From positions 2,771,570 to 2,835,569 of the forward strand of contig NC_023035.1 in the NCBI RefSeq assembly GCF_000507245.1: a DNA stretch of 64,000 nucleotides, in the 5' to 3' direction. Made by a program: the position numbers and the translations under genes. This DNA is from Salinispira pacifica (GTDB taxonomy: Bacteria; Spirochaetota; Spirochaetia; DSM-27196; Salinispiraceae). The notes beneath the pieces are model-generated. The model saw only the letters and a program-made list of their open reading frames with translations, did not search any database and was not told where the DNA came from. This document shows positions 1-64,000 of this stretch, in pieces; position 1 is the first letter of the stretch, and the number at the start of each line of letters is the position of its first letter.

Positions 1-2
1 CA

Positions 3-512
3 GCCCTGGCCCGTTCCACGGAAAAGAACATTCTGGGACTGGAGGTAAGTCCCCGCCCTCTTCTGGCAATCCCCCATCTTCTGGCCAATGAATCAGCATG
101 TTCCTACCAGGGATATCTGCTGGCCCACATGGCGGTATACCAGACCAGGGCGTATTTCCTGAACAAGTACGGATACCTGGCAGACAACCCCGAAATCGGC
201 CCCCTCCTAGCGGAATATTACTGGAAGCCGGGCAACAGCCTCACCCACGATGAAACCATCCGCTCACTCACAGGAGAAGGATTCAACGCCAAGTATCTTG
301 CGGATGTCTGCAATATGGATTCCGCACAGGCCTGGGCCGGTGAAGAAGAAAAAATCCGCAGCCTCAGTACCCGCCCCGCTCCGAAGGAGGCCGGTCTGGA
401 TGCCAGGATTTCTGTGGTGGACGGTGAACGGGTGCTGGCAGATAACCGGGAATCCGATGAAAAAATGTGCCAAGACTTCCGCAGCATTATCGAAACGGAA
501 TTCATGGGTTAA
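3..512 (+). CDS. M3-family oligoendopeptidase, C-terminal fragment
   Basis: The frame is open from the left edge of the window (base 3) to a TAA at 510-512, so only the last 169 residues of a larger gene are visible. The methionine at 129 is internal. The fragment resembles the C-terminal helical part of M3 zinc oligopeptidases (thimet oligopeptidase/PepF group): residues around HLLANESACSYQGYLLAH, followed by a long helical stretch with the YYWKPGNS segment. The HExxH metal site would lie upstream, outside the window. Expected role is cytoplasmic cleavage of short peptides. Family assignment is from pattern recognition of this tail only, so moderately sure. Confidence 0.6.
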   Translation, partial: ALARSTEKNILGLEVSPRPLLAIPHLLANESACSYQGYLLAHMAVYQTRAYFLNKYGYLADNPEIGPLLAEYYWKPGNSLTHDETIRSLTGEGFNAKYLADVCNMDSAQAWAGEEEKIRSLSTRPAPKEAGLDARISVVDGERVLADNRESDEKMCQDFRSIIETEFMG

Positions 513-555
513 GGCCAGAATACGGCCGGATATCCGGGCTGAGAAGGTGTCCCAT

Positions 556-593
556 GGCCGCAATCAGAAATCTACGGATTTCGGGTTGCGGCC
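556..593. other. strong hairpin with UACG tetraloop
   Basis: Perfect 8-bp outer stem (GGCCGCAA with TTGCGGCC), a 3x3 internal loop, a perfect 6-bp inner stem (GAAATC with GATTTC) and a TACG loop closed by C-G, the extra-stable UNCG class. It begins 44 bases after the peptidase stop and is not followed by a T run, so it is not a classical intrinsic terminator. It may protect the 3' end of the peptidase mRNA or act in both directions between the convergent genes. Confidence 0.6.
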
Positions 594-646
594 GGACAGT
601 TCAGCGCCACCGTGTGAATCGGTGATCCCTTTTGTGTTGGCCCCGA

Positions 647-1267
647 CTATTCGCAACACTTCCGGAACATATATGCATATGCATACCGGGAGAATTTCTC
701 CCCGATCATCTTCTCCCGGACTTTTTCCAGGTTGAAAGCTGACCCGTTTTTTTTCGTAATATAGGGTTCAATTTCTTCGGTTTTGATTTGGAACCGTTGA
801 TTGTTTCTCAATATGACTCCCAGGCATGTATAATCCGGATCTGAAAGCGCCAGGGTGGCATCGCCGTGACTGTTGTTGGCGATTAATACTCCCCGGTCCT
901 TCAAAAACCTTTTACAATGCCGGGAAATAAATCCCGCATAGAACGAGAACATGATGTCACAGGAATATTCGTTCAGATCCCCAACCTCAGTGTAATCGCC
1001 CTGCCGCCAGATAACCTTTGGCTCGCCATTATAGATTTTCTGTTCATTGATATATTCCAGGGTGGTGGGATCGGAAAAGAACCTGTTTATTCGTCTGTCA
1101 TTATCAATAAATATCATTTCCCTTATGTAGAATGCAGGGGTGAGGTGAACAAAACTGCCAGGGTAAATTCCCGATTCCAGGTTGAACCGCTCAGAAAGAA
1201 TTTGAAACAGGTGGCGGCGTTCATCTTCTTTTTTGACAAAATACTGATCATACAATTTCGGAATCAC
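647..1267 (-). CDS. hypothetical protein, possible methyltransferase-like fold
   Basis: 206 residues, cytoplasmic, no signal peptide or membrane segment. I do not recognise the family firmly. The middle of the protein (a CDIMFSFYAGF strand followed by a helix and GVLIANNSHGD) looks like the strand 4-5 region of class I SAM-dependent methyltransferases, but a clear glycine-rich SAM-binding motif I is not visible. It lies 40 bases downstream of the HTH/DUF2087 gene on the same strand and may be co-transcribed with it. The neighbourhood is accessory (an insertion sequence follows). Function unknown. Confidence 0.6.
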   Translation of the reverse strand: MIPKLYDQYFVKKEDERRHLFQILSERFNLESGIYPGSFVHLTPAFYIREMIFIDNDRRINRFFSDPTTLEYINEQKIYNGEPKVIWRQGDYTEVGDLNEYSCDIMFSFYAGFISRHCKRFLKDRGVLIANNSHGDATLALSDPDYTCLGVILRNNQRFQIKTEEIEPYITKKNGSAFNLEKVREKMIGEKFSRYAYAYMFRKCCE

Positions 1268-1307
1268 ACATCCTCCCTTTGTTCAGACAGACGAGATAAA
1301 TCTTCTC

Positions 1308-2105
1308 CTAATCCACCGAATTGTTGCGGCGGTATTCCCGTCCGGCGGCATCCCTGAATATAAAATTATATTCAACAAGATAGCGCCGGATAGTTGCTAC
1401 GTCAGAGAAAACCGGCTTAAGAATCTCTGTGACCTCGCCATCGCTGTAGACCCGATCCTTTTCGAACAGCCCTGCCAGGACTTTCAGAATCACCAGTTTG
1501 GCTTTCTCCTTCCGGGGAAATTTAAGCAGTTTGATTCCCGAGCTGCGGTCCAGATGCTTCTCCTCGATCTCCCGGGCTTCAGCGGTGGTAATGAGCACCC
1601 GGTCGTCGGCCATGGGCATATCGTGGTGAATTTCCAGTAATTCCTCGGCTCCCTGTTCCGGCCGGTTCGACTCGTTCGTTGCGCTACGCTTCATATCTGC
1701 AAGCTCCATTATTGCCAGAAACATGCGGGCTTCTCGCCGCTTTTTCTGGAGATTAAAACGATGGTTCCGGACGGTTGATGCCGCCCGATTCCCTAACTCT
1801 CTGCCCAGCTCCCGGTCACTGATGCCATCGGCCATACCCCGGATCACCTGCTGCTGAATCCCGGACAATCCATGGGCGCTTTTCCCCATCTCCAGCAGCG
1901 CAGTCAGACGGTCTCCATGAGCAGACTCGCTATGCAGCTCTGCAGCCTTCTGCGCATCGCAGTAGCGCTGCTTTCCGCCATCTCCGGGACATGAATAGAG
2001 ATATCCCGACTCGAAACTCTCACCGCAATGGATGCAGCGGTACATCTGCGTCTTGGCGTCATAGCTATAACCATAAACTATAGACATTATCTGATTTATA
2101 TCCAT
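1308..2105 (-). CDS. HTH transcriptional regulator with DUF2087 domain
   Basis: 265 residues. The N-terminus carries a small Cys pair motif (CIHCGESF, then CPGDGGKQRYC), suggesting a zinc ribbon. Residues about 75-125 form a LuxR-type helix-turn-helix (GLSGIQQQVIRGMADGISDR, then RELGNRAASTVRNHRFNLQ). The C-terminal 70 residues match DUF2087 (FPRKEKAKLVILKVLAGLF, then VATIRRYLVEYNFIFR), a domain found at the end of many bacterial regulators. A cytoplasmic DNA-binding regulator is the best reading; the ligand and targets are unknown. It may control the downstream methyltransferase-like gene at 647-1267. Confidence 0.75.
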   Translation of the reverse strand: MDINQIMSIVYGYSYDAKTQMYRCIHCGESFESGYLYSCPGDGGKQRYCDAQKAAELHSESAHGDRLTALLEMGKSAHGLSGIQQQVIRGMADGISDRELGRELGNRAASTVRNHRFNLQKKRREARMFLAIMELADMKRSATNESNRPEQGAEELLEIHHDMPMADDRVLITTAEAREIEEKHLDRSSGIKLLKFPRKEKAKLVILKVLAGLFEKDRVYSDGEVTEILKPVFSDVATIRRYLVEYNFIFRDAAGREYRRNNSVD

Positions 2106-2243
2106 TTTTTAATAAACAATATTGTAATTTGTTTGTTTTTTCAAGAGATCTGATTGGAGATTCCGCCATCAATTCTAAATATCCGCCATGAAAGCCACGA
2201 ATTCTTTCAATACATCCTCAATTCTCATATTGATCACGTACAA

Positions 2244-2255
2244 CTAATTCTTTTT
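2244..2255. repeat. IS target-site duplication, left copy
   Basis: The 12-mer CTAATTCTTTTT occurs here and again at 3656-3667, flanking the insertion sequence. Identical copies indicate a recent insertion. Confidence 0.75.
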
Positions 2256-2256
2256 C

Positions 2257-2279
2257 AGTGCACCAAAGCTTGTAAAAAA
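2257..2279 (+). repeat. IS left terminal inverted repeat
   Basis: 23 bp beginning AGTGCACCAAAGCT and ending in an A run; exact reverse complement of 3631-3653. Confidence 0.85.
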
Positions 2280-2387
2280 CTTTCACCGCAGTCTGGGCGA
2301 TAGGCTCCGAAAAATGGATCCGGAATCCAGCCCGTTTTCAGGTCTACAACCAGCCCTGACCGCCCCGTCTCTCACACTTCAGCTCAA

Positions 2388-3584
2388 TCACACCCACACA
2401 TGAAACGGCAGCCTGCGGCCTGATGGAATCCCCCAGTTTCTCCATCCAAGCAGCCAGGTCATCTTCTCAGGTTCCCATAAGCTGCATTTGTTCAGAAACA
2501 CTCTCCTGCCCCAGTGTTTTCTGATCACCTCATGAAGCTTCCATCCCGGGACTCCAAGCTGTTCTCCTCTGGTCTTCCAGTTTCCTTTTCTCTGATCCCG
2601 TACCCTCCGGGGCATGAGATAATTATGCACCATCTGATAAATGCTCAGCCGCACCATCATTGCTGCAGGAGATCGGGCGAACTGTACCGACTCCCTCACG
2701 TGGTTCGCCTGATCTTTGCGAAACTGCCGGTCCACATAATTCACCGGGAACAGCCGGTTTGACGGGGTGCGCGGCAGGGTGGATGAATGCTGACGATGAT
2801 GTATCCGGGACCTGCCCTCAGGCACCTTCGAAAGGGCCCGAACATACGCCTTGTGATAGTCGGTATTCAGCGTAACATCCGGTATGTCTTTATCTTTCAT
2901 GTATTTACACAAGTGGGTAAGAATGGACTGGACCGATTTCTCAACGGCATTTCCCGGAGCCTTGCCCAGGGTTTGCTCCAAGTCAGTTCGCTTCTGCCGC
3001 TGTCTTTCAGTCATCCGTCCTTTACGCCTCAGCTGGGAATATCCCATTGCGTATATCAACTCTGAGCCGCTTCCCACCAGGATATCGATGTTGTTGGGGA
3101 AGAACTGACTCACGCTGAAGGATTCAAAGCCGTCCAGGGCGAACTCATCTTCCGGTTTGATCAGCTTGCGCATATCAGAATGGATGGCCAGAAGTACCCG
3201 GCAGATGCGCTCGTATCTGTTCTGGATCTGCTCATAGCGCATACCGGTGAAACGGGTCATGTTGCCCTGTCCGCTGGAAGAGACAAGCTGGCGAATCAGC
3301 TGGATGTAGTCCACCGGCTTTTTCACGTAGTAATCCATGCGGAATGTCTGGAGGGAAAAGGTCTTGCCGCAATCCTGACAGCGATAGCGCGGAACCCTGC
3401 CGAAGGCTTTGGTGAAGTAGCATCCATGAAACCTGAACCATGACTGATCATGGGGTTTCTGGTATGCAAACCGGGGGCAATGGGGGTTTGAGCAGTGGGG
3501 GACCGGGCTGTGGTGAGTAAAATCAAAGGAATTTGTGCTGAATTGGGTCAGCAGTTTGGTGATGTATGGTTGTAATGTGTTCAT
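2388..3584 (-). CDS. DDE-type IS transposase
   Basis: 398 residues, apparently intact. An N-terminal zinc finger is visible (CSNPHCPRF and later YRCQDCGKTF), followed by a helical DNA-binding region. Three spaced acidic residues fit a DDE catalytic triad: the Asp in ALDGFES, the Asp in NTDYHKAY and the Glu in RESVQFARSP. The C-terminal part is basic and Trp-rich. The layout (zinc-finger N-terminus, short ISs with one gene) recalls the IS1/IS1595/ISL3 range, but I cannot assign the family. It lies within the 2256-3655 element on the minus strand. Confidence 0.85.
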   Translation of the reverse strand: MNTLQPYITKLLTQFSTNSFDFTHHSPVPHCSNPHCPRFAYQKPHDQSWFRFHGCYFTKAFGRVPRYRCQDCGKTFSLQTFRMDYYVKKPVDYIQLIRQLVSSSGQGNMTRFTGMRYEQIQNRYERICRVLLAIHSDMRKLIKPEDEFALDGFESFSVSQFFPNNIDILVGSGSELIYAMGYSQLRRKGRMTERQRQKRTDLEQTLGKAPGNAVEKSVQSILTHLCKYMKDKDIPDVTLNTDYHKAYVRALSKVPEGRSRIHHRQHSSTLPRTPSNRLFPVNYVDRQFRKDQANHVRESVQFARSPAAMMVRLSIYQMVHNYLMPRRVRDQRKGNWKTRGEQLGVPGWKLHEVIRKHWGRRVFLNKCSLWEPEKMTWLLGWRNWGIPSGRRLPFHVWV

Positions 3585-3630
3585 AAACCATACACCGGAA
3601 AAGAATTACTGCTGCTTGTATTTGCTGTGT

Positions 3631-3653
3631 TTTTTTACAAGCTTTGGTGCACT
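3631..3653 (-). repeat. IS right terminal inverted repeat
   Basis: Exact reverse complement of the left inverted repeat at 2257-2279. Confidence 0.85.
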
Positions 3654-3655
3654 AG

Positions 3656-3667
3656 CTAATTCTTTTT
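3656..3667. repeat. IS target-site duplication, right copy
   Basis: CTAATTCTTTTT, identical to 2244-2255. Confidence 0.75.
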
Positions 3668-3703
3668 ATTCCGTAATACTCATATCCCCAAAAAAACCTC
3701 GTA

Positions 3704-3733
3704 TTGACAAAAACAAAATTCCCGCCATAAGGT
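3704..3733 (+). promoter_or_regulatory. predicted sigma-70 promoter of the amylase gene
   Basis: A perfect -35 TTGACA (3704-3709) is followed after 18 bases by TAAGGT (3728-3733), a four-of-six match to the -10 box. A strong ribosome site AGGGGG (about 3749) precedes the ATG at 3761. The promoter lies just outside the right end of the insertion sequence. Confidence 0.5.
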
Positions 3734-3760
3734 TATGGGAATAACATCAGGGGGATTTTT

Positions 3761-6505
3761 ATGCGTAAAACTCGTAAACAGCATAGAGAGGCAGCGTTGT
3801 GGCTGCTGTTGGGAGGGCTGATGATTCTGCTCTCATCCTGCGGCAGTCAGCCTGTGCCTCCGGACCAGCGTCCGGGGTGGATCAGCCGGGAGACACGGGA
3901 AGCAGTGGTACCCGTTCAGCAGCTTCAGGACGGAGATGTGGAAACATATCTTCAGGTGGAGAGTCCCGACTGGCGTGACCAGGTGGTGTACTTCATCATG
4001 ACAGACCGTTTCGACGACGGAGTGCCCGCAAACTCGGATCAGGGAAAAGGGGAATACGATCCCGGGAAGAACAGCCATTACAGCGGGGGCGACCTGAAGG
4101 GGATCAGCGACAACATCGACTACATTAAAGGTCTGGGAGCAACATCCATCTGGATTACGCCGCCGGTTGCCAATCAGTGGTACGACTATGCGGTGAATTA
4201 CGGCGGATATCACGGATACTGGGCGGAAAATTTTCAGGAACTGGACGTGCACATGGGAACCCTGGATGAATACCGGGAGCTTTCGGCCCTTCTTCATAAA
4301 AACGGCATGTATCTGATTCAGGATATTGTCACCAACCATACGGGGAATTTTTTCACCTACGACGGGCCTTCCAGCCGCTCCAACCCTGCCCGTGGATATG
4401 TTGCCAACGACAACTTTGTTCCAAGGAACATTCCCAGCCAGTACCCGTTCAATCTGAACGATCCCAACGATCCCGAAGCCCTGGAGACCGCCGCATATCA
4501 CTGGACCGGGCCCATTGCCAACTACAACGTTCAGAAGCAGGTATTCAACAACCAGCTCTCGGATCTGGACGATATCAACACGGAAAACGAACTGGTGCGG
4601 GATGTCCTCCGGGAAAGCTACGGTCACTGGATCAGGGAAGCCGGTGTGGACGGATACAGGATCGATACGGTGAAGTATATTCCCGTGGAGTTCTTCCACG
4701 ATTTTCATTATTCACAGGATGATGATGCTCCCGGTATCCTGAATGTAGCCGATGAGCTTGGAAAGAGCGATTTCATCACCTTCGGAGAAGCCTGGATCGG
4801 CAGCAGCCCCTACAGCGATGAGGCTGATCAGAAAATTGCCGAGTATCTGGGCACCGAGGAAGAACCCGCCATGCCCTCCCTTCTCAACTTCACGCTGAAC
4901 CAGGAGATCAGAGAAGTGTTTGGATCAGGAGCTCCCACGGACCGTCTTGCATACCGTATGGAAGCGGCTTACCGGAACTATCCCGATCCCAACCGGCTGT
5001 TCACCTTCATAGACAATCACGACATGGACCGTTTTCTTTCCATCGCAGGCTATGCGGATATGCAGCTGGCTCTGGCCTACATCTTCACGGCCCCGGGAAT
5101 TCCCGTGGTGTATTACGGAACCGAACAGCACTTCGACGAAACCCGGCAGGCAATGTTCGCCAACGGTTTCGCTTCGGGAGGAGAAGATCACTTCAACGCC
5201 CAAAGCCGGGCCTACGACTACATTTCCCGGCTTGCTGAGCTGCGAAGTGAATACTCTGCACTGCGCAGAGGCGTCTACCGCAACCTGGGAGCCAGCAGCT
5301 CCGGGCCCGGACTTCTGGCATACGCCATGGATGCCGAGGAAAGTCAGGACCAGGACCTCATCGTGCTGATGAACAGTGCAAATTACAATTATCTGGTATC
5401 AGACCTGGAAACCGGCCTTAACGGGGCTCATCAACTCACACCGGTGTTCAGTGCAGGCATGGAAGATTCGGGTGATATTATGAGCGGGCTGAACAGCGAC
5501 GCTTCAGGCCGCATCAGCCTAATACTTCCTCCTAAAAGCCTGGTGGTTCTTGAAGACAGCGGTGCAGTTCAGGAAACGGCAGCCCGCAGCGGAAGCATCG
5601 GCATTGAAAGCATGGATGAGGGAACCGTACTCACCCGGGACACCCCCGTATCCGGCACTGCCCGGGGCGTGAGCGATCTGCAGCTTGTGGTGGACGGAAA
5701 TCTGGACCGGGCAATAGCTCTGGACAGCCAGGGCGGATCCTGGAGCGGAGTAATCCCCGCAGAACGCTATGCCAACGGTCCCCACAGCATCACCGTCACC
5801 GGCCGGGACGCCGAAGGCAGGCTCTTGAGCTCCCCCGCATTGGATGTGAGCATTGATCTGGCCTTCTCCTTCGCACACCGGGCGGAAGATGAGGTTGGTG
5901 ATGATGCCGGTCCTGCGGGAGATTACATCTATCCTCTGGATGAAAGCTTCAATAATCAGATGGATATCCGGGCCGTGGAAGTACATAGGGCGGGAACCAA
6001 TCTCCGCCTGGACATCTTCCCCGCAGGTCCCATATCAACAGTATGGCAGCCCGCCAACGGCTTCGACCACGTCTACTACTACGTGTACTTCGACAATCCC
6101 GCCCGGAAAGGCGCAACGGAACTTCCCTTCCAGAACGCAAGCATGCCCGACGGCAGCGACTGGGATGTGATGATGATGGTGGGCGGCTGGAATGCCAGCC
6201 TGTACAGTGCCGAAGGTGCAGGAGCCGAATCCTACGGAACGGCCATATCCAGCTCAATAGAGATTGACGTGGATGAGGAAGCGGGACGATTGAGCTTCAC
6301 CATCGAAGGTGCGGGCCTGGGCAACCCCGAAAGTCTTGACGGCATGGGAATCTACATCACCACATGGGACTACGACGGACTTGAAAGCGCCAACCGCCTG
6401 CTCCAGGGTGAACCGGATGCCTATATTTTCGGCGGAGGGGATTTTGAAACAGATCCGCTGATCATGGACGATCTGCCCCTGATACGACTGGAACCGCTGG
6501 AATAA
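3761..6505 (+). CDS. GH13 alpha-amylase lipoprotein with C-terminal Glucodextran_C-like domain
   Basis: 914 residues. A lipoprotein signal ends in LLSSC (Cys27), so the enzyme should be anchored at the cell surface or outer membrane. The GH13 barrel (about 70-560) carries the three catalytic acids: Asp302 in DGYRIDT (nucleophile), Glu343 in GEAW (acid/base) and Asp421 in IDNHD. A small Ig-like domain follows (about 625-700: PVSGTARGVSDLQLVVDG). The last 220 residues, starting near DEVGDDAGPAGDYIYP, resemble the sugar-binding C-terminal domain of glucodextranase and related amylases. Expected activity is hydrolysis of alpha-1,4-glucans into maltodextrins outside the cytoplasm. It is a single-gene unit with its own promoter and terminator. 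Exact product specificity cannot be read. Confidence 0.9.
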   Translation: MRKTRKQHREAALWLLLGGLMILLSSCGSQPVPPDQRPGWISRETREAVVPVQQLQDGDVETYLQVESPDWRDQVVYFIMTDRFDDGVPANSDQGKGEYDPGKNSHYSGGDLKGISDNIDYIKGLGATSIWITPPVANQWYDYAVNYGGYHGYWAENFQELDVHMGTLDEYRELSALLHKNGMYLIQDIVTNHTGNFFTYDGPSSRSNPARGYVANDNFVPRNIPSQYPFNLNDPNDPEALETAAYHWTGPIANYNVQKQVFNNQLSDLDDINTENELVRDVLRESYGHWIREAGVDGYRIDTVKYIPVEFFHDFHYSQDDDAPGILNVADELGKSDFITFGEAWIGSSPYSDEADQKIAEYLGTEEEPAMPSLLNFTLNQEIREVFGSGAPTDRLAYRMEAAYRNYPDPNRLFTFIDNHDMDRFLSIAGYADMQLALAYIFTAPGIPVVYYGTEQHFDETRQAMFANGFASGGEDHFNAQSRAYDYISRLAELRSEYSALRRGVYRNLGASSSGPGLLAYAMDAEESQDQDLIVLMNSANYNYLVSDLETGLNGAHQLTPVFSAGMEDSGDIMSGLNSDASGRISLILPPKSLVVLEDSGAVQETAARSGSIGIESMDEGTVLTRDTPVSGTARGVSDLQLVVDGNLDRAIALDSQGGSWSGVIPAERYANGPHSITVTGRDAEGRLLSSPALDVSIDLAFSFAHRAEDEVGDDAGPAGDYIYPLDESFNNQMDIRAVEVHRAGTNLRLDIFPAGPISTVWQPANGFDHVYYYVYFDNPARKGATELPFQNASMPDGSDWDVMMMVGGWNASLYSAEGAGAESYGTAISSSIEIDVDEEAGRLSFTIEGAGLGNPESLDGMGIYITTWDYDGLESANRLLQGEPDAYIFGGGDFETDPLIMDDLPLIRLEPLE

Positions 6506-6535
6506 GCGCCGGTCAGCCGGCCTGCCAAATAATCG

Positions 6536-6566
6536 GGAGCTTCGCCGCGGCGGAGCTCCTTTTTTA
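6536..6566 (+). terminator. intrinsic terminator of the amylase gene
   Basis: GGAGCT pairs with AGCTCC around an inner CGCC/GGCG stem and is followed by a run of T (6560-6565). Confidence 0.8.
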
Positions 6567-6583
6567 TTTCCCTTCACCCCGCC

Positions 6584-6611
6584 TTTTCAATCATGGATTC
6601 TGGTGTATACT
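6584..6611 (+). promoter_or_regulatory. possible promoter of the FecR/TPR gene
   Basis: TATACT (6606-6611) is preceded at 16 bases by TTTTCA, a weak -35. The ribosome site AAGGAG lies before the ATG at 6645. Confidence 0.35.
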
Positions 6612-6644
6612 GGGGCGGTTACCCCCCATTCAAGGAGTACCTGA

Positions 6645-7574
6645 ATGAACAGTTTGCATCAGCGCATATTCGCCGCTACCATGGCTCTTTTGATCATAAC
6701 CGCCGCCACCGCCGTTTCTCAGGAAGCTGAAGTGAGTTTCCTGTCGGGAGAAGTTCTTTGGGAAAACGGCAGAGGACCCAACAGGCTGCAGATCGGCGAT
6801 GAGATTGCAGTAAGCGGATCCATCATCCTGGAAGGTGAATCCAGCGTTGAGCTGAACCTTGACGGAAACCGGGTCTTCCTGGGTGCAGCCGGCACCTACT
6901 CTCTGAGAAGAATTTACCGCATGACCGGCAGCCGCCGTCAGGAAAGCATACTCCAGTCTCTGGAGGGCAGATTCCGCCGGAACATCCAGGACAGGATCAC
7001 AAGCGGAAGTGCGGCGGCGGGGGTTCGGGGGGACGACTCGGCGGGTGAAGAAGGCCCGGGAAGCATCTACTCCACCCCCACCGAGGAACTGTTCGCCCGG
7101 GGACTTGAGGCCCTCAGGGAAGAACGGATTCAGGATGCCTTCTTCATATTCGAGGAGGCCTACTACGCCGCCCCGCCGGAACAGTTCTCCCAGGCCGCCC
7201 TCTATTTGGCCTACTGCGAACAGCTGTTGGGGAATCTGGATGAAGCCGACGACCTCTACAATGACGTGACGCTTACCCGGGATGACGGGGCACTGTACGC
7301 TCTGTATGTTCTCAGCTCAGCGGAACTTCAGCTGAAACAGGGCCGGGGGGCTGAAGCCCTGGAAAACCTCAACGGCCTCATTGACGCTCACGGGAGAGAC
7401 GGGTTCGCCATGGCTCCGGCGGACCTTCAGCAGGCATTGTATCTGCGGGGTCTCATCAGGTCCCGGCAGGGGAATGACGAAGGAATGAAATCGGACTTCA
7501 AAGCGGCTGCGGAAATCAATGCCAACCCTCAACTGACAATTGTCATTGAAGAGCTGCTCTGGGGGGACTTTTAA
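6645..7574 (+). CDS. secreted FecR-like/TPR protein
   Basis: 309 residues with a cleavable signal peptide (hydrophobic stretch ATMALLIITAATAVSQ near residues 10-26). The N-terminal part (about 27-110) resembles a FecR beta domain: VSFLSGEVLWENG, then LQIGDEIAVSGSIILEGESS. After a charged low-complexity linker come two or three tetratricopeptide-like helical repeats (about 145-290), including ALYLAYCEQLLGNLDEADDLY and ALYVLSSAELQLKQGRGAEA. This suggests a periplasmic scaffold or assembly protein; no enzyme motif is visible. It has its own ribosome site and ends at a shared bidirectional terminator. Confidence 0.75.
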   Translation: MNSLHQRIFAATMALLIITAATAVSQEAEVSFLSGEVLWENGRGPNRLQIGDEIAVSGSIILEGESSVELNLDGNRVFLGAAGTYSLRRIYRMTGSRRQESILQSLEGRFRRNIQDRITSGSAAAGVRGDDSAGEEGPGSIYSTPTEELFARGLEALREERIQDAFFIFEEAYYAAPPEQFSQAALYLAYCEQLLGNLDEADDLYNDVTLTRDDGALYALYVLSSAELQLKQGRGAEALENLNGLIDAHGRDGFAMAPADLQQALYLRGLIRSRQGNDEGMKSDFKAAAEINANPQLTIVIEELLWGDF

Positions 7575-7608
7575 CCATCCGGAAGCTCACAGCAGGTACA
7601 GCCGGAAA

Positions 7609-7647
7609 AAAAAAGCCCGCCCGGGTTAGATCCGGGCGGGCTTTTTT
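7609..7647. terminator. bidirectional intrinsic terminator
   Basis: GCCCGCCCGG (7615-7624) and CCGGGCGGGC (7632-7641) form a perfect 10-bp stem, flanked by an A run on the left and a T run on the right. It lies between convergent genes ending at 7574 and 7661 and can stop transcription from both sides. Confidence 0.92.
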
Positions 7648-7660
7648 CCATTTTCATATG

Positions 7661-9184
7661 CTATTCATAATAGCGGAGATTCAACCTCACATTCGGCTCT
7701 TCAGTTTCCTGAGCCTTGAACTGAATCAGCGATCCTGTAGGAGTTTGTCCAATCGGTTCAAGCATAATATCCAGGGATTCATAGCCCTCTTTTACCCACT
7801 TGGACGCCGCTTCGCTCAGGTCCAGCTTGTAGGTGGCGCCCAGCTCGGTAAAGCTGATTTTTTCACCGAAGGGTTCGCTTTTGTTCAACATCTCTTCGTA
7901 ATCCCCCGCTGAATCTTCTTTCCATTCATAGCCGGGATTGATAACCCGGGGCTGGAACACGGCTTTGTCTATTTCATCCCCTTCAACACTTCTGTATTCC
8001 AGAATCATGACTGCCTCACTGATAGAAAAACTATTCTGAATAAAATCCCTCATGTCGAATGCAAACACCGCTGCAAAAGGATCTTTCTCATCCCGATACA
8101 GGCCCGCAAAGACATATTCCTTGTTGATGGTATCGCCGTTACCTCTGAGGGTTGCATCCTTGTATGGCGTCAGTTTGGTGTCCTTCTCGTCCGCACCACT
8201 GTCATCAACCCTGATGTTCACACTATATGAATCAGTCAAGTTGTCGTTATCGGTGACGGTGAGTGTAACGGTATAACTTCCCGGCTGGGTGTACGTATGG
8301 GTCAGATTTGATGATATGGTCCAAGCCAGATTGTTGATATTTGTACCTGTAACAGGTGCTGATCCGTCACCAAAGTCCCATTCATAGCTTGCCAGATCAG
8401 GATCATTGTTTTCATCCACAACGTATGAATCATTCTGGGTTATCGCGAGTACGTTCGAGTCTCCATTGATATCAAGCAAAGTTGAGTCTACGGCAAATTT
8501 CGCCACCGGAGCGGGATCTGATCCTGCATCGGTAATGCTTACATCGTGACTCGCAGTGGCTTCGGCACCCTGATCATCGGTGACGGTAACGGTTACGGTG
8601 TATTCCCCGGCACTTGAATAGCTGTGGCTTTCAGTGGCTGATCCGCTTTCAACGGTTGAACCATCGCCGAAATCCCATGCATGGTTTGCAATAGTGCCGT
8701 CTGTATCATCTGCGTTGACCGCAAAATCCAGGGATTGTCCGGTATAACCATAGTCGGGACTGCTTGCATCAAAGCTCACCGTGGGCAATTCGTTGCTGCT
8801 GCCGGCAATCACATTCACCCGGATGTCATCGGCGACTTCATCGTAGGGATCGCTCACGTTCAGTCTGATAATATAATCACCTGCCTGATCGGGTGTGAAG
8901 CTGGTGTAGAAGACGCCGGGATTGGCCAGACTGTCATCGGTGATGGCTGAAGTCTCGGGTACGGCGAAAATTTCCCAGAGATAATCCAGGGGGGAACCGT
9001 CGGGATCGCTTGAGCCCGAACCGTCAAGATACACTGTTTCGCCCAGCACCACCGTCTGATCACCGCCGGCATCAGCCACAGGTTTTTGATTTGAAACATC
9101 ATCGAAGGTGCCCAGCGGGTCACAACTCATGAGAAGTAGCAAAGCCGATATCAATACTGCAAAAATAATCTGTATCCGTTTCAT
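7661..9184 (-). CDS. lipoprotein with PKD domains and a C-terminal DNRLRE-type domain
   Basis: 507 residues. A lipoprotein signal ends in LLLMSC (Cys about 21). Three PKD (Ig-like) domains follow, recognisable from PVADAGGDQ, DGSGSSDPDGSPLDYLWEI, NHAWDFGDGS, SYSSAGEYTVTVTVTDDQG, YEWDFGDGS and HTYTQPGSYTVTLTVTDND. The last 165 residues (TKLTPYKDATLRGNG onward, with YKLDLSEAASKWVKEGYESLDIML) look like a DNRLRE/CBM96-type beta-sandwich that binds polysaccharide. No catalytic domain is seen, so a cell-surface carbohydrate-binding or adhesion protein is likely. It converges on the FecR/TPR gene and shares its terminator. Confidence 0.8.
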   Translation of the reverse strand: MKRIQIIFAVLISALLLLMSCDPLGTFDDVSNQKPVADAGGDQTVVLGETVYLDGSGSSDPDGSPLDYLWEIFAVPETSAITDDSLANPGVFYTSFTPDQAGDYIIRLNVSDPYDEVADDIRVNVIAGSSNELPTVSFDASSPDYGYTGQSLDFAVNADDTDGTIANHAWDFGDGSTVESGSATESHSYSSAGEYTVTVTVTDDQGAEATASHDVSITDAGSDPAPVAKFAVDSTLLDINGDSNVLAITQNDSYVVDENNDPDLASYEWDFGDGSAPVTGTNINNLAWTISSNLTHTYTQPGSYTVTLTVTDNDNLTDSYSVNIRVDDSGADEKDTKLTPYKDATLRGNGDTINKEYVFAGLYRDEKDPFAAVFAFDMRDFIQNSFSISEAVMILEYRSVEGDEIDKAVFQPRVINPGYEWKEDSAGDYEEMLNKSEPFGEKISFTELGATYKLDLSEAASKWVKEGYESLDIMLEPIGQTPTGSLIQFKAQETEEPNVRLNLRYYE

Positions 9185-9407
9185 ACTGTATCCCCTTGTT
9201 TTCGGAACCCCGGGGAACTTGATGGTAAAAACCCGGGTATTATGGTCAACTATTTATATAGTTTATCGCTTTTGCAGGTCTTTTCAATATTCTTGAGAAA
9301 ATTAATCATTAATTTTTATGATATGTGCCAGCCGGATTTCCTTGAAATCTGTCCTTGCAATATATCTGAGGCCGGGATACATTCATCATTATTTTTCGGG
9401 GAGGCTT

Positions 9408-10619
9408 ATGCATCAGAAACGGAAAACCCGGGCATACCGTTGGTTCCACGGAATTTTAAAGCTCAGCTTCGGCAATTTCCTTAAATGGCGCTACCGGCTT
9501 GAGGCCGTCGGGCTTGCAGATCTCGAATCTGTACCCGGTCCCTGGCTGGTGCTTCCGAACCATGTAATGACCTGGGATCCGGTGCTGATCTCCCTGTTCA
9601 TCCGGGAGCCGGTGTATTTCATCGCTTCGGATGCCAATTTCCGGAATCCCGTAGCCTCCTGGTGGCTGCGGAGGCTGGGGGCCATTCCCACCTCCAAGCA
9701 GGCAACAGACCTTACCACCGTGAAGCAGATGCTGAGCCTTTTGAAACAGGGCCGTCATGTAGGGCTCTTTCCCGAAGGGGAGCGAACCTGGGACGGAGTG
9801 ACACTGCCGATTATTCCCGCCACCGCCAAGCTTGTCCGCCTTGCCAGGCGTCCGGTGGTGGTTCCGGTTATCAAGGGCGGATACCTCAGCCTGCCCCGCT
9901 GGTCATTCAAAAGCCGCCGGGGACCTATCAGCATAGAATACAAGCTGGCAATATCAGCAGAAGAGCTTCCGAAACTTTCTCTGCAGGAAATTCAGGAGAA
10001 AATAGAGAAGGCTTTGTTTCACGACGAGCACGAATATCAGAACAGCCAGAATCTCCCCTATATCGCCCCCGCTCCTGCGGAACCCCTGCAACTGGTGCTG
10101 TTCAGCTGTCCCGAGTGCCGGAATATGAACTGCATGGAGGGTACAGGTAATCTTTTCCGATGCAGAAACTGCGGATTTACCACAGCTTTCAGTGCCTACG
10201 GGCGTTTCCGCCCTGTGAACGGTTATACCACGCACTTCGAATCCATTTCCCGCTGGGCCGACTGGCAGAATAATCTGCTCCGGGAGAAAGTTGATGAAAT
10301 GCGAAACGGCAGCTCCCCGGAGACCCCCCTTTTTCATGATGAACCGGTGAACTACGCCACAGGATACAAATTCAAGTCTCTCAAACACCAGGCGAAGGGC
10401 CGCCTTCTGCTGAACGCATTAGGCATTGAGTTCCACCCTCAGGGAGGCCGGCCGCTACAGTTCCCCTGGAGTGAAATCCGGGCGCTGAATGTAGTGTATC
10501 AGAATCAGCTGGAATTTTACTACCGGAACAGCCTGCAGGTGTTCACATTTCCCGGTAAGGATACCTCAGGATACAAATACCTTGCTGCGGGGAAGCATTT
10601 CCTTACTCCTTCGGAATGA
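9408..10619 (+). CDS. PlsC-like acyltransferase with zinc-ribbon and C-terminal extension
   Basis: The ATG at 9408 is preceded by a strong GGGGAGG ribosome site; the frame is open 90 bases further upstream but without one. The 403-residue product starts with a glycerol-phosphate acyltransferase domain: HX4D motif His52-Asp57 (NHVMTWD), FPEGERTWDG, and a later VVPVIKGGY block. Expected reaction is transfer of an acyl chain to lysophosphatidate or a similar acceptor at the inner membrane. Unusually, a CPEC...CRNC zinc ribbon follows at about residues 232-262, and the last 90 residues (KGRLLLNALGIEFHPQGG, then FPWSEIRALNVVYQNQLEF) look like a GRAM/PH-type fold. The substrate is unproven. Confidence 0.8.
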   Translation: MHQKRKTRAYRWFHGILKLSFGNFLKWRYRLEAVGLADLESVPGPWLVLPNHVMTWDPVLISLFIREPVYFIASDANFRNPVASWWLRRLGAIPTSKQATDLTTVKQMLSLLKQGRHVGLFPEGERTWDGVTLPIIPATAKLVRLARRPVVVPVIKGGYLSLPRWSFKSRRGPISIEYKLAISAEELPKLSLQEIQEKIEKALFHDEHEYQNSQNLPYIAPAPAEPLQLVLFSCPECRNMNCMEGTGNLFRCRNCGFTTAFSAYGRFRPVNGYTTHFESISRWADWQNNLLREKVDEMRNGSSPETPLFHDEPVNYATGYKFKSLKHQAKGRLLLNALGIEFHPQGGRPLQFPWSEIRALNVVYQNQLEFYYRNSLQVFTFPGKDTSGYKYLAAGKHFLTPSE

Positions 10620-10666
10620 CCATTGCCCGGGGGCCGAAACGCCTCGGCGTTCAGAAAATTGAATAA

Positions 10667-10730
10667 TACCCCGTCTTCGGGGTACGTTCAGGTGACAGCC
10701 TGCCCGAAGACAGCTGTTTCAGGCTGTGAC
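10667..10730. other. two consecutive hairpins
   Basis: TACCCCG/CGGGGTA (10667-10684, loop TCTT) is followed by GTGACAGCCTG/CAGGCTGTGAC (10692-10730, one mismatch). Neither is followed by a T run. They fill most of the gap between the acyltransferase gene and the small lipoprotein gene and may be mRNA-processing or stabilising structures. Confidence 0.45.
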
Positions 10731-10759
10731 AGAACCAACCTTCTCATGTAGGAGATATT

Positions 10760-11065
10760 ATGAAGCGAAAGAACATTGTGTACCTGGGAATTATACTGAT
10801 CCTTGTAATAAGCCTCAGTTCGTGTCTTCCCGGCGACGGATCAATTGAAGCAGAGAATCCTGCAGGATTCTTCTGGGGCGTGTGGCACGGCTGGGTGGCC
10901 CCCATCAGTCTCATCGGAAGCCTGTTCACCGAAAATATCAGAGTATATGAAGTGATCAACAGCGGATTCTGGTATGATCTGGGCTTCTATATGGCAATTG
11001 TCAGCGGTTTCGGAGGATTGGGATTCGCCAGGGGCCGAAAGAAACGTCACGAATTCGAAGAGTAA
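10760..11065 (+). CDS. small membrane lipoprotein
   Basis: 101 residues. The N-terminus is a signal with lipobox SLSSC (Cys about 22). Two hydrophobic stretches follow (about 36-54, WGVWHGWVAPISLIGSLF, and 73-90, LGFYMAIVSGFGGLGFA) and the end is basic and charged (RGRKKRHEFEE). Similar small proteins with a WHGW-type segment are common but uncharacterised. A ribosome site (AGGAG) sits 8 bases before the ATG. Function unknown. Confidence 0.7.
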   Translation: MKRKNIVYLGIILILVISLSSCLPGDGSIEAENPAGFFWGVWHGWVAPISLIGSLFTENIRVYEVINSGFWYDLGFYMAIVSGFGGLGFARGRKKRHEFEE

Positions 11066-11067
11066 AA

Positions 11068-11091
11068 CCTTGGGAAAGGCAAACCCCAAGG
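11068..11091. other. hairpin between convergent genes
   Basis: CCTTGGG and CCCAAGG form a 7-bp stem directly after the stop at 11065 and before the end of galK (11117). No T run, so at best a weak terminator. Confidence 0.35.
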
Positions 11092-11116
11092 GGGAGCCAA
11101 ATCGGGAGGGCATCGC

Positions 11117-12454
11117 TCAGATGCGCTCCCAGGTCAGTGCAACTGCACCCCGTGATCGGATCTGCAGCAGTTCCACGCTGAGATCTCCGCAGAGGGCCGA
11201 TAAATCCTGGATGAGTTCCGGGGCAATTTCCATATCAGCATAAAACTGCATGCTCCCCTCAAATCCGCCTCCGTGCACGCGGATTACTGAGCCGGCGCCA
11301 TAGCGGTTCTCAACCATGCCTCCGGTGAAGGCCAGGTTCTGCTCATCCACCGCCCCGGCGGCGGTAAGATTCTGCAGGAAGCGCATTGATGAGCTTCCCG
11401 ACTCCCGTACCAGATCCAGGTATTCCCGGATTCGATCCCGTTCAAGAGCACGGCGCATTGCATCCACCCGGGCATTCTCCCGGAAAAAGTGCATGGTTCG
11501 CAGCAGAGCCCGGTCACTGATGGCCGGATCACTCCGCAGTCGGGGCAGGCGGCGGTAGAATTCCAGTTCGGATACATCCGCAAGCCGTGCCGCTCCCATG
11601 GCCCGTGCAACGGCCTTCATTTCTGCCGGCACAGCGGCATACTCGTGGGTGAGGTCCGCATGGCTGCCGCCGCTGTTCACAATTCCCAGCACGTAGCCCC
11701 GGGAGGCGAAATCGTACTCCAGGGGATGAATTTCCGGCGTTTCCTCATTGGTGAAATCAATTTCCACAATGCCGCCGTGTGCGCAGGCGATCTGGTCCAT
11801 GAGTCCCGAGGGTTTTCCGAAGTGGATGTTTTCTGCGTACTTGCCCGCCAGGGCGAGGGAAAGGGTTCCTGTCCCGCCGCGGTTGAACAGCTGACTGAAG
11901 ATCAGGGCGATCATCACCTCAAAAGAGGCCGAGGAGGAGAGTCCGGACCCCGGGGGCACCAGCCCGTGCATGGAGGCGGCAAAGCCGCCGATGGCATAGC
12001 CGTTCTGGCTGAACCATGATGCCACACCCCGGATGAGGGCAGCGGTGCTCCCCTCTTCTTCGCTGCGGGGATTCAGATCTGCCAGATTCAGGCTGATTTC
12101 GTCGAAGCCCTGGGAGCGGACAATCACTCGGCCGTCTGTACGGGATACTGCCGCAGCGGCAATATCCAGGTGCACCGATGCAGCCAGGACCCGTCCCCCG
12201 TTATGGTCTGTGTGATTTCCCCCCAGTTCCGTGCGCCCGGGCACCGACAGGAGACGGTACGCCCGGGGTTCCCGGGCATCCGTACCCTGTATTTCACGGA
12301 GGGCGTCCAGAAGCATGATGTAGCGCCGGCGCTGGGCGTCCAGAACTTCGGAATCCTCCCCGCCGGCTTCTACAGAGGAATACAGGGATGCAAACTGAGT
12401 ATCCAGTAAGCCATCCTGAATGAAGCTCCGGGCCTGCTGCATTGTTAATTCCAT
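11117..12454 (-). CDS. galK: galactokinase
   Basis: 445 residues, GHMP-kinase family, cytoplasmic. It would phosphorylate galactose at C1 with ATP (Leloir pathway). The galactokinase signature is present in a variant form, GRTELGGNHTDHNGG, where most members have GRxNLIGEHTDYNGG; this variant is seen in some Firmicutes and spirochaete enzymes. The ATP-binding motif GLVPPGSGLSSSASFEV and the LMDQIACAHGG block that carries the catalytic Asp are intact, as is the C-terminal RVHGGGFEGSMQ motif. The ATG follows a GGAGG ribosome site. It is the last gene of a minus-strand set with the conserved unknown at 12509 and hppA; no other galactose genes are in the window. Confidence 0.9.
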   Translation of the reverse strand: MELTMQQARSFIQDGLLDTQFASLYSSVEAGGEDSEVLDAQRRRYIMLLDALREIQGTDAREPRAYRLLSVPGRTELGGNHTDHNGGRVLAASVHLDIAAAAVSRTDGRVIVRSQGFDEISLNLADLNPRSEEEGSTAALIRGVASWFSQNGYAIGGFAASMHGLVPPGSGLSSSASFEVMIALIFSQLFNRGGTGTLSLALAGKYAENIHFGKPSGLMDQIACAHGGIVEIDFTNEETPEIHPLEYDFASRGYVLGIVNSGGSHADLTHEYAAVPAEMKAVARAMGAARLADVSELEFYRRLPRLRSDPAISDRALLRTMHFFRENARVDAMRRALERDRIREYLDLVRESGSSSMRFLQNLTAAGAVDEQNLAFTGGMVENRYGAGSVIRVHGGGFEGSMQFYADMEIAPELIQDLSALCGDLSVELLQIRSRGAVALTWERI

Positions 12455-12508
12455 TCATTTCCTCCCTGCTAAGCCCATGCGCATTCCTTTACTACTATGA
12501 ACCGCCGT

Positions 12509-13294
12509 TTACATGGTACGGAAAAACTTGAAATGTTCTTTCTCTATTGTGCCCAGTTCCGGCATGGGGAAGAACTTGGTTTCATCCTGGGATGCAAACA
12601 TAAATCCGTGCCTGATGATGGCAAAACTGAACTGATCAAGATTGCTGTCCAGAGCAATTCCCTTATTGTGTTTGTCGATATATTTCTTCAATTCGTAAAA
12701 TCCGTCCCGCAGGGTGGATGGGTGAATATTCCGCACCGGACTGGGAGCAAACGGGTTTTTTTCGAAATCATTGATGAACTCGATCAGATCAACATCAATC
12801 TGGGTGTAAAACTGTCTGGGGGCCGACTTGCTCTTGGTTGGATCGGTAATGTATTTCCCGAAGGTGGGAAAATCATGCTCAGAGAGTGCCATCATCCGCA
12901 TGGGGGTGATTTCCGCATAGAGACGGATCTTGTCCTTCTCATGCTCCGCATCGTGGGGGGCCGCATCAAGCCCCAGAGCATGTCCCTCCTGGGTGACCAG
13001 GTAGAGACGCTGAATTGCAGAGAAATCCACGTGTTCAAGAACCCGGTAGGACTTGATGAACTTGGTGGCTTTGGGCCGCCCGTCCTCGTGAGGCACCAGC
13101 TCGGCATACACTTCATCAATGGGAAAATAATCGTTGCGGTAATCCGGGTCGATCTGTGCAAAGATCACCTTGCCGCTGTAATGGCGGCTGGAGCCCGAAG
13201 TGTAATGACGGGCAAACTGTTCGGGTTCCAGATGACTGCCGATCAACGCATTGTTTGGATACAAGGTCATGTAAAGATGTTTGGTATAGTCCAT
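12509..13294 (-). CDS. conserved hypothetical protein downstream of hppA
   Basis: 261 residues, soluble, no signal peptide, no recognised domain. Short conserved-looking blocks are [21 protein letters not shown] at the start, [18 protein letters not shown], and [22 protein letters not shown] near the end. It starts only 10 bases after the hppA stop codon and is almost certainly co-transcribed with the pyrophosphatase, with galK following after 54 bases. I do not recognise the family and assign no function. Confidence 0.7.
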
Positions 13295-13304
13295 TTCCGC
13301 CCCC

Positions 13305-15374
13305 TTATTGCAGATTCTTGAGAATCGGTGCGATCACCAGAGATACCACCGCCATCACCTTAATAAGGATGTTCAGGCTGGGTCCGGCAGTGTCCTTGAA
13401 CGGATCGCCCACGGTATCGCCCACAACTGCAGCCTTATGCGCTTCGCTGCCCTTGCCGTGGCTGTCTCCCGATTCTATCATTTTTTTGGCATTATCCCAT
13501 GCCCCGCCGGAATTTGCCATAAAAATAGCAAGCACCACTCCGCTGGCAGTTACCCCGATGAGCAGCCCCAGGAGCATGTTCACCCCGCCCAGAAAGCCCA
13601 CAAGCAGCGGCGTAACAATTGCAATAATGCCGGGGAGCATCATTTTTTTCAGTGCCGATGTTGTTGAGATATCCACACAGCGTTTGTAGTCCGGTTCTTC
13701 GGTTTCCTGGAGAATTCCGGGTTTTTCCCGGAACTGACGGCGCACTTCTTCGATCATGGCGAACGCCGCATCTCCGATTGCGCTCATGGCCAGGGAGGAG
13801 AAAAGATAGGGTATTACCGCACCCAGAAGCAGTCCGGAAATTACCAGAGGATTCAGCAGCGACACATCCTCCAGCGTGATACCCACCTGTTTCTGAAAGG
13901 CTGAGAAGAGAATGATAGAAGTGAGAGCAGCTGAACCGATGGCAAAGCCTTTTCCGATTGCCGCCGTGGTATTACCCACCGCATCCAGTTCATCGGTAAT
14001 CTCACGAACTTCCGGAGGAAATTCGCTCATTTCCGCCAGTCCTCCTGCGTTATCGGCGATGGGACCATAGGCGTCCACAGCCAGCTGGATTCCCAGGGTC
14101 ATAAGCATACCCAGGGCGGCGATGGCTACCCCATAAAGACCTGCAAGGAGATTACCCAGGATAATTGCGATCACGATTACAACTATGGGAAGGAAGCTTG
14201 ATGCCATGCCCACCCCCATGCCGGTTATGAGAGTGGTAGCCGGACCGGTTTCACATGCTTTTACAATCTGCTTCACCGGCCGGGTTCCGGTTCCGGTATA
14301 GTACTCCGTCAAAAGACCCAGACTGAGTCCCGCAACCATGCCCAGAACCGATGCGATGAATATCCGTATATATCCGCCGAATTCAAAGCTTTCGCCACGG
14401 AGGAGAAACCATGCTGCAACGAAGGTGAACAGGGCGGAGATCGCCGCTGCGGAAAATGTTCCGGTGTTCAATGCCTTCTGGGGACTGCGGCCCTTTTTGA
14501 TCCGCACAAAGCGGATTCCGATGAGGCTGGCAAGAACTCCGCTGGCCGCCAGAATAAGCGGAAAAATGGACAGGCGGAACCGGAGAAGTTCGGAACCGGC
14601 GCTGGCCGCACCCAGAATCATGGCTCCCACAATTGAGCCCACATAGGATTCAAAGAGGTCGGCTCCCATGCCGGCCACATCCCCTACATTATCACCAACG
14701 TTATCTGCAATTGTTGCCGGGTTGCGGTGGTCGTCTTCGGGGATTCCCGCTTCAACTTTACCAACAAGGTCGGCACCCACATCAGCGGCCTTTGTGAAAA
14801 TACCGCCACCCACTCTGGCAAACAGCGCCATGGAACTGGCGCCCAGGCTGAAGCCCGACACGATCTGAAGGATCTGTTCCGAGAACACTTCAATGGAAAA
14901 TTCGATAAACAGACCGGCCACAAACAGAATCACCAGAATTCCGAACATGGCGAGCCCCACCACACTCATCCCCATGATGCTGCCGCCGGTAAAGCTCACC
15001 TTCAGCGCCTCATTTATTCCGGTGCGTGCGGCATGGGTGGTTCGACTGTTCGCCGCCGTGGCAACCTTCATTCCGATAAAGCCTGCCAATGCGCTGGTAC
15101 CCGCACCCAGAACGAAGCTCAGTGCCTGAAAACGCAGAATTCCCTGGTTAGAGACCGCGAGAAATACTGCGACAATTGCCACAAAGGGCAGCAGCACGCT
15201 GAATTCCCGGGTCAGAAATGCCATGGCACCTTCAGATACGTAACCGCTGATTCTTTTCAACCGTTCATTTTGAACCGGCTGTTTGAACACCCATCGGGTA
15301 CGGTTCATCGCATAGCCCAGAGCCAGAACCGAGCCCGCCAGAAGGGCTATGAGTCCCATGTTCAGTAGCGACAT
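13305..15374 (-). CDS. hppA: membrane-bound ion-translocating pyrophosphatase (K+-dependent type)
   Basis: 689 residues with about 15-16 membrane segments, the usual size of the family. It couples hydrolysis of pyrophosphate to pumping of H+ or Na+ across the inner membrane. The substrate loop is present ([18 protein letters not shown] followed by [15 protein letters not shown]), as is the C-terminal [15 protein letters not shown] motif. The [10 protein letters not shown] segment has Ala where K+-independent enzymes have Lys, which places it in the K+-dependent group; many of these pump Na+. Which ion is moved cannot be settled by eye. First gene of a minus-strand unit with 12509 and galK. 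Confidence 0.95.
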
Positions 15375-15557
15375 AGATTCTCCTTGTAAAAGTGAGAGGT
15401 AATTCAGTCTCCCACTATAGCAGTAGTAATGATGTGTATTTTTGAAGCAACAGTGTAAACCGACTCCAGATATGAGGCAAGAAAATTGAGTATTTTACTG
15501 AGGCAATTTCAAAAAACGGCGACTTTCACCTCGCTTTTCCTCCGCCTTGGAAGCTGA

Positions 15558-15563
15558 TATAGT
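15558..15563 (+). promoter_or_regulatory. -10 box, probable leaderless start for the dehydrogenase gene
   Basis: TATAGT ends 6 bases before the ATG at 15570. No Shine-Dalgarno sequence is present and the -35 is poor, so the transcript could begin at or next to the start codon. Confidence 0.4.
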
Positions 15564-15569
15564 TACCCC

Positions 15570-16529
15570 ATGCATGTACATTTTCAGGATGAGTGGTCAG
15601 ATGAAGACCAGGACGTTCTACGCCGGGAAGTTGACGGGCAGATCAGGCTGAGTTTCGCCTCCCCTCCGGAAGATCACAACACAGAAGTACTGGTTGCCGG
15701 CCGGCCGGATGAAAAGCTGCTGGACCGACTCAGGGGGCTGCACTCGGTAATTGTACCCTTCGCAGGTCCGCCCGGGAAAACCATGGCCATGCTGGCAGAC
15801 CGGCCTGATTTGAGCCTGTACAACATCCATCACAATGCGGTTCCCGTGGCCGAACTTGCATTGGGACTGCTTCTTGCCGCCGCACGGCACATCCCCCTCC
15901 GGGACCGTTTACTCAGAACCGGGGACTGGACGGGTTCCTATCACCTTCCCAGCATGATTCTCCGGGGGAAGCGTGTGCTCATTCTGGGGCGGGGCGCCAT
16001 CAGCGGGGAACTGGAAGCTCCTCTCAGGGCGCTGGGGATGGAGCTCCGCTTTATCCGCAACAATCCCCGGAACGGGGCTGAGGATGAATTCCATCCCCGT
16101 GAGCTGCACCGATTGCTGGAAGAAACAGACATTCTTATTTCCACCCTGCCGCTCAGCGATGACAGCCGGGGATTGATCGCAGAAAAGGAACTTGAACTCC
16201 TGGGTCCACGGGGCATCCTTATTAATGTGGGGAGGGGACGGGTAATTGACGAGGACGCCTTATACACGGCGCTGGCTGACCGTACCATTCAGGCCGCGGG
16301 TTTGGATGTCTGGTATCATTACCCCAGAGGAGAGGGCCGGGCCGGCAGTACCCTGCCGGGTGCACGCCCCTTCTGGGAATTGGAAAACCTGGTGATGAGC
16401 CCACATATAGCCGGGGAGTGGCCGAACCCGGAGGTACAGAGAATGCGCCTTCAAGCCCTGGCCCGGCGTATCAACGACATATTCCACAAAAACCCCGTGC
16501 CAAAGGTGGAAACTGACCGGGGATACTGA
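15570..16529 (+). CDS. D-isomer-specific 2-hydroxyacid dehydrogenase family protein
   Basis: 319 residues, cytoplasmic, NAD(P)-dependent Rossmann enzyme of the D-lactate/phosphoglycerate dehydrogenase family. The nucleotide loop is VLILGRGAISG, a variant of GxGxxG. The catalytic Arg is in NVGRGRVID and the His in SPHIAGEW. The segment after GLD reads VWYHYP, so the acidic residue usually found in the VFExEP stretch is not evident; the reaction may differ from a standard dehydrogenase. It is divergent from hppA, appears monocistronic and has a short terminator. Substrate unknown. Confidence 0.8.
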   Translation: MHVHFQDEWSDEDQDVLRREVDGQIRLSFASPPEDHNTEVLVAGRPDEKLLDRLRGLHSVIVPFAGPPGKTMAMLADRPDLSLYNIHHNAVPVAELALGLLLAAARHIPLRDRLLRTGDWTGSYHLPSMILRGKRVLILGRGAISGELEAPLRALGMELRFIRNNPRNGAEDEFHPRELHRLLEETDILISTLPLSDDSRGLIAEKELELLGPRGILINVGRGRVIDEDALYTALADRTIQAAGLDVWYHYPRGEGRAGSTLPGARPFWELENLVMSPHIAGEWPNPEVQRMRLQALARRINDIFHKNPVPKVETDRGY

Positions 16530-16546
16530 AATCCGCCGAACAGCCC

Positions 16547-16565
16547 TCTGCAATGGCAGATTTTT
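16547..16565 (+). terminator. short intrinsic terminator
   Basis: TCTGC and GCAGA form a 5-bp stem around AATG, followed by TTTTT, 17 bases after the dehydrogenase stop. Confidence 0.5.
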
Positions 16566-16634
16566 CCCCCGTATTTCAGCTTTCCAGGAATTTTCATGTT
16601 GAATTTTCTCCATTTGTAATATACTTGATAATCG

Positions 16635-16740
16635 AAAGCGCCACAGGTCATTCCTTATGTAAAAAGGCGCTTTTGCGCATACGAATATGTGTGGATATTC
16701 TCAACGAGTATAAATTTGATGCCCTGTCCCGAAGAGGGAC
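16635..16740 (+). other. structured 5' leader of the histidine kinase operon
   Basis: Three stems can be drawn before the kinase ATG (16767): AAAGCGCC/GGCGCTTT (16635-16673), GAATAT/ATATTC (about 16683-16700) and GTCCC/GGGAC (16726-16740). It does not match a riboswitch class I know. It may be a regulatory leader or simply secondary structure. Confidence 0.35.
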
Positions 16741-16766
16741 GGTAACTCTATAAACCTGGAGAAAAT

Positions 16767-18230
16767 ATGAAACAGCGCGGCAAAACCCAATCCTCCCTCA
16801 TACAGGAATCTTTCGAAATAGCTCCGATCCTTTATTACGGAGGTTTGCTGATCATCGGAGTGGGCGGTACGTATGGTCTCATCGTGGATGCTCTGGCGGG
16901 GAAAACGGTTTCCGTAATCAATAATGCCATTACTCTGGCTATCCTGATCGTGAGTTTCCTTCTGGTGATCACCAAACGAAGCGATAGAAATAACGGACTG
17001 GGTCTGGTGATGTATGCCACCATGTATACGTTTCTCAGCGAGATTTTCCGCGTCCTGGGAGATCCGGCTTTGCTGGAAAATCAGATATACAGCTCACTGG
17101 TAATGACGGTCAGTCTCATTGCCATTGCAGGATTTGTGGTTTCAAAATACGTCTCTATTGCCGTGTCCGTTATCACCCTGGGCTTCGTCGGCTTTTTTGT
17201 GTACAGCTACGGCAGTCCGCTGCTCCAGACCCGGATGGTATACTTTTCCCTTGCGATTGTGGGTTTGAATTACATGATTGTGTTTTACCGGGTGCAGCTT
17301 GAACGGCTGGTGAAAAACCTGCACATCAGCAGGGAGGCGGAGCGGGAAGAACGGCAGAAGGCCACAACCCTGCAGCAAAAAGCCGAGAAAGCGTTGGAAC
17401 AGCTGCAGAGCGCCCAGAAAAAGATTATCGTCCAGGAAAAAATGGCAAGTCTGGGAGCCCTCACCGCCGGAATCGCCCATGAGATTAAAAATCCGCTGAA
17501 TTTTGTCACCAACTTCAGCGAATCCTCCGTGGACCTGATGGATGAGTTGAAAGCCCACCTGGGAAAACTCACACCCCATCTGGAGAAGGATGACAGGGAA
17601 GATGTTGAATACCTGCTGGATGAACTTGAAAAAAACATGAAGGATATTAATGAGCACGGAAAACGGGGCGACCGGATTGTGAAGAACATGCTCATGCACT
17701 CCAGGGGCGGAAACAACAGTTTTTCACGGGAGGATCTGAACATTCTCATCGAGGAATGCGTCCACCTGGCCTACCACGGTATGCGTGCCCAGGATCAGAG
17801 CTTCAAATGCGATATCGATATGAAGCTGAGCCCCGAAGCCCCCCACATCGATATGATCCGGGCGGACCTTTCCCGGGTGCTGCTGAATCTTATGAATAAT
17901 GGGTTTTACTCAGCGTATCAGAAGTACAGTGAAGACGGCAGCGGGGAGTTTCATCCCCAGCTCAGCGTATCATCCGCGTTGGTTTCTCCGGAGGAAGTCC
18001 GGATCATTATTGAGGACAACGGTAAGGGAATTCCCGCAGACATTCTGGAAAAAATCTTCACACCGTTCTTTACCACCAAACCAACCGGAAAAGGCACCGG
18101 TTTGGGACTTTCCATATCATTTGAAATCATCCGGGATGAACACGGCGGACATATGGATGTGGAAAGTGAAGAAGGAAGCTTCGCCCGCTTCACCATTGAT
18201 CTGCCGGTAACCAGCAGGAAAAACCGCTGA
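16767..18230 (+). CDS. membrane sensor histidine kinase
   Basis: 487 residues. Six hydrophobic segments (about 22-180) form a membrane sensor with almost no periplasmic loops, followed by a coiled coil (about 180-225). The HisKA dimerisation domain carries the phospho-accepting His238 in GIAHEIKNPLNF. The HATPase domain (about 345-480) has the N box NLMNNGFYSA, DNGKGIP, and GKGTGLGLS. It should autophosphorylate and pass phosphate to the two response regulators that follow (58 bases, then 1 base apart). No PAS or HAMP domain is seen, so the signal may be within the membrane (for example energy state or membrane condition). Good ribosome site CTGGAG. Confidence 0.9.
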   Translation: MKQRGKTQSSLIQESFEIAPILYYGGLLIIGVGGTYGLIVDALAGKTVSVINNAITLAILIVSFLLVITKRSDRNNGLGLVMYATMYTFLSEIFRVLGDPALLENQIYSSLVMTVSLIAIAGFVVSKYVSIAVSVITLGFVGFFVYSYGSPLLQTRMVYFSLAIVGLNYMIVFYRVQLERLVKNLHISREAEREERQKATTLQQKAEKALEQLQSAQKKIIVQEKMASLGALTAGIAHEIKNPLNFVTNFSESSVDLMDELKAHLGKLTPHLEKDDREDVEYLLDELEKNMKDINEHGKRGDRIVKNMLMHSRGGNNSFSREDLNILIEECVHLAYHGMRAQDQSFKCDIDMKLSPEAPHIDMIRADLSRVLLNLMNNGFYSAYQKYSEDGSGEFHPQLSVSSALVSPEEVRIIIEDNGKGIPADILEKIFTPFFTTKPTGKGTGLGLSISFEIIRDEHGGHMDVESEEGSFARFTIDLPVTSRKNR

Positions 18231-18287
18231 TTTTGAAAACCAGACACAGGTATAACGTACGGTACCCACGATTTCAGGAGCATATGT

Positions 18288-18656
18288 ATGGACATATTGG
18301 TAGTTGATGATGAACCGGCAATTGTAAGACTTTTTCAGCAGCGCTTCCGCAGGGAAATCCGGGCCGGGAAGCTCACCCTTCATTTCGCCTCCGACGGCTC
18401 TGAAGCTCTGGAGATTTTTAACTCTTCAAAAGCTGAAGTTGTTATGATACTATCTGATATTAACATGCCGGGGATGAGCGGTCTTGAGCTGCTTGAGAAA
18501 ATACGGGAAATGGACGACGCCATCCCTGTATATATGATCAGCGCCTATGAGAACGAGGAGTATTCACGGCAAAGTACGGAACTGGGGGCCAACGGTTTTA
18601 TTCCCAAACCCCTGGATTTTGTAGGATTAAAAAAACTTCTTCAGTTGGACGAATAA
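18288..18656 (+). CDS. single-domain response regulator
   Basis: 122 residues, one receiver domain and no output domain. Acidic pocket DDE near the N-terminus, phospho-acceptor Asp57 in LSDINMPG, a Ser in MISAYE and the conserved Lys in IPKPLDF. Such proteins act by protein contact or as phosphate sinks. It lies between the histidine kinase and the receiver-cyclase gene, its receiver is clearly related to that of the next gene (QRFRxEIRxG motif near residue 20 in both), and a duplication is likely. Ribosome site CAGGAG before the ATG. Confidence 0.9.
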   Translation: MDILVVDDEPAIVRLFQQRFRREIRAGKLTLHFASDGSEALEIFNSSKAEVVMILSDINMPGMSGLELLEKIREMDDAIPVYMISAYENEEYSRQSTELGANGFIPKPLDFVGLKKLLQLDE

Positions 18657-18657
18657 T

Positions 18658-19761
18658 ATGCATAATTTTCTTGTGGTGGATGATGAGGAGAGCGTTGAGC
18701 GGTTGATCACCCAGCGCTTCAGAAAAGAAATTCGAAGCGGAGAGTACAGCTTTCACTTTGCAGGGGACGGAGAAAAAGCCATAGAAGTTCTCCGGGACTA
18801 CCCCGAAATAGAAATTGTCATTACCGATATCAACATGCCCCGGATGGACGGTCTTACCCTGCTGAATCATGTGCAGGAGATTAATCCCATGGTAAAAACC
18901 ATTATGGTTTCCGCCTACGGGGATCTGAAAAATATCCGGGCGTCAATGAACCGGGGAGCCTTCGATTTCATCACCAAACCCATCGACTTTGATGACCTCA
19001 GAGCCACCATGGACAAAACCATCCGCTTCGTTACCGAGCTGAAAGAGAGCCTTCGCACCATCAAGGAAAATAATCTGTTAAAAATGTATGTGAACCCTTC
19101 GGTTTTCACCGCGTTGAACGGAGGTTCCTCTGCAGCCCTTCACTCCTCTCATGCCCATACAGAGGAAGCTGCAGCCACAGAGGACGAAGCGGATTTCACC
19201 CAATTCAGCCAGAGAATTAATGCTACGGTGGCGTTTGTTGATATCTGCGGCTTCACCAAACTCAGCGAAAACCTGCCTCCGGACAGTATTTCCGCATTGC
19301 TGAATCTCTACTTTGATGAAATTGCCAGAACTGTCACCAAATATGGGGGCACCATCGATAAATTTATCGGAGATGCAGCCATGGTTGTCTTCCAGGAGGG
19401 AAGGCATGTTCTTCAGGCGGTGCGGGCCTGTCTGGAAGCCCAGAAAAATCTTTCACACCTTCTCAAGGAAGAGATCGCTCCGGGTTTCAGCTACCCGGGA
19501 ATTTCCGCAGGGATCAATACCGGGGAAATGCTCAGCGGAAACTACGGAAGCCCCAGACTGGGTCGCCTGGATTTTACCGTTATCGGTGATGTGGTGAATA
19601 CCGCCGCCAGGGTTGAAAGCAAGGCCGCCTGCGGTGATATACTGTTTCCCGGAAATATCAGCGGTCACATATCCGGCGAATTCGCCATTGAATCCACAGG
19701 CACCTATGATTTGAAAAATAAATCCCAGCCGGTGGAACTGTTCAGAATATCCCGGGATTAA
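18658..19761 (+). CDS. response regulator with class III adenylate cyclase output
   Basis: 367 residues. Receiver domain (1-120) with phospho-acceptor Asp57 in ITDINMPR, a helical linker, an acidic Ala-rich stretch (about 160-180), then a class III nucleotidyl cyclase domain (about 188-310). The two metal-binding Asp residues are Asp195 (FVDICGFT) and Asp239 (KFIGDAAM); Lys235 and the Asp of LDFTVIGD fit adenine selection, and NTAARVE supplies the transition-state Asn and Arg. It should make cAMP in the cytoplasm under control of the upstream histidine kinase. It starts 1 base after the previous stop, so tightly coupled. Confidence 0.9.
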   Translation: MHNFLVVDDEESVERLITQRFRKEIRSGEYSFHFAGDGEKAIEVLRDYPEIEIVITDINMPRMDGLTLLNHVQEINPMVKTIMVSAYGDLKNIRASMNRGAFDFITKPIDFDDLRATMDKTIRFVTELKESLRTIKENNLLKMYVNPSVFTALNGGSSAALHSSHAHTEEAAATEDEADFTQFSQRINATVAFVDICGFTKLSENLPPDSISALLNLYFDEIARTVTKYGGTIDKFIGDAAMVVFQEGRHVLQAVRACLEAQKNLSHLLKEEIAPGFSYPGISAGINTGEMLSGNYGSPRLGRLDFTVIGDVVNTAARVESKAACGDILFPGNISGHISGEFAIESTGTYDLKNKSQPVELFRISRD

Positions 19762-19911
19762 CGCTATACGGCTTTCAGGGTACAGCTCTTTATCTGTTAG
19801 TTAATTATGCCTAAAATAGGATTTAAGCGCCTTCGGAGAATCTTTCCAGAATTGTCTTTTGGAAAAGTTCTCACTGGATTACATTAAACACAACTCAGGA
19901 GTCTCCATATT

Positions 19912-22671
19912 ATGAACACCCTTTCTGCATTTCAGGAACATGTGGGCATGAAGTATCAGATATATAACGGTTTATTTCTGAACCTGCCCTTCCCGGACGT
20001 GAAAAGTTCGGGCATTCTTCTGCCGGTTTTCACCTCATACTGTCATGATGCCCTGGAAGAAGGCACACCGCCCATAGAACTGGTGGAGGAGTTTTTCTCC
20101 CAGCGGGTGGGTACCGACTCGTTCAGAGATTTGAAGAATGATCTTTTCCGCTTCCTCAGACTGGCAGAACGTCAGGTTGTACTCTTTGATGCAATGGAGG
20201 ATTCTGCCTTCACCCGCATAGTGGATACCCAGGGGCCGGGATCCATCAAGGACACCCTCAACAGGGTTGAGCGAAGCGAAATCGTGGATGATTATCAGAA
20301 ACTGCTGGACGAGTACCGGGTACGTATCGTACTCACCGCCCATCCCACCCAATTTTATACCGATCAGGTGTTGAGTATTCTGGTGGACCTGGTGGATTCC
20401 CTTCAGAAAAATGACATTCAGGAGATTAACAATCTCCTTCTCCAGATGGGCAACACCCGGTTCAAAAAACAGAAAAAGCCCACGCCCCTTGATGAAGCCC
20501 AGTCTCTGATGTGGACTCTGGAAAACGTGATGTACAGCGTTATCCCAAAGCTTCATGCTCATCTTGTTGAGGATATCTGTCCTGACGAGGATGCGGCATT
20601 GAATTTGCCGTCCATTATTGAACTGGGTTTCTGGCCCGGCGGAGACCGGGACGGCAACCCTTTCGTAAACCATGAGATCACCACAGAGGTGGGGCAGATG
20701 CTCCGACGGAAGGTGCTGGGCAGTTACCTGGAAGACGCAAGGGATCTTACCCGACGGCTAACCTTCGACGGCGTACTGGAGCGCATCCAGGGCGTTGTGG
20801 ACAAGCTGGACAGCACCTTGAACCCGGTGGGCAGATATCTGAATGTACAGAAGTTATATGAAGCCAAACAGGTGGACGGTAAAGTGTTCCATGTGGAAGT
20901 TTCGGATGAAGGATACAACAGCGCCGAGGAGCTGCTTGAGGAACTGTTTGAAATCCGCAGCCTGGTTATCCGGGAGCACAACGGTCTTTTTGTACAGCTT
21001 CTGAACCGGTTTATCTATAAAATACAATGCTTTGGATTTCATTTTGCCAGCCTGGATATCCGGCAGGATTCGGCGGTTCACACGTCGCTGTGCGCAGACA
21101 TTCTTGAAGGAGTGGATGCAAAGCGCTGGGGTAAGCTCAAGGAGCTTGAAGGCAAGGTTCTTGACGGCAAGAGCTATGAAGACCTTAGTGATCAAAAACG
21201 GGTGGAAGCCCTCCTGCTCAGTGCAGAAGCCCTGAGCAAGCTTGAACATCAGAGCAGACAGCAGCTTCTGGAGGAGATCCTGGACAGCAGAAGCGATGCC
21301 ATCAGCAGGGACTGTCTCCAGAGTTTCAAGGCGATCCATGAAATCCAGTCACGAAACGGGGAGAAAGGCGCCCATCGTTATGTGATCAGTCACACCGAGC
21401 GTTCAAGCCATGTGCTGGAAGTGTGGTTCCTCTCCCTTCTCAGCGGTTTTGATCCGGATATACTTCCCCTGGATATTGTACCTCTGTTTGAAACGGTGGA
21501 AGATCTCCACAATGCACCGGGGATTATGAACCGTCTCTATGAAATTCCGGAGTATTCACGGCATCTGAAAAATCGGGACCGTCATCAGCACATCATGCTG
21601 GGATTCTCCGACGGTACCAAAGACGGCGGATATGTAACAGCCAACTGGGAGATCTACAAGGCCAAGGAAATCCTCACCCAGACTACCGGTGATCATGGCT
21701 TCAGGGTGCTGTTTTTTGACGGCCGGGGTGGTCCTCCTGCACGGGGCGGCGGCAACACCCACAAATTTTACCGGGGTCTGGGAAGTAAAATTGACTCCAA
21801 AACCATTCAGCTCACAATTCAGGGACAGACCATCAGCTCCAGTTACGGCACCGAAGATATTGCCGCCCATAACCTGGGCCAGCTGGTGAGCGCAGGTCTT
21901 GAAAACAACCTCTTTCCCTCCGACAGCATGTACCTGAACGAAGAGGAGAGGGATCTCATCGAGCGTCTGTCGGAACGGGCGAACGCCCACTACATGGCAT
22001 TACGAAATCATCCGAAATTCCTGCCCTATCTTGAGCATATGACCCCACTGAGCTACTACGGTCGAACCAATATCGGAAGCCGGCCCAGCAAGCGCAGTAA
22101 ATCCGGACCATTGAACCTGGATAGTCTCAGAGCCATCCCCTTCGTCGGTGCCTGGAGCCAGATGAAGCAGAACATTCCCGGCTACTACGGCCTGGGGACA
22201 GCGCTGGAGGAACTGATCAAACAGGGTGAGCAGGAAAAACTTCAAAAGCTGTACCATAACAGTCTCTTTTTCCGAACCCTGATGGAAAATTCCATGCAGA
22301 GTTTGAGTAAATCCTATTTTCCACTCACTTCCTACCTGAATGATGATCCCGAGTACGGCGAGTTCTGGAATATTCTGAAAAGCGAGGCGGAACTCAGCAC
22401 GAAAAATCTTTTCGCCATTACCGGCCAGAACAGCCTGCTGGATACCGATCAGGTGATCCGGGAATCCATCAGGATGCGTGAGCGTCTGATTCTTCCGGTA
22501 ATCGTCATTCAGCAGTATGCCCTGCAGAAAATCCGTCAGCTTCAGGAAGAGGCCGGAGTGGAAACCCGGCGTTTCGTGGAAAGCGACCGGGAGAAACAAA
22601 AGGACGTTCTGGAAAAGCTGATCATCAAAAGCCTGATGGCCTCCATCAACGCATCCAGAAACTCGGTATAG
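19912..22671 (+). CDS. ppc: phosphoenolpyruvate carboxylase
   Basis: 919 residues, cytoplasmic, normal family length. It carboxylates PEP to oxaloacetate with bicarbonate, refilling the TCA cycle. The catalytic His144 lies in LTAHPTQ, the GGDRDGNP block follows, and the flexible loop FDGRGGPPARGGG contains the catalytic Arg605. LGFSDGTKDGG is also present. The extreme C-terminus ends NASRNSV, where most PEPCs end in RNTG; this terminal Gly contributes to the active site in characterised enzymes. The start follows AGGAG with a long spacer. No promoter motif is clear. With malic enzyme (42723) and pyruvate kinase (23896) it covers the PEP-pyruvate-oxaloacetate node. Confidence 0.93.
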   Translation: MNTLSAFQEHVGMKYQIYNGLFLNLPFPDVKSSGILLPVFTSYCHDALEEGTPPIELVEEFFSQRVGTDSFRDLKNDLFRFLRLAERQVVLFDAMEDSAFTRIVDTQGPGSIKDTLNRVERSEIVDDYQKLLDEYRVRIVLTAHPTQFYTDQVLSILVDLVDSLQKNDIQEINNLLLQMGNTRFKKQKKPTPLDEAQSLMWTLENVMYSVIPKLHAHLVEDICPDEDAALNLPSIIELGFWPGGDRDGNPFVNHEITTEVGQMLRRKVLGSYLEDARDLTRRLTFDGVLERIQGVVDKLDSTLNPVGRYLNVQKLYEAKQVDGKVFHVEVSDEGYNSAEELLEELFEIRSLVIREHNGLFVQLLNRFIYKIQCFGFHFASLDIRQDSAVHTSLCADILEGVDAKRWGKLKELEGKVLDGKSYEDLSDQKRVEALLLSAEALSKLEHQSRQQLLEEILDSRSDAISRDCLQSFKAIHEIQSRNGEKGAHRYVISHTERSSHVLEVWFLSLLSGFDPDILPLDIVPLFETVEDLHNAPGIMNRLYEIPEYSRHLKNRDRHQHIMLGFSDGTKDGGYVTANWEIYKAKEILTQTTGDHGFRVLFFDGRGGPPARGGGNTHKFYRGLGSKIDSKTIQLTIQGQTISSSYGTEDIAAHNLGQLVSAGLENNLFPSDSMYLNEEERDLIERLSERANAHYMALRNHPKFLPYLEHMTPLSYYGRTNIGSRPSKRSKSGPLNLDSLRAIPFVGAWSQMKQNIPGYYGLGTALEELIKQGEQEKLQKLYHNSLFFRTLMENSMQSLSKSYFPLTSYLNDDPEYGEFWNILKSEAELSTKNLFAITGQNSLLDTDQVIRESIRMRERLILPVIVIQQYALQKIRQLQEEAGVETRRFVESDREKQKDVLEKLIIKSLMASINASRNSV

Positions 22672-22813
22672 GTCCGTGTCTTTCGGGGGGTGGATCTGCC
22701 GGGATTCACCTCCCCTGGACGGGTGCTCCTGCCGATCTGATCGAGCCGGAGGGCGGCGGTCGCTCTGGGCGGTTACTAATGGTTCGAGAGTTTACTGGTC
22801 TGCCACAGGGCTG

Positions 22814-23755
22814 TTACTGGTGGTGCTGCAGAAATGTGAGGGCCTGGGCGAACGCCTCTTCATATGATCCCGGCAGACGGGATTCGGATCGGGTCAGTTG
22901 TTCCGAAGTGAACAGGTAGCAGCCCAGCTGAAACCCGCTGAACCTCCCCGGCATGCTCTGAAGTTCAAACCTCTCGGTATCTCCGGAAAACCCTACACCC
23001 AGATGTATGAGCATGCGGATTTCATTCCGTACCTTGAGAATATCCTGCTCCTCCATCTGGAGGAAGCGCTCAAGGGCATCCAGCATTCCTTTGGTATAGC
23101 GGATGGAGTATCCGTACTTTTCAAAAAACCGGGACTCCACCGTATCCATATCATCTTTCAGCATGGAGATATAGTCCGCAGTGGCGCTCACATTCAACTC
23201 GGCCAGGTCCTGCTCGGTCTTATTGATCCTGCTCCACAGCAATCCCAGGTCGGCTTCATCCACCAATTCCTGAAGGATCAGGTAGCCATCCAACAGATCT
23301 CCGTTATGAATATAGGCCAGAGCCAGATCGTGCCGCGGACTCTCATTGGCCTCCGAACCCTCAATTGCTTTTTTGTACTGGCGGATCGCATGGTCGTAGT
23401 TACCGGTATGCTCATAGAGACGGGCCAGATAGGTTCGTGCCCGCACATTCTCCGGATCGATTTCACATGATTTCTGAAGATATTCCAGGGCACGACTGTC
23501 GTCCCCTAGTTTGAAGTACAGGTCTCCAAGTTCAATATGAGCTTCCAGATGGGTAGGATCAAGTTTGATACAGGACTCAAACTCATGAAGGGCGCGTTGA
23601 AAGTCCCTGTCTGCGCTATAGCACAGGCCCAGCTGAAAATGCACCGGTTCATTTTCCGGGTCGTTTCTGCTGAGGTCCTCATATATATGCTTCGCGGCGC
23701 TGTAATCACCCAGATGCATAAGATCCCGGGCCTTCCGTAACGGATCCAAATCCAT
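22814..23755 (-). CDS. tetratricopeptide repeat protein
   Basis: 313 residues, soluble, no signal peptide. At least four TPR units fill residues 1-165: AKHIYEDLSRNDPENEPVHFQ, RALHEFESCIKLDPTHLEAH, RALEYLQKSCEIDPENVRAR and HAIRQYKKAIEGSEANESPR are typical (each shown in part). The second half is helical with no recognised domain. The likely role is protein-protein interaction. It is downstream of pyk on the same strand but separated by a strong terminator, so probably transcribed from its own promoter near 23770. Confidence 0.8.
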   Translation of the reverse strand: MDLDPLRKARDLMHLGDYSAAKHIYEDLSRNDPENEPVHFQLGLCYSADRDFQRALHEFESCIKLDPTHLEAHIELGDLYFKLGDDSRALEYLQKSCEIDPENVRARTYLARLYEHTGNYDHAIRQYKKAIEGSEANESPRHDLALAYIHNGDLLDGYLILQELVDEADLGLLWSRINKTEQDLAELNVSATADYISMLKDDMDTVESRFFEKYGYSIRYTKGMLDALERFLQMEEQDILKVRNEIRMLIHLGVGFSGDTERFELQSMPGRFSGFQLGCYLFTSEQLTRSESRLPGSYEEAFAQALTFLQHHQ

Positions 23756-23768
23756 TCCCCTTACTGGA

Positions 23769-23774
23769 ATTATA
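23769..23774 (-). promoter_or_regulatory. possible -10 box of the TPR gene
   Basis: TATAAT on the minus strand, 13 bases before the ATG at 23755. The -35 would fall in the T run of the pyk terminator and matches poorly. Confidence 0.35.
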
Positions 23775-23787
23775 TCCCATTCCCCGG

Positions 23788-23832
23788 AAAAAAAAAGACC
23801 CGAACCGAAGCATCTGCTGCTTCCGTCCGGGT
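23788..23832 (-). terminator. intrinsic terminator of pyk
   Basis: On the minus strand ACCCGGACGGAAGC pairs with GCTTCGGTTCGGGT (12 of 14 paired, one further G-U) and is followed by nine T. Confidence 0.88.
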
Positions 23833-23895
23833 ATTATCGGGCAGGTACGGGAAAAACATCCCCGCCCCGCCTGAGAACAGATGTGCTCGGGGCTG

Positions 23896-25311
23896 TTACA
23901 GCTGGAGCATGTTCTTTACTGTGGAGATCTCCAGGAATGAGGCTCCGGTTGAAGGACCGAAGTTACCCGCAAGAACGAGCACCGTATCTTCTTTCTGGAG
24001 AAGATCATCCTTCACCAGATGGTTCAGACTCTTATTGATAAATTTCTCAACCCCTTCCTGCCGGGCGGGCATATAGCTTGCCGTTACCCCGTATGTGATT
24101 GCCAGCTGACGCATAACTTTCGGATCGTAGCATTCCACATAAATGGGAATATTTCCCCGGAATGCAGAAATGTAGCGTGCGGTGCGGCCGGTTGATGTGT
24201 CAATCACGATTCCCTTCATGGGAATTTTCGATTCTGCCTTCACCGCAGTACGTGCGAGAAATGCTGGAATCTGGTGACTGGAAGGATCAACATCTATGTT
24301 CACCATTGCATCTGTTGCTTCTTCTGCAGACTTGGCGATTTTTGCCATGGTCTGTACAGACTCCAGGGGATAATCACCATAGGCGGTTTCTCCGCTGAGC
24401 ATCAGTGAATCGGTACCGTCATATACGGCATTCGCCACATCGCTCACTTCAGCACGGGTGGGCCGGGGCTTCTTGATCATGGTGTGCAGCATCTGGGTGG
24501 CGGTAATCACCGGCTTGCATTTTTCCCGGCACTTTCTGATGATCATTTTCTGGATTGCGGGAATCTTTTCAGCGGGGATCTCAATTCCCAGGTCTCCCCG
24601 GGCTACCATGATTCCGTGAACATGATCAATGATTTCGTCGATGTTCTCTACGCCTTCCTGATTTTCGATTTTTGCAATGATTTTGGATTTGCTGTTGTGC
24701 TCATCGAGAATGTCCTGAATCACCTGCACATCTTCTTTGTTCCGGACGAAGGAGTGGGCGATAAAATCGATTTCATGTTCAATGGCAAAATCGATGTAGC
24801 CTCTGTCCCTATCGCTGAGAGCGGGAAGATGAATGTGCACGCCGGGTACATTTACACTCTTTTTTCCGCCGATCTCCCCGTCATTCTGAACTTCGCAAAT
24901 CAGGGCGTTGTCTTTCTTTTCTTTTACGATAAGAGCAACATCACCATCATCAATCAAAATCAGTTTTCCCACGGGGACATCTTCCACAAAGCCTTTGTAG
25001 TTGAGGTATACGCATTCCTTGCTGGAAAGTTTGTCGGGATCTCCAATCATTTTGATAATGTCGCCGGTTTTCACGTTAATGTCCGACTCTTTTTTGGTAG
25101 TTCGTACTTCAGGACCTTTGGTATCCAGTACAAGCGGGATTGCATCGGATACTTTTCGGACATTTTCCACTACTTTCAGGCTGTCTTTATGTTCCTGGTG
25201 GGCGGTATTCAGGCGCACTGCGCTCATTCCGGCATCGTAGAGGGATCGGATAAAATCCGGTTCGCAATTCATATCTGATATGGTTGCGACTATTTTGGTT
25301 AACTTCTTCAC
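23896..25311 (-). CDS. pyk: pyruvate kinase
   Basis: The start is taken as GTG at 25311, where GGAG lies 7 bases upstream and the protein begins with the family's usual TKIVATIS; an in-frame ATG 78 bases upstream has no such support. The 471-residue enzyme transfers phosphate from PEP to ADP, giving pyruvate and ATP. Motifs: MSAVRLNTAHQ, LDTKGPEVRT, the catalytic-loop MVARGDLGIEIP (metal/phosphate), and TATQMLHTMI and DGTDSLMLSGETAYG. The C-terminal allosteric domain is present (STGRTARYISAFR). Monocistronic, with a strong terminator. Confidence 0.93.
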   Translation of the reverse strand: MKKLTKIVATISDMNCEPDFIRSLYDAGMSAVRLNTAHQEHKDSLKVVENVRKVSDAIPLVLDTKGPEVRTTKKESDINVKTGDIIKMIGDPDKLSSKECVYLNYKGFVEDVPVGKLILIDDGDVALIVKEKKDNALICEVQNDGEIGGKKSVNVPGVHIHLPALSDRDRGYIDFAIEHEIDFIAHSFVRNKEDVQVIQDILDEHNSKSKIIAKIENQEGVENIDEIIDHVHGIMVARGDLGIEIPAEKIPAIQKMIIRKCREKCKPVITATQMLHTMIKKPRPTRAEVSDVANAVYDGTDSLMLSGETAYGDYPLESVQTMAKIAKSAEEATDAMVNIDVDPSSHQIPAFLARTAVKAESKIPMKGIVIDTSTGRTARYISAFRGNIPIYVECYDPKVMRQLAITYGVTASYMPARQEGVEKFINKSLNHLVKDDLLQKEDTVLVLAGNFGPSTGASFLEISTVKNMLQL

Positions 25312-25589
25312 GGTCGTACTCCGTTTTGGGATTGGGATTAATACACTCGGTACACAACGAAGTATAGTTTTTTCCAATACCGCCGTCAATGTGAGGCATT
25401 GCTCCGAAGCACACCGATTAGCGGGTATTCTATCAGGTCAGACGGGTATGGAGAACCCGTTTTGGCCTTTTTTTGAATGTCGTTTGGCTAAATCCCTGAC
25501 CTATACACACATTACCAAAATTGCCGGCAGCTTCTGAAATAGTTGGCAGCTCTCGAAAATCCATGTTTTTCTTTTCACCATCTTTTTTG

Positions 25590-25595
25590 TATATT
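25590..25595 (+). promoter_or_regulatory. -10 box, probable near-leaderless start of the LonN gene
   Basis: TATATT ends 8 bases before the ATG at 25604. No clear ribosome site. Confidence 0.4.
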
Positions 25596-25603
25596 GAGTT
25601 GAG

Positions 25604-26245
25604 ATGAAAAAAATAATACCGATTTTTCCATTAGGGGTTGTGCTCCTGCCCGGCATGCAGCTTCCCCTGCATATATTTGAAGAGCGATACCGGCTGATGG
25701 TGTCCCACTGTCTGAAACAAGATGAGCCCTTCGGAATCGTGTATTATGACGGAAGCAGTTTCAAATCCACCGGCTGCTCCGGAAAAATCACCAATGTTCT
25801 GAAGGAATACGAGGACGGCAGAAAAGATATCATCATACAGGGCTCGGACAGATTCACCCTGGAAGAGGTTGATGATTCAGGAGAGTACCTGACGGCTGAA
25901 GTAAAATACTTCAGCGACTGCAGCACTTCCGCCAGTTCCCGGGAACTCGAACGCATGAAAACCGAGGCGGTTGAAGCGGTCATCAAACTGGCATCCCTGA
26001 ACAACCGGGAGCTGGATAGAAAGTATCTCATGAGCCTGAATCCCGTGGACTTCAGTTTTCTCATCTCCGCCAGCGATATGATGAACCTGGAAGATAAGCA
26101 GGAAAACCTTGAGACCAGCTCGACAGCCAACAGGCTGCAAAGCATTATCACCACCGCCAAACGGGTAATTATGCGCTCGGAGGCGCATCACCAGCTTCTG
26201 AAAATACTGGGGGATAATTCGGACATCCGCCACATTTTTAATTAG
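25604..26245 (+). CDS. stand-alone Lon N-terminal (LON substrate-binding) domain protein
   Basis: 213 residues. The whole protein corresponds to the N-terminal substrate-recognition domain of Lon protease: IPIFPLGVVLLPGMQLPLHI, FEERYRLM, FGIVYYDG, and the helical second half. The AAA+ and protease domains are absent, and the ORF is bounded by normal intergenic DNA, so this is a free-standing member of the family rather than a broken lon. Such proteins are common; their roles are poorly known, with peptide or substrate binding presumed. Divergent from pyk. Confidence 0.88.
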   Translation: MKKIIPIFPLGVVLLPGMQLPLHIFEERYRLMVSHCLKQDEPFGIVYYDGSSFKSTGCSGKITNVLKEYEDGRKDIIIQGSDRFTLEEVDDSGEYLTAEVKYFSDCSTSASSRELERMKTEAVEAVIKLASLNNRELDRKYLMSLNPVDFSFLISASDMMNLEDKQENLETSSTANRLQSIITTAKRVIMRSEAHHQLLKILGDNSDIRHIFN

Positions 26246-26290
26246 ACCGCCAATTCCGAATAAAAATCACCATGGTTTTCTCTTTTCTCG

Positions 26291-26319
26291 TATACAGCAA
26301 ATCCATTTATTACTATACT
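26291..26319 (+). promoter_or_regulatory. predicted promoter of the GAF-GGDEF gene
   Basis: TATACA (26291-26296) and TATACT (26314-26319) with a 17-base spacer; the ATG at 26331 is only 11 bases beyond the -10, implying a very short leader. Confidence 0.45.
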
Positions 26320-26330
26320 TTGAAAGTATT

Positions 26331-27380
26331 ATGATCCAGGGAAAAGAAGCTGAGCAGCAGATTGACATGTATGAAAAGAAGATCTTTGACCTCACCCAGC
26401 TCATCGAGATCAGTAAAAGTCTCAATTCAAACCTGGATTACAACGCTCTGATTCAATCCATTCTCTATATTTGCATGGGTCAGCTCAAAGTGCTGAAGGC
26501 CGGCCTCTTCGCCCGGAAGGATATCGGCAGTCAGGACCTGGTGCTCCACAGAAGTCAGGTGGGCTTCGACATGCACGCCCACCAGCAGTATGTGATTCAC
26601 GAGGGGAATCCTCTGCTGGACTATCTTCACGATCATCCCAAAAGCCAAACCCTTGATGATCTTCAGTCGGCAATCGGAGAGGAGCCTCTGGATCCCATAT
26701 CCCAGCTGCAGCCGGTTCTGATTATCCCTCTGAGAGCCAAGGATGTGATCAACGGCATTCTCATACTGGGAGATCCAATTCAGGAATCGGCAATCCCCAT
26801 GGAAGACAGGGATTACGTGGAGAACATCGCAATACTCGCAGGAATTGCGGTGCACAATGCATTCCTGTATGAGATCACCACCACCGATGTGATGACCCGG
26901 CTCAAACTCCGACATTTCTTCCTGGATACTCTGAGCAGTCAGATCGCCCTCAGCAGACGCCACAACAAAACCATGAGTCTCATCATGATGGATATAGATC
27001 ACTTTAAAGCGTTGAACGACAACTACGGCCATGTGGTGGGCGACGAAGTTATTATCGGTGTGAGCAGAATTATCCTGGATAATATTCGCCAGACTGATAT
27101 GGCAGCCCGGTACGGCGGCGAGGAGTTTGTGGTACTCCTCCCCGATGCCCCCCGTTCCACGGCCCTGCAGATCGCCGAACGGATCCGTACGGCAGTTGCC
27201 CAGGCCCTGTTCACCTACGAAGACGCAAGCTGCTCGGTAACAATATCCATGGGGCTTGCGGAGTTCGATCCATATACCGATCTTAACTCCCAGACCTTCA
27301 TCCAGAAAGCGGACAAAGCCCTCTATGAGTCCAAACGAGGCGGACGGAACCGCACCACCACTGCAGCTGACCTGAGCTGA
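26331..27380 (+). CDS. GAF-domain diguanylate cyclase
   Basis: 349 residues, soluble. An N-terminal helix leads into a GAF-type sensory domain (about 30-185; LIPLRAKDVINGILILGDP is typical). The GGDEF domain follows (about 190-345) with MMDIDHFKALNDNYGH and an intact GGEEF signature at 262-266, so it should make cyclic di-GMP from two GTP. An RQTD inhibitory I-site sits the expected five residues before GGEEF, indicating product feedback. No EAL domain. The ligand of the GAF domain is unknown. Confidence 0.9.
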   Translation: MIQGKEAEQQIDMYEKKIFDLTQLIEISKSLNSNLDYNALIQSILYICMGQLKVLKAGLFARKDIGSQDLVLHRSQVGFDMHAHQQYVIHEGNPLLDYLHDHPKSQTLDDLQSAIGEEPLDPISQLQPVLIIPLRAKDVINGILILGDPIQESAIPMEDRDYVENIAILAGIAVHNAFLYEITTTDVMTRLKLRHFFLDTLSSQIALSRRHNKTMSLIMMDIDHFKALNDNYGHVVGDEVIIGVSRIILDNIRQTDMAARYGGEEFVVLLPDAPRSTALQIAERIRTAVAQALFTYEDASCSVTISMGLAEFDPYTDLNSQTFIQKADKALYESKRGGRNRTTTAADLS

Positions 27381-27392
27381 TGCAGCCCCTCC

Positions 27393-27421
27393 TTCTTGCT
27401 TAAATGTACGCCCTTTAGTAT
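27393..27421 (+). promoter_or_regulatory. possible promoter of nadA
   Basis: TAGTAT (27416-27421) ends 9 bases before the ATG at 27431, with TTCTTG 17 bases upstream. No Shine-Dalgarno sequence before the ATG. Confidence 0.35.
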
Positions 27422-27430
27422 CTTCTTGCC

Positions 27431-28408
27431 ATGGAAATAGCAAAAACACTGGATCAGGTACGCTCCAAACTGGAGCCGTCCATTCTCCCCCATGAGCTGG
27501 ATGAAGCAATGGATAAAATTGCCAGGATCCGTACACTGAAAAAAGATATGAACGTGGTTGTCCTGGGTCATAATTACATGACACCGGATGTGTTCTACGG
27601 AGTCTCGGATATTATCGGAGACAGCCTGGGTCTGGCCCGGGAGGCGGCACAGACCACTGCAGATATTATTCTTTTCAACGGCGTACATTTCATGGCCGAG
27701 ACTGCGAAGATCATGAGCCCGGAAAAGACCGTCCTCATTGCAGATATGGAAGCAGGCTGCTCACTGGCTGAGAGCATTACCGCCGAGGACGTCCGCATGC
27801 TGAAGAAACAGCATCCCGGAGTTCCGGTTGTGACCTATGTGAACTGCTCTGCAGCGGTAAAAGCGGAAACGGATATCTGCTGTACCAGCGCCAACGCAGC
27901 CAAGGTTGTGAACTCCCTGGACAGCGACGAGGTACTCTTTCTCCCGGATGCATATCTGGCGAAAAATGTCGCCCTCCAGACCGATAAACGGATTATCAGC
28001 TGGGAACAGGGCAAGTGCATGGTGCACGAACAGTTCACCAAAAGCGACATTGATGCCGCCCGGGCTCAGTTCGATGACCTGGTGGTGATCAGCCACCCCG
28101 AATGCGATACCGACGTTACCGGAGCCTCAGATTTCGCGGGAAGCACCAGCCAGATGGAACGGGTGATCGCTGAGAGCGGCAAACAGAACGTGATGCTGAT
28201 TACCGAGTGCAGCATGGGCGACAACCTCAGGTCGGTTTTCCCCAAAAAGAATTTCATCAGCACCTGCCAGACCTGCCCCCACATGAAAAAAATCACCCTG
28301 GACAAGATCATCTATTCCCTGGAGAACATGGTTCATAAAGTGGAAGTGGACGAGGACATTATCCGCCGGGGACGGCGGGCGGTGGAACGCATGCTGGAGA
28401 TCGGCTGA
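27431..28408 (+). CDS. nadA: quinolinate synthase
   Basis: 325 residues, cytoplasmic. It condenses iminoaspartate with dihydroxyacetone phosphate to quinolinate, the first committed precursor of NAD. The typical opening [27 protein letters not shown] is present in part, then [13 protein letters not shown] with Cys139, ITECSMGDN with Cys260, and TCQTCPHMK with Cys279 and Cys282, which include the three ligands of the oxygen-sensitive 4Fe-4S cluster. nadB and nadC are not nearby. Follows the diguanylate cyclase gene by 50 bases with its own -10-like box. Confidence 0.94.
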
Positions 28409-28442
28409 TACCGGAATATCAATTCTGATACCAGCCGATAAT

Positions 28443-28469
28443 TTCCTGCAGCATTATGTTCCTGCAGCA
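28443..28469 (+). repeat. short direct repeat
   Basis: TTCCTGCAGCA occurs at 28443-28453 and 28459-28469, each followed shortly by GCATTAT-like bases. It lies between convergent nadA and lipA. Confidence 0.5.
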
Positions 28470-28494
28470 ATGCATTATTGGTAGGGAACACATA

Positions 28495-28537
28495 CCTGTA
28501 CAGAGGTGAATGGTTCGTTAATCACTTTCTGTACAGG
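28495..28537. other. inverted repeat over the lipA stop codon
   Basis: CCTGTACAGAGGTGA (28495-28509) pairs with TCACTTTCTGTACAGG (28522-28537) apart from a one-base bulge and one mismatch. The core CTGTACAG is itself palindromic. There is no T run; it may protect or terminate the convergent nadA and lipA transcripts. Confidence 0.5.
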
Positions 28538-29532
28538 GGGTGAATTTTCTTTCGATAGTTTTCATACTGTTCGCCGGCATGATAACTGGAGCGAACCAGC
28601 GGACCGGCCTCCACGAAATCAAAGCCCTTTTCCAGGGCCCGCTCTTTCAGCTCGGCAAATTCCTCGGGGGTCCAGTACTTCTGCACTGCCTGATGATTCC
28701 GGCTGGGCTGGAGATACTGCCCCATGTTCATCATCGATACCCCGTGGGCCAGCAGGTCATCCATGGCTCCCAGAATCTCTTCCCTGGTTTCACCCAGACC
28801 CAGCATCAGGCTGGATTTCGTGACAATATCCGGTGCAATCTCCCGGCTCATTTTCAGCATTTTCAGACTCCGCTGATAATATGAACGGGAGCGGACAACC
28901 GGAGTCAGGCGCTCCACGGTTTCAAGATTATGACTCATAATATCCGGCCTGCTCTCCAGCACGGCGGCGATGCTGTCAGGATCGGCCATGAGATCTGAAG
29001 TGAGAAGTTCCACTCCGCAGTCCGGAGCGGCCTTTCGGATCTCTTCAACGGTTTTTGCAACTATGGATGCGCCTCCGTCCTTCAGATCGTCCCGTGTGAC
29101 CATGGTGATTACCACATGGGCCAGCTGAAGCTTGGCAACCGAATCGGCAACCCGTGCCGGCTCGCCAAGATCCACCGCACCGGGAAGACCGGTTTTCACC
29201 GCACAAAACCTGCAGCGGCGGGTGCAGGTATCTCCCAGAATCATGAAGGTGGCAGTTTTATGCTTCCCCCAGCACTCATGAATATTGGGACAGCGGGCTT
29301 CTTCGCACACCGTATGCAGACGCTCTTCCTTCACCATCTTTTTGAGATCTTTAAAATTATCGTTGGTGTTCAGCTGAATTTTCAGCCACTCCGGTTTGCG
29401 TGTTACCGGTCTGTTGTTTTTCCCGGTCTGCTTCGCGGCTGTATTCGTTGCGCCGCTTTTCGTTGCGCCGGTTTTCTTTATGCCGGAACCTTTCTGCAAT
29501 TGCTCTTCTGGTATGGTAAAGCTGTCTGACAT
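28522..29532 (-). CDS. lipA: lipoyl synthase
   Basis: 336 residues, radical SAM enzyme that inserts two sulfurs into octanoyl groups on lipoate-dependent enzymes. The auxiliary cluster Cys residues are in [13 protein letters not shown]; the radical SAM cluster is CTRRCRFC; further family motifs are [12 protein letters not shown] and LMLGLGET. The first 45 residues are an extra Lys/Thr-rich tail with repeats of KSGATNTAA type, not part of the enzyme core. ATG preceded by GGAG. No lipB is adjacent. The stop lies inside an inverted repeat shared with the nadA side. Confidence 0.94.
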
Positions 29533-29667
29533 ATATTTTCTCCAATTGCCTCTTGCATTTCAGATGTTGTTCTGGGTGTCTAAGCTACTAGATTTTGCCG
29601 GTGAAGGCCAGTGTGAACACACATTCCGGGAGGACCGGTTTTTGCAGACAGAGTTCCCGTTGAACGA

Positions 29668-30690
29668 TCAGCTGGATTCCCGGACAATCAGTTCCGGCTC
29701 GAGACGGACGGTTTCGGCGAACCAGCTGTGTTCCTTTTCAGCATTAATTCCCCGGACGCACAGATCATAGGCCGTGGCCCCCATCTGTCTCAGAGGCTGA
29801 TGAATGGTGGTGAGTGCCGGGTTGGTGAGACTTGAGAAGGTGACATCATCGTATCCCACAATCCGCATGTCATCGGGTATGCTGATATTGTGCTGTCTGG
29901 CGGCCTTCAGCAGCCCAAGAGCCACCAGGTCCCCTGCGGCGCAGAAAATCCCGTCGCATCCTGCGTCCATGAAATTTTTGAAGGTTTTGATCGCCTCTTC
30001 GGGATGGTAGGTGGGGATCTCCACAACTGCGTTTTCATCCACTGGAATCCCCCGTTCGTTCATTACCTGAATATATGTGTCGTAGCGGGCCTTGGGGGAA
30101 AGGCTTCCCAGGGGATCGTTATGATACCCCACCAGAAGTCCCGGTTTTTTACAGCCCCGGTCTATGAGATGCTCAACTGCCTTTCGTGCGCCGATGGTGC
30201 TGTCGCAGTAGACGCTGCTTACGTTCTCGAAAATATCTTCCACCAGAACCAGCGAAACTCCGCTGTCTTTGAACTCTTCGATGAATGTGTGTCCTGGGCG
30301 CAGATTCACCGTAATAACCGCATCGGCACGTCTTCCCTGAAGTATCTTCTGAAACGTCTTCATTCGGCTGTTTTTATCCCGGTTGGAAGAATAGAGCTGA
30401 ATGGTGTACTCATCCCCCCCTGCCTCCAGAGCTTCTTCCACACCCCGGATCAACTCCATTTCAAATAGAGTGGAAAAACTTGCCGCAACCACTGCGATGG
30501 TTTTGGTATGCCCCCCAACCAATGAACGCCCGAGAAATGCCGGGAAGTAATCCAGTGCTTCCACCGATTTCAATACCTTCTGTTTAGTTTCGGCGGTGAT
30601 TCGGGGATCGTCATGGATGGCCCAGCTTACGGTAGTATGGGATACTCCGGCGTGCCGGGCAACATCGTGGATGGTTACTTTTTTTGGCAT
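29668..30690 (-). CDS. LacI-family transcriptional regulator
   Basis: 340 residues. N-terminal helix-turn-helix VTIHDVARHAGVSHTTVSWAI with hinge region ALDYFPAFLGRSLVGG, then a periplasmic-binding-protein-like effector domain (about 62-335) with CDGIFCAAGDLVALGLLKAA and MRIVGYDDVTFSSL. It should bind a palindromic operator as a dimer and respond to a sugar or nucleoside. No transport or catabolic genes are next to it, so its target is not evident. A ribosome site AGGA lies before the ATG. Confidence 0.92.
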   Translation of the reverse strand: MPKKVTIHDVARHAGVSHTTVSWAIHDDPRITAETKQKVLKSVEALDYFPAFLGRSLVGGHTKTIAVVAASFSTLFEMELIRGVEEALEAGGDEYTIQLYSSNRDKNSRMKTFQKILQGRRADAVITVNLRPGHTFIEEFKDSGVSLVLVEDIFENVSSVYCDSTIGARKAVEHLIDRGCKKPGLLVGYHNDPLGSLSPKARYDTYIQVMNERGIPVDENAVVEIPTYHPEEAIKTFKNFMDAGCDGIFCAAGDLVALGLLKAARQHNISIPDDMRIVGYDDVTFSSLTNPALTTIHQPLRQMGATAYDLCVRGINAEKEHSWFAETVRLEPELIVRESS

Positions 30691-31075
30691 GAATATTCCT
30701 AGATCTATCTTATTCTATGTGAGGCGGCGATTCCAGGAACCTGCTACTGATGTATCAGAGCCGCTGGGATCCGTTTCCGCCCGGTAATCATGAGGCGATG
30801 ATGTCTGCCTCATAACAGAGGTTCTTCTAAAATGCTTTTTTTATTAGAATCTCTATGATCTATACAGAATAAGAGCAGTCCCGGGAGCTGTCAAGCTGAT
30901 GCTTCTTCCATCCGCTCCGATAATCTTGATGTTTTCACTTATCTACTCTATACTCTTGCATCCTAATAAGTTAGATAATTAAGAAAAACGGCCCGCTTTT
31001 CGCCCCGTTTTTATGTTCTTTCCAAACGGCAGTGTTGATTGAACATCCCGTAACAAAACAGCAAAAGAGGCGCAG
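30691..31075. other. 385-bp intergenic region between divergent genes
   Basis: Holds the LacI-regulator promoter side and the leader of the flavin reductase. Near 30984-31012 AAAAACGG pairs with CCGTTTTT around a 13-base loop, resembling a terminator or attenuator before the reductase. TTCTAA/TTAGAA half sites lie around 30824-30848. No RNA gene or ORF is supported. Confidence 0.4.
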
Positions 31076-31741
31076 ATGTCAAAAGTTTCCACCCGAAGCC
31101 GGGTTCATCACAACGTGCAGGAAGTACGGAACCTCACCGAAGACAGCTATGTTCTCCGCTTTGAACGCCTGGGAATGGATTTTCAGCCCGGACAGTATCT
31201 GAGTGTGGGTCTTAAGGGTGATATTCACATGAGAGAATATTCGATATATTCACCTGCAGAGGCGGATTATCTGGAAATTCTGGTAAAGGAAGTGGAAGGC
31301 GGCCATGTTTCCAGAAAACTGAAACAGCTGAAAGTCGGAGATGAACTCTATGTTGAAGGCCCCTTCGGATTTTTTCTCATCGATGAATCCCGGAGGAAAA
31401 ACAAGCTGTATTTTATCGGGACCGGGACGGGAATCAGCCCCTTTCACAGCTTCTGCAATTCTTACGATGAATTGGACTACACCCTTCTTCACGGTGTTCG
31501 CCGCCTGAAGGAAGGTTATGAGCTTGATCAGTATGATCCATCCAGGGTGGTGCGCTGTGTCTCCCGGGAGGAAGGCGGAGATTTCCCCGGTCGGGTAACC
31601 GATTTTCTCAGGGCCAATCCGGTGGAACCCAATGCAAGCGTGTACCTCTGCGGAAACTGCGATATGATCTACGAAGCCTACGACATTCTTTCCGAGCAAG
31701 GGATTCCCAGAGAACAGATGTTTGCGGAAGTGTATTTCTAA
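31076..31741 (+). CDS. ferredoxin/flavodoxin-NADP+ reductase-like flavoprotein
   Basis: 221 residues, soluble. FAD-binding beta-barrel with the RxYS motif (MREYSIYS) and FQPGQYLSV, then an NAD(P)-binding domain with GTGTGISPF and CGNCDMIYEAYDIL. It should move electrons between NAD(P)H and a ferredoxin or flavodoxin. Directly upstream (43 bases) of two radical SAM methylthiotransferases and a third radical SAM protein, so it plausibly supplies the reducing power those enzymes need; this link is inference from position. Ribosome site AGAGG. Confidence 0.85.
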   Translation: MSKVSTRSRVHHNVQEVRNLTEDSYVLRFERLGMDFQPGQYLSVGLKGDIHMREYSIYSPAEADYLEILVKEVEGGHVSRKLKQLKVGDELYVEGPFGFFLIDESRRKNKLYFIGTGTGISPFHSFCNSYDELDYTLLHGVRRLKEGYELDQYDPSRVVRCVSREEGGDFPGRVTDFLRANPVEPNASVYLCGNCDMIYEAYDILSEQGIPREQMFAEVYF

Positions 31742-31783
31742 GCCCCCGGAACGGGCGGCATCAGATAAATAAGGAAAAATAGT

Positions 31784-33442
31784 ATGAAGTACCATATAGT
31801 GCACCTCGGTTGTCAGATGAATCAGTCGGACACAGAGCGGATTCAGGCGGTTATTGAGGCCATGGGCTATGAAGAGACCCCCCGTGAAGAGGACGCCGAG
31901 CTGCTGGGTATCGTTGCCTGTTCAGTGCGCCAGAAGGCCATCGACAAAGTGTATTCCAAAATCCACCAATGGAATAAATGGAAAAACAGCAAAAGCCTGC
32001 TCACCTTCGTTTCAGGCTGCATTCTTCCCGCAGACCGGGAAAAGTTTCTTGACCGCTTTGATCTTCTGTTCAGCATTAATGAACTACCCGACCTTCCGGA
32101 GATGATCAGCCAGTACGGTATCACCACCCCCTTTTCCGGCGGACAGTTTGCAAAAGATATGGACCTTGCACCTGCAGCCCCTTCAGAACCCGCCGCCTCC
32201 CCGGGGCGACCGGTGGGCCCCATGTGGCTGAAAGATCCCAGGGAAAGTCAGGTACTGAAGCTGGTGGATCATCAGGACAGCAGCGCAAAGCTCCCCTCGG
32301 GTGAATCTCTGAATCACCGCAATGCCCTCTATGGAGATGAAAACCGCAGAGAAAACACCCTGTCGGCCATCAGGGCCATGCAGAATGAAGTGAAAAATCG
32401 CGGCGGAGGGGAAAAGGTAAAGCGCAGCATTCTGCCCGACGCATCAGGCAGTGGAGCACCCGATCCCATGAGCGGATTCTGGAACATCAAACCCCATTAC
32501 CGTTCACCCTTTGAAGCCTTTATCCCCATCCAGAACGGCTGCGATAAATTCTGCACCTTTTGTGCAGTTCCCTACACACGGGGACGGGAAGTATCCCGTC
32601 CCAGCAGCGAAATTCTGGCGGAAGTGGAAGATCTTCTCAATCGGGGGTACAAAAGCATCACCCTGCTGGGACAAAACGTGAACTCCTACGGCCTGGACAA
32701 AGAAAGAGACGAAATCCGCTTCCCCGAGCTCATGCGCCGCATCGGCGAAATGGGCAGGGATCTGGGTAAAGAGGATGATTTCCTGGTGTACTTCACCTCC
32801 CCTCACCCCCGGGATATGACCCGGGATCTGCTGGAAATTATCGCTGAATACCGCTGTCTGGCCAAACAGATTCATCTTCCCCTACAGTCCGGGGACGATA
32901 AACTGCTTATTAAGATGAACCGGAATCACAGTCTGCAAAGGTACCGGGAAATCGTGGAAAATATCCGGGAAATACTGCCTGAGGCTACATTGTTCACCGA
33001 CATCATCGTGGGATTCACCGGCGAAACCGAGGAACAGTTCCAGCGGACCCGCCGGGCCATGGAAGAATTTCAATACAACATGGCCTTCGTCGCCATGTAC
33101 AGCCCCAGACCCGGAGCCGCTTCCAGCCGATGGGACGATGATATTCCCCAGGATGAGAAAAAACGCCGGCTGCACGTACTCAGTGAAGAACTCCAGAAAT
33201 CCAGTCTGGCATACAACCGGCTTCTGGTGGGCCGGAACATGCGGGTTCTGGTAGAAGGGCGGGACCGCAGCGGGCGCTACCTGGCCGGAAGAAGCGAGGG
33301 AAAGCTGCCGGTTCGCTTTCTCCATGATGATGACAGCCTCATCGGTCAATTTGTGCAGCTGCGGATCAGTTCTGCCAGCGAATTGAGCCTGGAAGGGGAA
33401 TTGATTGAAACACAGGTCCCCGGGGAGGTGCGCCGTGCATGA
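31784..33442 (+). CDS. miaB: tRNA methylthiotransferase MiaB with a large insert
   Basis: 552 residues, about 100 more than usual. It adds a methylthio group to i6A37 in tRNAs. The UPF0004 domain holds three cluster Cys (Cys10 in HLGCQMN, one in VACSVR, one in VSGCIL); the radical SAM cluster is CDKFCTFC, and a TRAM domain ends the protein. Between the two domains (about residues 123-240) is a Pro/Ala/Asn-rich insert with no family counterpart (PAAPSEPAASPGRP and GSGAPDPMSG are in it), expected to be a flexible surface loop. Overlaps the mtaB start by 8 bases. Confidence 0.92.
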   Translation: MKYHIVHLGCQMNQSDTERIQAVIEAMGYEETPREEDAELLGIVACSVRQKAIDKVYSKIHQWNKWKNSKSLLTFVSGCILPADREKFLDRFDLLFSINELPDLPEMISQYGITTPFSGGQFAKDMDLAPAAPSEPAASPGRPVGPMWLKDPRESQVLKLVDHQDSSAKLPSGESLNHRNALYGDENRRENTLSAIRAMQNEVKNRGGGEKVKRSILPDASGSGAPDPMSGFWNIKPHYRSPFEAFIPIQNGCDKFCTFCAVPYTRGREVSRPSSEILAEVEDLLNRGYKSITLLGQNVNSYGLDKERDEIRFPELMRRIGEMGRDLGKEDDFLVYFTSPHPRDMTRDLLEIIAEYRCLAKQIHLPLQSGDDKLLIKMNRNHSLQRYREIVENIREILPEATLFTDIIVGFTGETEEQFQRTRRAMEEFQYNMAFVAMYSPRPGAASSRWDDDIPQDEKKRRLHVLSEELQKSSLAYNRLLVGRNMRVLVEGRDRSGRYLAGRSEGKLPVRFLHDDDSLIGQFVQLRISSASELSLEGELIETQVPGEVRRA

Positions 33443-34982
33443 TGTAAGAGAGCAGGATGTAAAACCCCGGAAGGTGCAGGCAGATACCGGCGCATTTACC
33501 CCCGCCGCTCCTGTTGAATCCGGATCCGTTTCGGTTGATGCCTCGAAAGGTGACTCCCGGAATACAGACAGGCCCACAGTTTCCTTCAACACCCTGGGGT
33601 GCAAGCTGAACCAATATGAAACCGATGCCCTTGCCGCCCGGTTCATGCGGGAAGGATGGGAAGTTGTACCCTTTTCACAGAAGGCCGATGTAAGTGTGGT
33701 AAACAGCTGCACGGTGACCAACAAGGCCGACCGGAAAACCCGGAACACCATCAACAAGGCCCTGAGACTCAACGGCAAAACCGCCCATATCGATCTGCCT
33801 GAGGCAGCAGATCCCGGAGACTCCGGCATGGTGGTGGTCACGGGCTGCTTTGTAGACAGTCACCGGGATGAGCTTGAAAAAGACGGCCGCAGTTTCGTGG
33901 TGGACAACGACAGAAAGAACTCCATTTTTGAACTGGTTCAGGCCCATAGAAACGGGGAAATTCTCCATCCCGAATCCCTGAAAGGGGACCGCTTTCAATA
34001 TGACGCTTCCAGCCGGGTGTTTCACACCCGGGGAATGGTGAAAATTCAGGACGGCTGCGACAACTTCTGTACCTTCTGCATCATCCCCTTTGTTCGAGGC
34101 CGTGCAGTAAGCCGGCCGCCCGAAGACATATTCAGCTCCGCACAGCAGATGATTGATGACGGATATCATGAGCTGGTGCTCACAGGTGTGAACATGAGCC
34201 GCTACCGCCACGGCGATTTTGTATTCGCCGACATAATCCAGGGCCTGCTGGACCTCAACGGGGATTACCGGCTGCGAATCTCAAGTATCGAGCCGGATCA
34301 GCTGGATGAGCGCTTCCTGGAACTTATGAACCACCCCAGGATGTGCCCCCATCTGCACCTCTGCCTCCAAAGCGGATCGGAAAAAATCCTTCTGAAAATG
34401 CGGAGGCAGTACAGCTATGCCGAATACCGGGAGATTGCAGCCCGGCTGAAGGAACATCGGCCTGATTTTAATATCACCACGGATATTATTATCGGATTTC
34501 CCGGAGAAGGGACCGCCGAGTTCCAGGAAAGCCTGGATGCGGTAACATCCATCGGTTTCGGACATGTACATGCGTTCAAATACTCTGTACGGGAAGGAAC
34601 CCGGGCCGCCAGAATGGATGAGCAGGTTCCGGAGAAAGAAAAGAACCGCCGTTCCGAACAACTCCGCCTGGAGGCCGAAAAAGCCAAAAGAGCGTACCGC
34701 CAGGGACTGGTGGGCAGCAGTCAGCGGGTACTGGTAGAGAAGGTAAGCGCCGGGAAAGATGAAGACGGCAATACCCGATACCGTGCACGGGGCCTTGGCC
34801 AGCATTATGTTCCGGTGAGCTTTCCCCTGCCCCCGGGGATCGGAAAATCAAGGGCTAAAGCATTTGAAAACCGCTTCGCCCGGGTTGAAACTACCGGTCT
34901 GGATGCCGGGGACGATCCGGATCTCCTGGGCGAGCTGGTTTATTCCCTGGAAGACTCAGCTTCTTCGTCCGGAAAAGAATGA
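33435..34982 (+). CDS. mtaB: tRNA threonylcarbamoyladenosine methylthiotransferase MtaB
   Basis: The GTG at 33435 is chosen because GGGGAGG lies 6 bases upstream; a TTG at 33405 is in frame but lacks support. 515 residues. It converts t6A37 to ms2t6A in tRNA. The N-terminal cluster Cys lie in NTLGCKLNQYETDA, VNSCTVTNKADRKTR and VTGCFVD, the radical SAM cluster is CDNFCTFC, and the end resembles TRAM. A 50-residue low-complexity N-terminal tail precedes the core. It overlaps miaB and ends in an ATGA overlap with the next gene, so the operon is tightly coupled. Confidence 0.92.
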   Translation: MHDVREQDVKPRKVQADTGAFTPAAPVESGSVSVDASKGDSRNTDRPTVSFNTLGCKLNQYETDALAARFMREGWEVVPFSQKADVSVVNSCTVTNKADRKTRNTINKALRLNGKTAHIDLPEAADPGDSGMVVVTGCFVDSHRDELEKDGRSFVVDNDRKNSIFELVQAHRNGEILHPESLKGDRFQYDASSRVFHTRGMVKIQDGCDNFCTFCIIPFVRGRAVSRPPEDIFSSAQQMIDDGYHELVLTGVNMSRYRHGDFVFADIIQGLLDLNGDYRLRISSIEPDQLDERFLELMNHPRMCPHLHLCLQSGSEKILLKMRRQYSYAEYREIAARLKEHRPDFNITTDIIIGFPGEGTAEFQESLDAVTSIGFGHVHAFKYSVREGTRAARMDEQVPEKEKNRRSEQLRLEAEKAKRAYRQGLVGSSQRVLVEKVSAGKDEDGNTRYRARGLGQHYVPVSFPLPPGIGKSRAKAFENRFARVETTGLDAGDDPDLLGELVYSLEDSASSSGKE

Positions 34983-35794
34983 TTCACATCCTTCAGCTCA
35001 GCAGGATTTCCGCCGACGTTGCCCCCCTGAAAATACAATCCGCATTGGGACTGAAATCCCGGGGACAGAGGGAGTTCGGCTGGCAATCTGCTTCCACTCC
35101 CCCGGGGAGGTCACCGGAAATCCGGCTCTGGACACGTGAAGACCTGAAACTCGAAACGGCAAATCTCGGCGGGAATTACTCGGGAAGAAGTAAACCTGAA
35201 ATACTTCAAACCGACGGTGAGGTCTCAGCCCCTGCCCTGACGGGGGCGGGAAACGGCACTATCAGCCTGCATGGTTCGCTTACCATGGCACGAAGTATGG
35301 GCTTCCTTGCAGGCCGGATCGCTTCCCGGGAGACCGCTCAACCGGGAGATATTTTCGCAGCCCTGGTGGAAGATCATTTCATCCCCGGCCCCGGGGCTGT
35401 GGTACACAGGGTGGACCTCCCCGAGGGAGAGTTCTATCCGGACCTGGTTCTTGATCACGGCCTGGAAGAGATTTCAGCGGACCTGAATTCTCACAGGCAG
35501 GACCGGGATCAGGGGCGGGATCAGGGGACGGAAGCATTCGGAGGGTCAGCCGGCCCGAAAAAAATCCGGAGAGAAGAGGTCCTGGGGGAGAAAATGTTTC
35601 GAAATGAAGAGCAGAATCTGTTTCTTGAAGAATTTTACCGCTGCTTCATTCCGTTCTGTTCCCCACATCAGCTCCACACGCTTTTTCTCAACCCGCTTGC
35701 AGAGAAGCGGCAGCTGTATCCGTCGCTCCACCGATTCGTTACCTATCTGGCCAATATGAGCGATCTGGCCGGCAATTCTTCGGGGGAGGCGTAA
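34979..35794 (+). CDS. unrecognised protein coupled to mtaB and a radical SAM gene
   Basis: 271 residues, soluble, starting in an ATGA overlap with mtaB and ending 3 bases before the SplB-like gene. No known domain is visible. An ordered middle section (MARSMGFLAGRIASRE, then PGAVVHRVDLPEGEFYPDLVLDHG) is bounded by Ser/Gly-rich stretches, and a charged repeat DRDQGRDQG occurs near residue 180. The C-terminal 60 residues are helical and aromatic (LFLEEFYRCFIPFCSPHQL). The tight overlap suggests it is produced with, and may partner, the radical SAM protein. Function unknown. Confidence 0.7.
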   Translation: MIHILQLSRISADVAPLKIQSALGLKSRGQREFGWQSASTPPGRSPEIRLWTREDLKLETANLGGNYSGRSKPEILQTDGEVSAPALTGAGNGTISLHGSLTMARSMGFLAGRIASRETAQPGDIFAALVEDHFIPGPGAVVHRVDLPEGEFYPDLVLDHGLEEISADLNSHRQDRDQGRDQGTEAFGGSAGPKKIRREEVLGEKMFRNEEQNLFLEEFYRCFIPFCSPHQLHTLFLNPLAEKRQLYPSLHRFVTYLANMSDLAGNSSGEA

Positions 35795-35797
35795 GAT

Positions 35798-36814
35798 ATG
35801 CTCAGTTCGGTACATCAGTTCAGTCACGTCTATGTTGAACGGGATATTACGGAGTCTCCCATGAGCCGGGGAGTTCTGCAGCGCCTGTATGACTCGGGGC
35901 AGAATCCCCGGATCATTCCGGTTGAACATTACAAGGACGTGTTCAACAGACCCCGACAAAGCTTCCGGATCCAAAAACATCAGCCGGCCCTCATCCTGGC
36001 CAGAGAACGGGAGCATTTTCTCTACCGGGGAAATGAGCGCATAAACTCCTGGAAGCAGAGCGGGTTATTCTATAATGCTCTGGTGCGCAACTGCGTGTAT
36101 AACTGCGATTACTGCTTTCTCCAGGGAATGCACGGCTCCGCCCACAGCGTCATGTTTCTGAATAACAGGGATTTTATCCATGCAGCAGAACGGCAGCTTG
36201 AGAAGGGTCCGGTATATATGAGCATTTCGTATCTCAGCGAGATTCTTGCATTCGAACCGCTGTATCCCTACGCCAGGGAGTGGCTGGAGTTCGCACGGGG
36301 ACGGGAAGATTTCGCCCTGGAGATACGCACCAAGAGCGATTATTACCAGGCCATTGCCGACCTTGAACCCTCTGCCAACAGTTTTCTGGTATGGAGCCTG
36401 AGCCCGGAACAGGTGAGCCGGGAACATGAACGGGGGACGGCAAGTTTCCGCAACAGGCTGTTCGCCGCCTCCCGGGCTGCAGAGGACGGCTGGCCTCTGA
36501 AACTCACCTTTGATCCGGTTCTGGAGCTTGAGAACTGGCAGGACCTCTACGGAAATATGATTGAAGAAACCTTCCGCCGCATTCCCCCGGAGAAGGTTCA
36601 GGAAGTGAGCTTCGGGGTATTCCGGATGAATCAGGACTTTCTCAAACGGATCAGAACCGTACGCCCCGAGTCTCCGGTGTTGTACGGGGACTTCCGCAAA
36701 ACCGGCGAACTGGTGAGCTATGCTCCCGATTTTATCCGGGAGGTCCGGGAATTCATGACTGGCAGATTACGCGCGTATATCAGCCCTGAGAAGATCTTTT
36801 TCGTCCACGGGTAA
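35798..36814 (+). CDS. spore-photoproduct-lyase-like radical SAM protein
   Basis: 338 residues. The radical SAM cluster motif is Cys99-x3-Cys103-x2-Cys106 (CVYNCDYC) followed by FLQGMHGSAHSVMFLN. The surrounding pattern (SYLSEILAFE, ALEIRTKSDYY, WSLSPEQVSREHERGTASF and RLFAASRAAEDGWPLKLTFDP) matches the SplB/DNA repair photolyase family, which in spore formers splits the thymine dimer of UV-damaged spores. No sporulation genes are present, so this member may repair or modify DNA or tRNA instead. GGGGGAGG precedes the ATG. The 3' end overlaps the convergent helicase gene by 35 bases. Confidence 0.85.
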   Translation: MLSSVHQFSHVYVERDITESPMSRGVLQRLYDSGQNPRIIPVEHYKDVFNRPRQSFRIQKHQPALILAREREHFLYRGNERINSWKQSGLFYNALVRNCVYNCDYCFLQGMHGSAHSVMFLNNRDFIHAAERQLEKGPVYMSISYLSEILAFEPLYPYAREWLEFARGREDFALEIRTKSDYYQAIADLEPSANSFLVWSLSPEQVSREHERGTASFRNRLFAASRAAEDGWPLKLTFDPVLELENWQDLYGNMIEETFRRIPPEKVQEVSFGVFRMNQDFLKRIRTVRPESPVLYGDFRKTGELVSYAPDFIREVREFMTGRLRAYISPEKIFFVHG

Positions 36815-39083
36815 GGTTCTCCCAGGCACGGCTCAGAGGTTCGGCCTCAGGGGAATCCAGGAAGGTCCGGGTGGTGAATATCTCAAGATGATCCATGGCT
36901 CTGGTAATGCCCACGTAGATCAGATTGCGCTTCTGCCGCAATTCATGTTCCCGGCTCAGCATTTCCGCGGTGCTCAGGGTGGGCAGATGAAACAGCACCA
37001 CAGGAAAGTCCAGCCCCTTGGCGGAATGGATGGGCGAAATTCGCAGGGCGGAAGAAGACTCCTGCCCTGGATCCGGCAGCACACCGAACTCGAAGTCCGG
37101 ATCACGGATGGATTGAAGCTCCAATCCGGTCATCTCCGGCAATTCCCGGCGAAGCTGATCCAGCCGCCTTCGGTCGTGCACAAGAATGCAGATATTGCTG
37201 GGTTCGTATCCGAGAAAATCCACATACAAGCGTATTCTTTCTGCAAGCGCACCGGTAATGCGCATCTCATCCTCGAAGCGGTGAATCACCGGCGGAGGCC
37301 CCTCCCGAAACCCCGGAGGAGGCGTCTCCTGGGTATCGCTGCCGTTCCCCGGCTCACTGGATTTAAACCCCGACAGCTCCATGTAGAGCTCGGCAAACTC
37401 CTGGATGGGAAGACTGTTGCGGAGATTCAGGGAAAGATACCGGCTCTTTCCCCGGATATCGATTCCCGCCCGGGCGAACGGAGACTGCAGGCCGTATATG
37501 CTTTGTCTGTCATCACCCGCCATGATCAGCCGCGCACTGATCCCCCGGAAAAACCGCAGCACCACAGGGGGGAGATCCTGAACCTCATCAATATAGAGGG
37601 TATGGAACCGGGCCGTCCCTACGGGTCCGGATCCGGGGCCGGGTCCGGGGCCGGCTTCCCCTGCCCCGGCATTCCCTGCAGCGGCTCGGGCATCGGATGC
37701 TTCGGGGACCGGATCGTCCCCGACCGAGTTGCCGGCTGACATTCCCGGGGAAGCTGCAGCAGGGAGTGAAGATGAAAGCACAAGGGCCGCAAGATTCCGG
37801 GTGTAGAGCTGCTGTTCTTCAAGCTGATCCCGCAGCCGCTCCTGAATTCTCCACAGGAGGGAACGGTGAAAACCATCGAGTTTTCCCGGCAGCCCTCTGC
37901 GGGAGTACATGTCGTCCACGTATTCTTCCCGGCTCAGGGCATAGCCCCATATCACTTCATTTATTTCAAAAACTATCTGGCGCTGATTCAAAATGGCGAA
38001 CAGTTCCCCGTACGCTTCATCCTCCAGAGATGAAATCAGCACATCCAGTGCATCGGGGAGAAAGCGGCCGTAGCGGATCTCCGCACCTGGCTGGATTTTT
38101 CTCAGATGTCCGGCGATATAGCTGTCGGCGGTTTGTATATGCATGTGTTCAGACTGGATTCCCAGTATTTCGCTGATGTATTTATCGTACTTCACCAGGG
38201 TCCGGGCGAAGGTGAACAGCCCCAGTCTGGGTTCTTCCTCGAAGCCCAGTGTGTTCTGGGCCGCCTGCTGCCGCAGACTCTCCAGAAGAACCACAGTTTT
38301 CCCGCTTCCCGCAGGTCCCCTGATGAGCAGCTGATGTTCCCGGGCAATGTCCGCAGCCGCTTCCCGCTGCTGTCGGCTCAGGCGCACGATGCTTTGCTCG
38401 AAATCCCGTCTGGTGCGGGTGAAAATAGAGAGACGAAGAAGCTCATCCCGGTAGCTGTTGAGCCACTCGTATTCTCCGGCAGCTGCTTCTCCCGGGCCTC
38501 GGCTGCCCGCCTGATCCGCCCGGCGGCGGAGATCTTTTATCTCCATATCTTTCATCTGCAGTGCCAGCCTGGCCTTCCGCAGCTCGTTAAATTCCGCCTC
38601 GGCGGATTGCCGGGTTTCCCATATATCCAGATTATCCCTGATTTTCTGAAGGTGAGGGCTCTCAATTCCGCTGAGACGGCAGAATTCTAAAAATGACCAG
38701 GTTTCGGCCTTTGCCTCATCAACACTCACTTCCTGAAATCTTCGCAGAACACCCTGCAGAAGTCTGTGGCTCGCCTCCATTTGGGAGAGCCTGCTGATCC
38801 CCCTGAGTTTCAAGGCCCGGTTATCTCCGCCGGTTCCCAGCAAATACTGCCGGTACATTCCGATTTTTTCCTGAAAGCTGTAACTTTCCGGAGAAGAATG
38901 GGTGGGAGATAATTGATCTGTTCCGCCGTCCCGGGAAGGACCATCAAGCCCTAGGCGCTGATTCATAACCTTCTCGGCATATGCGTGCAGGCTGAGCATA
39001 AAAAACCCGGGATCTGCCCCCAGCATGCTGACGAGTCTGCGGATTTCGCTGCGGGATTCATCCCGGGTGTCCTGTTGCATCAT
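36780..39083 (-). CDS. UvrD/Rep-type superfamily 1 helicase
   Basis: 767 residues. An N-terminal helical, coiled-coil-rich region (about 1-230) precedes the helicase core. Core motifs: Walker A IRGPAGSGKTVV (about residue 255), Walker B LYIDEVQDLPP, motif III MAGDDRQSIYG, motif V ISPIHSAKGLDFPVV and motif VI YVGITRAMDHL. It should be an ATP-driven 3'-5' DNA (or DNA-RNA) translocase. A Gly/Pro-rich stretch (GEAGPGPGPGSGP) interrupts the core before Walker B. The N-terminal domain is not that of UvrD, Rep or PcrA, so the exact role is open. Last gene of a minus-strand run behind a C11-like lipoprotein and an MCP. Confidence 0.88.
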   Translation of the reverse strand: MMQQDTRDESRSEIRRLVSMLGADPGFFMLSLHAYAEKVMNQRLGLDGPSRDGGTDQLSPTHSSPESYSFQEKIGMYRQYLLGTGGDNRALKLRGISRLSQMEASHRLLQGVLRRFQEVSVDEAKAETWSFLEFCRLSGIESPHLQKIRDNLDIWETRQSAEAEFNELRKARLALQMKDMEIKDLRRRADQAGSRGPGEAAAGEYEWLNSYRDELLRLSIFTRTRRDFEQSIVRLSRQQREAAADIAREHQLLIRGPAGSGKTVVLLESLRQQAAQNTLGFEEEPRLGLFTFARTLVKYDKYISEILGIQSEHMHIQTADSYIAGHLRKIQPGAEIRYGRFLPDALDVLISSLEDEAYGELFAILNQRQIVFEINEVIWGYALSREEYVDDMYSRRGLPGKLDGFHRSLLWRIQERLRDQLEEQQLYTRNLAALVLSSSLPAAASPGMSAGNSVGDDPVPEASDARAAAGNAGAGEAGPGPGPGSGPVGTARFHTLYIDEVQDLPPVVLRFFRGISARLIMAGDDRQSIYGLQSPFARAGIDIRGKSRYLSLNLRNSLPIQEFAELYMELSGFKSSEPGNGSDTQETPPPGFREGPPPVIHRFEDEMRITGALAERIRLYVDFLGYEPSNICILVHDRRRLDQLRRELPEMTGLELQSIRDPDFEFGVLPDPGQESSSALRISPIHSAKGLDFPVVLFHLPTLSTAEMLSREHELRQKRNLIYVGITRAMDHLEIFTTRTFLDSPEAEPLSRAWENLTRGRKRSSQG

Positions 39084-39109
39084 CCCTGAGTATACGGATG
39101 GGGAAGCGG

Positions 39110-40654
39110 CTATTCAATAAGGTCGAACCATAGCCTGTCCAATAAGGAAGGGGTGCAGCCCGGAGCCCAGAAAGAATCCCTGCAGAATCCAAGCCTGCCG
39201 GAACAGTATCCCATTTCCTCTCCGCTGTACTCCAGGGGAAAGCGGGGATCTGCTTCCCCGTTACTGAAGAGGGAAACCAGAAGCATGTGCACCGGATCGG
39301 CGGCCTCCGCCGGGTATGCACGGTGCACCAGGGCAGCCAGCTCTTCCTCCAGCGCAGATTTTAAGGATTCAAACCCTGCCCGTCCCTCCATACGCTGACG
39401 TTCTGTGGCATTCACCGGAATAAACAGCCCGCTTCCCGTTTCGCCCAAAAGGGAACGGGGCGAAATACGCAGATCCCCCGGTGTGGTGTACCACATCGAA
39501 GATTCCATCAGTTCCAGGCGGTATTCATCCCGTGTGTCTGTATCGCTGAGTCTGGAGGTAATTTCACTGCAGACTTCATTCATCACGGGCAGCAGACCTT
39601 CCCAGGCGGAGGGAAGGAGAAGCACAGACCCGTTCTCCGGAAGTAGAAGGGAGTAATCCAGACCTGCATCCAGACAGCCGGCGGTTCCGGAAAGCAGGCC
39701 GTTTTCCGATTCTGTATGCGGCTCGGCATCCGGTTCGGCGCCTTGTCCTGCATCCGAAACCTGCCTGGCGTATTGCCTTTCCGGCTCTGTATGCCCGCCC
39801 CCGGGAGAGCTTTCCAGCATGGAGTGGATCAGCTCCATTACCTCTGTGTAATCCCTCCCCGCCAGGGGAAACTGTCCCGACATGCCCAGTATTGCGGGCG
39901 GGGAGACTCCGGTACCCAGCCATGAGCCATAGACTTCATAGCTCAGTTCAATTGAAGAGCTGAAACCCGAATCGAAACAGATCAGATCAATCTCCCTCCC
40001 CCGCTCCGCCAGAATGTCGGCAAAGTCCGGAAGAGTCAAATAGGATCCCGTTGACTGATCATAGAGCACTCCCCGGTAGGGATGACCGGATTCACCCGCC
40101 ACGATCAACAGTTGAAGGCCTTCACCGGCATCCCGGAACATTTCACACCAGTCCAGGGCCGCAGCGAGAGCGTCTCCGGGAGAAACGGCCTGATTCCACC
40201 CGGCAAACTCCGCCCTTCTCCACACCCCCTCTGCCAGAATATGCAGTCCAGGAGGAAGTGAATCATGCCCGCTTCGTTCACCGCAGGCATATGCCACACG
40301 CAGATCCACTCCGGGATATACCTCCGGCGGAAGATCAGGACGGGAGTCGGAGATATGTGCCGAAGAATGCAGTTCATCCAGATCGGAAAGAACTGCCTGA
40401 TAGTCACCGTTATCCGCCCAGGCAAAGTAGAGAATCTGCAGCTCCGCAGAATCTTCCTGGGGCGGTGGATGGGGATCCGGGTCGGCCGCTTCGGTTTCCC
40501 CTCCAATGGGATGAATAATCCGCTGGGGCGTACATCCGTTGGGCAGAAGTATGAGACAGACCGGAAGCAGCAGATGGAAAAGCAGCTTCAGTATGAAAGC
40601 GATGGGCGGCGGATATGAACCCGCCGGAATATGTGCATATGGGTTCATACACAC
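39110..40654 (-). CDS. clostripain (C11)-like lipoprotein, apparently non-catalytic
   Basis: 514 residues. A long N-terminal hydrophobic segment ends in LLPNGC (Cys41), a lipoprotein signal. The sequence then follows the C11 clostripain layout: AWADNGDYQAVLSDLDEL, LLIVAGESGHPYRG and IDLICFDSGFSSSIELSYEVYG. In active C11 proteases the last block reads DAC (nucleophile Cys) and the earlier one ends in a DHG with the catalytic His. Here the Cys position is Gly and the DHG is not evident, so a pseudo-protease is likely. Middle section contains a low-complexity Glu/Pro stretch. 12 bases downstream of the MCP gene. Confidence 0.7.
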   Translation of the reverse strand: MCMNPYAHIPAGSYPPPIAFILKLLFHLLLPVCLILLPNGCTPQRIIHPIGGETEAADPDPHPPPQEDSAELQILYFAWADNGDYQAVLSDLDELHSSAHISDSRPDLPPEVYPGVDLRVAYACGERSGHDSLPPGLHILAEGVWRRAEFAGWNQAVSPGDALAAALDWCEMFRDAGEGLQLLIVAGESGHPYRGVLYDQSTGSYLTLPDFADILAERGREIDLICFDSGFSSSIELSYEVYGSWLGTGVSPPAILGMSGQFPLAGRDYTEVMELIHSMLESSPGGGHTEPERQYARQVSDAGQGAEPDAEPHTESENGLLSGTAGCLDAGLDYSLLLPENGSVLLLPSAWEGLLPVMNEVCSEITSRLSDTDTRDEYRLELMESSMWYTTPGDLRISPRSLLGETGSGLFIPVNATERQRMEGRAGFESLKSALEEELAALVHRAYPAEAADPVHMLLVSLFSNGEADPRFPLEYSGEEMGYCSGRLGFCRDSFWAPGCTPSLLDRLWFDLIE

Positions 40655-40666
40655 ATAACCGGGAAA

Positions 40667-42667
40667 TTACGTCTCCTGCTTGGCGTTGGCGGAATTCAGT
40701 CGGGAAACTATGAGATTATTTTCCCGGATAAGCTGTTTCAGATGTTCCACGAAGCGATCCACATCTTTCAGGGACTGAAGATTGCCCTCCATCACCTGGC
40801 GGATATCCGCAGCGGCCGCATCCAGATCCTGCATGCGCTGTTGAACCTGGTTGCTTTCACCCGCCTGACTGCGGGTAAGCTCGGCGGCCTGCCGGCTGAG
40901 ATCCAGCAGAGTGGAGACCGCTTCCTGAATATCCTTGTTTCCCTGCTCCTGCTCAACCATGGCCTGGGAGATCTCCTCGATGAGCCGGGAATTGGTTTTC
41001 ACAGCTGAGCTGATTTCATGAAAGCTGTCCATGGCCCTTCTTCCGGTCTCAAGCCCCTGGCTGCTGTAATTGTTCATGGACTTGATGAGCTGGGTGATCT
41101 CCGTTGCGGTTTTGGAGGCATCTCCAGCCAGGGAGCGCACTTCGGTGGCAACCACCGCAAACCCGCTGCCCACATCTCCGGCATGGGCGGCCTCAATGGC
41201 CGCATTCATGGCAAGAAGATTGGTCTGGGCGGCAATCTTTGCAATCTGACCTACACTCTTGCTCACCTCTTCCGCCGCCTGGTCGATATTCTCAATGCCC
41301 TGAATCAGCTCATTCATGTCTTTCTCACCGGCGGAAGCCTTACCCTCAAGAACCTGGGTGCTCTCTGCGGTTTCCCGGGCATTTTTACTTACCGAAGCGA
41401 TATTGGCTATAAGCTCCTCCACCGAAGAGGAGCTTGCTTCCACCGCCTCATTCTGCTTCTCCAGATTGCCCGAGGAGGTGCGAATGTTGGCAATGAGTTT
41501 TTCCACATCCGAATCCGCCTGTTCCAGGGCGGAATGCTGAATACCGATATGTTCCTGAACCTGCCGGATTCCCCGGTCGATGTTTTCACCCAGCTGTTCG
41601 GCTGTGGAACTGATTTCATCCAGCCGGGAAGACAGCTCCCCTGCATCCCGAACCGAACTGCTGATGGCCGAGAAAAGGGCAGCCTGGCTGTCGATAAACG
41701 AATTCAGGTGGCTGATGGCCAGTCCCAGCTCATCATCATCGGTAACAATCAGTTTATTCCGGCTCTCCGCCTGGCCGCGGGAAAGATCACCGATACCCTG
41801 CTCAAGAAGCTTCAGCCGGCTGGAGTAAGGTCTGGATTCTATGAACACCGCCAGTGCGGACATTGCGGTAATGATTCCCGCAAGGAGAAACATTTTCCCG
41901 AAGAATTCTGTGAGCCGCGGTCGCAGCCGGGGACTGTTGATTGTCAGGTCCGGAGCATTTCCTTCCAGGGCCTGCTCCCATAGCTCCATACGGTAATCGG
42001 CCACTTCAGTAGCTGCGGACCCCGCATCCACTTCTCCGGGAGCCAGAAGCTCTTCCTCCAGATATCCCATTCCCGAGGCCAGGAGCAGACCGGTGGCAAA
42101 CACGATAATGGTCATGGCCATCATGAACTGACGCTTCTCCCAGGCATTTTTCCGGTGATGGTCCAGATGGGTTCTCCGCCGCAGCCTGTGAAGGGTGAGA
42201 CTGTAGCGCTCAAAGAGGCGAAGTTCCACAAAGAGGACATAAAATCCGAAGGAGGCGGAGTACACCAGAATGGTGAGAAGATCAAAACTGAAAAAGGGTT
42301 GCCCCTGGGCGGATACCCGGACAGCGTACTGGGCGGCAGGCCCCACAAGAAAGCCGAGAACGTTCACCACCGCTAGAATCCCGGGAACCCGGTTCAATAG
42401 CCTGTCCAGACGGATTTCCTCGAAAGAATCCAGGAGATCCCCCCGCTTCAGTCTGCGTTCGGCGGAGGATATTCCCGCCATTGCGAAAAAGAGGACTATG
42501 GATGCAGCTACAACCAGGGCGGTGACGATCAGTTGAAAGGTTCCGAACTGATGGAAATATATGCTCCAGTCCCTCTGTACGTAAAAGATGCTGAAATTCC
42601 ACTGTAAAAACGTGCTTATATACGATACCGTCGCAACGGCAAGAATTGTTTTCCATCGTATGGACAT
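40667..42667 (-). CDS. methyl-accepting chemotaxis protein with multi-TM sensor
   Basis: 666 residues. About six hydrophobic segments lie in the first 290 residues, with a short loop of about 60 residues before the last, instead of the classical two TM plus periplasmic domain. A HAMP region follows (about 285-340), then a long coiled coil whose tip IAAQTNLLAMNAAIEAAHAG is the standard CheA/CheW contact. No CheB/CheR pentapeptide tail is evident (ends SANAKQET). It should signal to the chemotaxis kinase from the inner membrane. Downstream neighbours are the C11-like lipoprotein and the helicase. Ligand unknown. Confidence 0.92.
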   Translation of the reverse strand: MSIRWKTILAVATVSYISTFLQWNFSIFYVQRDWSIYFHQFGTFQLIVTALVVAASIVLFFAMAGISSAERRLKRGDLLDSFEEIRLDRLLNRVPGILAVVNVLGFLVGPAAQYAVRVSAQGQPFFSFDLLTILVYSASFGFYVLFVELRLFERYSLTLHRLRRRTHLDHHRKNAWEKRQFMMAMTIIVFATGLLLASGMGYLEEELLAPGEVDAGSAATEVADYRMELWEQALEGNAPDLTINSPRLRPRLTEFFGKMFLLAGIITAMSALAVFIESRPYSSRLKLLEQGIGDLSRGQAESRNKLIVTDDDELGLAISHLNSFIDSQAALFSAISSSVRDAGELSSRLDEISSTAEQLGENIDRGIRQVQEHIGIQHSALEQADSDVEKLIANIRTSSGNLEKQNEAVEASSSSVEELIANIASVSKNARETAESTQVLEGKASAGEKDMNELIQGIENIDQAAEEVSKSVGQIAKIAAQTNLLAMNAAIEAAHAGDVGSGFAVVATEVRSLAGDASKTATEITQLIKSMNNYSSQGLETGRRAMDSFHEISSAVKTNSRLIEEISQAMVEQEQGNKDIQEAVSTLLDLSRQAAELTRSQAGESNQVQQRMQDLDAAAADIRQVMEGNLQSLKDVDRFVEHLKQLIRENNLIVSRLNSANAKQET

Positions 42668-42722
42668 AATTTTTCCTCTTTACTCCATTATGGTCGGATT
42701 GTAGAAATTATGGAAGCGGAAA

Positions 42723-44363
42723 TCAATACGAGGGGTCATACATTACCCCCTGAATCAGTTCTCTTAGATCGTCGGGATGGGGATATCTGGCCAGGTTCTG
42801 TTCATAGGCTTTCAGAGCCACCGCCTCGGCAATATCCAGGCTGATATTTCGCAATTCTGTAAGGGGTGGAAATATGGATCCCCGTTCCAGCTGCTCCTGC
42901 TTCACCCTGGCGGCAAGGGCATCGGCGGCGGCCAGGAACATGCTGTCGCTGATGCGGCTGGCTGCAACGGATATTGCTCCAAGCCCCACACCCGGGAATA
43001 TGTACACATTGTTGCCCTGGGCCGGTTCGAAACGCTTTCCTTCATACTCCAGGGGCTGAAAGGGACTGCCTGAAGCGAATATGGCCCGGCCTGAGGACCA
43101 TTCGTAGGCCTGGGCGGCGCTGCACTCCGCCCGGTCTGTGGGATTGGACAGGGCAAAGATGATGGGACGCTGCTGAACCGCCGCCATACTCTCCACCACT
43201 TCCCGGCTGAAAGTGCCGGGTACGCCGGTGGCGCCGATTATGGCATGGGGCTCAAATTCCCTGATGGCCGAAACAAAGTCCCGGGCCTCGGAATCCACCG
43301 AATATTCGATGTTCTGGGGGGTAAGATCCTTCCGGGAGCTGATGAGCAGGCCGTGTTCATCCACAAACTGAACCTGTTTTCTGGCCTCCCCTTCACTCAG
43401 GCCCGCTTCCATCAGCGCCCGTGTCAGCAGATGAGCCATTCCTGTGGCCGCCGAGCCGGCGCCCAGGAACATCACCCTCAAATCCCTCAGCGGCGTACCG
43501 CTGATCCGGAGAGCAGCCTTCAGCCCCGCAACGGCCACTGCTGCGGTACCCTGAATATCATCATTAAAAGACAGCACCGCCTGCCGGAAGCGCTTGAGAT
43601 GGTGGTAGGCGTTGGGGGTGGCGAAATCCTCGAACTGGATCAGGGCCTTGGGGTACTTATCCTGCACCGAAAATACGAACTCCTCCACCAGACTCTGGTA
43701 TTCCCTGCCCCGGAGACGTGCATGGGGCCATCCCATGTAGAGGGGATCATTGAGAAGTTCCGTGTTATCGGTACCCACATCGAGCATTACCGGCATGCAG
43801 CGCAGGGGATCGATCCCTCCTGCGGCGGTATAGAGAGAAAGCTTGCCGATGGGAATTCCCATGCCGTTTGCCCCCAGATCGCCGAGCCCCAGAATCCGCT
43901 CTCCGTCGGTAACCACAATGATCCGCACATCTTCAACCGGCCAGTTATTGAGAATATCCCTGATATGTCCTTTGTCTTCCGGAGTAATATAGAAGCCCTT
44001 GGCATGACGGAAAATATTGGCGAACTGCTGACAGGCCTGACCTACTGTGGGGGTGTAGACAATGGGCAAGAGCTCCCGGATATTATCCATGAGAACCCGG
44101 AAGAACAGCCGTTCGTTCCGCTCTTCCAGGGAGCGCAGGAAAATATAGCGCTCCATGTTGTTTTCCTTCCTTCGGAAGTTTTCCATCACCCGCTGTGCCT
44201 GAAGCTCCTGGGAGGAAATCTGGTAGGGAAGAAGGCCCCTCAGTCCCAGATTACGCCGCTCTTCCCGGGTGAAGCCGGTTCCCTTGTTGCTCCGTGAATC
44301 GTGAATTATATCCATGCCTCGGAGAGGCCGTTCCCGCTCTGCCATGCCTTCATGGTAGCTCAT
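42723..44363 (-). CDS. maeA: NAD-dependent malic enzyme
   Basis: The ATG at 44363 (behind GGGGG) is preferred; the frame is open to a GTG at 44393. About 546 residues, the long SfcA/MaeA class. It oxidatively decarboxylates malate to pyruvate. Family motifs: ELLPIVYTPTVGQACQ, GERILGLGDLGANGMGIPIGK (the malate/NAD region), FEDFATPNAYHHLKR, LSFNDDIQGTAAV, and FLGAGSAATGMAHLL for NAD binding. It starts within a few dozen bases of the end of the ABC ATPase gene and is followed by the MCP. Cytoplasmic; works with ppc and pyk at the C3-C4 node. Confidence 0.93.
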   Translation of the reverse strand: MSYHEGMAERERPLRGMDIIHDSRSNKGTGFTREERRNLGLRGLLPYQISSQELQAQRVMENFRRKENNMERYIFLRSLEERNERLFFRVLMDNIRELLPIVYTPTVGQACQQFANIFRHAKGFYITPEDKGHIRDILNNWPVEDVRIIVVTDGERILGLGDLGANGMGIPIGKLSLYTAAGGIDPLRCMPVMLDVGTDNTELLNDPLYMGWPHARLRGREYQSLVEEFVFSVQDKYPKALIQFEDFATPNAYHHLKRFRQAVLSFNDDIQGTAAVAVAGLKAALRISGTPLRDLRVMFLGAGSAATGMAHLLTRALMEAGLSEGEARKQVQFVDEHGLLISSRKDLTPQNIEYSVDSEARDFVSAIREFEPHAIIGATGVPGTFSREVVESMAAVQQRPIIFALSNPTDRAECSAAQAYEWSSGRAIFASGSPFQPLEYEGKRFEPAQGNNVYIFPGVGLGAISVAASRISDSMFLAAADALAARVKQEQLERGSIFPPLTELRNISLDIAEAVALKAYEQNLARYPHPDDLRELIQGVMYDPSY

Positions 44364-44408
44364 GGAGACCCCCGGGGCAAGCCGGGAGTTCACAATTCAC
44401 ATGAGGTT

Positions 44409-45131
44409 CTACAATACCTTCGAGAGAAAATCCTTCAGCCTGGGGTGCTCGGGCTGTGCAAAAAGCTGCGCAGGAGGATTTTCCTCCAGGATTTCCCCTT
44501 CATCCATAAAGAGAATCCGGTTTCCCACCTCCCTGGCGAAGCCCATCTCGTGGCTTACAACCACCATGGTCATCCCTTCGGAAGCAAGGAGCCGCATAAC
44601 ATCCAGCACTTCACCCACCATTTCCGGGTCAAGTGCGCTGGTGGGTTCGTCAAAGAGCATCACATCCGGGTTCATGGCCAGAGCCCGCACGATGGCGATA
44701 CGCTGTTTCTGACCGCCGGAAAGCCGGGACGGATACTCATGGGCCTTGTCCTCAAGTCCCACCCGTTTCAGCAGCTCCATCCCCTTCTCTTCCGCAGATT
44801 CTTTGCTCAGTCCTTTCAGACGGATGGGGGCCAGGGTGATATTTCCCATCACATCCAGATGGGGAAAGAGGTTGAAATTCTGGAACACCATACCCATTTT
44901 CTGACGCTGCTGGTTGATGTCGTTGGTACCTGAGGTAATATCCACCCCTTCAAAGAGGATGCGCCCCTGGGTGGGCATTTCCAGCAGGTTGAGACAGCGC
45001 AAAAAGGTGCTTTTTCCCGAACCCGAAGGGCCGATCACCACCACCACTTCGCCGGTCTGCACTTCCACATCCAGGCCTTTGAGAACATGGAGATCCCCGA
45101 AATTTTTATGAAGTCCTTCTACATTAATCAC
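44409..45131 (-). CDS. polar amino-acid ABC transporter ATPase
   Basis: 240 residues. Walker [12 protein letters not shown] signature LSGGQ, Walker B VMLFDEP, D loop SALDPEM and switch His in SHEMG. This is the GlnQ/ArtP/HisP class of polar amino-acid ATPases. It powers the permease encoded immediately upstream, whose gene overlaps by 8 bases. Third gene of the binding protein-permease-ATPase operon. The amino acid carried is not readable. Confidence 0.95.
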
Positions 45132-45795
45132 TGCTTCTCAGCCTCCTTTCGGCATTGCCAAGCAGCCGGGATATGGTTGATGTAAGGAGAAAATAGATTA
45201 CCGCTGCAATAATCAGCGGTTCCATGGGCCGGTAGGTTGCCCCCCGGACGATTCCCGCATTGTACATCAGCTCGGAAATTCCGATAACCGAAACGATGGA
45301 GGATTCCTTGATCACCACTACGAACTCATTTCCCAGTGCCGGCAGAATGTTTTTCACCGCCTGGGGCAGGATCACCAGACGCATGCTCTCCCGGTGATTG
45401 AATCCCAGACTGCGGGATGCCTCCATCTGTCCTTTGTCCACGGCCTGAATGCCCGCTCTGATGATCTCCGCTACATAGGCGCTTGAATTGATGGAAAGGG
45501 CGATGATCCCGGGAATAAACCGGGATAAGTCCACTCCCAGCAGCATGGTCTGGGGGATATTAATGGGCAGACCGTAGTAAATGATGAAAATCTGCACCAG
45601 CACGGGGGTACCCCGGATCACATTAATGTAGGCTCTGGCGGGGAACGACAGGAGGGGATTCTTATTCAGCCTCAAAAGTGAAATAACCAGTCCCATCAGC
45701 GTCCCCAGCATTACCGTGAAGAGGGCCAGTACCACCGTATTCACCGTGCCGAATACAAAGTAGCTCCAATACTCCCCCAGAAAGCTGAAATTCAT
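45124..45795 (-). CDS. polar amino-acid ABC transporter permease
   Basis: 223 residues with about five membrane segments, HisM/GlnP family. The EAA-type loop with the conserved Gly is visible ([22 protein letters not shown]), the contact site with the ATPase. Overlaps the ATPase start by 8 bases and lies about 100 bases behind the binding-protein gene, across a terminator-like hairpin. Confidence 0.93.
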
Positions 45796-45820
45796 AGTTG
45801 CCCTCCCGTTTTCGGAAAAA

Positions 45821-45852
45821 TAAAAATGCCCCTGCCGGAAATCAGCAGGGGC
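45821..45852 (-). terminator. attenuating terminator between binding-protein and permease genes
   Basis: On the minus strand GCCCCTGC and GCAGGGGC form a perfect 8-bp stem followed by ATTTTTATTTTT. Sited within the operon, it would cut most transcripts after the binding-protein gene, giving the usual excess of binding protein over membrane parts. Confidence 0.7.
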
Positions 45853-45897
45853 GCTTTACATGGATTTTCGATTGTGATCTCCATGCAGTACAGCGTG

Positions 45898-46686
45898 TCA
45901 GTCCGTAACATTCAGCTCATTGGCTTCGGCAACAAATCTGTCGATTGAGCCGTCGGCCATCAGCCTTTGAAGGGTTTCATTGATCCGTTCAAGCAGCTCG
46001 TCTGAACCTTTCCGCACGGCCACAGCCGAACCGCCTTCAACGTCACCGATCTGAATGGGTGATATGGCCAGGTCGTCGTTGGCCTGCACATATCCGTTAG
46101 CAACAGGCTGCTCAACCACCAGGGCTTCCACTTTTTCGTTTTTCAGCTCAAGAACAAGGTCGGGGATTTTTCCCAGGGCTACAAGACGGGAATCAGGCAT
46201 CTCATCTTTTACCAGTCCTTCCTGTATTGAAGAAAGCTGGGCTCCCACCGGTTCTCCTGCAAGGGCATCAATGCTGGTGTAGGTATCGGCATCTTCAGTC
46301 CGGACAAGCACCGACTGCTGGGCCACATAATAGACATCCGAGAAATCAACGCTCTTTTTCCGTTCTTCCGTGGGAGTCATGCCGGCAATAACCATATCAA
46401 CCTTACCGCTGTTGAGTGCCTGGAGCAGACCGTCAAAGCCGATATCCTGAATTTCCAGCTCAACTCCCAGATCGGCGGCAATAACCTTGGCGATCTCAAT
46501 ATCGAAGCCTACGATGGTATCTTTGCCGTCAATAATGGTATGGAACTCGTAAGGTGCATAATCGGCGCTGGTGCCGAGTATCAGCTTACCCCGCTGCTGG
46601 ATGGCCTCCACACCCTCTGCCGAACCTGCTGCAAATACTGCAGTTGAAATACTGATGAGCATGAGTACGGCGAAAATCTTTTTCAT
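45898..46686 (-). CDS. polar amino-acid ABC transporter substrate-binding protein
   Basis: The ATG at 46686 follows GGGAGG; the frame extends 18 bases upstream without need. About 262 residues with a signal peptide (KKIFAVLMLISISTAVFAAG), then the SBP family 3 fold: LILGTSADYAPYEF, VGFDIEIAKVIAADLG, GKVDMVIAGMTPTEERKKSVDFS and GSAVAVRKGSDEL. Periplasmic capture of a polar amino acid. The residue after the signal is Gly/Ser and no lipobox Cys is present, so it should be soluble. Confidence 0.93.
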   Translation of the reverse strand: MKKIFAVLMLISISTAVFAAGSAEGVEAIQQRGKLILGTSADYAPYEFHTIIDGKDTIVGFDIEIAKVIAADLGVELEIQDIGFDGLLQALNSGKVDMVIAGMTPTEERKKSVDFSDVYYVAQQSVLVRTEDADTYTSIDALAGEPVGAQLSSIQEGLVKDEMPDSRLVALGKIPDLVLELKNEKVEALVVEQPVANGYVQANDDLAISPIQIGDVEGGSAVAVRKGSDELLERINETLQRLMADGSIDRFVAEANELNVTD

Positions 46687-46829
46687 GCTGCCTCCCTTTT
46701 GCAAACTATCCTTTCATGCTACCCAACAGATGTGTATAAAATCAAGGGAGTTGTGTATATTTTTTACTCTTTCGCCGAATAAATCGGGCCTATGCGCATA
46801 AAGATACACGCCGGGGCCATCCACTCTCC

Positions 46830-48896
46830 TTATATCCTGATGTTTTGCGGGAAAATATGATCAAATAATGACAATGCAAGCCAGTGCACGGTCCCCGTAA
46901 GCCAGGGAATGCCGCCCTGACCGTCCTTCACCGGGTAATAGCCGCCGTTGTAATAATTCACCAGTACATAGGGTTCGGCCCCGGTTTTCGCCGCATCCTT
47001 CCGGAAGGGAAGCAGCCGGGAAAGATAGTCCAGCCCGGCCTCGCTGCGCCCCGCCTTGAGAAGTGCGTACACGGCGAACGCCGATGCATGGTTGTACACC
47101 GCAAAGTTTTCCGCGACCCCCGGGGCCAGGCAGCTGAGATTTCCCACCACCGGATCGAAGTTCTCAAAACCCGGATGGCAGATGAGCAGACCGTTGTCGT
47201 TGGCAAGTCGGGCCAGCATGCTGTCCAGAGCTCTGGAGGCCTTCCCGGGGTCACGTTCGCCCATGCCGCTTATGGTGAACCAGGCCTGGGGAAGGAGAAA
47301 TATCCGTTCATCCCCCCCCACCGGATCGCCGTTCTCGTGATATCCCCGGAGGAACCACTCACCGTTCCAGTTGTTCACAACCCCCTGGTAGAGCTTCTCC
47401 TTTTCTGCTTCCCCGTCGAAATCAAGCTGAAGATTGTAACGGCTGGCCAGATCCTGGAGAATTGAAATGGAGTAGTAGGCCATCTCATTGAGCCACAGGC
47501 TCTCTCCCCGGGGCCCCAGCCCACTGAGGGCATCGTTCCAGTCCCCCTTGCCCATCTCCAGGAGACCGTGGGGGCCGTATGTGAGAACATAGTCCAGTCC
47601 TCTCAGCATATGTTCCCAGATGCTCCCCCGCTCAGTGCTGTTGAAATATTCGTGCTCTTCCTGAAGAAAGGAAGCATCGTCGGTCTGATCCAGATAGCGC
47701 TGAACCGCCGGGGCCAGCCACAGGGGCAGATCCCGGAAATCCCGTTCATCGTTCAGACCTCCTCCGGTGTTCCACTGGCGCAGACATCTGCCGGTATCCA
47801 TCATCTTGGTGCAAAGCGTGCGGATGAGCTTTGCCGAACCGCCGGGATCGAAAAAGCTCAAACCCATGGCATCCTGGGCAACGTCCCGATAGCCCCGGAA
47901 GGTTGAGCGCACATTCCCCCGGGCCTGCTGAATGATCTGGTAGGGAAGAAAGCCCGAAACATAGGAGCGCAGCCGGGGATCCTCCACCTTCAGCCACTCC
48001 TCACGGTGAAGCTTCCTGCTCCATTCACCGGGGATTTCCCACTGCCGGGCACGGACAGCCTGATTATCCGGAAAGCTCTTCAGCGATTCCCCAGCGGCGG
48101 TCTCCCCCTGTCCGATGAAGAGGTTGATGGTCCTGGATTCACCGGGGGCAAGGGAAATATCATACTGGAATGAAGCAGCATAAGGATCCCCTGCCGAAGG
48201 ATTGTTCCCCAGCATGCCCCGCCTCACCCCTTCCGGGTCCAGGTAATCCCCTTCCCCGGTGAACTCAACCAGACTGGATTCGAACGCCTGAGGGGCGGTA
48301 TCGGACCTGCAGAACCCGAACACCGGAGTGGAATCTGTCCGGAAGAATTCCATCTGATGAATATCATGCCTGTACCGGGAATTGGTGAACCAGCTGAAAT
48401 AGACCGGATCAACCGCCAGGTTATCGTAGAGCAGAAATTCCGCAAGGGTGAACAGCTGAAGCTGTTTTTCCTGTTCCGAGAGGTTCTTCACCACGATGCT
48501 CCAGATCTCATAACTTCCTTCCCGGGGAAGAAAGTGAGAACTTTCAACGCTCACGCCGTTTCGGGTCCCAGAAAGAGAACTCATTCCCGGCTGATGTACG
48601 CACCGGTACTCATCCAGGGGATTGGCCGTTGGATAAAACCCCGGGTTCCATACCTCCCCGCCCTCACGCACATACACAAAGCGGCCTCTGTTGGGGGTGA
48701 AAAAGTCATAATTGGTGACAACCACCCGGGGCTCTGTGAGAGTTGTTGCGAAGCCGTCACCTAAATGGCTGATTTTCAGACCGTACTCGCCGTTGGAGAG
48801 ATAATTGTACCAGGGGCGGTGGCGCAGAGGACGGGTGAGGATGAACTTTCCCTCCTCCATCCGCCAGTGTTCCGATGATGTTTTCTGTGCACTCAT
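46830..48896 (-). CDS. GH94 glycoside phosphorylase (chitobiose/cellobiose phosphorylase-like)
   Basis: 688 residues, no signal peptide. The N-terminal beta-sandwich (FILTRPLRHRPWYNYLSNGEYG) and (alpha/alpha)6 barrel match GH94; GYRDVAQDAMG and EMGKGDWNDALSGLG (catalytic Asp near 450) are the family signatures, with HPWLTG-like PWLTGTVHW at the end. GH94 enzymes cleave beta-linked disaccharides with phosphate, giving a sugar-1-phosphate and saving ATP. Next to GH3, nagA, nagB and a ROK kinase, N,N'-diacetylchitobiose is the likely substrate (inference). It stops soon after the PWLTG motif, lacking the roughly 100-residue C-terminal beta domain of characterised members. Start overlaps the GH3 stop by 4 bases (ATGA). 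Confidence 0.85.
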   Translation of the reverse strand: MSAQKTSSEHWRMEEGKFILTRPLRHRPWYNYLSNGEYGLKISHLGDGFATTLTEPRVVVTNYDFFTPNRGRFVYVREGGEVWNPGFYPTANPLDEYRCVHQPGMSSLSGTRNGVSVESSHFLPREGSYEIWSIVVKNLSEQEKQLQLFTLAEFLLYDNLAVDPVYFSWFTNSRYRHDIHQMEFFRTDSTPVFGFCRSDTAPQAFESSLVEFTGEGDYLDPEGVRRGMLGNNPSAGDPYAASFQYDISLAPGESRTINLFIGQGETAAGESLKSFPDNQAVRARQWEIPGEWSRKLHREEWLKVEDPRLRSYVSGFLPYQIIQQARGNVRSTFRGYRDVAQDAMGLSFFDPGGSAKLIRTLCTKMMDTGRCLRQWNTGGGLNDERDFRDLPLWLAPAVQRYLDQTDDASFLQEEHEYFNSTERGSIWEHMLRGLDYVLTYGPHGLLEMGKGDWNDALSGLGPRGESLWLNEMAYYSISILQDLASRYNLQLDFDGEAEKEKLYQGVVNNWNGEWFLRGYHENGDPVGGDERIFLLPQAWFTISGMGERDPGKASRALDSMLARLANDNGLLICHPGFENFDPVVGNLSCLAPGVAENFAVYNHASAFAVYALLKAGRSEAGLDYLSRLLPFRKDAAKTGAEPYVLVNYYNGGYYPVKDGQGGIPWLTGTVHWLALSLFDHIFPQNIRI

Positions 48897-50512
48897 ATGA
48901 TCTTGCTCTCCTTCTCACTGAAATACCCGGTCTGAAAAATCGCTTCGGTGAGGGCGGTGATCATATGGGGGGTTATGCCGCCGGTTACGATCACCGCATC
49001 GGAGTATTCCGCAAGCAAGGGCGCATCGTCGGGACTTCGGGTGGCCACCGAAATAATCAGGGGCCGGCGGGGCTCCCGGTTTCCCGCAACTTCCGAGATC
49101 TGCCGGAGAACCTCCAGCTGACGGTCAAAGCGGTAGGCGTTCACTGTGGTGAAGATGAGAACATCCGATACAAAGCCGATATCGAAGCAGGAGAGAATTT
49201 CTTCATCCGTGGGATTCCAGGGCATGATCACCTCTTTTACATAGGGGTGGTGCCCGGAAGATTCAATTTCGGTTTTCAGGGAAATATCGTAGAAGTTCAC
49301 CGTGTCGGACATCACCAGACGGGCAGGATTGGCAAGCACCACCGACACCCGCTGCTGCGGATCAGGGGCAAGGGGAAACAGATTATGAGGATCATGATAC
49401 TTCACCAGGGCTTCCCGGCACAGTTCAAGGCTGATTCGGTCCCCTTCCAATGTACTGAAATCCTTTGTTTCAGCGACGCGGCCGATATCGAAACTGAACT
49501 TCTTTTCCAGGATCCTCCGGGCTGACTCGTCAATCCGTTCCATGGGAATTCTGCCGTCCCGTACTGCCCCGGCAATAACAGGTATGAACCACTCGCCGGC
49601 TCCGGTGAAAATGATCAGATCCACGCCGGCGTTTACCGCCTGAATGGCCGCTTCCTCTTTGCCGTACATGTTCATAATCGCTTTCATGATCAGGTCATCG
49701 CTGATCACCAGCCCGGTGAAGCCCAGGGTATTTCTGATGTAAGAGTGTACGGCGGGACTCAGGGTTGCGGGCTTGTCATCGAAACTCTCATAGATGGCGT
49801 GATGAGTCATGATGGCATCGAGCCCCTCTGAAATTGCCCGCTTGAACGGTGCCAGCTCCACAGATTCCAGACGCTCCATGCTGTAATCGATCCGGTCCAG
49901 GGCATGGTGGGTGTCCCGTTCGGTGAGCCGCTGGCCGGGGAAGTGCTTGGCGCATGCCATGATTCCCGCGTCCCGGATTCCCGAGACGAAGCCCGCACCC
50001 ATATCCGATACAACCCGGGGATCAGGGGAAAACATCCGGTTATCCGCTACGGGAACTCCATTCCGGGAGTCGTAGCTCACATCCAGAACCGGTGCAAAGT
50101 TGATATTGATGCCCGCATACTTCAGTTCCCTGCCGATCTGCCCGGCTGCCTGTGCCGCCAGTTCCGGCCGGTCTGCGAAGCCCATGGCCATGTTTCCCGG
50201 GAAGATTGTCACCCCCCGGTGGAGTGCGGACAGCTGCCCCCCTTCCTGATCCAGTGTAATGAAGAGAGGAATTTTGTGGCGGCTCTGTCGGCCGTGTTCC
50301 TGGATTTTCCGGGAAAGCTCATGCAGCTGCTCCAGGTTATCCACATTTGCACCCGAGAAAAAAATCACCCCGCCCAGCAGGCCGTTTTCCGCCTTCTCTA
50401 TCAACTGGGGAGTAAGATCCTCCTTGCCTACAAAATCATGAAGAAACATCTGAGCGATCTTTTCCTCAAGGCTCAATGATTCCAGAATTTCCTGCACCTC
50501 ACTCATGGGCAC
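48893..50512 (-). CDS. nagZ: GH3 beta-N-acetylhexosaminidase (NagZ-like)
   Basis: 539 residues, cytoplasmic (no signal peptide). GH3 NagZ-type domain: IPLFITLDQEGGQLSAL, INFAPVLDV, MACAKHFPGQRL, the Asp-x-His dyad in TERDTHHALD and the nucleophile Asp in LVISDDLIM. An extra C-terminal domain of about 170 residues is present, longer than E. coli NagZ (341 residues). Expected release of beta-GlcNAc from chitin- or peptidoglycan-derived fragments; some GH3 members with this dyad are reported to act as phosphorylases. First gene of the leftward operon, ATG after CAGGAG. Confidence 0.85.
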   Translation of the reverse strand: MPMSEVQEILESLSLEEKIAQMFLHDFVGKEDLTPQLIEKAENGLLGGVIFFSGANVDNLEQLHELSRKIQEHGRQSRHKIPLFITLDQEGGQLSALHRGVTIFPGNMAMGFADRPELAAQAAGQIGRELKYAGININFAPVLDVSYDSRNGVPVADNRMFSPDPRVVSDMGAGFVSGIRDAGIMACAKHFPGQRLTERDTHHALDRIDYSMERLESVELAPFKRAISEGLDAIMTHHAIYESFDDKPATLSPAVHSYIRNTLGFTGLVISDDLIMKAIMNMYGKEEAAIQAVNAGVDLIIFTGAGEWFIPVIAGAVRDGRIPMERIDESARRILEKKFSFDIGRVAETKDFSTLEGDRISLELCREALVKYHDPHNLFPLAPDPQQRVSVVLANPARLVMSDTVNFYDISLKTEIESSGHHPYVKEVIMPWNPTDEEILSCFDIGFVSDVLIFTTVNAYRFDRQLEVLRQISEVAGNREPRRPLIISVATRSPDDAPLLAEYSDAVIVTGGITPHMITALTEAIFQTGYFSEKESKII

Positions 50513-50555
50513 GCTCCTGTTCAGCCGATCTGCATCGGCCGTGTATTCTATATTA

Positions 50556-50613
50556 GTTAGTTTTTTGATTTAACCAACATGGTAAGGGTAGGTTGAATAT
50601 CCCGGTATGTCAA
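50556..50613 (-). promoter_or_regulatory. leftward promoter and operator-like site A
   Basis: On the minus strand TTGACA (50613-50608), 17 bases, then TACCCT (50590-50585). GTTAGTT (50556-50562) and AACCAAC (50572-50578) form an inverted repeat with one mismatch that covers the predicted transcription start. It resembles operators of ROK repressors such as XylR (AGTTAGTTT-type half sites). Confidence 0.55.
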
Positions 50614-50645
50614 TGCATATTTCGGATCTTCAGGGCTTTCTCCGG

Positions 50646-50674
50646 TTGACAGGTGGGTCATGGGGATATACATT
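50646..50674 (+). promoter_or_regulatory. rightward nagA promoter
   Basis: TTGACA (50646-50651), a 17-base spacer and TACATT (50669-50674): a near-consensus sigma-70 promoter for nagA-nagB-ROK-ROK. Confidence 0.7.
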
Positions 50675-50679
50675 GAGTA

Positions 50680-50702
50680 TAGTTAGTACACGCAACTAAC
50701 TA
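50680..50702 (+). promoter_or_regulatory. operator-like site B at the nagA start
   Basis: TAGTTAGT and ACTAACTA form a perfect 8-bp inverted repeat with a 7-base centre, exactly over the predicted start of the nagA transcript. Half sites match site A. Likely bound by the ROK repressor encoded at 52925. Confidence 0.65.
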
Positions 50703-50747
50703 ACACATGAAAACCGAAAGTGCTGTTCCGGTTTTCCGGAGGGAGAT

Positions 50748-51923
50748 ATGAATAGAATTGTATTATATAATGCCACAGTTTTCACCGGGGTCACAAAGGT
50801 GGAGAAGAGCGCAGTACTTATCGAGGACGGCATTATCGCCGATGTGTTCTCGGAAAAGCGGTTCTCCCAGAAATCGTTCCCGCCGGGAACGGAGCTGTAC
50901 GATCTGGAAGGTGCCTTTCTGGGACCGGGACTCATCGATACCCATATTCACGGACTTCACGGTCACGGAACCGACGACCTCACCATAGACGCCGTGGTGG
51001 CAATGAGCGATGCCTTGGTGGAATACGGGGTAACCAGTTTCTGCCCCACCATATACCCCCAGCAGGATGAGGATTTCATCGCATCCATAAAGGCCAGCGC
51101 AGACGCCATGGGGAAGGAAACCGGCGCAGAAATTCTGGGGCTTCATCTGGAAGGCCCCTTTATCAACCCCGAGAAGCGGGGGGTACAGATTCCCGAATAT
51201 ATGAAAGGGGTGGATCTCTCTCTCATGGAGGAGTATTACCGCACCGCCCGGGGACAGATCACCAACATGACCGTAGCCCCGGAACTGAAAAACATGCGCG
51301 AACTGGCCCTCTATTGCGCAAAAAAAGGCATTGTCCTCCAGGCAGGGCATTCAAGCGCAAGCTACGACCAGATGCGGGAGGGAATGGAGGCGGGAATAAC
51401 CCATGCCACCCACTTCTTCAACGCCATGCGGAAAATGCATCATCGGGACCCGGGGCTGGTGGGGGCCATCCTCATCCATCCCGAGCTGACCTGTGAACTG
51501 ATTGCCGACGGAGAGCACGTGCACCCCGCCATCGTTCAGCTTCTGGTGAAGGAAAAAGCGGCGGACAAAATCTGTCTGGTCACCGACGCCATTAAACCCA
51601 CCAACCAGAAAGGGGGCTGCCTTCTGGCCAACCAGGAGGAAGTGTACCTGGGTGAAGACAAGGTATTTCACAGGACGAAGGATGATGTTATTGCCGGCAG
51701 CGCCCTCACCCTCAACCGGGGGGTGGGCAATATGGTAGACTGGGGAATCAGCCCAACCGATGCGTTGCTGATGGCCAGCTACAGCCCGGCAAACATTCTG
51801 GGCTTCCACAAAGAGATCGGCAGCCTGCTGCCCGGCCGAAAAGCAAACCTGGCGGTATTCGACAGGGAGTTCAACGCAGTGGCGACCCTTGTGAACGGCA
51901 ATTTTCTGAAAAAAGAGATTTAA
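50748..51923 (+). CDS. nagA: N-acetylglucosamine-6-phosphate deacetylase
   Basis: 391 residues, cytoplasmic metal-dependent amidohydrolase. It removes acetate from GlcNAc-6-P to give GlcN-6-P. Metal and substrate motifs: [24 protein letters not shown] with the metal Glu, [15 protein letters not shown], and LVTDAIKP with the catalytic Asp. GGAGGG precedes the ATG. First gene of the rightward operon under the promoter at 50646; nagB follows after a 154-base gap holding the 21-bp repeats. Confidence 0.95.
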
Positions 51924-51956
51924 TACAGCTCCCCCGCCGGTGGTGAAGAGATATTT

Positions 51957-52040
51957 CTTCGGCGGGAAGATGCAACTTTTCGGCGGGAGGAAATTTTCCT
52001 TCAGCGGAGAAACAGATTCATCCGGCGGGAAGGGCGGCGT
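51957..52040 (+). repeat. four-copy 21-bp periodic repeat before nagB
   Basis: The core CGGCGGGA occurs at 51960, 51981 and 52023, and a degenerate copy (CAGCGGAG) at 52002: exact 21-base spacing. Around it the consensus is TTCGGCGGGAAG. The repeat lies in the nagA-nagB gap. It is in frame with an upstream extension of nagB, but the true nagB start has a good ribosome site at 52078, so I read it as non-coding. Confidence 0.75.
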
Positions 52041-52077
52041 ACTTCAGCAGGGTGGTATATTCAACCAAGGAGTTCCA

Positions 52078-52896
52078 ATGAGACTTATTGTGCAGGACAA
52101 TTATGATAACATGAGCAAATGGGCTGCAGCCTATGTGGCCCGGAAAATCCGTACATTCAATCCCGGTCCACGCAAGCCCTTTGTTCTGGGTCTGCCCACA
52201 GGATCATCGCCGGTGGGAATGTACCGTGAGCTGATACGGATGTATGAAGAGGGAATCGTCAGTTTCCGGCATGTGGTGACCTTCAACATGGACGAGTATG
52301 TGGGACTGGATGAGAATCATCCCCAGAGTTATCACTATTTCATGTGGGACCATTTCTTCTCCCATATAGATATCTCCCGGGAGAACGTCCACATCCTGAA
52401 CGGTATGGCACAGGATCTTACCGAAGAATGCAGAAAGTATGAACAGTCGATTCAGGAAGCAGGCGGCATCGATTTGTTCCTGGGGGGAATCGGTCCCGAC
52501 GGACATATCGCATTTAATGAGCCGGGAAGCAGTCTCAGCTCCCGCACCCGTATTAAAACCCTTACCAAAGATACAAAAGAGGCGAACTCACGGTTTTTTA
52601 ACGGCGATCCCTCACAGGTCCCGGACAAAGCCCTCACTGTGGGAGTAGGTACCATTATGGATTCCTCGGAAATCCTTCTTCTGGCCAGCGGACACAATAA
52701 GGCCAGGGCCCTGGAGCAGTCCATCCAGCAGGGAGTCAATCACATGTGTACGGTGAGTTGTCTACAACTCCACCCCCATGCAATTATGGTCAGCGATGAA
52801 GAAGCCACGTATGAGCTGAAAGTGGGAACGGTGAAATATTTCAAGGATATTGAAGCACCCAACCTGGACCACCGCAGCATGCTGGAAGATCTATAG
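52078..52896 (+). CDS. nagB: glucosamine-6-phosphate deaminase
   Basis: The ATG at 52078 is chosen because AAGGAG precedes it and the protein then begins as family members do ([10 protein letters not shown]). 272 residues. It isomerises and deaminates GlcN-6-P to fructose-6-P and ammonia. Motifs: [25 protein letters not shown] with the catalytic Asp, [16 protein letters not shown] with the catalytic His/Glu, and VGVGTIMDS. Cytoplasmic, last step of GlcNAc catabolism before glycolysis. Confidence 0.95.
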
Positions 52897-52924
52897 TATA
52901 GGCTCCCCGCACAGGGAGATGAAA

Positions 52925-54121
52925 ATGAGGGCGGAAATTATGACGGCTGGAAATCAGACCTTTCAAAAACAGGCGAACCTCTCACTGGTTCTGCGGCGGA
53001 TCAGGGAACACGGAATGATCAGCCGGGTAGAACTCTCCCGAATTCTGGGGCTGAAGAAATCCACGGTAACCAACATTATTGCCGAGCTCATGGACAGGGG
53101 CATTGTGGAGCAGCGCAAGGAAGGAGAAGCTTCGAGCATGGGGGGACGCAAGCCCGTGTACCTGGGAATCCGCCCGGGGATTGCCGGTATTCTGGGCCTG
53201 GAAATCGAACTTGGGTTTTACCGGGCCGTCTACCTCGATTTGTCAGGTAACCGGCTGTGGAGCGGTTACGCCGAGGTGCCGCCGCTGCCTCTGGAACATA
53301 TGTTTGACTATATTATCCAGCACATTCAAAAAGATATTGAAGCCACCGGGGTACCTCCGGCGGGCATCGGCGTGGCAGTTCCCGGTTCTGTTGACCTGGA
53401 ACAGGGAAAGATCATCGAAAGCGTGACGTTCAAACTGAACGATTTCGATTTCGCAGGAAAAATATCATCCAGATATTCCATCCCCGTGTTTCTGGAGAAC
53501 GACACCAACTGCGGCGCATGGGGGGAGCTGTGGAGACGGAATGATGAAAAGGTGAACTTCCTCTATCTTCTGATCCGCTTCCACTTTCATAACCTGGAAA
53601 AAACCGAAAAACCGGGTGTGGGGCTGGGTCTGGTTATTAATGGTCAAGTGTATTACGGATCCAGTTTCCGGGCCGGTGAACTGGGTTCCAATCTCTGGGA
53701 CGAGGAAGGAACCGAGTACCTTCACATGAGCAGCGAGGAGCTACTCCGGATCAAGGAAGATCCCCGGCTCATGGAAAAATTCCTGGAAGCGCTCTTCCGG
53801 AAACTTTCCGAAAGTTTCAGCATTCTCGATCCTTCTGAGGTATTTCTTGCCGGCGACGTGGACGAATACCGGGACAGCATTCCCCGGGTACTGGAGCGGC
53901 TGAAGGATGACAGCTGGTTCGGAAACCCCCGGCAGCGGGAAAAAATCAGTTTCAGCAAAGGCGGCGAGATGGAGATGCCCTTCGGAGCGGCATGCATGGT
54001 TCTTGAACGCCTCTACAGCATTCCCCAGCTCGGCAGCAGCCGGGGCCGGATACATATCGACTGGGAGCATGTCTTTGAAATCCCGGAAACCGGCGCATCT
54101 CACATGCTCGGAACTGTGTGA
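52925..54121 (+). CDS. ROK-family transcriptional repressor
   Basis: The ATG at 52925 lies 6 bases after AGGGAG; ATGs at 52919 and 52940 are also in frame. 398 residues. An N-terminal winged helix-turn-helix (SRVELSRILGLKKSTVTNII) is followed by a ROK sugar-kinase-like domain. The domain has kept GVAVPGSVDLEQGKI but has no CxCGxxGC zinc motif and no GH motif of the kinase branch, so it is a sensor rather than an enzyme, like NagC and XylR. It most probably controls the divergent promoters at 50556-50702. Located between nagB and the ROK kinase; 18 bases separate it from the next gene. Confidence 0.88.
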   Translation: MRAEIMTAGNQTFQKQANLSLVLRRIREHGMISRVELSRILGLKKSTVTNIIAELMDRGIVEQRKEGEASSMGGRKPVYLGIRPGIAGILGLEIELGFYRAVYLDLSGNRLWSGYAEVPPLPLEHMFDYIIQHIQKDIEATGVPPAGIGVAVPGSVDLEQGKIIESVTFKLNDFDFAGKISSRYSIPVFLENDTNCGAWGELWRRNDEKVNFLYLLIRFHFHNLEKTEKPGVGLGLVINGQVYYGSSFRAGELGSNLWDEEGTEYLHMSSEELLRIKEDPRLMEKFLEALFRKLSESFSILDPSEVFLAGDVDEYRDSIPRVLERLKDDSWFGNPRQREKISFSKGGEMEMPFGAACMVLERLYSIPQLGSSRGRIHIDWEHVFEIPETGASHMLGTV

Positions 54122-54135
54122 ACGGGAGAATCGAA

Positions 54136-55311
54136 ATGTACAGTCTGGGAATTGATATCGGCGGGACCAGTATTAAAGCATGCCTGTACCGCATGGGCGA
54201 ACCGGGGGGCGGGCTGGAAGCCGTTGCCGAACCGTTGAGACAGGCAACCCCCTCCGACGGATCCTACCGCAGCATGCTGGACCTGCTTCACCGCATTATT
54301 GATCATCACCGGGAACTGATCCCCTCAGAACAGCGGAATTCAGGAATGCAGATCGGCCTGGGCACACCGGGACTGGTGGACAGCCGGGGGTACCTCCGGG
54401 GGGATGCGGTGAACATTCCCGGCTGGACCGGCGTACAGCTGAAGGATGAGCTCTCGGAATACGCAGGGGTGGAAGTGCAGGTCGCCAACGATGTGAACAT
54501 GGCCGCCTATGCCGAGTGGCGGCTGGGTGCCGGAACCGGCAGCGACTCCATGGTCTTTATCTCGCTGGGTACCGGTATTGGATCGGGCATCATCACCCGG
54601 GGGGGGCCGGTAGCCGGTCATACGGGGATGGCCGGAGAGATCGGCCATCTGGTGGTGGAGCCCGGAGGCCGGCAGTGCAAATGCGGCCTGAAAGGATGCC
54701 TGGAACGCTACTCTTCGGCTTCGGGGATCGCCCTCACTGCACAGGAGCTGGCGGAAACCGGAGGCCCCGAGCTGGACGGCCCCCTGCGAAGCCTCATACA
54801 GGGAAACCGAATACAGAGAAGCCGCATACTGGGAAACCCCATACCTGAACAGCGCGCCGTCTCCGACGTTGCGCCGCCCAGCGTTGCTCCGGCCACAGTT
54901 GATTTCCGGGACGTCCCCCCGGGGGCCAGCTCAACAGCCCAGCCGCGCACACAACGGCCGGCCGGCCCTGACAATCCGGCGGACGCACAAGGGGTGTATG
55001 AGGCCCTTGAACAGGGCGATCCCCTGGCCCGGGCGGTACACGCCTCCAGTTCACGGCGTCTGGCACAGGCAGCAGCAGCGGTGGCTCACATGCTGAATCC
55101 CCGGCTCATTGTGTTGGGCGGCGGAGTTCTGGCCGCAGGAGATGTAATCGTTCAGGGAGTGAAGGAACATCTTCATGAATTTGTGATGCCCATGGCTCTG
55201 GATGATCTGGAAATCCGCCGCACGGTTCTGGGCCCGGATGCGGGCATGCTGGGCGCCGCCGCAATGGCGGCGGATTTCGCCGGGGAAGGCTACTCGCTGA
55301 GCTCCAGCTGA
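54136..55311 (+). CDS. ROK-family sugar kinase, likely N-acetylglucosamine kinase
   Basis: The ATG at 54136 follows GGGAG; an in-frame GTG at 54118 overlaps the repressor stop. 391 residues, about 90 more than usual. ATP motif LGIDIGGTSIKA, catalytic Asp in VANDVNMAAYAEW, GTGIGSG and the zinc motif CKCGLKGCLE are intact, so it should be active. By context it phosphorylates GlcNAc (glucose is the alternative). A Pro/Ala/Arg-rich insert of about 70 residues (near 220-290, including a repeat NRIQRSRILGN) separates the zinc region from the C-terminal helix. The 3' end overlaps the convergent gene at 55290 by 22 bases. Confidence 0.87.
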   Translation: MYSLGIDIGGTSIKACLYRMGEPGGGLEAVAEPLRQATPSDGSYRSMLDLLHRIIDHHRELIPSEQRNSGMQIGLGTPGLVDSRGYLRGDAVNIPGWTGVQLKDELSEYAGVEVQVANDVNMAAYAEWRLGAGTGSDSMVFISLGTGIGSGIITRGGPVAGHTGMAGEIGHLVVEPGGRQCKCGLKGCLERYSSASGIALTAQELAETGGPELDGPLRSLIQGNRIQRSRILGNPIPEQRAVSDVAPPSVAPATVDFRDVPPGASSTAQPRTQRPAGPDNPADAQGVYEALEQGDPLARAVHASSSRRLAQAAAAVAHMLNPRLIVLGGGVLAAGDVIVQGVKEHLHEFVMPMALDDLEIRRTVLGPDAGMLGAAAMAADFAGEGYSLSSS

Positions 55312-57449
55312 AGATTGTAATGGGCCCCGATAAAGCCGGCGGCCGACCACGCCTGGTAGCGTTTTCCCATGGGACGGCCGGTCTTCCCGTGCACCCACTC
55401 ATTAAATTCCCAGTCCGCCTCAATTCCCAGATGATTCATCTGGGCCAGACGGTACAGCTCCTGCTGGGCAAGGTCACGCAGCCCCAGACGGTTAATGAAC
55501 ATCACCCAGTACGCTCCCACAAACGGCCAGGCTCCGCCGTTGTGATAATGATCCGGCAGATTGAGGAGGTTCACCGTGTAATAGGTTCGCCAATGGGGAT
55601 CTCCTGACTGTACCGGAGGATAGAGGTTCACAACAGGTGAAGGCTCGTTCACACCCACACCCCACATGAAATTGAAAGCGGTTTTCGCCCTCTCATTGCT
55701 CAGCACATTGAAAAGGCCCGCCAGAATATTTCCGTATACGTCGCAGCGCCAGTCAAAATCGAAGGGGGTGATTTCCGCCAGAAGATAATGGGTGTCCCCC
55801 AGGGCGTACTGCTGTTCGGAAAAATTCCTGGTCTGATCATTGTGAATCGAAGGCCAGAACTTCCGGTTGATGGTTTCTTTGATCAGCTGGGCCTGCCTGA
55901 GACGGTAGCCTGCAAGATTGTAATCCCCCAGAAGCTCCGCAATACGGCCGTGGGTGAGATTGGCATAGTACCAGAGAACTTCATCGTACAGAACATTGTA
56001 GCTGCGGCCGAACAGATCCATCCAGTCTCCCGCCTCGGGAATTTCAAGGAGGGAATCGTTATTGCTGTCCTGGGCTTCCAGCCAGTTCATAATATTCTTG
56101 ATCTCATCTCCCCAGTTACGCAGATACTCATAGTCGCGGGTCTGTCGGATATAATGATAAAAGGCAATTACCAGCCACAGTCCGCTGTCGATGGATGCGA
56201 TATCCCCAACCCCTGAATAGTCGGGGGTGACCGAATCTATGCGCACATTGCTGGGAACCTGCCCCCGGGTGGAGGTGTGCTCAAGAAGGGTCTGGAGGGT
56301 GGCTCTCTGACAGCGGCGGATATCCGGATCGTCCACCGAAAGGGAGTTGATGACGGTAATTGATCCGTCCCTGGCCCAGATGCTGCGGTAGTTCTCATCG
56401 GTGGTTTCGAAGGTGTTGTCGTTCAGACTGCAGGCAGAAAATCCGATGGGGGTGATGTTACGCTTCAACACCTCCACGGCTTCTTTGTAGGCGGTGTTGA
56501 TATAATCGCTCTGATCACTGCTGAGAGCCTTGAAGGAGTCGGAGCGCAGCACATTGTGGAGCACCGGGTCGAAATTTTTGTGACTCAGTTCCTCGTCGCT
56601 TACATCCACCACTGAGGTAATCACGCCGAAATGGATCAGCCCTTCCAACACCCCGTCGGCGAAGGGTTTGGTGGCCACATAGGTGGGACGTTTAATGGTT
56701 TCCAGAAGCAGTTCGGGCTGGGCGTTCTCCACGATGATTCCCTGCACACCGGAAATCTGAAACATGGAATTATCGTTTCCCGTATCCCCGGCAACCAGCG
56801 TTTCCTCCACCTGAATCCCGAGCCACTCTGCCAGCCAGTTCAGGGCATTCCCTTTATTGGCATAGAGGGGAAGAATATCCAGATCCCGGCTTGAGGAATA
56901 GATCACATTCACCGAGAGCCCTTCATCCTCCAGCGCTTTTTTGATCTCGTCGATTCTCCGGGGAGGAGCGTCATGAAAATACCAGCTGGATTTGAATTGA
57001 TTCTGATATTTGCTGGGCTGAAACTCCAGTTCAGGAAATCCCCGCATCACCTTCTGTACGGTATCCAGATTCCACCCTGCATTGAGAGTGTCGGAGAATA
57101 CCTTGATATATTCCCGCTTGCGGTAATCGTAAATGACCGTGCCTACCCCGCAAATCAGATAATCAGGATCCGGGAGATAGCTGGATTTGATGGCTTCGAT
57201 GGTATGGGGCAGAAGGCGGCCGGAGTTGTACACCAGAAGAGGTGCGGAATCCCCGGATGAGGGGCCCCGGGTTTCACCCCGACCTTCTCTCAAAGCATTC
57301 CAGGTATGATGGAAGGCCAGAGTGGCATCGGGTTTTCCAAGAAGGGTGCCGTCAAGGTCTGAGGAAAACAGTTTAATAATGGTTCCGTCCTCTGTTCTGG
57401 CGGGCTCCCGCTGGTGCATTTTTCGTTCATCCTTTTTCGATTCAGCCAT
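55290..57449 (-). CDS. fusion of sucrose-phosphate phosphatase (HAD) and GH100 invertase
   Basis: 719 residues. The N-terminal 290 are a HAD phosphatase of the sucrose-6-phosphate phosphatase type: SSDLDGTLLG, LLVYNSGR, CGVGTVIYDY, DILPLYANKGNALNWL, and AGDTGNDNSMF. Residues about 320-715 match GH100 neutral/alkaline invertases: IWARDGSITVIN, IASIDSGLWLVIAFYHYI with the Asp acid, YHNGGAWPFVGAYWVM, EFNEWVHGKTGRPMGKRYQ and AWSAAGF. The protein would convert sucrose-6-P to sucrose and cleave it to glucose and fructose. It is transcribed just after an SPS-like glycosyltransferase. Exact substrates are inferred. 3' end overlaps the ROK kinase. Confidence 0.8.
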   Translation of the reverse strand: MAESKKDERKMHQREPARTEDGTIIKLFSSDLDGTLLGKPDATLAFHHTWNALREGRGETRGPSSGDSAPLLVYNSGRLLPHTIEAIKSSYLPDPDYLICGVGTVIYDYRKREYIKVFSDTLNAGWNLDTVQKVMRGFPELEFQPSKYQNQFKSSWYFHDAPPRRIDEIKKALEDEGLSVNVIYSSSRDLDILPLYANKGNALNWLAEWLGIQVEETLVAGDTGNDNSMFQISGVQGIIVENAQPELLLETIKRPTYVATKPFADGVLEGLIHFGVITSVVDVSDEELSHKNFDPVLHNVLRSDSFKALSSDQSDYINTAYKEAVEVLKRNITPIGFSACSLNDNTFETTDENYRSIWARDGSITVINSLSVDDPDIRRCQRATLQTLLEHTSTRGQVPSNVRIDSVTPDYSGVGDIASIDSGLWLVIAFYHYIRQTRDYEYLRNWGDEIKNIMNWLEAQDSNNDSLLEIPEAGDWMDLFGRSYNVLYDEVLWYYANLTHGRIAELLGDYNLAGYRLRQAQLIKETINRKFWPSIHNDQTRNFSEQQYALGDTHYLLAEITPFDFDWRCDVYGNILAGLFNVLSNERAKTAFNFMWGVGVNEPSPVVNLYPPVQSGDPHWRTYYTVNLLNLPDHYHNGGAWPFVGAYWVMFINRLGLRDLAQQELYRLAQMNHLGIEADWEFNEWVHGKTGRPMGKRYQAWSAAGFIGAHYNLQLELSE

Positions 57450-57582
57450 TATGTTAACTCCTATCAGCCTCTATCTATCTTATATTGGGAATCTGTCCCA
57501 GGTGGAGCGATCTTCCCCGGGGCTTTCCGGTGCGGTGCTCCCGGCGGCCGCTCCGGCTGCCCCTGCCCCGGCCTATTCAGGA

Positions 57583-58998
57583 TCAGCGGTTCACCACATC
57601 GGTGAGGTTTTCCACCTCGTTCAGCAGTCTCTGGGCAATCCCCGTCCAGGTGAAGCGTGCACGGGCTCTCTGGGCAGCCCTGAGCTTCAGCCTGTCCCTG
57701 AGTGCCGGATAATGCAGGGCCTCAAACATGTTGATCCCCAGTTCCAGTTTGTCGAAGGGATCGGCAAAGAGGGCGTGAACTCCGTACTCCAGTACACGGT
57801 ACAGCCCGCCGTTCACCGTAACGATACAGGGCGTACCGCTGGCCATGGCCTCAATTGCGGTCATGCCGAAGGGTTCATAGCGGCTGGAGAGCACAAAAAG
57901 ATCACCGGCCCGGTAATAATCCGGAAGGTCCTCATCGCTGATGAACCCCAGATACTCGATGTTATCTTCCGTACCGGCTTCTTTGCTGATTTTCTGAAGC
58001 TTGTCGAAAATGGCCTGCTCCGACGGGCTCCGGTCATCGTGACCGATGGCCAGAACCAGCCTGGCATCGGGAATGCGTTCCACCACCAGGGAAAACGCAT
58101 CCACCAGCAGGTCAAGCCCCTTGTTTTCCGCAAGCCGGGAGACGGCAAATACCGTAGGTCCTTCCCAGCCGAGTCTGCTGCGCACCGCCTGCCGGGAGGA
58201 TTCTCCCACAGGAAAAAAGCGGTTATCGTCGTATCCCGGAGGAATCATCCGCATATCGGTATGGGAAACATCGTAATCCTCCTGAATTTTGTCAACCTGA
58301 ATTGGAGTTGTGGCCACCAGCAGATCGCAGGTGCGGTAGATCCGGGTTTCATGGGCGATCCGTTCTGTGAAATTGTATTTTTCCTCGAAACTGTCTGCGT
58401 CTTCGGGATAATCGGTGAGCATCTGCGCTTTTTTCCAGCTTCCGATGGAATGGGGGGTGTGCACGTGGGGAATTTCCAGCTGTTCGGAAAGCAGCTGACC
58501 GGCAAGTCCGGCGTCCCAGTAATGGCTGTTCACAAAGCTGTAGCTCAGGCCGTTGCGCTGAATATAGTTTTGGGCGTTCTTCACCCATTCGGGAATGGAG
58601 CGGTACAGGTACTCTTTGGGGATGAACTCCTCCCCTCCGCAGGGCATGCGGATAATCCGTACATTATCATCCACTTCCTCCACTTCCGGCTGGCCTTCAA
58701 ATTTTCTTGTCCAGATATCCACATGGTACCCGAAATGGCTGATTTTTTTCGAAAGCTCAAGTACATACACCACCTGACCGCCGGTGTCCGGTGCACCCAG
58801 AGGCGGTTCAGCCGCCACATATCCGTGGGTTGAAATCATCATAATCCTGTTGGAAGAGCTCTGCTGGCCCGGTCGCTCTGTGGAACCCGATCCGGCTTTG
58901 GAACCCGAGCCTGCCGCAGATCCCGAAGCTGCCGGAGATCCGCTTTTCCGTGATGATTTTTCCTGATCCTGTGTCTTTTTTCCTTTTCTACGAAGCAT
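57583..58998 (-). CDS. sucrose-phosphate-synthase-like glycosyltransferase (GT4)
   Basis: 471 residues. GT4 fold with the opening MMISTHGYVAAEPPLGAPDT and GGQVVYVLELSKK typical of sucrose synthase/sucrose-phosphate synthase, FVNSHYWDAGLAG, HVHTPHSIGSWKK, IPPGYD and the E-x7-E motif EPFGMTAIEAM. It should transfer a hexose from a nucleotide sugar to fructose-6-P. A Ser/Gly/Lys-rich tail of about 50 residues precedes the core. GAGG precedes the ATG. The phosphatase/invertase fusion lies 133 bases downstream on the same strand. Sucrose would be a compatible solute in a saline habitat. Confidence 0.85.
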   Translation of the reverse strand: MLRRKGKKTQDQEKSSRKSGSPAASGSAAGSGSKAGSGSTERPGQQSSSNRIMMISTHGYVAAEPPLGAPDTGGQVVYVLELSKKISHFGYHVDIWTRKFEGQPEVEEVDDNVRIIRMPCGGEEFIPKEYLYRSIPEWVKNAQNYIQRNGLSYSFVNSHYWDAGLAGQLLSEQLEIPHVHTPHSIGSWKKAQMLTDYPEDADSFEEKYNFTERIAHETRIYRTCDLLVATTPIQVDKIQEDYDVSHTDMRMIPPGYDDNRFFPVGESSRQAVRSRLGWEGPTVFAVSRLAENKGLDLLVDAFSLVVERIPDARLVLAIGHDDRSPSEQAIFDKLQKISKEAGTEDNIEYLGFISDEDLPDYYRAGDLFVLSSRYEPFGMTAIEAMASGTPCIVTVNGGLYRVLEYGVHALFADPFDKLELGINMFEALHYPALRDRLKLRAAQRARARFTWTGIAQRLLNEVENLTDVVNR

Positions 58999-59115
58999 TA
59001 CATTTCCTCCCCGGGCGTTCAGTGGAATGCCCCTGCATTTTCACCTCAGCCCAATTACAAGCATAGTGATAGTACATGCTTTTGGCCAGTACGTTCCCTC
59101 AGAGGGCATTTCAGG

Positions 59116-59144
59116 TGGTCACCGGCCCCTCTGATTTGTATAAT
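59116..59144 (+). promoter_or_regulatory. promoter of a probable leaderless moxR transcript
   Basis: A perfect TATAAT (59139-59144) has TGGTCA 17 bases upstream. The moxR ATG (59152) is 7 bases beyond the -10, where transcription would start, and no Shine-Dalgarno sequence is present. Confidence 0.55.
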
Positions 59145-59151
59145 TGAGAAT

Positions 59152-60150
59152 ATGAAACAGGAAATTGACAGACTGATAGATAACATCCAGTCGGTGATCT
59201 ACGTGGACCGCACCAAACTTGAGTATATTGTGGCGGCAATGATTGCAGGCGGACATGTAATGCTGGCAGACACCCATGGTGTTGGCAAAACATCCCTGGC
59301 CCGGGCCCTGGCGGGAAGCATCCGCTGGCCCGAACAGATGCGCACCCTGGAAGGGGTGGAGATCTCATATTTCAGCCGCATCCAGTGTACGGTGGATCTG
59401 CTTCCCCAGGATATTCTGGGATTCACCAGGATTCTGGGATCGGAGTATCAGCTGATATTCAACAGAGGTCCCATATTCTCCCATTTTATTCTCTGCGATG
59501 AAATCAACCTTCTCACTCCTAAAACCCAGGGAAGTTTCTTCCAGGCGATGGAAGAAAAGCATGTGAGCATCGAAGGAAAAACATACAGTCTTCCCCGGCT
59601 CTTTTTCCTGATTTCCACCATGAACCTGAAGGGCAACCATCTCTTTCCCCTGCCCGCCCCCCAGCTTGACCGTTTCATGATCCAGATATCCCTGGGATAC
59701 CCCAGCGCGGAGGATGAGCTGAACATTGTGGCAACCCACGGATCCAGCAATGCCTGGGACAACTTCGCTCCGGTTGTCAGCGAAGAGGAAATTCTGGGAT
59801 GGATGAACCGGGTTGATGAGATGGAATTGCACCCGGATGTGCTGGACTATATTATTTCACTGGTTCGGTCCACCAGAAGCCACCGCCAGATTGAGCTGGG
59901 CGCCAGCCCCCGCACCGGGGTCAAACTTTCCCGGCTTGCCCGGGCACTGGCAATCGTGAGGGGTGAGGATTTTGTGAGCATCGACACCATCAAAGAGATT
60001 GCCGTCCCCGCCATGGCCCACAGAATAGAATGTCAGGACGCGTCACTGGAATCCGCGGATGTGATCAGGGATATTCTCGCCACCCAGTCTGTGGACGGGA
60101 AAAAATCTCCCCGTGTTTCGAAACAGAGCGGCGCAGCGGTGAGAAGCTGA
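59152..60150 (+). CDS. MoxR-family AAA+ ATPase
   Basis: 332 residues. Walker A in DTHGVGKTSLARA, Walker B with ILCDEINLLTPKTQGSFFQAM, sensor 1 in LFFLISTMN, and arginine-rich GASPRTGVKLSRLARAL. MoxR ATPases act as chaperones, often with DUF58 and von Willebrand proteins, in maturation of secreted or membrane complexes. It is the first gene of a four-gene unit with DUF58 (7 bases downstream), a TgpA-like transglutaminase and a PQQ-repeat lipoprotein. Probably leaderless transcript. Confidence 0.92.
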   Translation: MKQEIDRLIDNIQSVIYVDRTKLEYIVAAMIAGGHVMLADTHGVGKTSLARALAGSIRWPEQMRTLEGVEISYFSRIQCTVDLLPQDILGFTRILGSEYQLIFNRGPIFSHFILCDEINLLTPKTQGSFFQAMEEKHVSIEGKTYSLPRLFFLISTMNLKGNHLFPLPAPQLDRFMIQISLGYPSAEDELNIVATHGSSNAWDNFAPVVSEEEILGWMNRVDEMELHPDVLDYIISLVRSTRSHRQIELGASPRTGVKLSRLARALAIVRGEDFVSIDTIKEIAVPAMAHRIECQDASLESADVIRDILATQSVDGKKSPRVSKQSGAAVRS

Positions 60151-60157
60151 GAAAATC

Positions 60158-61531
60158 ATGAAGGGCAGCTCCCCCGCCACCATCCACAGCCATTCCGGCA
60201 GATTTCCCGGCTCTTTTTCCGGTTCCGAATCCGGTTTCTTCACCCGGCTCACGTCCATGTTCCGGGCGATTGCCGAGGGATTTCCCTTTCGGATCTTCGG
60301 GATAATCAGTTTCGCCGGAGGAATTGTTCTCACATCCCGGGGTATGCTTATGAGCGATCCTCCGGGGCTGGCGACAGGAATTCTGGCACTCCTGTTCAGC
60401 ATGGCGTTTACCATTGTGCTCTACGCCCTGCCGGGAACTGAGACGGAGCAAGCCCTGACCTGGTTTTCAACTCCCCCCCTCAGCGCAGGGACGGAGAGCC
60501 GAAGCCACCATCTTGAAACAGCGGTCTGGCCCCTTCCGCCCCTGTTCAGGATACATGTACAGCTCAGCGGGTATCTTGAAGCAGGAGATGTGGTCCTCTA
60601 CAGGTTTCGCAGGGAATACCGTTTGGACGGTCCTGAAAGATGTCCTGTTCCCGTCACCCCGCCCATGCCGGGATTGCTTCACCTGGAGGCGAAGTTTTTC
60701 ATCTGCGACATTTTCGGTCTCTCAAAACGCCGGCTTCCGGCTGTCCGGGACCGAAGCATCCCGGTGCTTCCTTCCCATGCTGCAACGGGACAGATGCATG
60801 TCAGGCACAGCAGCGAAAGCAGTGATGACAACACCCGGGTAAAACCCGCCGATGAGGAAAAGATTTTCATCAGAGACTATCAGACAGGCGATCTCGCCAG
60901 GGATATCAACTGGAAGGCCTCAAGCCGTATCGACAGTCTTCTCACCCGCATCCCCCCGGAATCCGAAAGTCCCTCTCCCCGGCTCCGGCTTGGGGTTCTG
61001 GCAGGCAGGGGCGGGGAAAACCCGGATTTCATCACCCTGGCTGAACTGGCCCGCCTGAAGTCCGTAGTCAGGGGATATATGGAGCAGGCGCTTCGGGAGG
61101 ATGACGGACTGAGCTTCACCCTGGTGCTGGGGATGCAGCAGATAGAGATAAACAGCAGCGACGATCTGGAGCCCTGCTTTGAGCGGCTGGCCGCATGGCT
61201 GCCTTCGGTTCACGACGATCCGGAAAAGGCTCTTTTGGGCAATGCCGTCCAGGCCGGCGGAGGCTTTGAAAGCTACTCTGCCCTGTTCACCCATGCCTCG
61301 GCATTTTCCCGGGGCGGAATCTCAGAAAAAATCATGGCACACCCTCTGCTGGAGGGCGCACGGATTTTCTCCGTTTGCCCCGCCGAACCGGATCAGGAAG
61401 ATGCACCTCTGTACCGCTGGTTTCCCGGATCCGGGTTCTCTCCCCTGCCCCGGGAGCTGGGGAATCCTGCGCCATGTCCAGGTCCGGCACAATCCGGGCA
61501 GCGCTACGCTGTCCGAACGGAGGTTCTATGA
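60158..61531 (+). CDS. DUF58 protein
   Basis: 457 residues. Two hydrophobic segments near residues 40-95 (IFGIISFAGGIVLTSRGM, LATGILALLFSMAFTIVLYAL) anchor it in the membrane; the DUF58 signature IFIRDYQTGDLARDINWKASSR lies near residue 240. DUF58 proteins are partners of MoxR ATPases. An N-terminal tail of about 40 residues and a 40-residue C-terminal tail are Ser/Pro-rich. It overlaps the next gene through ATGA at 61528. Biochemical role unknown. Confidence 0.88.
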   Translation: MKGSSPATIHSHSGRFPGSFSGSESGFFTRLTSMFRAIAEGFPFRIFGIISFAGGIVLTSRGMLMSDPPGLATGILALLFSMAFTIVLYALPGTETEQALTWFSTPPLSAGTESRSHHLETAVWPLPPLFRIHVQLSGYLEAGDVVLYRFRREYRLDGPERCPVPVTPPMPGLLHLEAKFFICDIFGLSKRRLPAVRDRSIPVLPSHAATGQMHVRHSSESSDDNTRVKPADEEKIFIRDYQTGDLARDINWKASSRIDSLLTRIPPESESPSPRLRLGVLAGRGGENPDFITLAELARLKSVVRGYMEQALREDDGLSFTLVLGMQQIEINSSDDLEPCFERLAAWLPSVHDDPEKALLGNAVQAGGGFESYSALFTHASAFSRGGISEKIMAHPLLEGARIFSVCPAEPDQEDAPLYRWFPGSGFSPLPRELGNPAPCPGPAQSGQRYAVRTEVL

Positions 61532-62529
61532 AGTCATTACTGGCCGGCAGACTGATCCTGTTTTTGGCTCTGGGGATATTTCCGGCATTTCATCCCGGTG
61601 TTCTCCGGTTCTCGGACCCGGCATATATAGTACAGTCATTTCTGCTGCTTCCCGCTGCGGTAATCCTGGCGTACCTCCGCCCCCGGCTGGGGAGCAGGGC
61701 CCTGGTACGCCCCAGCCGCCTGTTCAGCGGCCGGGTATCTCTCAGCCATCTGCTGGTCGCCGCTGTGATTCCCCTCATCCTGCTGATATTCGGCGTCAAT
61801 TCCACCGCCCTTCGCCTGGCAACGCTGTGGATATACGGATATATCAGCATGTATCTGGCCATGGAACAGGGCATGCTCAGAATTCTGTACGGGGATCTGC
61901 TTATCTTCGCCTATATTCTCATCCGGCTGCTTGGGTACGGCCGGGTTTCCGATGAGATGCTCCAGGCAAGCCGGGGGTTCAATATCGGGGGAATTATCAT
62001 TCTCATTTCCGGCTTCATCGCCTACGGAGTACTGATATACCTCCACCAGTTCAATTCCCGCAGCCGCCGGCCGCGCTGGGGGGAACTGGCCGGAGGATTG
62101 GGGGTATTTATCGTCATGGCCGTACTGATCGCCCTCCTCATTCCCGGCAATTCGGTGAGCAATCCCCGGGTATTCAACGGGCTGAACGACATTATCGAGC
62201 CCAGACTGCGTCCCCTGGACCGGGAGAGCAACAGTCTTGAGCAGGGAGGCAACCTTCAGGGCGGTGCAGGAGAAGAGGGGCAGCAGGGAGAAGAAGGCCG
62301 GGAAGGGGAAGTATACGTCATGTCCCCGGACAGCTGGGGTAACCAGGGAGGAAGCGGCCAGGGTTCGATGCAGAACCAGTATATGGTGATGGTAGTGGCA
62401 TCCCCGGTGAATCCGGTGTACCTGGCCGACCGCTATTACAATCATCTTGATCCCTCCAGGGGCTTCTTCGCCGACCCTGACTTTCAGCTCAACAGGCTGC
62501 CCGTGCCCAATACCTGGAGAGCTGGGTAA
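61528..62529 (+). CDS. TgpA-like transglutaminase, membrane half (5' part of a frameshifted gene)
   Basis: The ATG at 61528 has GGAGG upstream and overlaps the DUF58 stop. 333 residues. About six membrane segments lie in residues 1-210, followed by a Gln/Gly/Glu-rich periplasmic stretch. The frame stops at 62529 in NTWRAG, but the next frame continues the same protein without a break: past about 62508 it reads YLESWVNPDPLP and then the transglutaminase part. The likely cause is one missing base in the C run at 62506-62508. The whole gene would be about 61528-63761 (about 744 residues). Confidence 0.75.
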   Translation: MKSLLAGRLILFLALGIFPAFHPGVLRFSDPAYIVQSFLLLPAAVILAYLRPRLGSRALVRPSRLFSGRVSLSHLLVAAVIPLILLIFGVNSTALRLATLWIYGYISMYLAMEQGMLRILYGDLLIFAYILIRLLGYGRVSDEMLQASRGFNIGGIIILISGFIAYGVLIYLHQFNSRSRRPRWGELAGGLGVFIVMAVLIALLIPGNSVSNPRVFNGLNDIIEPRLRPLDRESNSLEQGGNLQGGAGEEGQQGEEGREGEVYVMSPDSWGNQGGSGQGSMQNQYMVMVVASPVNPVYLADRYYNHLDPSRGFFADPDFQLNRLPVPNTWRAG

Positions 62530-62576
62530 ATCCCGACCCCCTGCCCCTGCGGAACCGAAGCCCGGTCTGGATAGAC

Positions 62577-63761
62577 GTGTACTCAACCATCCGGGACAAG
62601 GTGAGCTCCTACCAGCCCCTGGAGATCGAACCCAGCGTCATGGACACCCGGTATTATCCTCTGAGCTTCAGCTACCGGGCCCGCTCGCTCATCTCAAATC
62701 TGTCGGTGCACCGGATCTTTCCCCGTACCGGGGAGTTGAGCAGCCGGGACCGGGAGGATATGGCGGAATACCTTGAAGTGAACTTATCCCCCCTGGAAGA
62801 AGAGCGGTACCGGGACCATCTGAATTCCTTTCTCCCTGAAGAAGCGGGATATATGGAACGGATAACCGCCATCCTTAATCATTACCGGGAGTATCAGTAT
62901 GAACTGGGCTTCACAGACGATGTAAGCATACCGGCGATTTCCGACTTTCTGTTCAACCACCGCAGCGGCGACTGTACGGAATTCTCCAACAGTGCGGCAA
63001 TTCTCGCCCGGCTTGCGGGTATTCCCTCCCGGGTTGTCACAGGGTATCTGGTATCCGACGGACTGCAGACAAATGCCCACAGACAGGCATTAGGTCAGCT
63101 GAGAGAACAGTTTCCTCCCCTGGAGAAGGAGAATCCTTCAGACCTGTACCTGGTCACCACCGTGCACCGCCACTCCTGGGCACAGTTCTACCTTCCCGTG
63201 TACGGCTGGGTGGACTTCGAAGCCACCAGCAGTGCCATTCCCCCCCAGGGAGGCATGGATCCCAACTCCCTGAATGTGGTAATCCCTGATCTGCAGGAAC
63301 GCACGGTGTACAACCGGCGCATCCCCATCCCCTGGGAGCTTCTGGGTACAATTGCCCTGATCATCGCGCTGCTCACAGCGGGAGGATTGTATTCCATTCG
63401 CTGGGGCCGGATTATCATGCTGGGAATCATCTCCCGGGGAAGCAGCGAAGCCTCTGCAAAGGCTCTCTACCGGCTGCTTCTGGTGCAGCTTCACGCAAAG
63501 GGCTGGGAACTGAAGCGTCCCGACCAGACACCCAAGGAATACGCCGGGGAAAACCCTCTTTTCGGGGATTTTGCCCGGCTCTATACCCGGATTCTCTACG
63601 CCCCCGGATGGGAGGCAGGGCAGACAGATCCTGAGCTGCGGGAGAAGCTCAGGAAGGAATACCGGAAACTGCTTAAAAGCGGCGATGCCGGACCCATCCC
63701 CGGCGCTGTGAAACGCATTCTGAGACTGATATTCGGACTCAGAGATATGAGGTATTTATGA
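62577..63761 (+). CDS. TgpA-like transglutaminase, catalytic half (3' part of a frameshifted gene)
   Basis: The frame is open from about 62508; the GTG at 62577 is just the first start codon and has no ribosome site. 394 residues. The transglutaminase core (about 100-215) holds the Cys in HRSGDCTEFSNSAAIL, the His in VHRHSWAQFYLPVYG and the Asp in WVDFEATSSA, so the catalytic triad is intact. A TM segment follows (LGTIALIIALLTAGGLYSI) and a cytoplasmic DUF4129-like tail. The protein would act on peptide amines or amides outside the membrane. It ends in an ATGA overlap with the next gene. Confidence 0.75.
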   Translation: MYSTIRDKVSSYQPLEIEPSVMDTRYYPLSFSYRARSLISNLSVHRIFPRTGELSSRDREDMAEYLEVNLSPLEEERYRDHLNSFLPEEAGYMERITAILNHYREYQYELGFTDDVSIPAISDFLFNHRSGDCTEFSNSAAILARLAGIPSRVVTGYLVSDGLQTNAHRQALGQLREQFPPLEKENPSDLYLVTTVHRHSWAQFYLPVYGWVDFEATSSAIPPQGGMDPNSLNVVIPDLQERTVYNRRIPIPWELLGTIALIIALLTAGGLYSIRWGRIIMLGIISRGSSEASAKALYRLLLVQLHAKGWELKRPDQTPKEYAGENPLFGDFARLYTRILYAPGWEAGQTDPELREKLRKEYRKLLKSGDAGPIPGAVKRILRLIFGLRDMRYL

Positions 63762-64000
63762 GCAGACAGCACATGCAGGGAACCCGAAGCCGACGGCACA
63801 TACCAGAAAGCCAGCGGCACACATCAGGCATACTCTCCGCCGTTTCACTGCGCCTGCTCCTGCTCATTCTGGCCGCCGGGCTTGTCCTTGCCTCCTGTTC
63901 CGGACGGAGAGAGTGGATAGAGTTCCGGGGAAATCAGGGCATCGGAAAGGCTGAAACCGCCATCAACCCTCCCATTGCAGTCAAATGGAAGCTGCTGCTC
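63758..64000 (+). CDS. PQQ-repeat-like lipoprotein, N-terminal fragment
   Basis: Starts at the ATG overlapping the transglutaminase stop and is open to the right edge (81 codons). A 30-residue polar, basic tail precedes a hydrophobic stretch LRLLLLILAAGLVLASC whose lipobox Cys is near residue 47. What follows (EFRGNQGIGKAE, then VKWKLLL) looks like the first blade of a PQQ-like beta-propeller, as in BamB-type proteins. Fourth gene of the moxR unit. Identity is tentative because only the start is visible. Confidence 0.6.
   Translation, partial: MSRQHMQGTRSRRHIPESQRHTSGILSAVSLRLLLLILAAGLVLASCSGRREWIEFRGNQGIGKAETAINPPIAVKWKLLL

Follow-up and report, generated by a model that had tools for sequence, protein, structure and literature searches.

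Genes of the divergent locus

We analysed a 64,000-nucleotide stretch of Salinispira pacifica DNA (the window, whose first letter is position 1), in which two sets of genes for amino-sugar use are transcribed away from a shared 236-bp region. The genes of the two arms are as follows.

50748..51923, + strand: nagA, N-acetylglucosamine-6-phosphate deacetylase (TIGR00221, 417.6 bits against a cut-off of 225.65; ATG at 50748)
52078..52896, + strand: nagB, glucosamine-6-phosphate deaminase (TIGR00502, 412.5 bits against a cut-off of 236.9)
52940..54121, + strand: ROK-family transcriptional regulator with helix-turn-helix and ROK domain, the candidate binder of operators O1 and O2
54118..55311, + strand: ROK sugar kinase, presumed GlcNAc kinase (PF00480, 185 bits; substrate assigned from context)
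48893..50506, - strand: GH3 beta-N-acetylhexosaminidase-like protein, gene 1 of the leftward unit (PF00933; ATG near 50506)
46830..48896, - strand: GH94 phosphorylase-like protein, gene 2 of the leftward unit (PF17167, PF06165; substrate tentatively assigned from context)

The best solved relative of the GH3 protein is a GH3 beta-N-acetylglucosaminidase (6k5j). The nagB reading frame is listed from GTG 51940, and its family match begins at residue 47, which corresponds to ATG 52078. With the substrates of the GH94 protein and the kinase taken from context, both arms together can convert chitobiose to fructose-6-phosphate. The 154-bp gap between nagA and nagB (51924-52077) is missing in the related locus G063 (below), where nagB directly follows nagA. 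The kinase gene carries 15-bp tandem repeats (54795-54901), and the low-complexity insert that they encode interrupts the ROK domain midway. A leftward pair of genes at 55290-58998 encodes a sucrose-phosphate-synthase-like glycosyltransferase and a HAD protein that combines a sucrose-phosphate-phosphatase-like domain with a domain weakly matching glucosylglycerate-hydrolase and debranching-enzyme families; the pair perhaps serves compatible-solute synthesis.

The regulator scores above the gathering thresholds of the ROK domain (PF00480, 68.6 bits against 22.9) and of the MarR-like winged helix-turn-helix (PF01047, 30.6 bits against 24.6; residues 21-65 of the ORF from 52925). It falls far below the equivalog cut-offs for NagC (NF047937, 70.5 bits against 650) and Mlc (NF049930, 54.9 bits against 530) and, judged by these NCBI models, is neither. 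Typical ROK proteins are marked by the zinc motif CxCGxxGCxE; inspection of the translations located it in the kinase (54118-55311) and found it absent from the regulator. Among solved structures the best relatives of the regulator are 2hoe (deposited as an N-acetylglucosamine kinase, presumably from Thermotoga), XylR 4ija and Listeria Lmo0178 5f7p, the similarity to the XylR chain 4ija being moderate (E 1.5e-21). An earlier note on this DNA had named the ROK protein starting at 52925 as the obvious binder of the intergenic palindromes. The association of operators with its clade in relatives (below) leaves it as the best candidate, but translation, judged by alignment, probably starts at ATG 52940 rather than at 52925.

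Divergent promoters with an operator at each predicted start

Two promoters and two operators were located between nagA and the GH3 gene.

50646..50674, + strand: nagA promoter (TTGACA 50646-50651, 17 bp, TACATT 50669-50674; the -10 box ends 18 bp short of the O2 centre)
50585..50613, - strand: leftward promoter (TTGACA 50613-50608, 17 bp, TACCCT 50590-50585; the -10 box ends 17 bp short of the O1 centre)
50556..50578: operator O1, at the leftward promoter (GTTAGTTTTTTGATTTAACCAAC, 23 bp, GTTAGTT-N9-AACCAAC; 12/12 specified bases)
50682..50704: operator O2, at the nagA promoter (GTTAGTACACGCAACTAACTAAC, 23 bp, GTTAGTA-N9-AACTAAC; 11/12 specified bases)

The nagA promoter, TTGACA-17-TACATT, reads at 50646-50674 exactly as described before. 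The -35 boxes of the two promoters stand back to back with 32 bp between them. The leftward -10 box, TACCCT, is weak, with three of six consensus matches, and a consensus scan did not list the leftward promoter; that scan listed 4 promoter-like sites over 8 kb, where shuffled sequence gave 4.3. On consensus alone the promoters are unremarkable. Taking +1 as about 7 bases past the -10 box, O1 and O2 each start at the predicted +1 of their own promoter and end at about +23. The palindromes thus do reach the predicted transcription starts, as had been claimed, but each covers +1 to about +23 and does not straddle the start evenly.

The paired operators are confirmed: two inverted repeats with the same half-sites lie where the earlier note had placed them. 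The best register common to both is the 23-mer GTTNGTT-N9-AACNAAC, in which their centres are 126 bp apart; the previous figure of about 124 bp corresponds to a different register of the 4-bp repeat of which the arms are built. The genome scan that had been proposed for defining the regulon found O1 and O2 as the sole matches to this pattern with at most one mismatch in 3,782,798 bp, while a reversed control pattern gave one match genome-wide. Within the window, two matches at this stringency compare with 0.07 expected, a number equalled by 1 of 100 shuffles. At up to three mismatches the window holds 13 matches against 15.2 expected, which is chance level, so only the strong matches are meaningful.

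The XylR-type core GTTNGTT-N5-AACNAAC in its 25-bp frame is present here, O2 (50682-50700) matching it at 11/12 bases; O1 scores 12/12 with N9 and 11/12 with N5. Genome-wide, GTTRGTW-N5-WACYAAC is matched exactly by O2 (50682-50700) alone; a one-mismatch match at C1:3769409, inside an ORF resembling recR (a name given by inspection of the translation), was taken as chance. The initial patterns TTAGTT-N12-AACTAA and TTAGTT-N13-AACTAA caught the sites but mixed registers of the 4-bp repeat, and GTTNGTT-N9 (or N5) is preferred because of the sites in relatives.

In the leftward transcript, a stable hairpin at 50524-50539 (GCCGATGCAGATCGGC) lies just 5' of the GH3 ribosome-binding site; the leader that holds it folds better than shuffles (z -2.5).

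Related loci and conserved operator placement

A class-level search of 394 genomes for relatives of the ROK regulator at E of at most 1e-60 returned 44 genomes, its own included. The closest relative outside its own genome (G063) is 52% identical and lies in a nagA-nagB-ROK-kinase cluster ordered as in the window, with a nagA promoter TTGACT-17-TAGTAT followed by GTTGGTTCACCGAACTAAC. In G003 the cluster runs SBP-permease-permease-GH3-GH94-ROK with operator and promoter directly 5' of the SBP gene, and a separate nagA has a looser inverted repeat ahead of its start. G302 has GH94 divergent from ROK-ABC-GH3-nagA-nagB and a single strong operator past the rightward promoter; in G212, where ROK-ABC-GH3 and GH94 diverge, there is one strong site, and a weaker repeat can be made out by eye towards GH94. 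Named genomes contributed 80 further ROK loci, nearly all of them spirochaete by title (two being labelled only 'bacterium'), including those of Gracilinema caldarium and Alkalispirochaeta alkalica. After removal of 6 duplicates among 106, 100 distinct ROK-bearing loci (1.42 Mb) remained for comparison, and the operator class of the window is also present with these related spirochaete regulators.

The position of the operators is conserved. We measured the distance from the -10 end of any promoter-like match, on both strands, to the centre of each of 85 merged sites. The operator centre lay 10-19 bp past the -10 box for 52 matches (48 sites by hand count, near-identical relatives being counted repeatedly here as in the spacer and tree tallies below), both window promoters included, against 0-5 matches in the other 10-bp bins from -300 to +300. 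Many of the relatives' promoters pair TTGACA with a GC-rich -10 box (TACGCT, TAGGCT, TAGCCT), so TACCCT is not unusual. It is on this recurring promoter-operator distance that the promoter assignments rest, the leftward one above all, and the TTGACA-17-TACCCT promoter of the earlier note holds in spite of its weak -10 box.

Operator spacing and the ROK tree

For each spacer from 0 to 12, we tallied across the 100 loci the inverted GTTNGTT pairs in which 11 or 12 of the 12 specified bases fit. The counts were 1, 4, 1, 1, 9, 32, 1, 2, 21, 55, 1, 1 and 11: an excess at spacers 4/5, 8/9 and 12 (9, 32, 21, 55 and 11) over the 1-4 sites at each of the other eight (0-11). Peaks at 4/8/12 and at 5/9 are what a half-site built as a 4-bp repeat (GTTNGTTN) would give, with a true frame of 18 bp (GTT-N12-AAC, 'even') or of 19 bp (GTT-N13-AAC, 'odd'). 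O1 and O2 are odd, as is the Bacillus subtilis xyl operator as printed in the available text of PMC12034463.

We placed these frames on a quick tree built from 102 ROK proteins, in which several long branches are unsure; two of 104 rows had been excluded for length (L100_1, L207_0), and loci L066 and L099 yielded no ROK match. Rows were labelled by sites within 700 bp. The clade with the window regulator (43 rows) holds 21 odd, no even and 22 unlabelled rows, the window row being among the last because O1 and O2 lie more than 700 bp from the ROK gene. In the other clade 22 rows are odd, 16 are even and 21 carry no label. Across the labelled rows, with the ambiguous L105_0 left aside and WIN_0 assigned to odd by hand, parity changes three times. 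With the same two adjustments, one residue of the recognition helix tracks spacing, being T in 41 of 43 odd-site rows and S in 14 of 16 even-site rows, a correlation that proves nothing because the tree offers only 2-3 independent pairs.

Amino-sugar loci, recognized by close NagA/NagB, GH3 or GH94 relatives, account for 11 of the 43 rows in the regulator's clade. Seven have a site of at least 11/12, and in an eighth it lies in the neighbouring stretch, ahead of the same operon. The other three (L102, L135, L190) have no site of at least 11/12 nearby; L102 shows a 10/12 site by eye, and L135 covers only 262 bp before the ROK match.

The same genome encodes a paralogous ROK regulator of mannoside type (G000:C1:3306587-3307693; 34% identical), with half-site GTTRGTT and two even sites flanked by a ROK-ABC transporter unit on one side and a GH2 mannosidase-like gene on the other. 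These operators lie outside the window, at 9710-9838 of locus L033 (G000:C1 ~3307709-3307837). The spirochaete ROK family may share one half-site (GTTRGTT, repeating every 4 bp) and a common position (+1 to about +23), its paralogues being insulated by a 1-bp difference in spacing, so that amino-sugar regulators would use the 19-bp frame and mannoside regulators the 18-bp frame in the same cell. We offer this only tentatively and think it somewhat more likely to be wrong than right. One-base spacing, if it does separate paralogues, would illustrate in a simple way how crosstalk between duplicated repressors is prevented. In a search of open-licence papers we found neither this operator class described for spirochaetes nor its two spacing classes.

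The Sphaerochaeta-type loci L116 (3192, 4542) and L154 (7864, 9229) have adjacent ROK genes, of which one has an odd-spaced operator ahead of it and its neighbour an even-spaced one. A further ROK regulator of the S. pacifica genome (G000:C1:3313486-3314693; L033 ~15487-16694) appears to be split over two frames, a helix-turn-helix part and a ROK part, and is perhaps a frameshifted gene; directly upstream, at 3314747, is a weak even-spaced operator with 2 mismatches.

Comparison with known systems

Divergent promoters with one ROK operator each for amino-sugar genes are of a kind already known. In the nagE-nagBACD region of Escherichia coli, as here, a ROK repressor encoded in the nag operon acts on divergent amino-sugar promoters through two operators. 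The differences are that the window regulator falls short of the NagC family model (70.5 against 650 bits), that the NagC operator sequence is of a different type from O1 and O2, and that the second E. coli arm encodes a PTS transporter in place of GH3-GH94.

BadR of Borrelia burgdorferi reportedly binds TAAAATAT motifs. Like the window regulator it is a spirochaete ROK protein linked to genes of carbohydrate uptake and metabolism, but the available text of PMC12472547 has it regulating rpoS and bosR. In operator sequence there is a likeness with B. subtilis XylR, whose operator TTAGTTTGTTTGGGCAACAAACTAA, in the part of PMC12034463 available, has the same 25-bp frame and GTTNGTT-N5-AACNAAC core and is identical to O2 at 18 of 25 positions by hand count, which bears out the previous description of the sites as XylR-like. 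Its position is also comparable to that of O1 and O2, the Bacillus xyl operator sitting between the -10 box and the ribosome-binding site (PMC9104551, available portion). XylR differs in governing a xylose regulon, and the proteins are only moderately similar (4ija). A XylR-type operator would extend to many spirochaete ROK regulators, with a predicted fixed place at the transcription start.

In gene content there is a likeness with ChiR of Thermotoga maritima, a ROK regulator encoded with its targets nagA, nagB and a chitobiose-splitting hydrolase (PMC3750489, in the text available); the window regulator is likewise encoded with nagA, nagB and a gene of beta-N-acetylglucosaminidase type. From the same text, T. 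maritima has one operon and one site (PMC3750489), whereas the window has two divergent units and two sites. The T. maritima operon also includes a chitobiose ABC transporter (PMC3750489, same portion), whereas none was found under an O1/O2-type operator in this genome. A transporter search with the G003 SBP likewise gave no second regulon member in the genome, the sole strong relative of that protein sitting in the paralogous ROK locus.

Proposed regulation of the locus

We consider it very likely that the 236-bp region provides two-promoter control of a chitobiose/GlcNAc regulon by the ROK repressor; binding, repression, autoregulation and inducer are what we infer. Each sigma-70-type promoter would carry one 23-bp operator over about +1 to +23. 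As long as inducer is lacking, the ROK protein (52940-54121) would sit as a dimer on each operator and block transcription at its start, silencing both GH3-GH94 (leftward) and nagA-nagB-ROK-kinase (rightward). Since its gene is third in the rightward operon, the regulator would also control itself. A sugar of the pathway would bind the ROK domain and release the repressor. Chitobiose is the likeliest inducer, GlcNAc or GlcNAc-6-P being possible; it is favoured purely by analogy with T. maritima ChiR, which according to the available text of PMC3750489 is released by chitobiose and not by GlcNAc. Because no further operator site was found in the genome, the regulon would consist of the nag locus alone, and it gives a concrete candidate regulon for chitin-sugar use in a spirochaete.

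The two operators might act jointly, one ROK tetramer or two dimers bridging O1 and O2 in a DNA loop as NagC does at E. coli nagE-nagB. Their distance of 126 bp amounts to 12.0 turns of 10.5 bp, and the paralogous locus of S. pacifica likewise has a pair of operators, separated by 103-105 bp according to the register chosen. There is also the NagC precedent, Plumbridge and Kolb (cited in PMC2806358) being said to have reported loop formation by the Nag repressor in E. coli in 1993. Other two-operator loci have their sites 61, 100, 111.5, 133, 192.5 and 195 bp apart, with no common phase, so that looping is possible but finds no comparative support; moreover, each operator alone would block its own promoter by position. 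We therefore regard a loop as rather unlikely. It is improbable that another ROK protein, for example the mannoside-type paralogue (3306587-3307693), binds or co-binds O1 and O2. The 34% identity and the common half-site GTTRGTT would allow it, but the paralogue's operators have the 18-bp frame and those of the nag locus the 19-bp frame, and the spacing classes follow different ROK clades, with only three changes over the labelled rows.

Control by the repressor encoded at the locus, acting on O1 and O2 as DNA sites, also has to be set against readings in which they are not protein-binding sites at all. Low GC in the intergenic stretch (~40-44% against 55-60% in the adjoining genes) favours words of this sort, yet chance repeats in AT-rich DNA are scarcely credible given two sites where 0.07 were expected, their standing as the sole pair in the genome and the conserved position relative to promoters in relatives. 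The palindromes could instead form RNA hairpins at the transcript 5' ends, affecting stability or attenuation, and both 23-mers do fold as 5'-terminal hairpins. These are weak (-3.4 and -4.4 kcal/mol), however, and the sites go together with a regulator of helix-turn-helix type, which makes this reading very improbable. At the fourth, variable position of the arms, 33 distinct oriented sites have 10 Watson-Crick, 6 G-U, 8 A-C and 9 otherwise unpaired combinations. RNA-pairable combinations are not preferred: the sites give no indication that RNA pairing has been selected for, and binding by a protein able to tolerate either purine in each half-site fits better.
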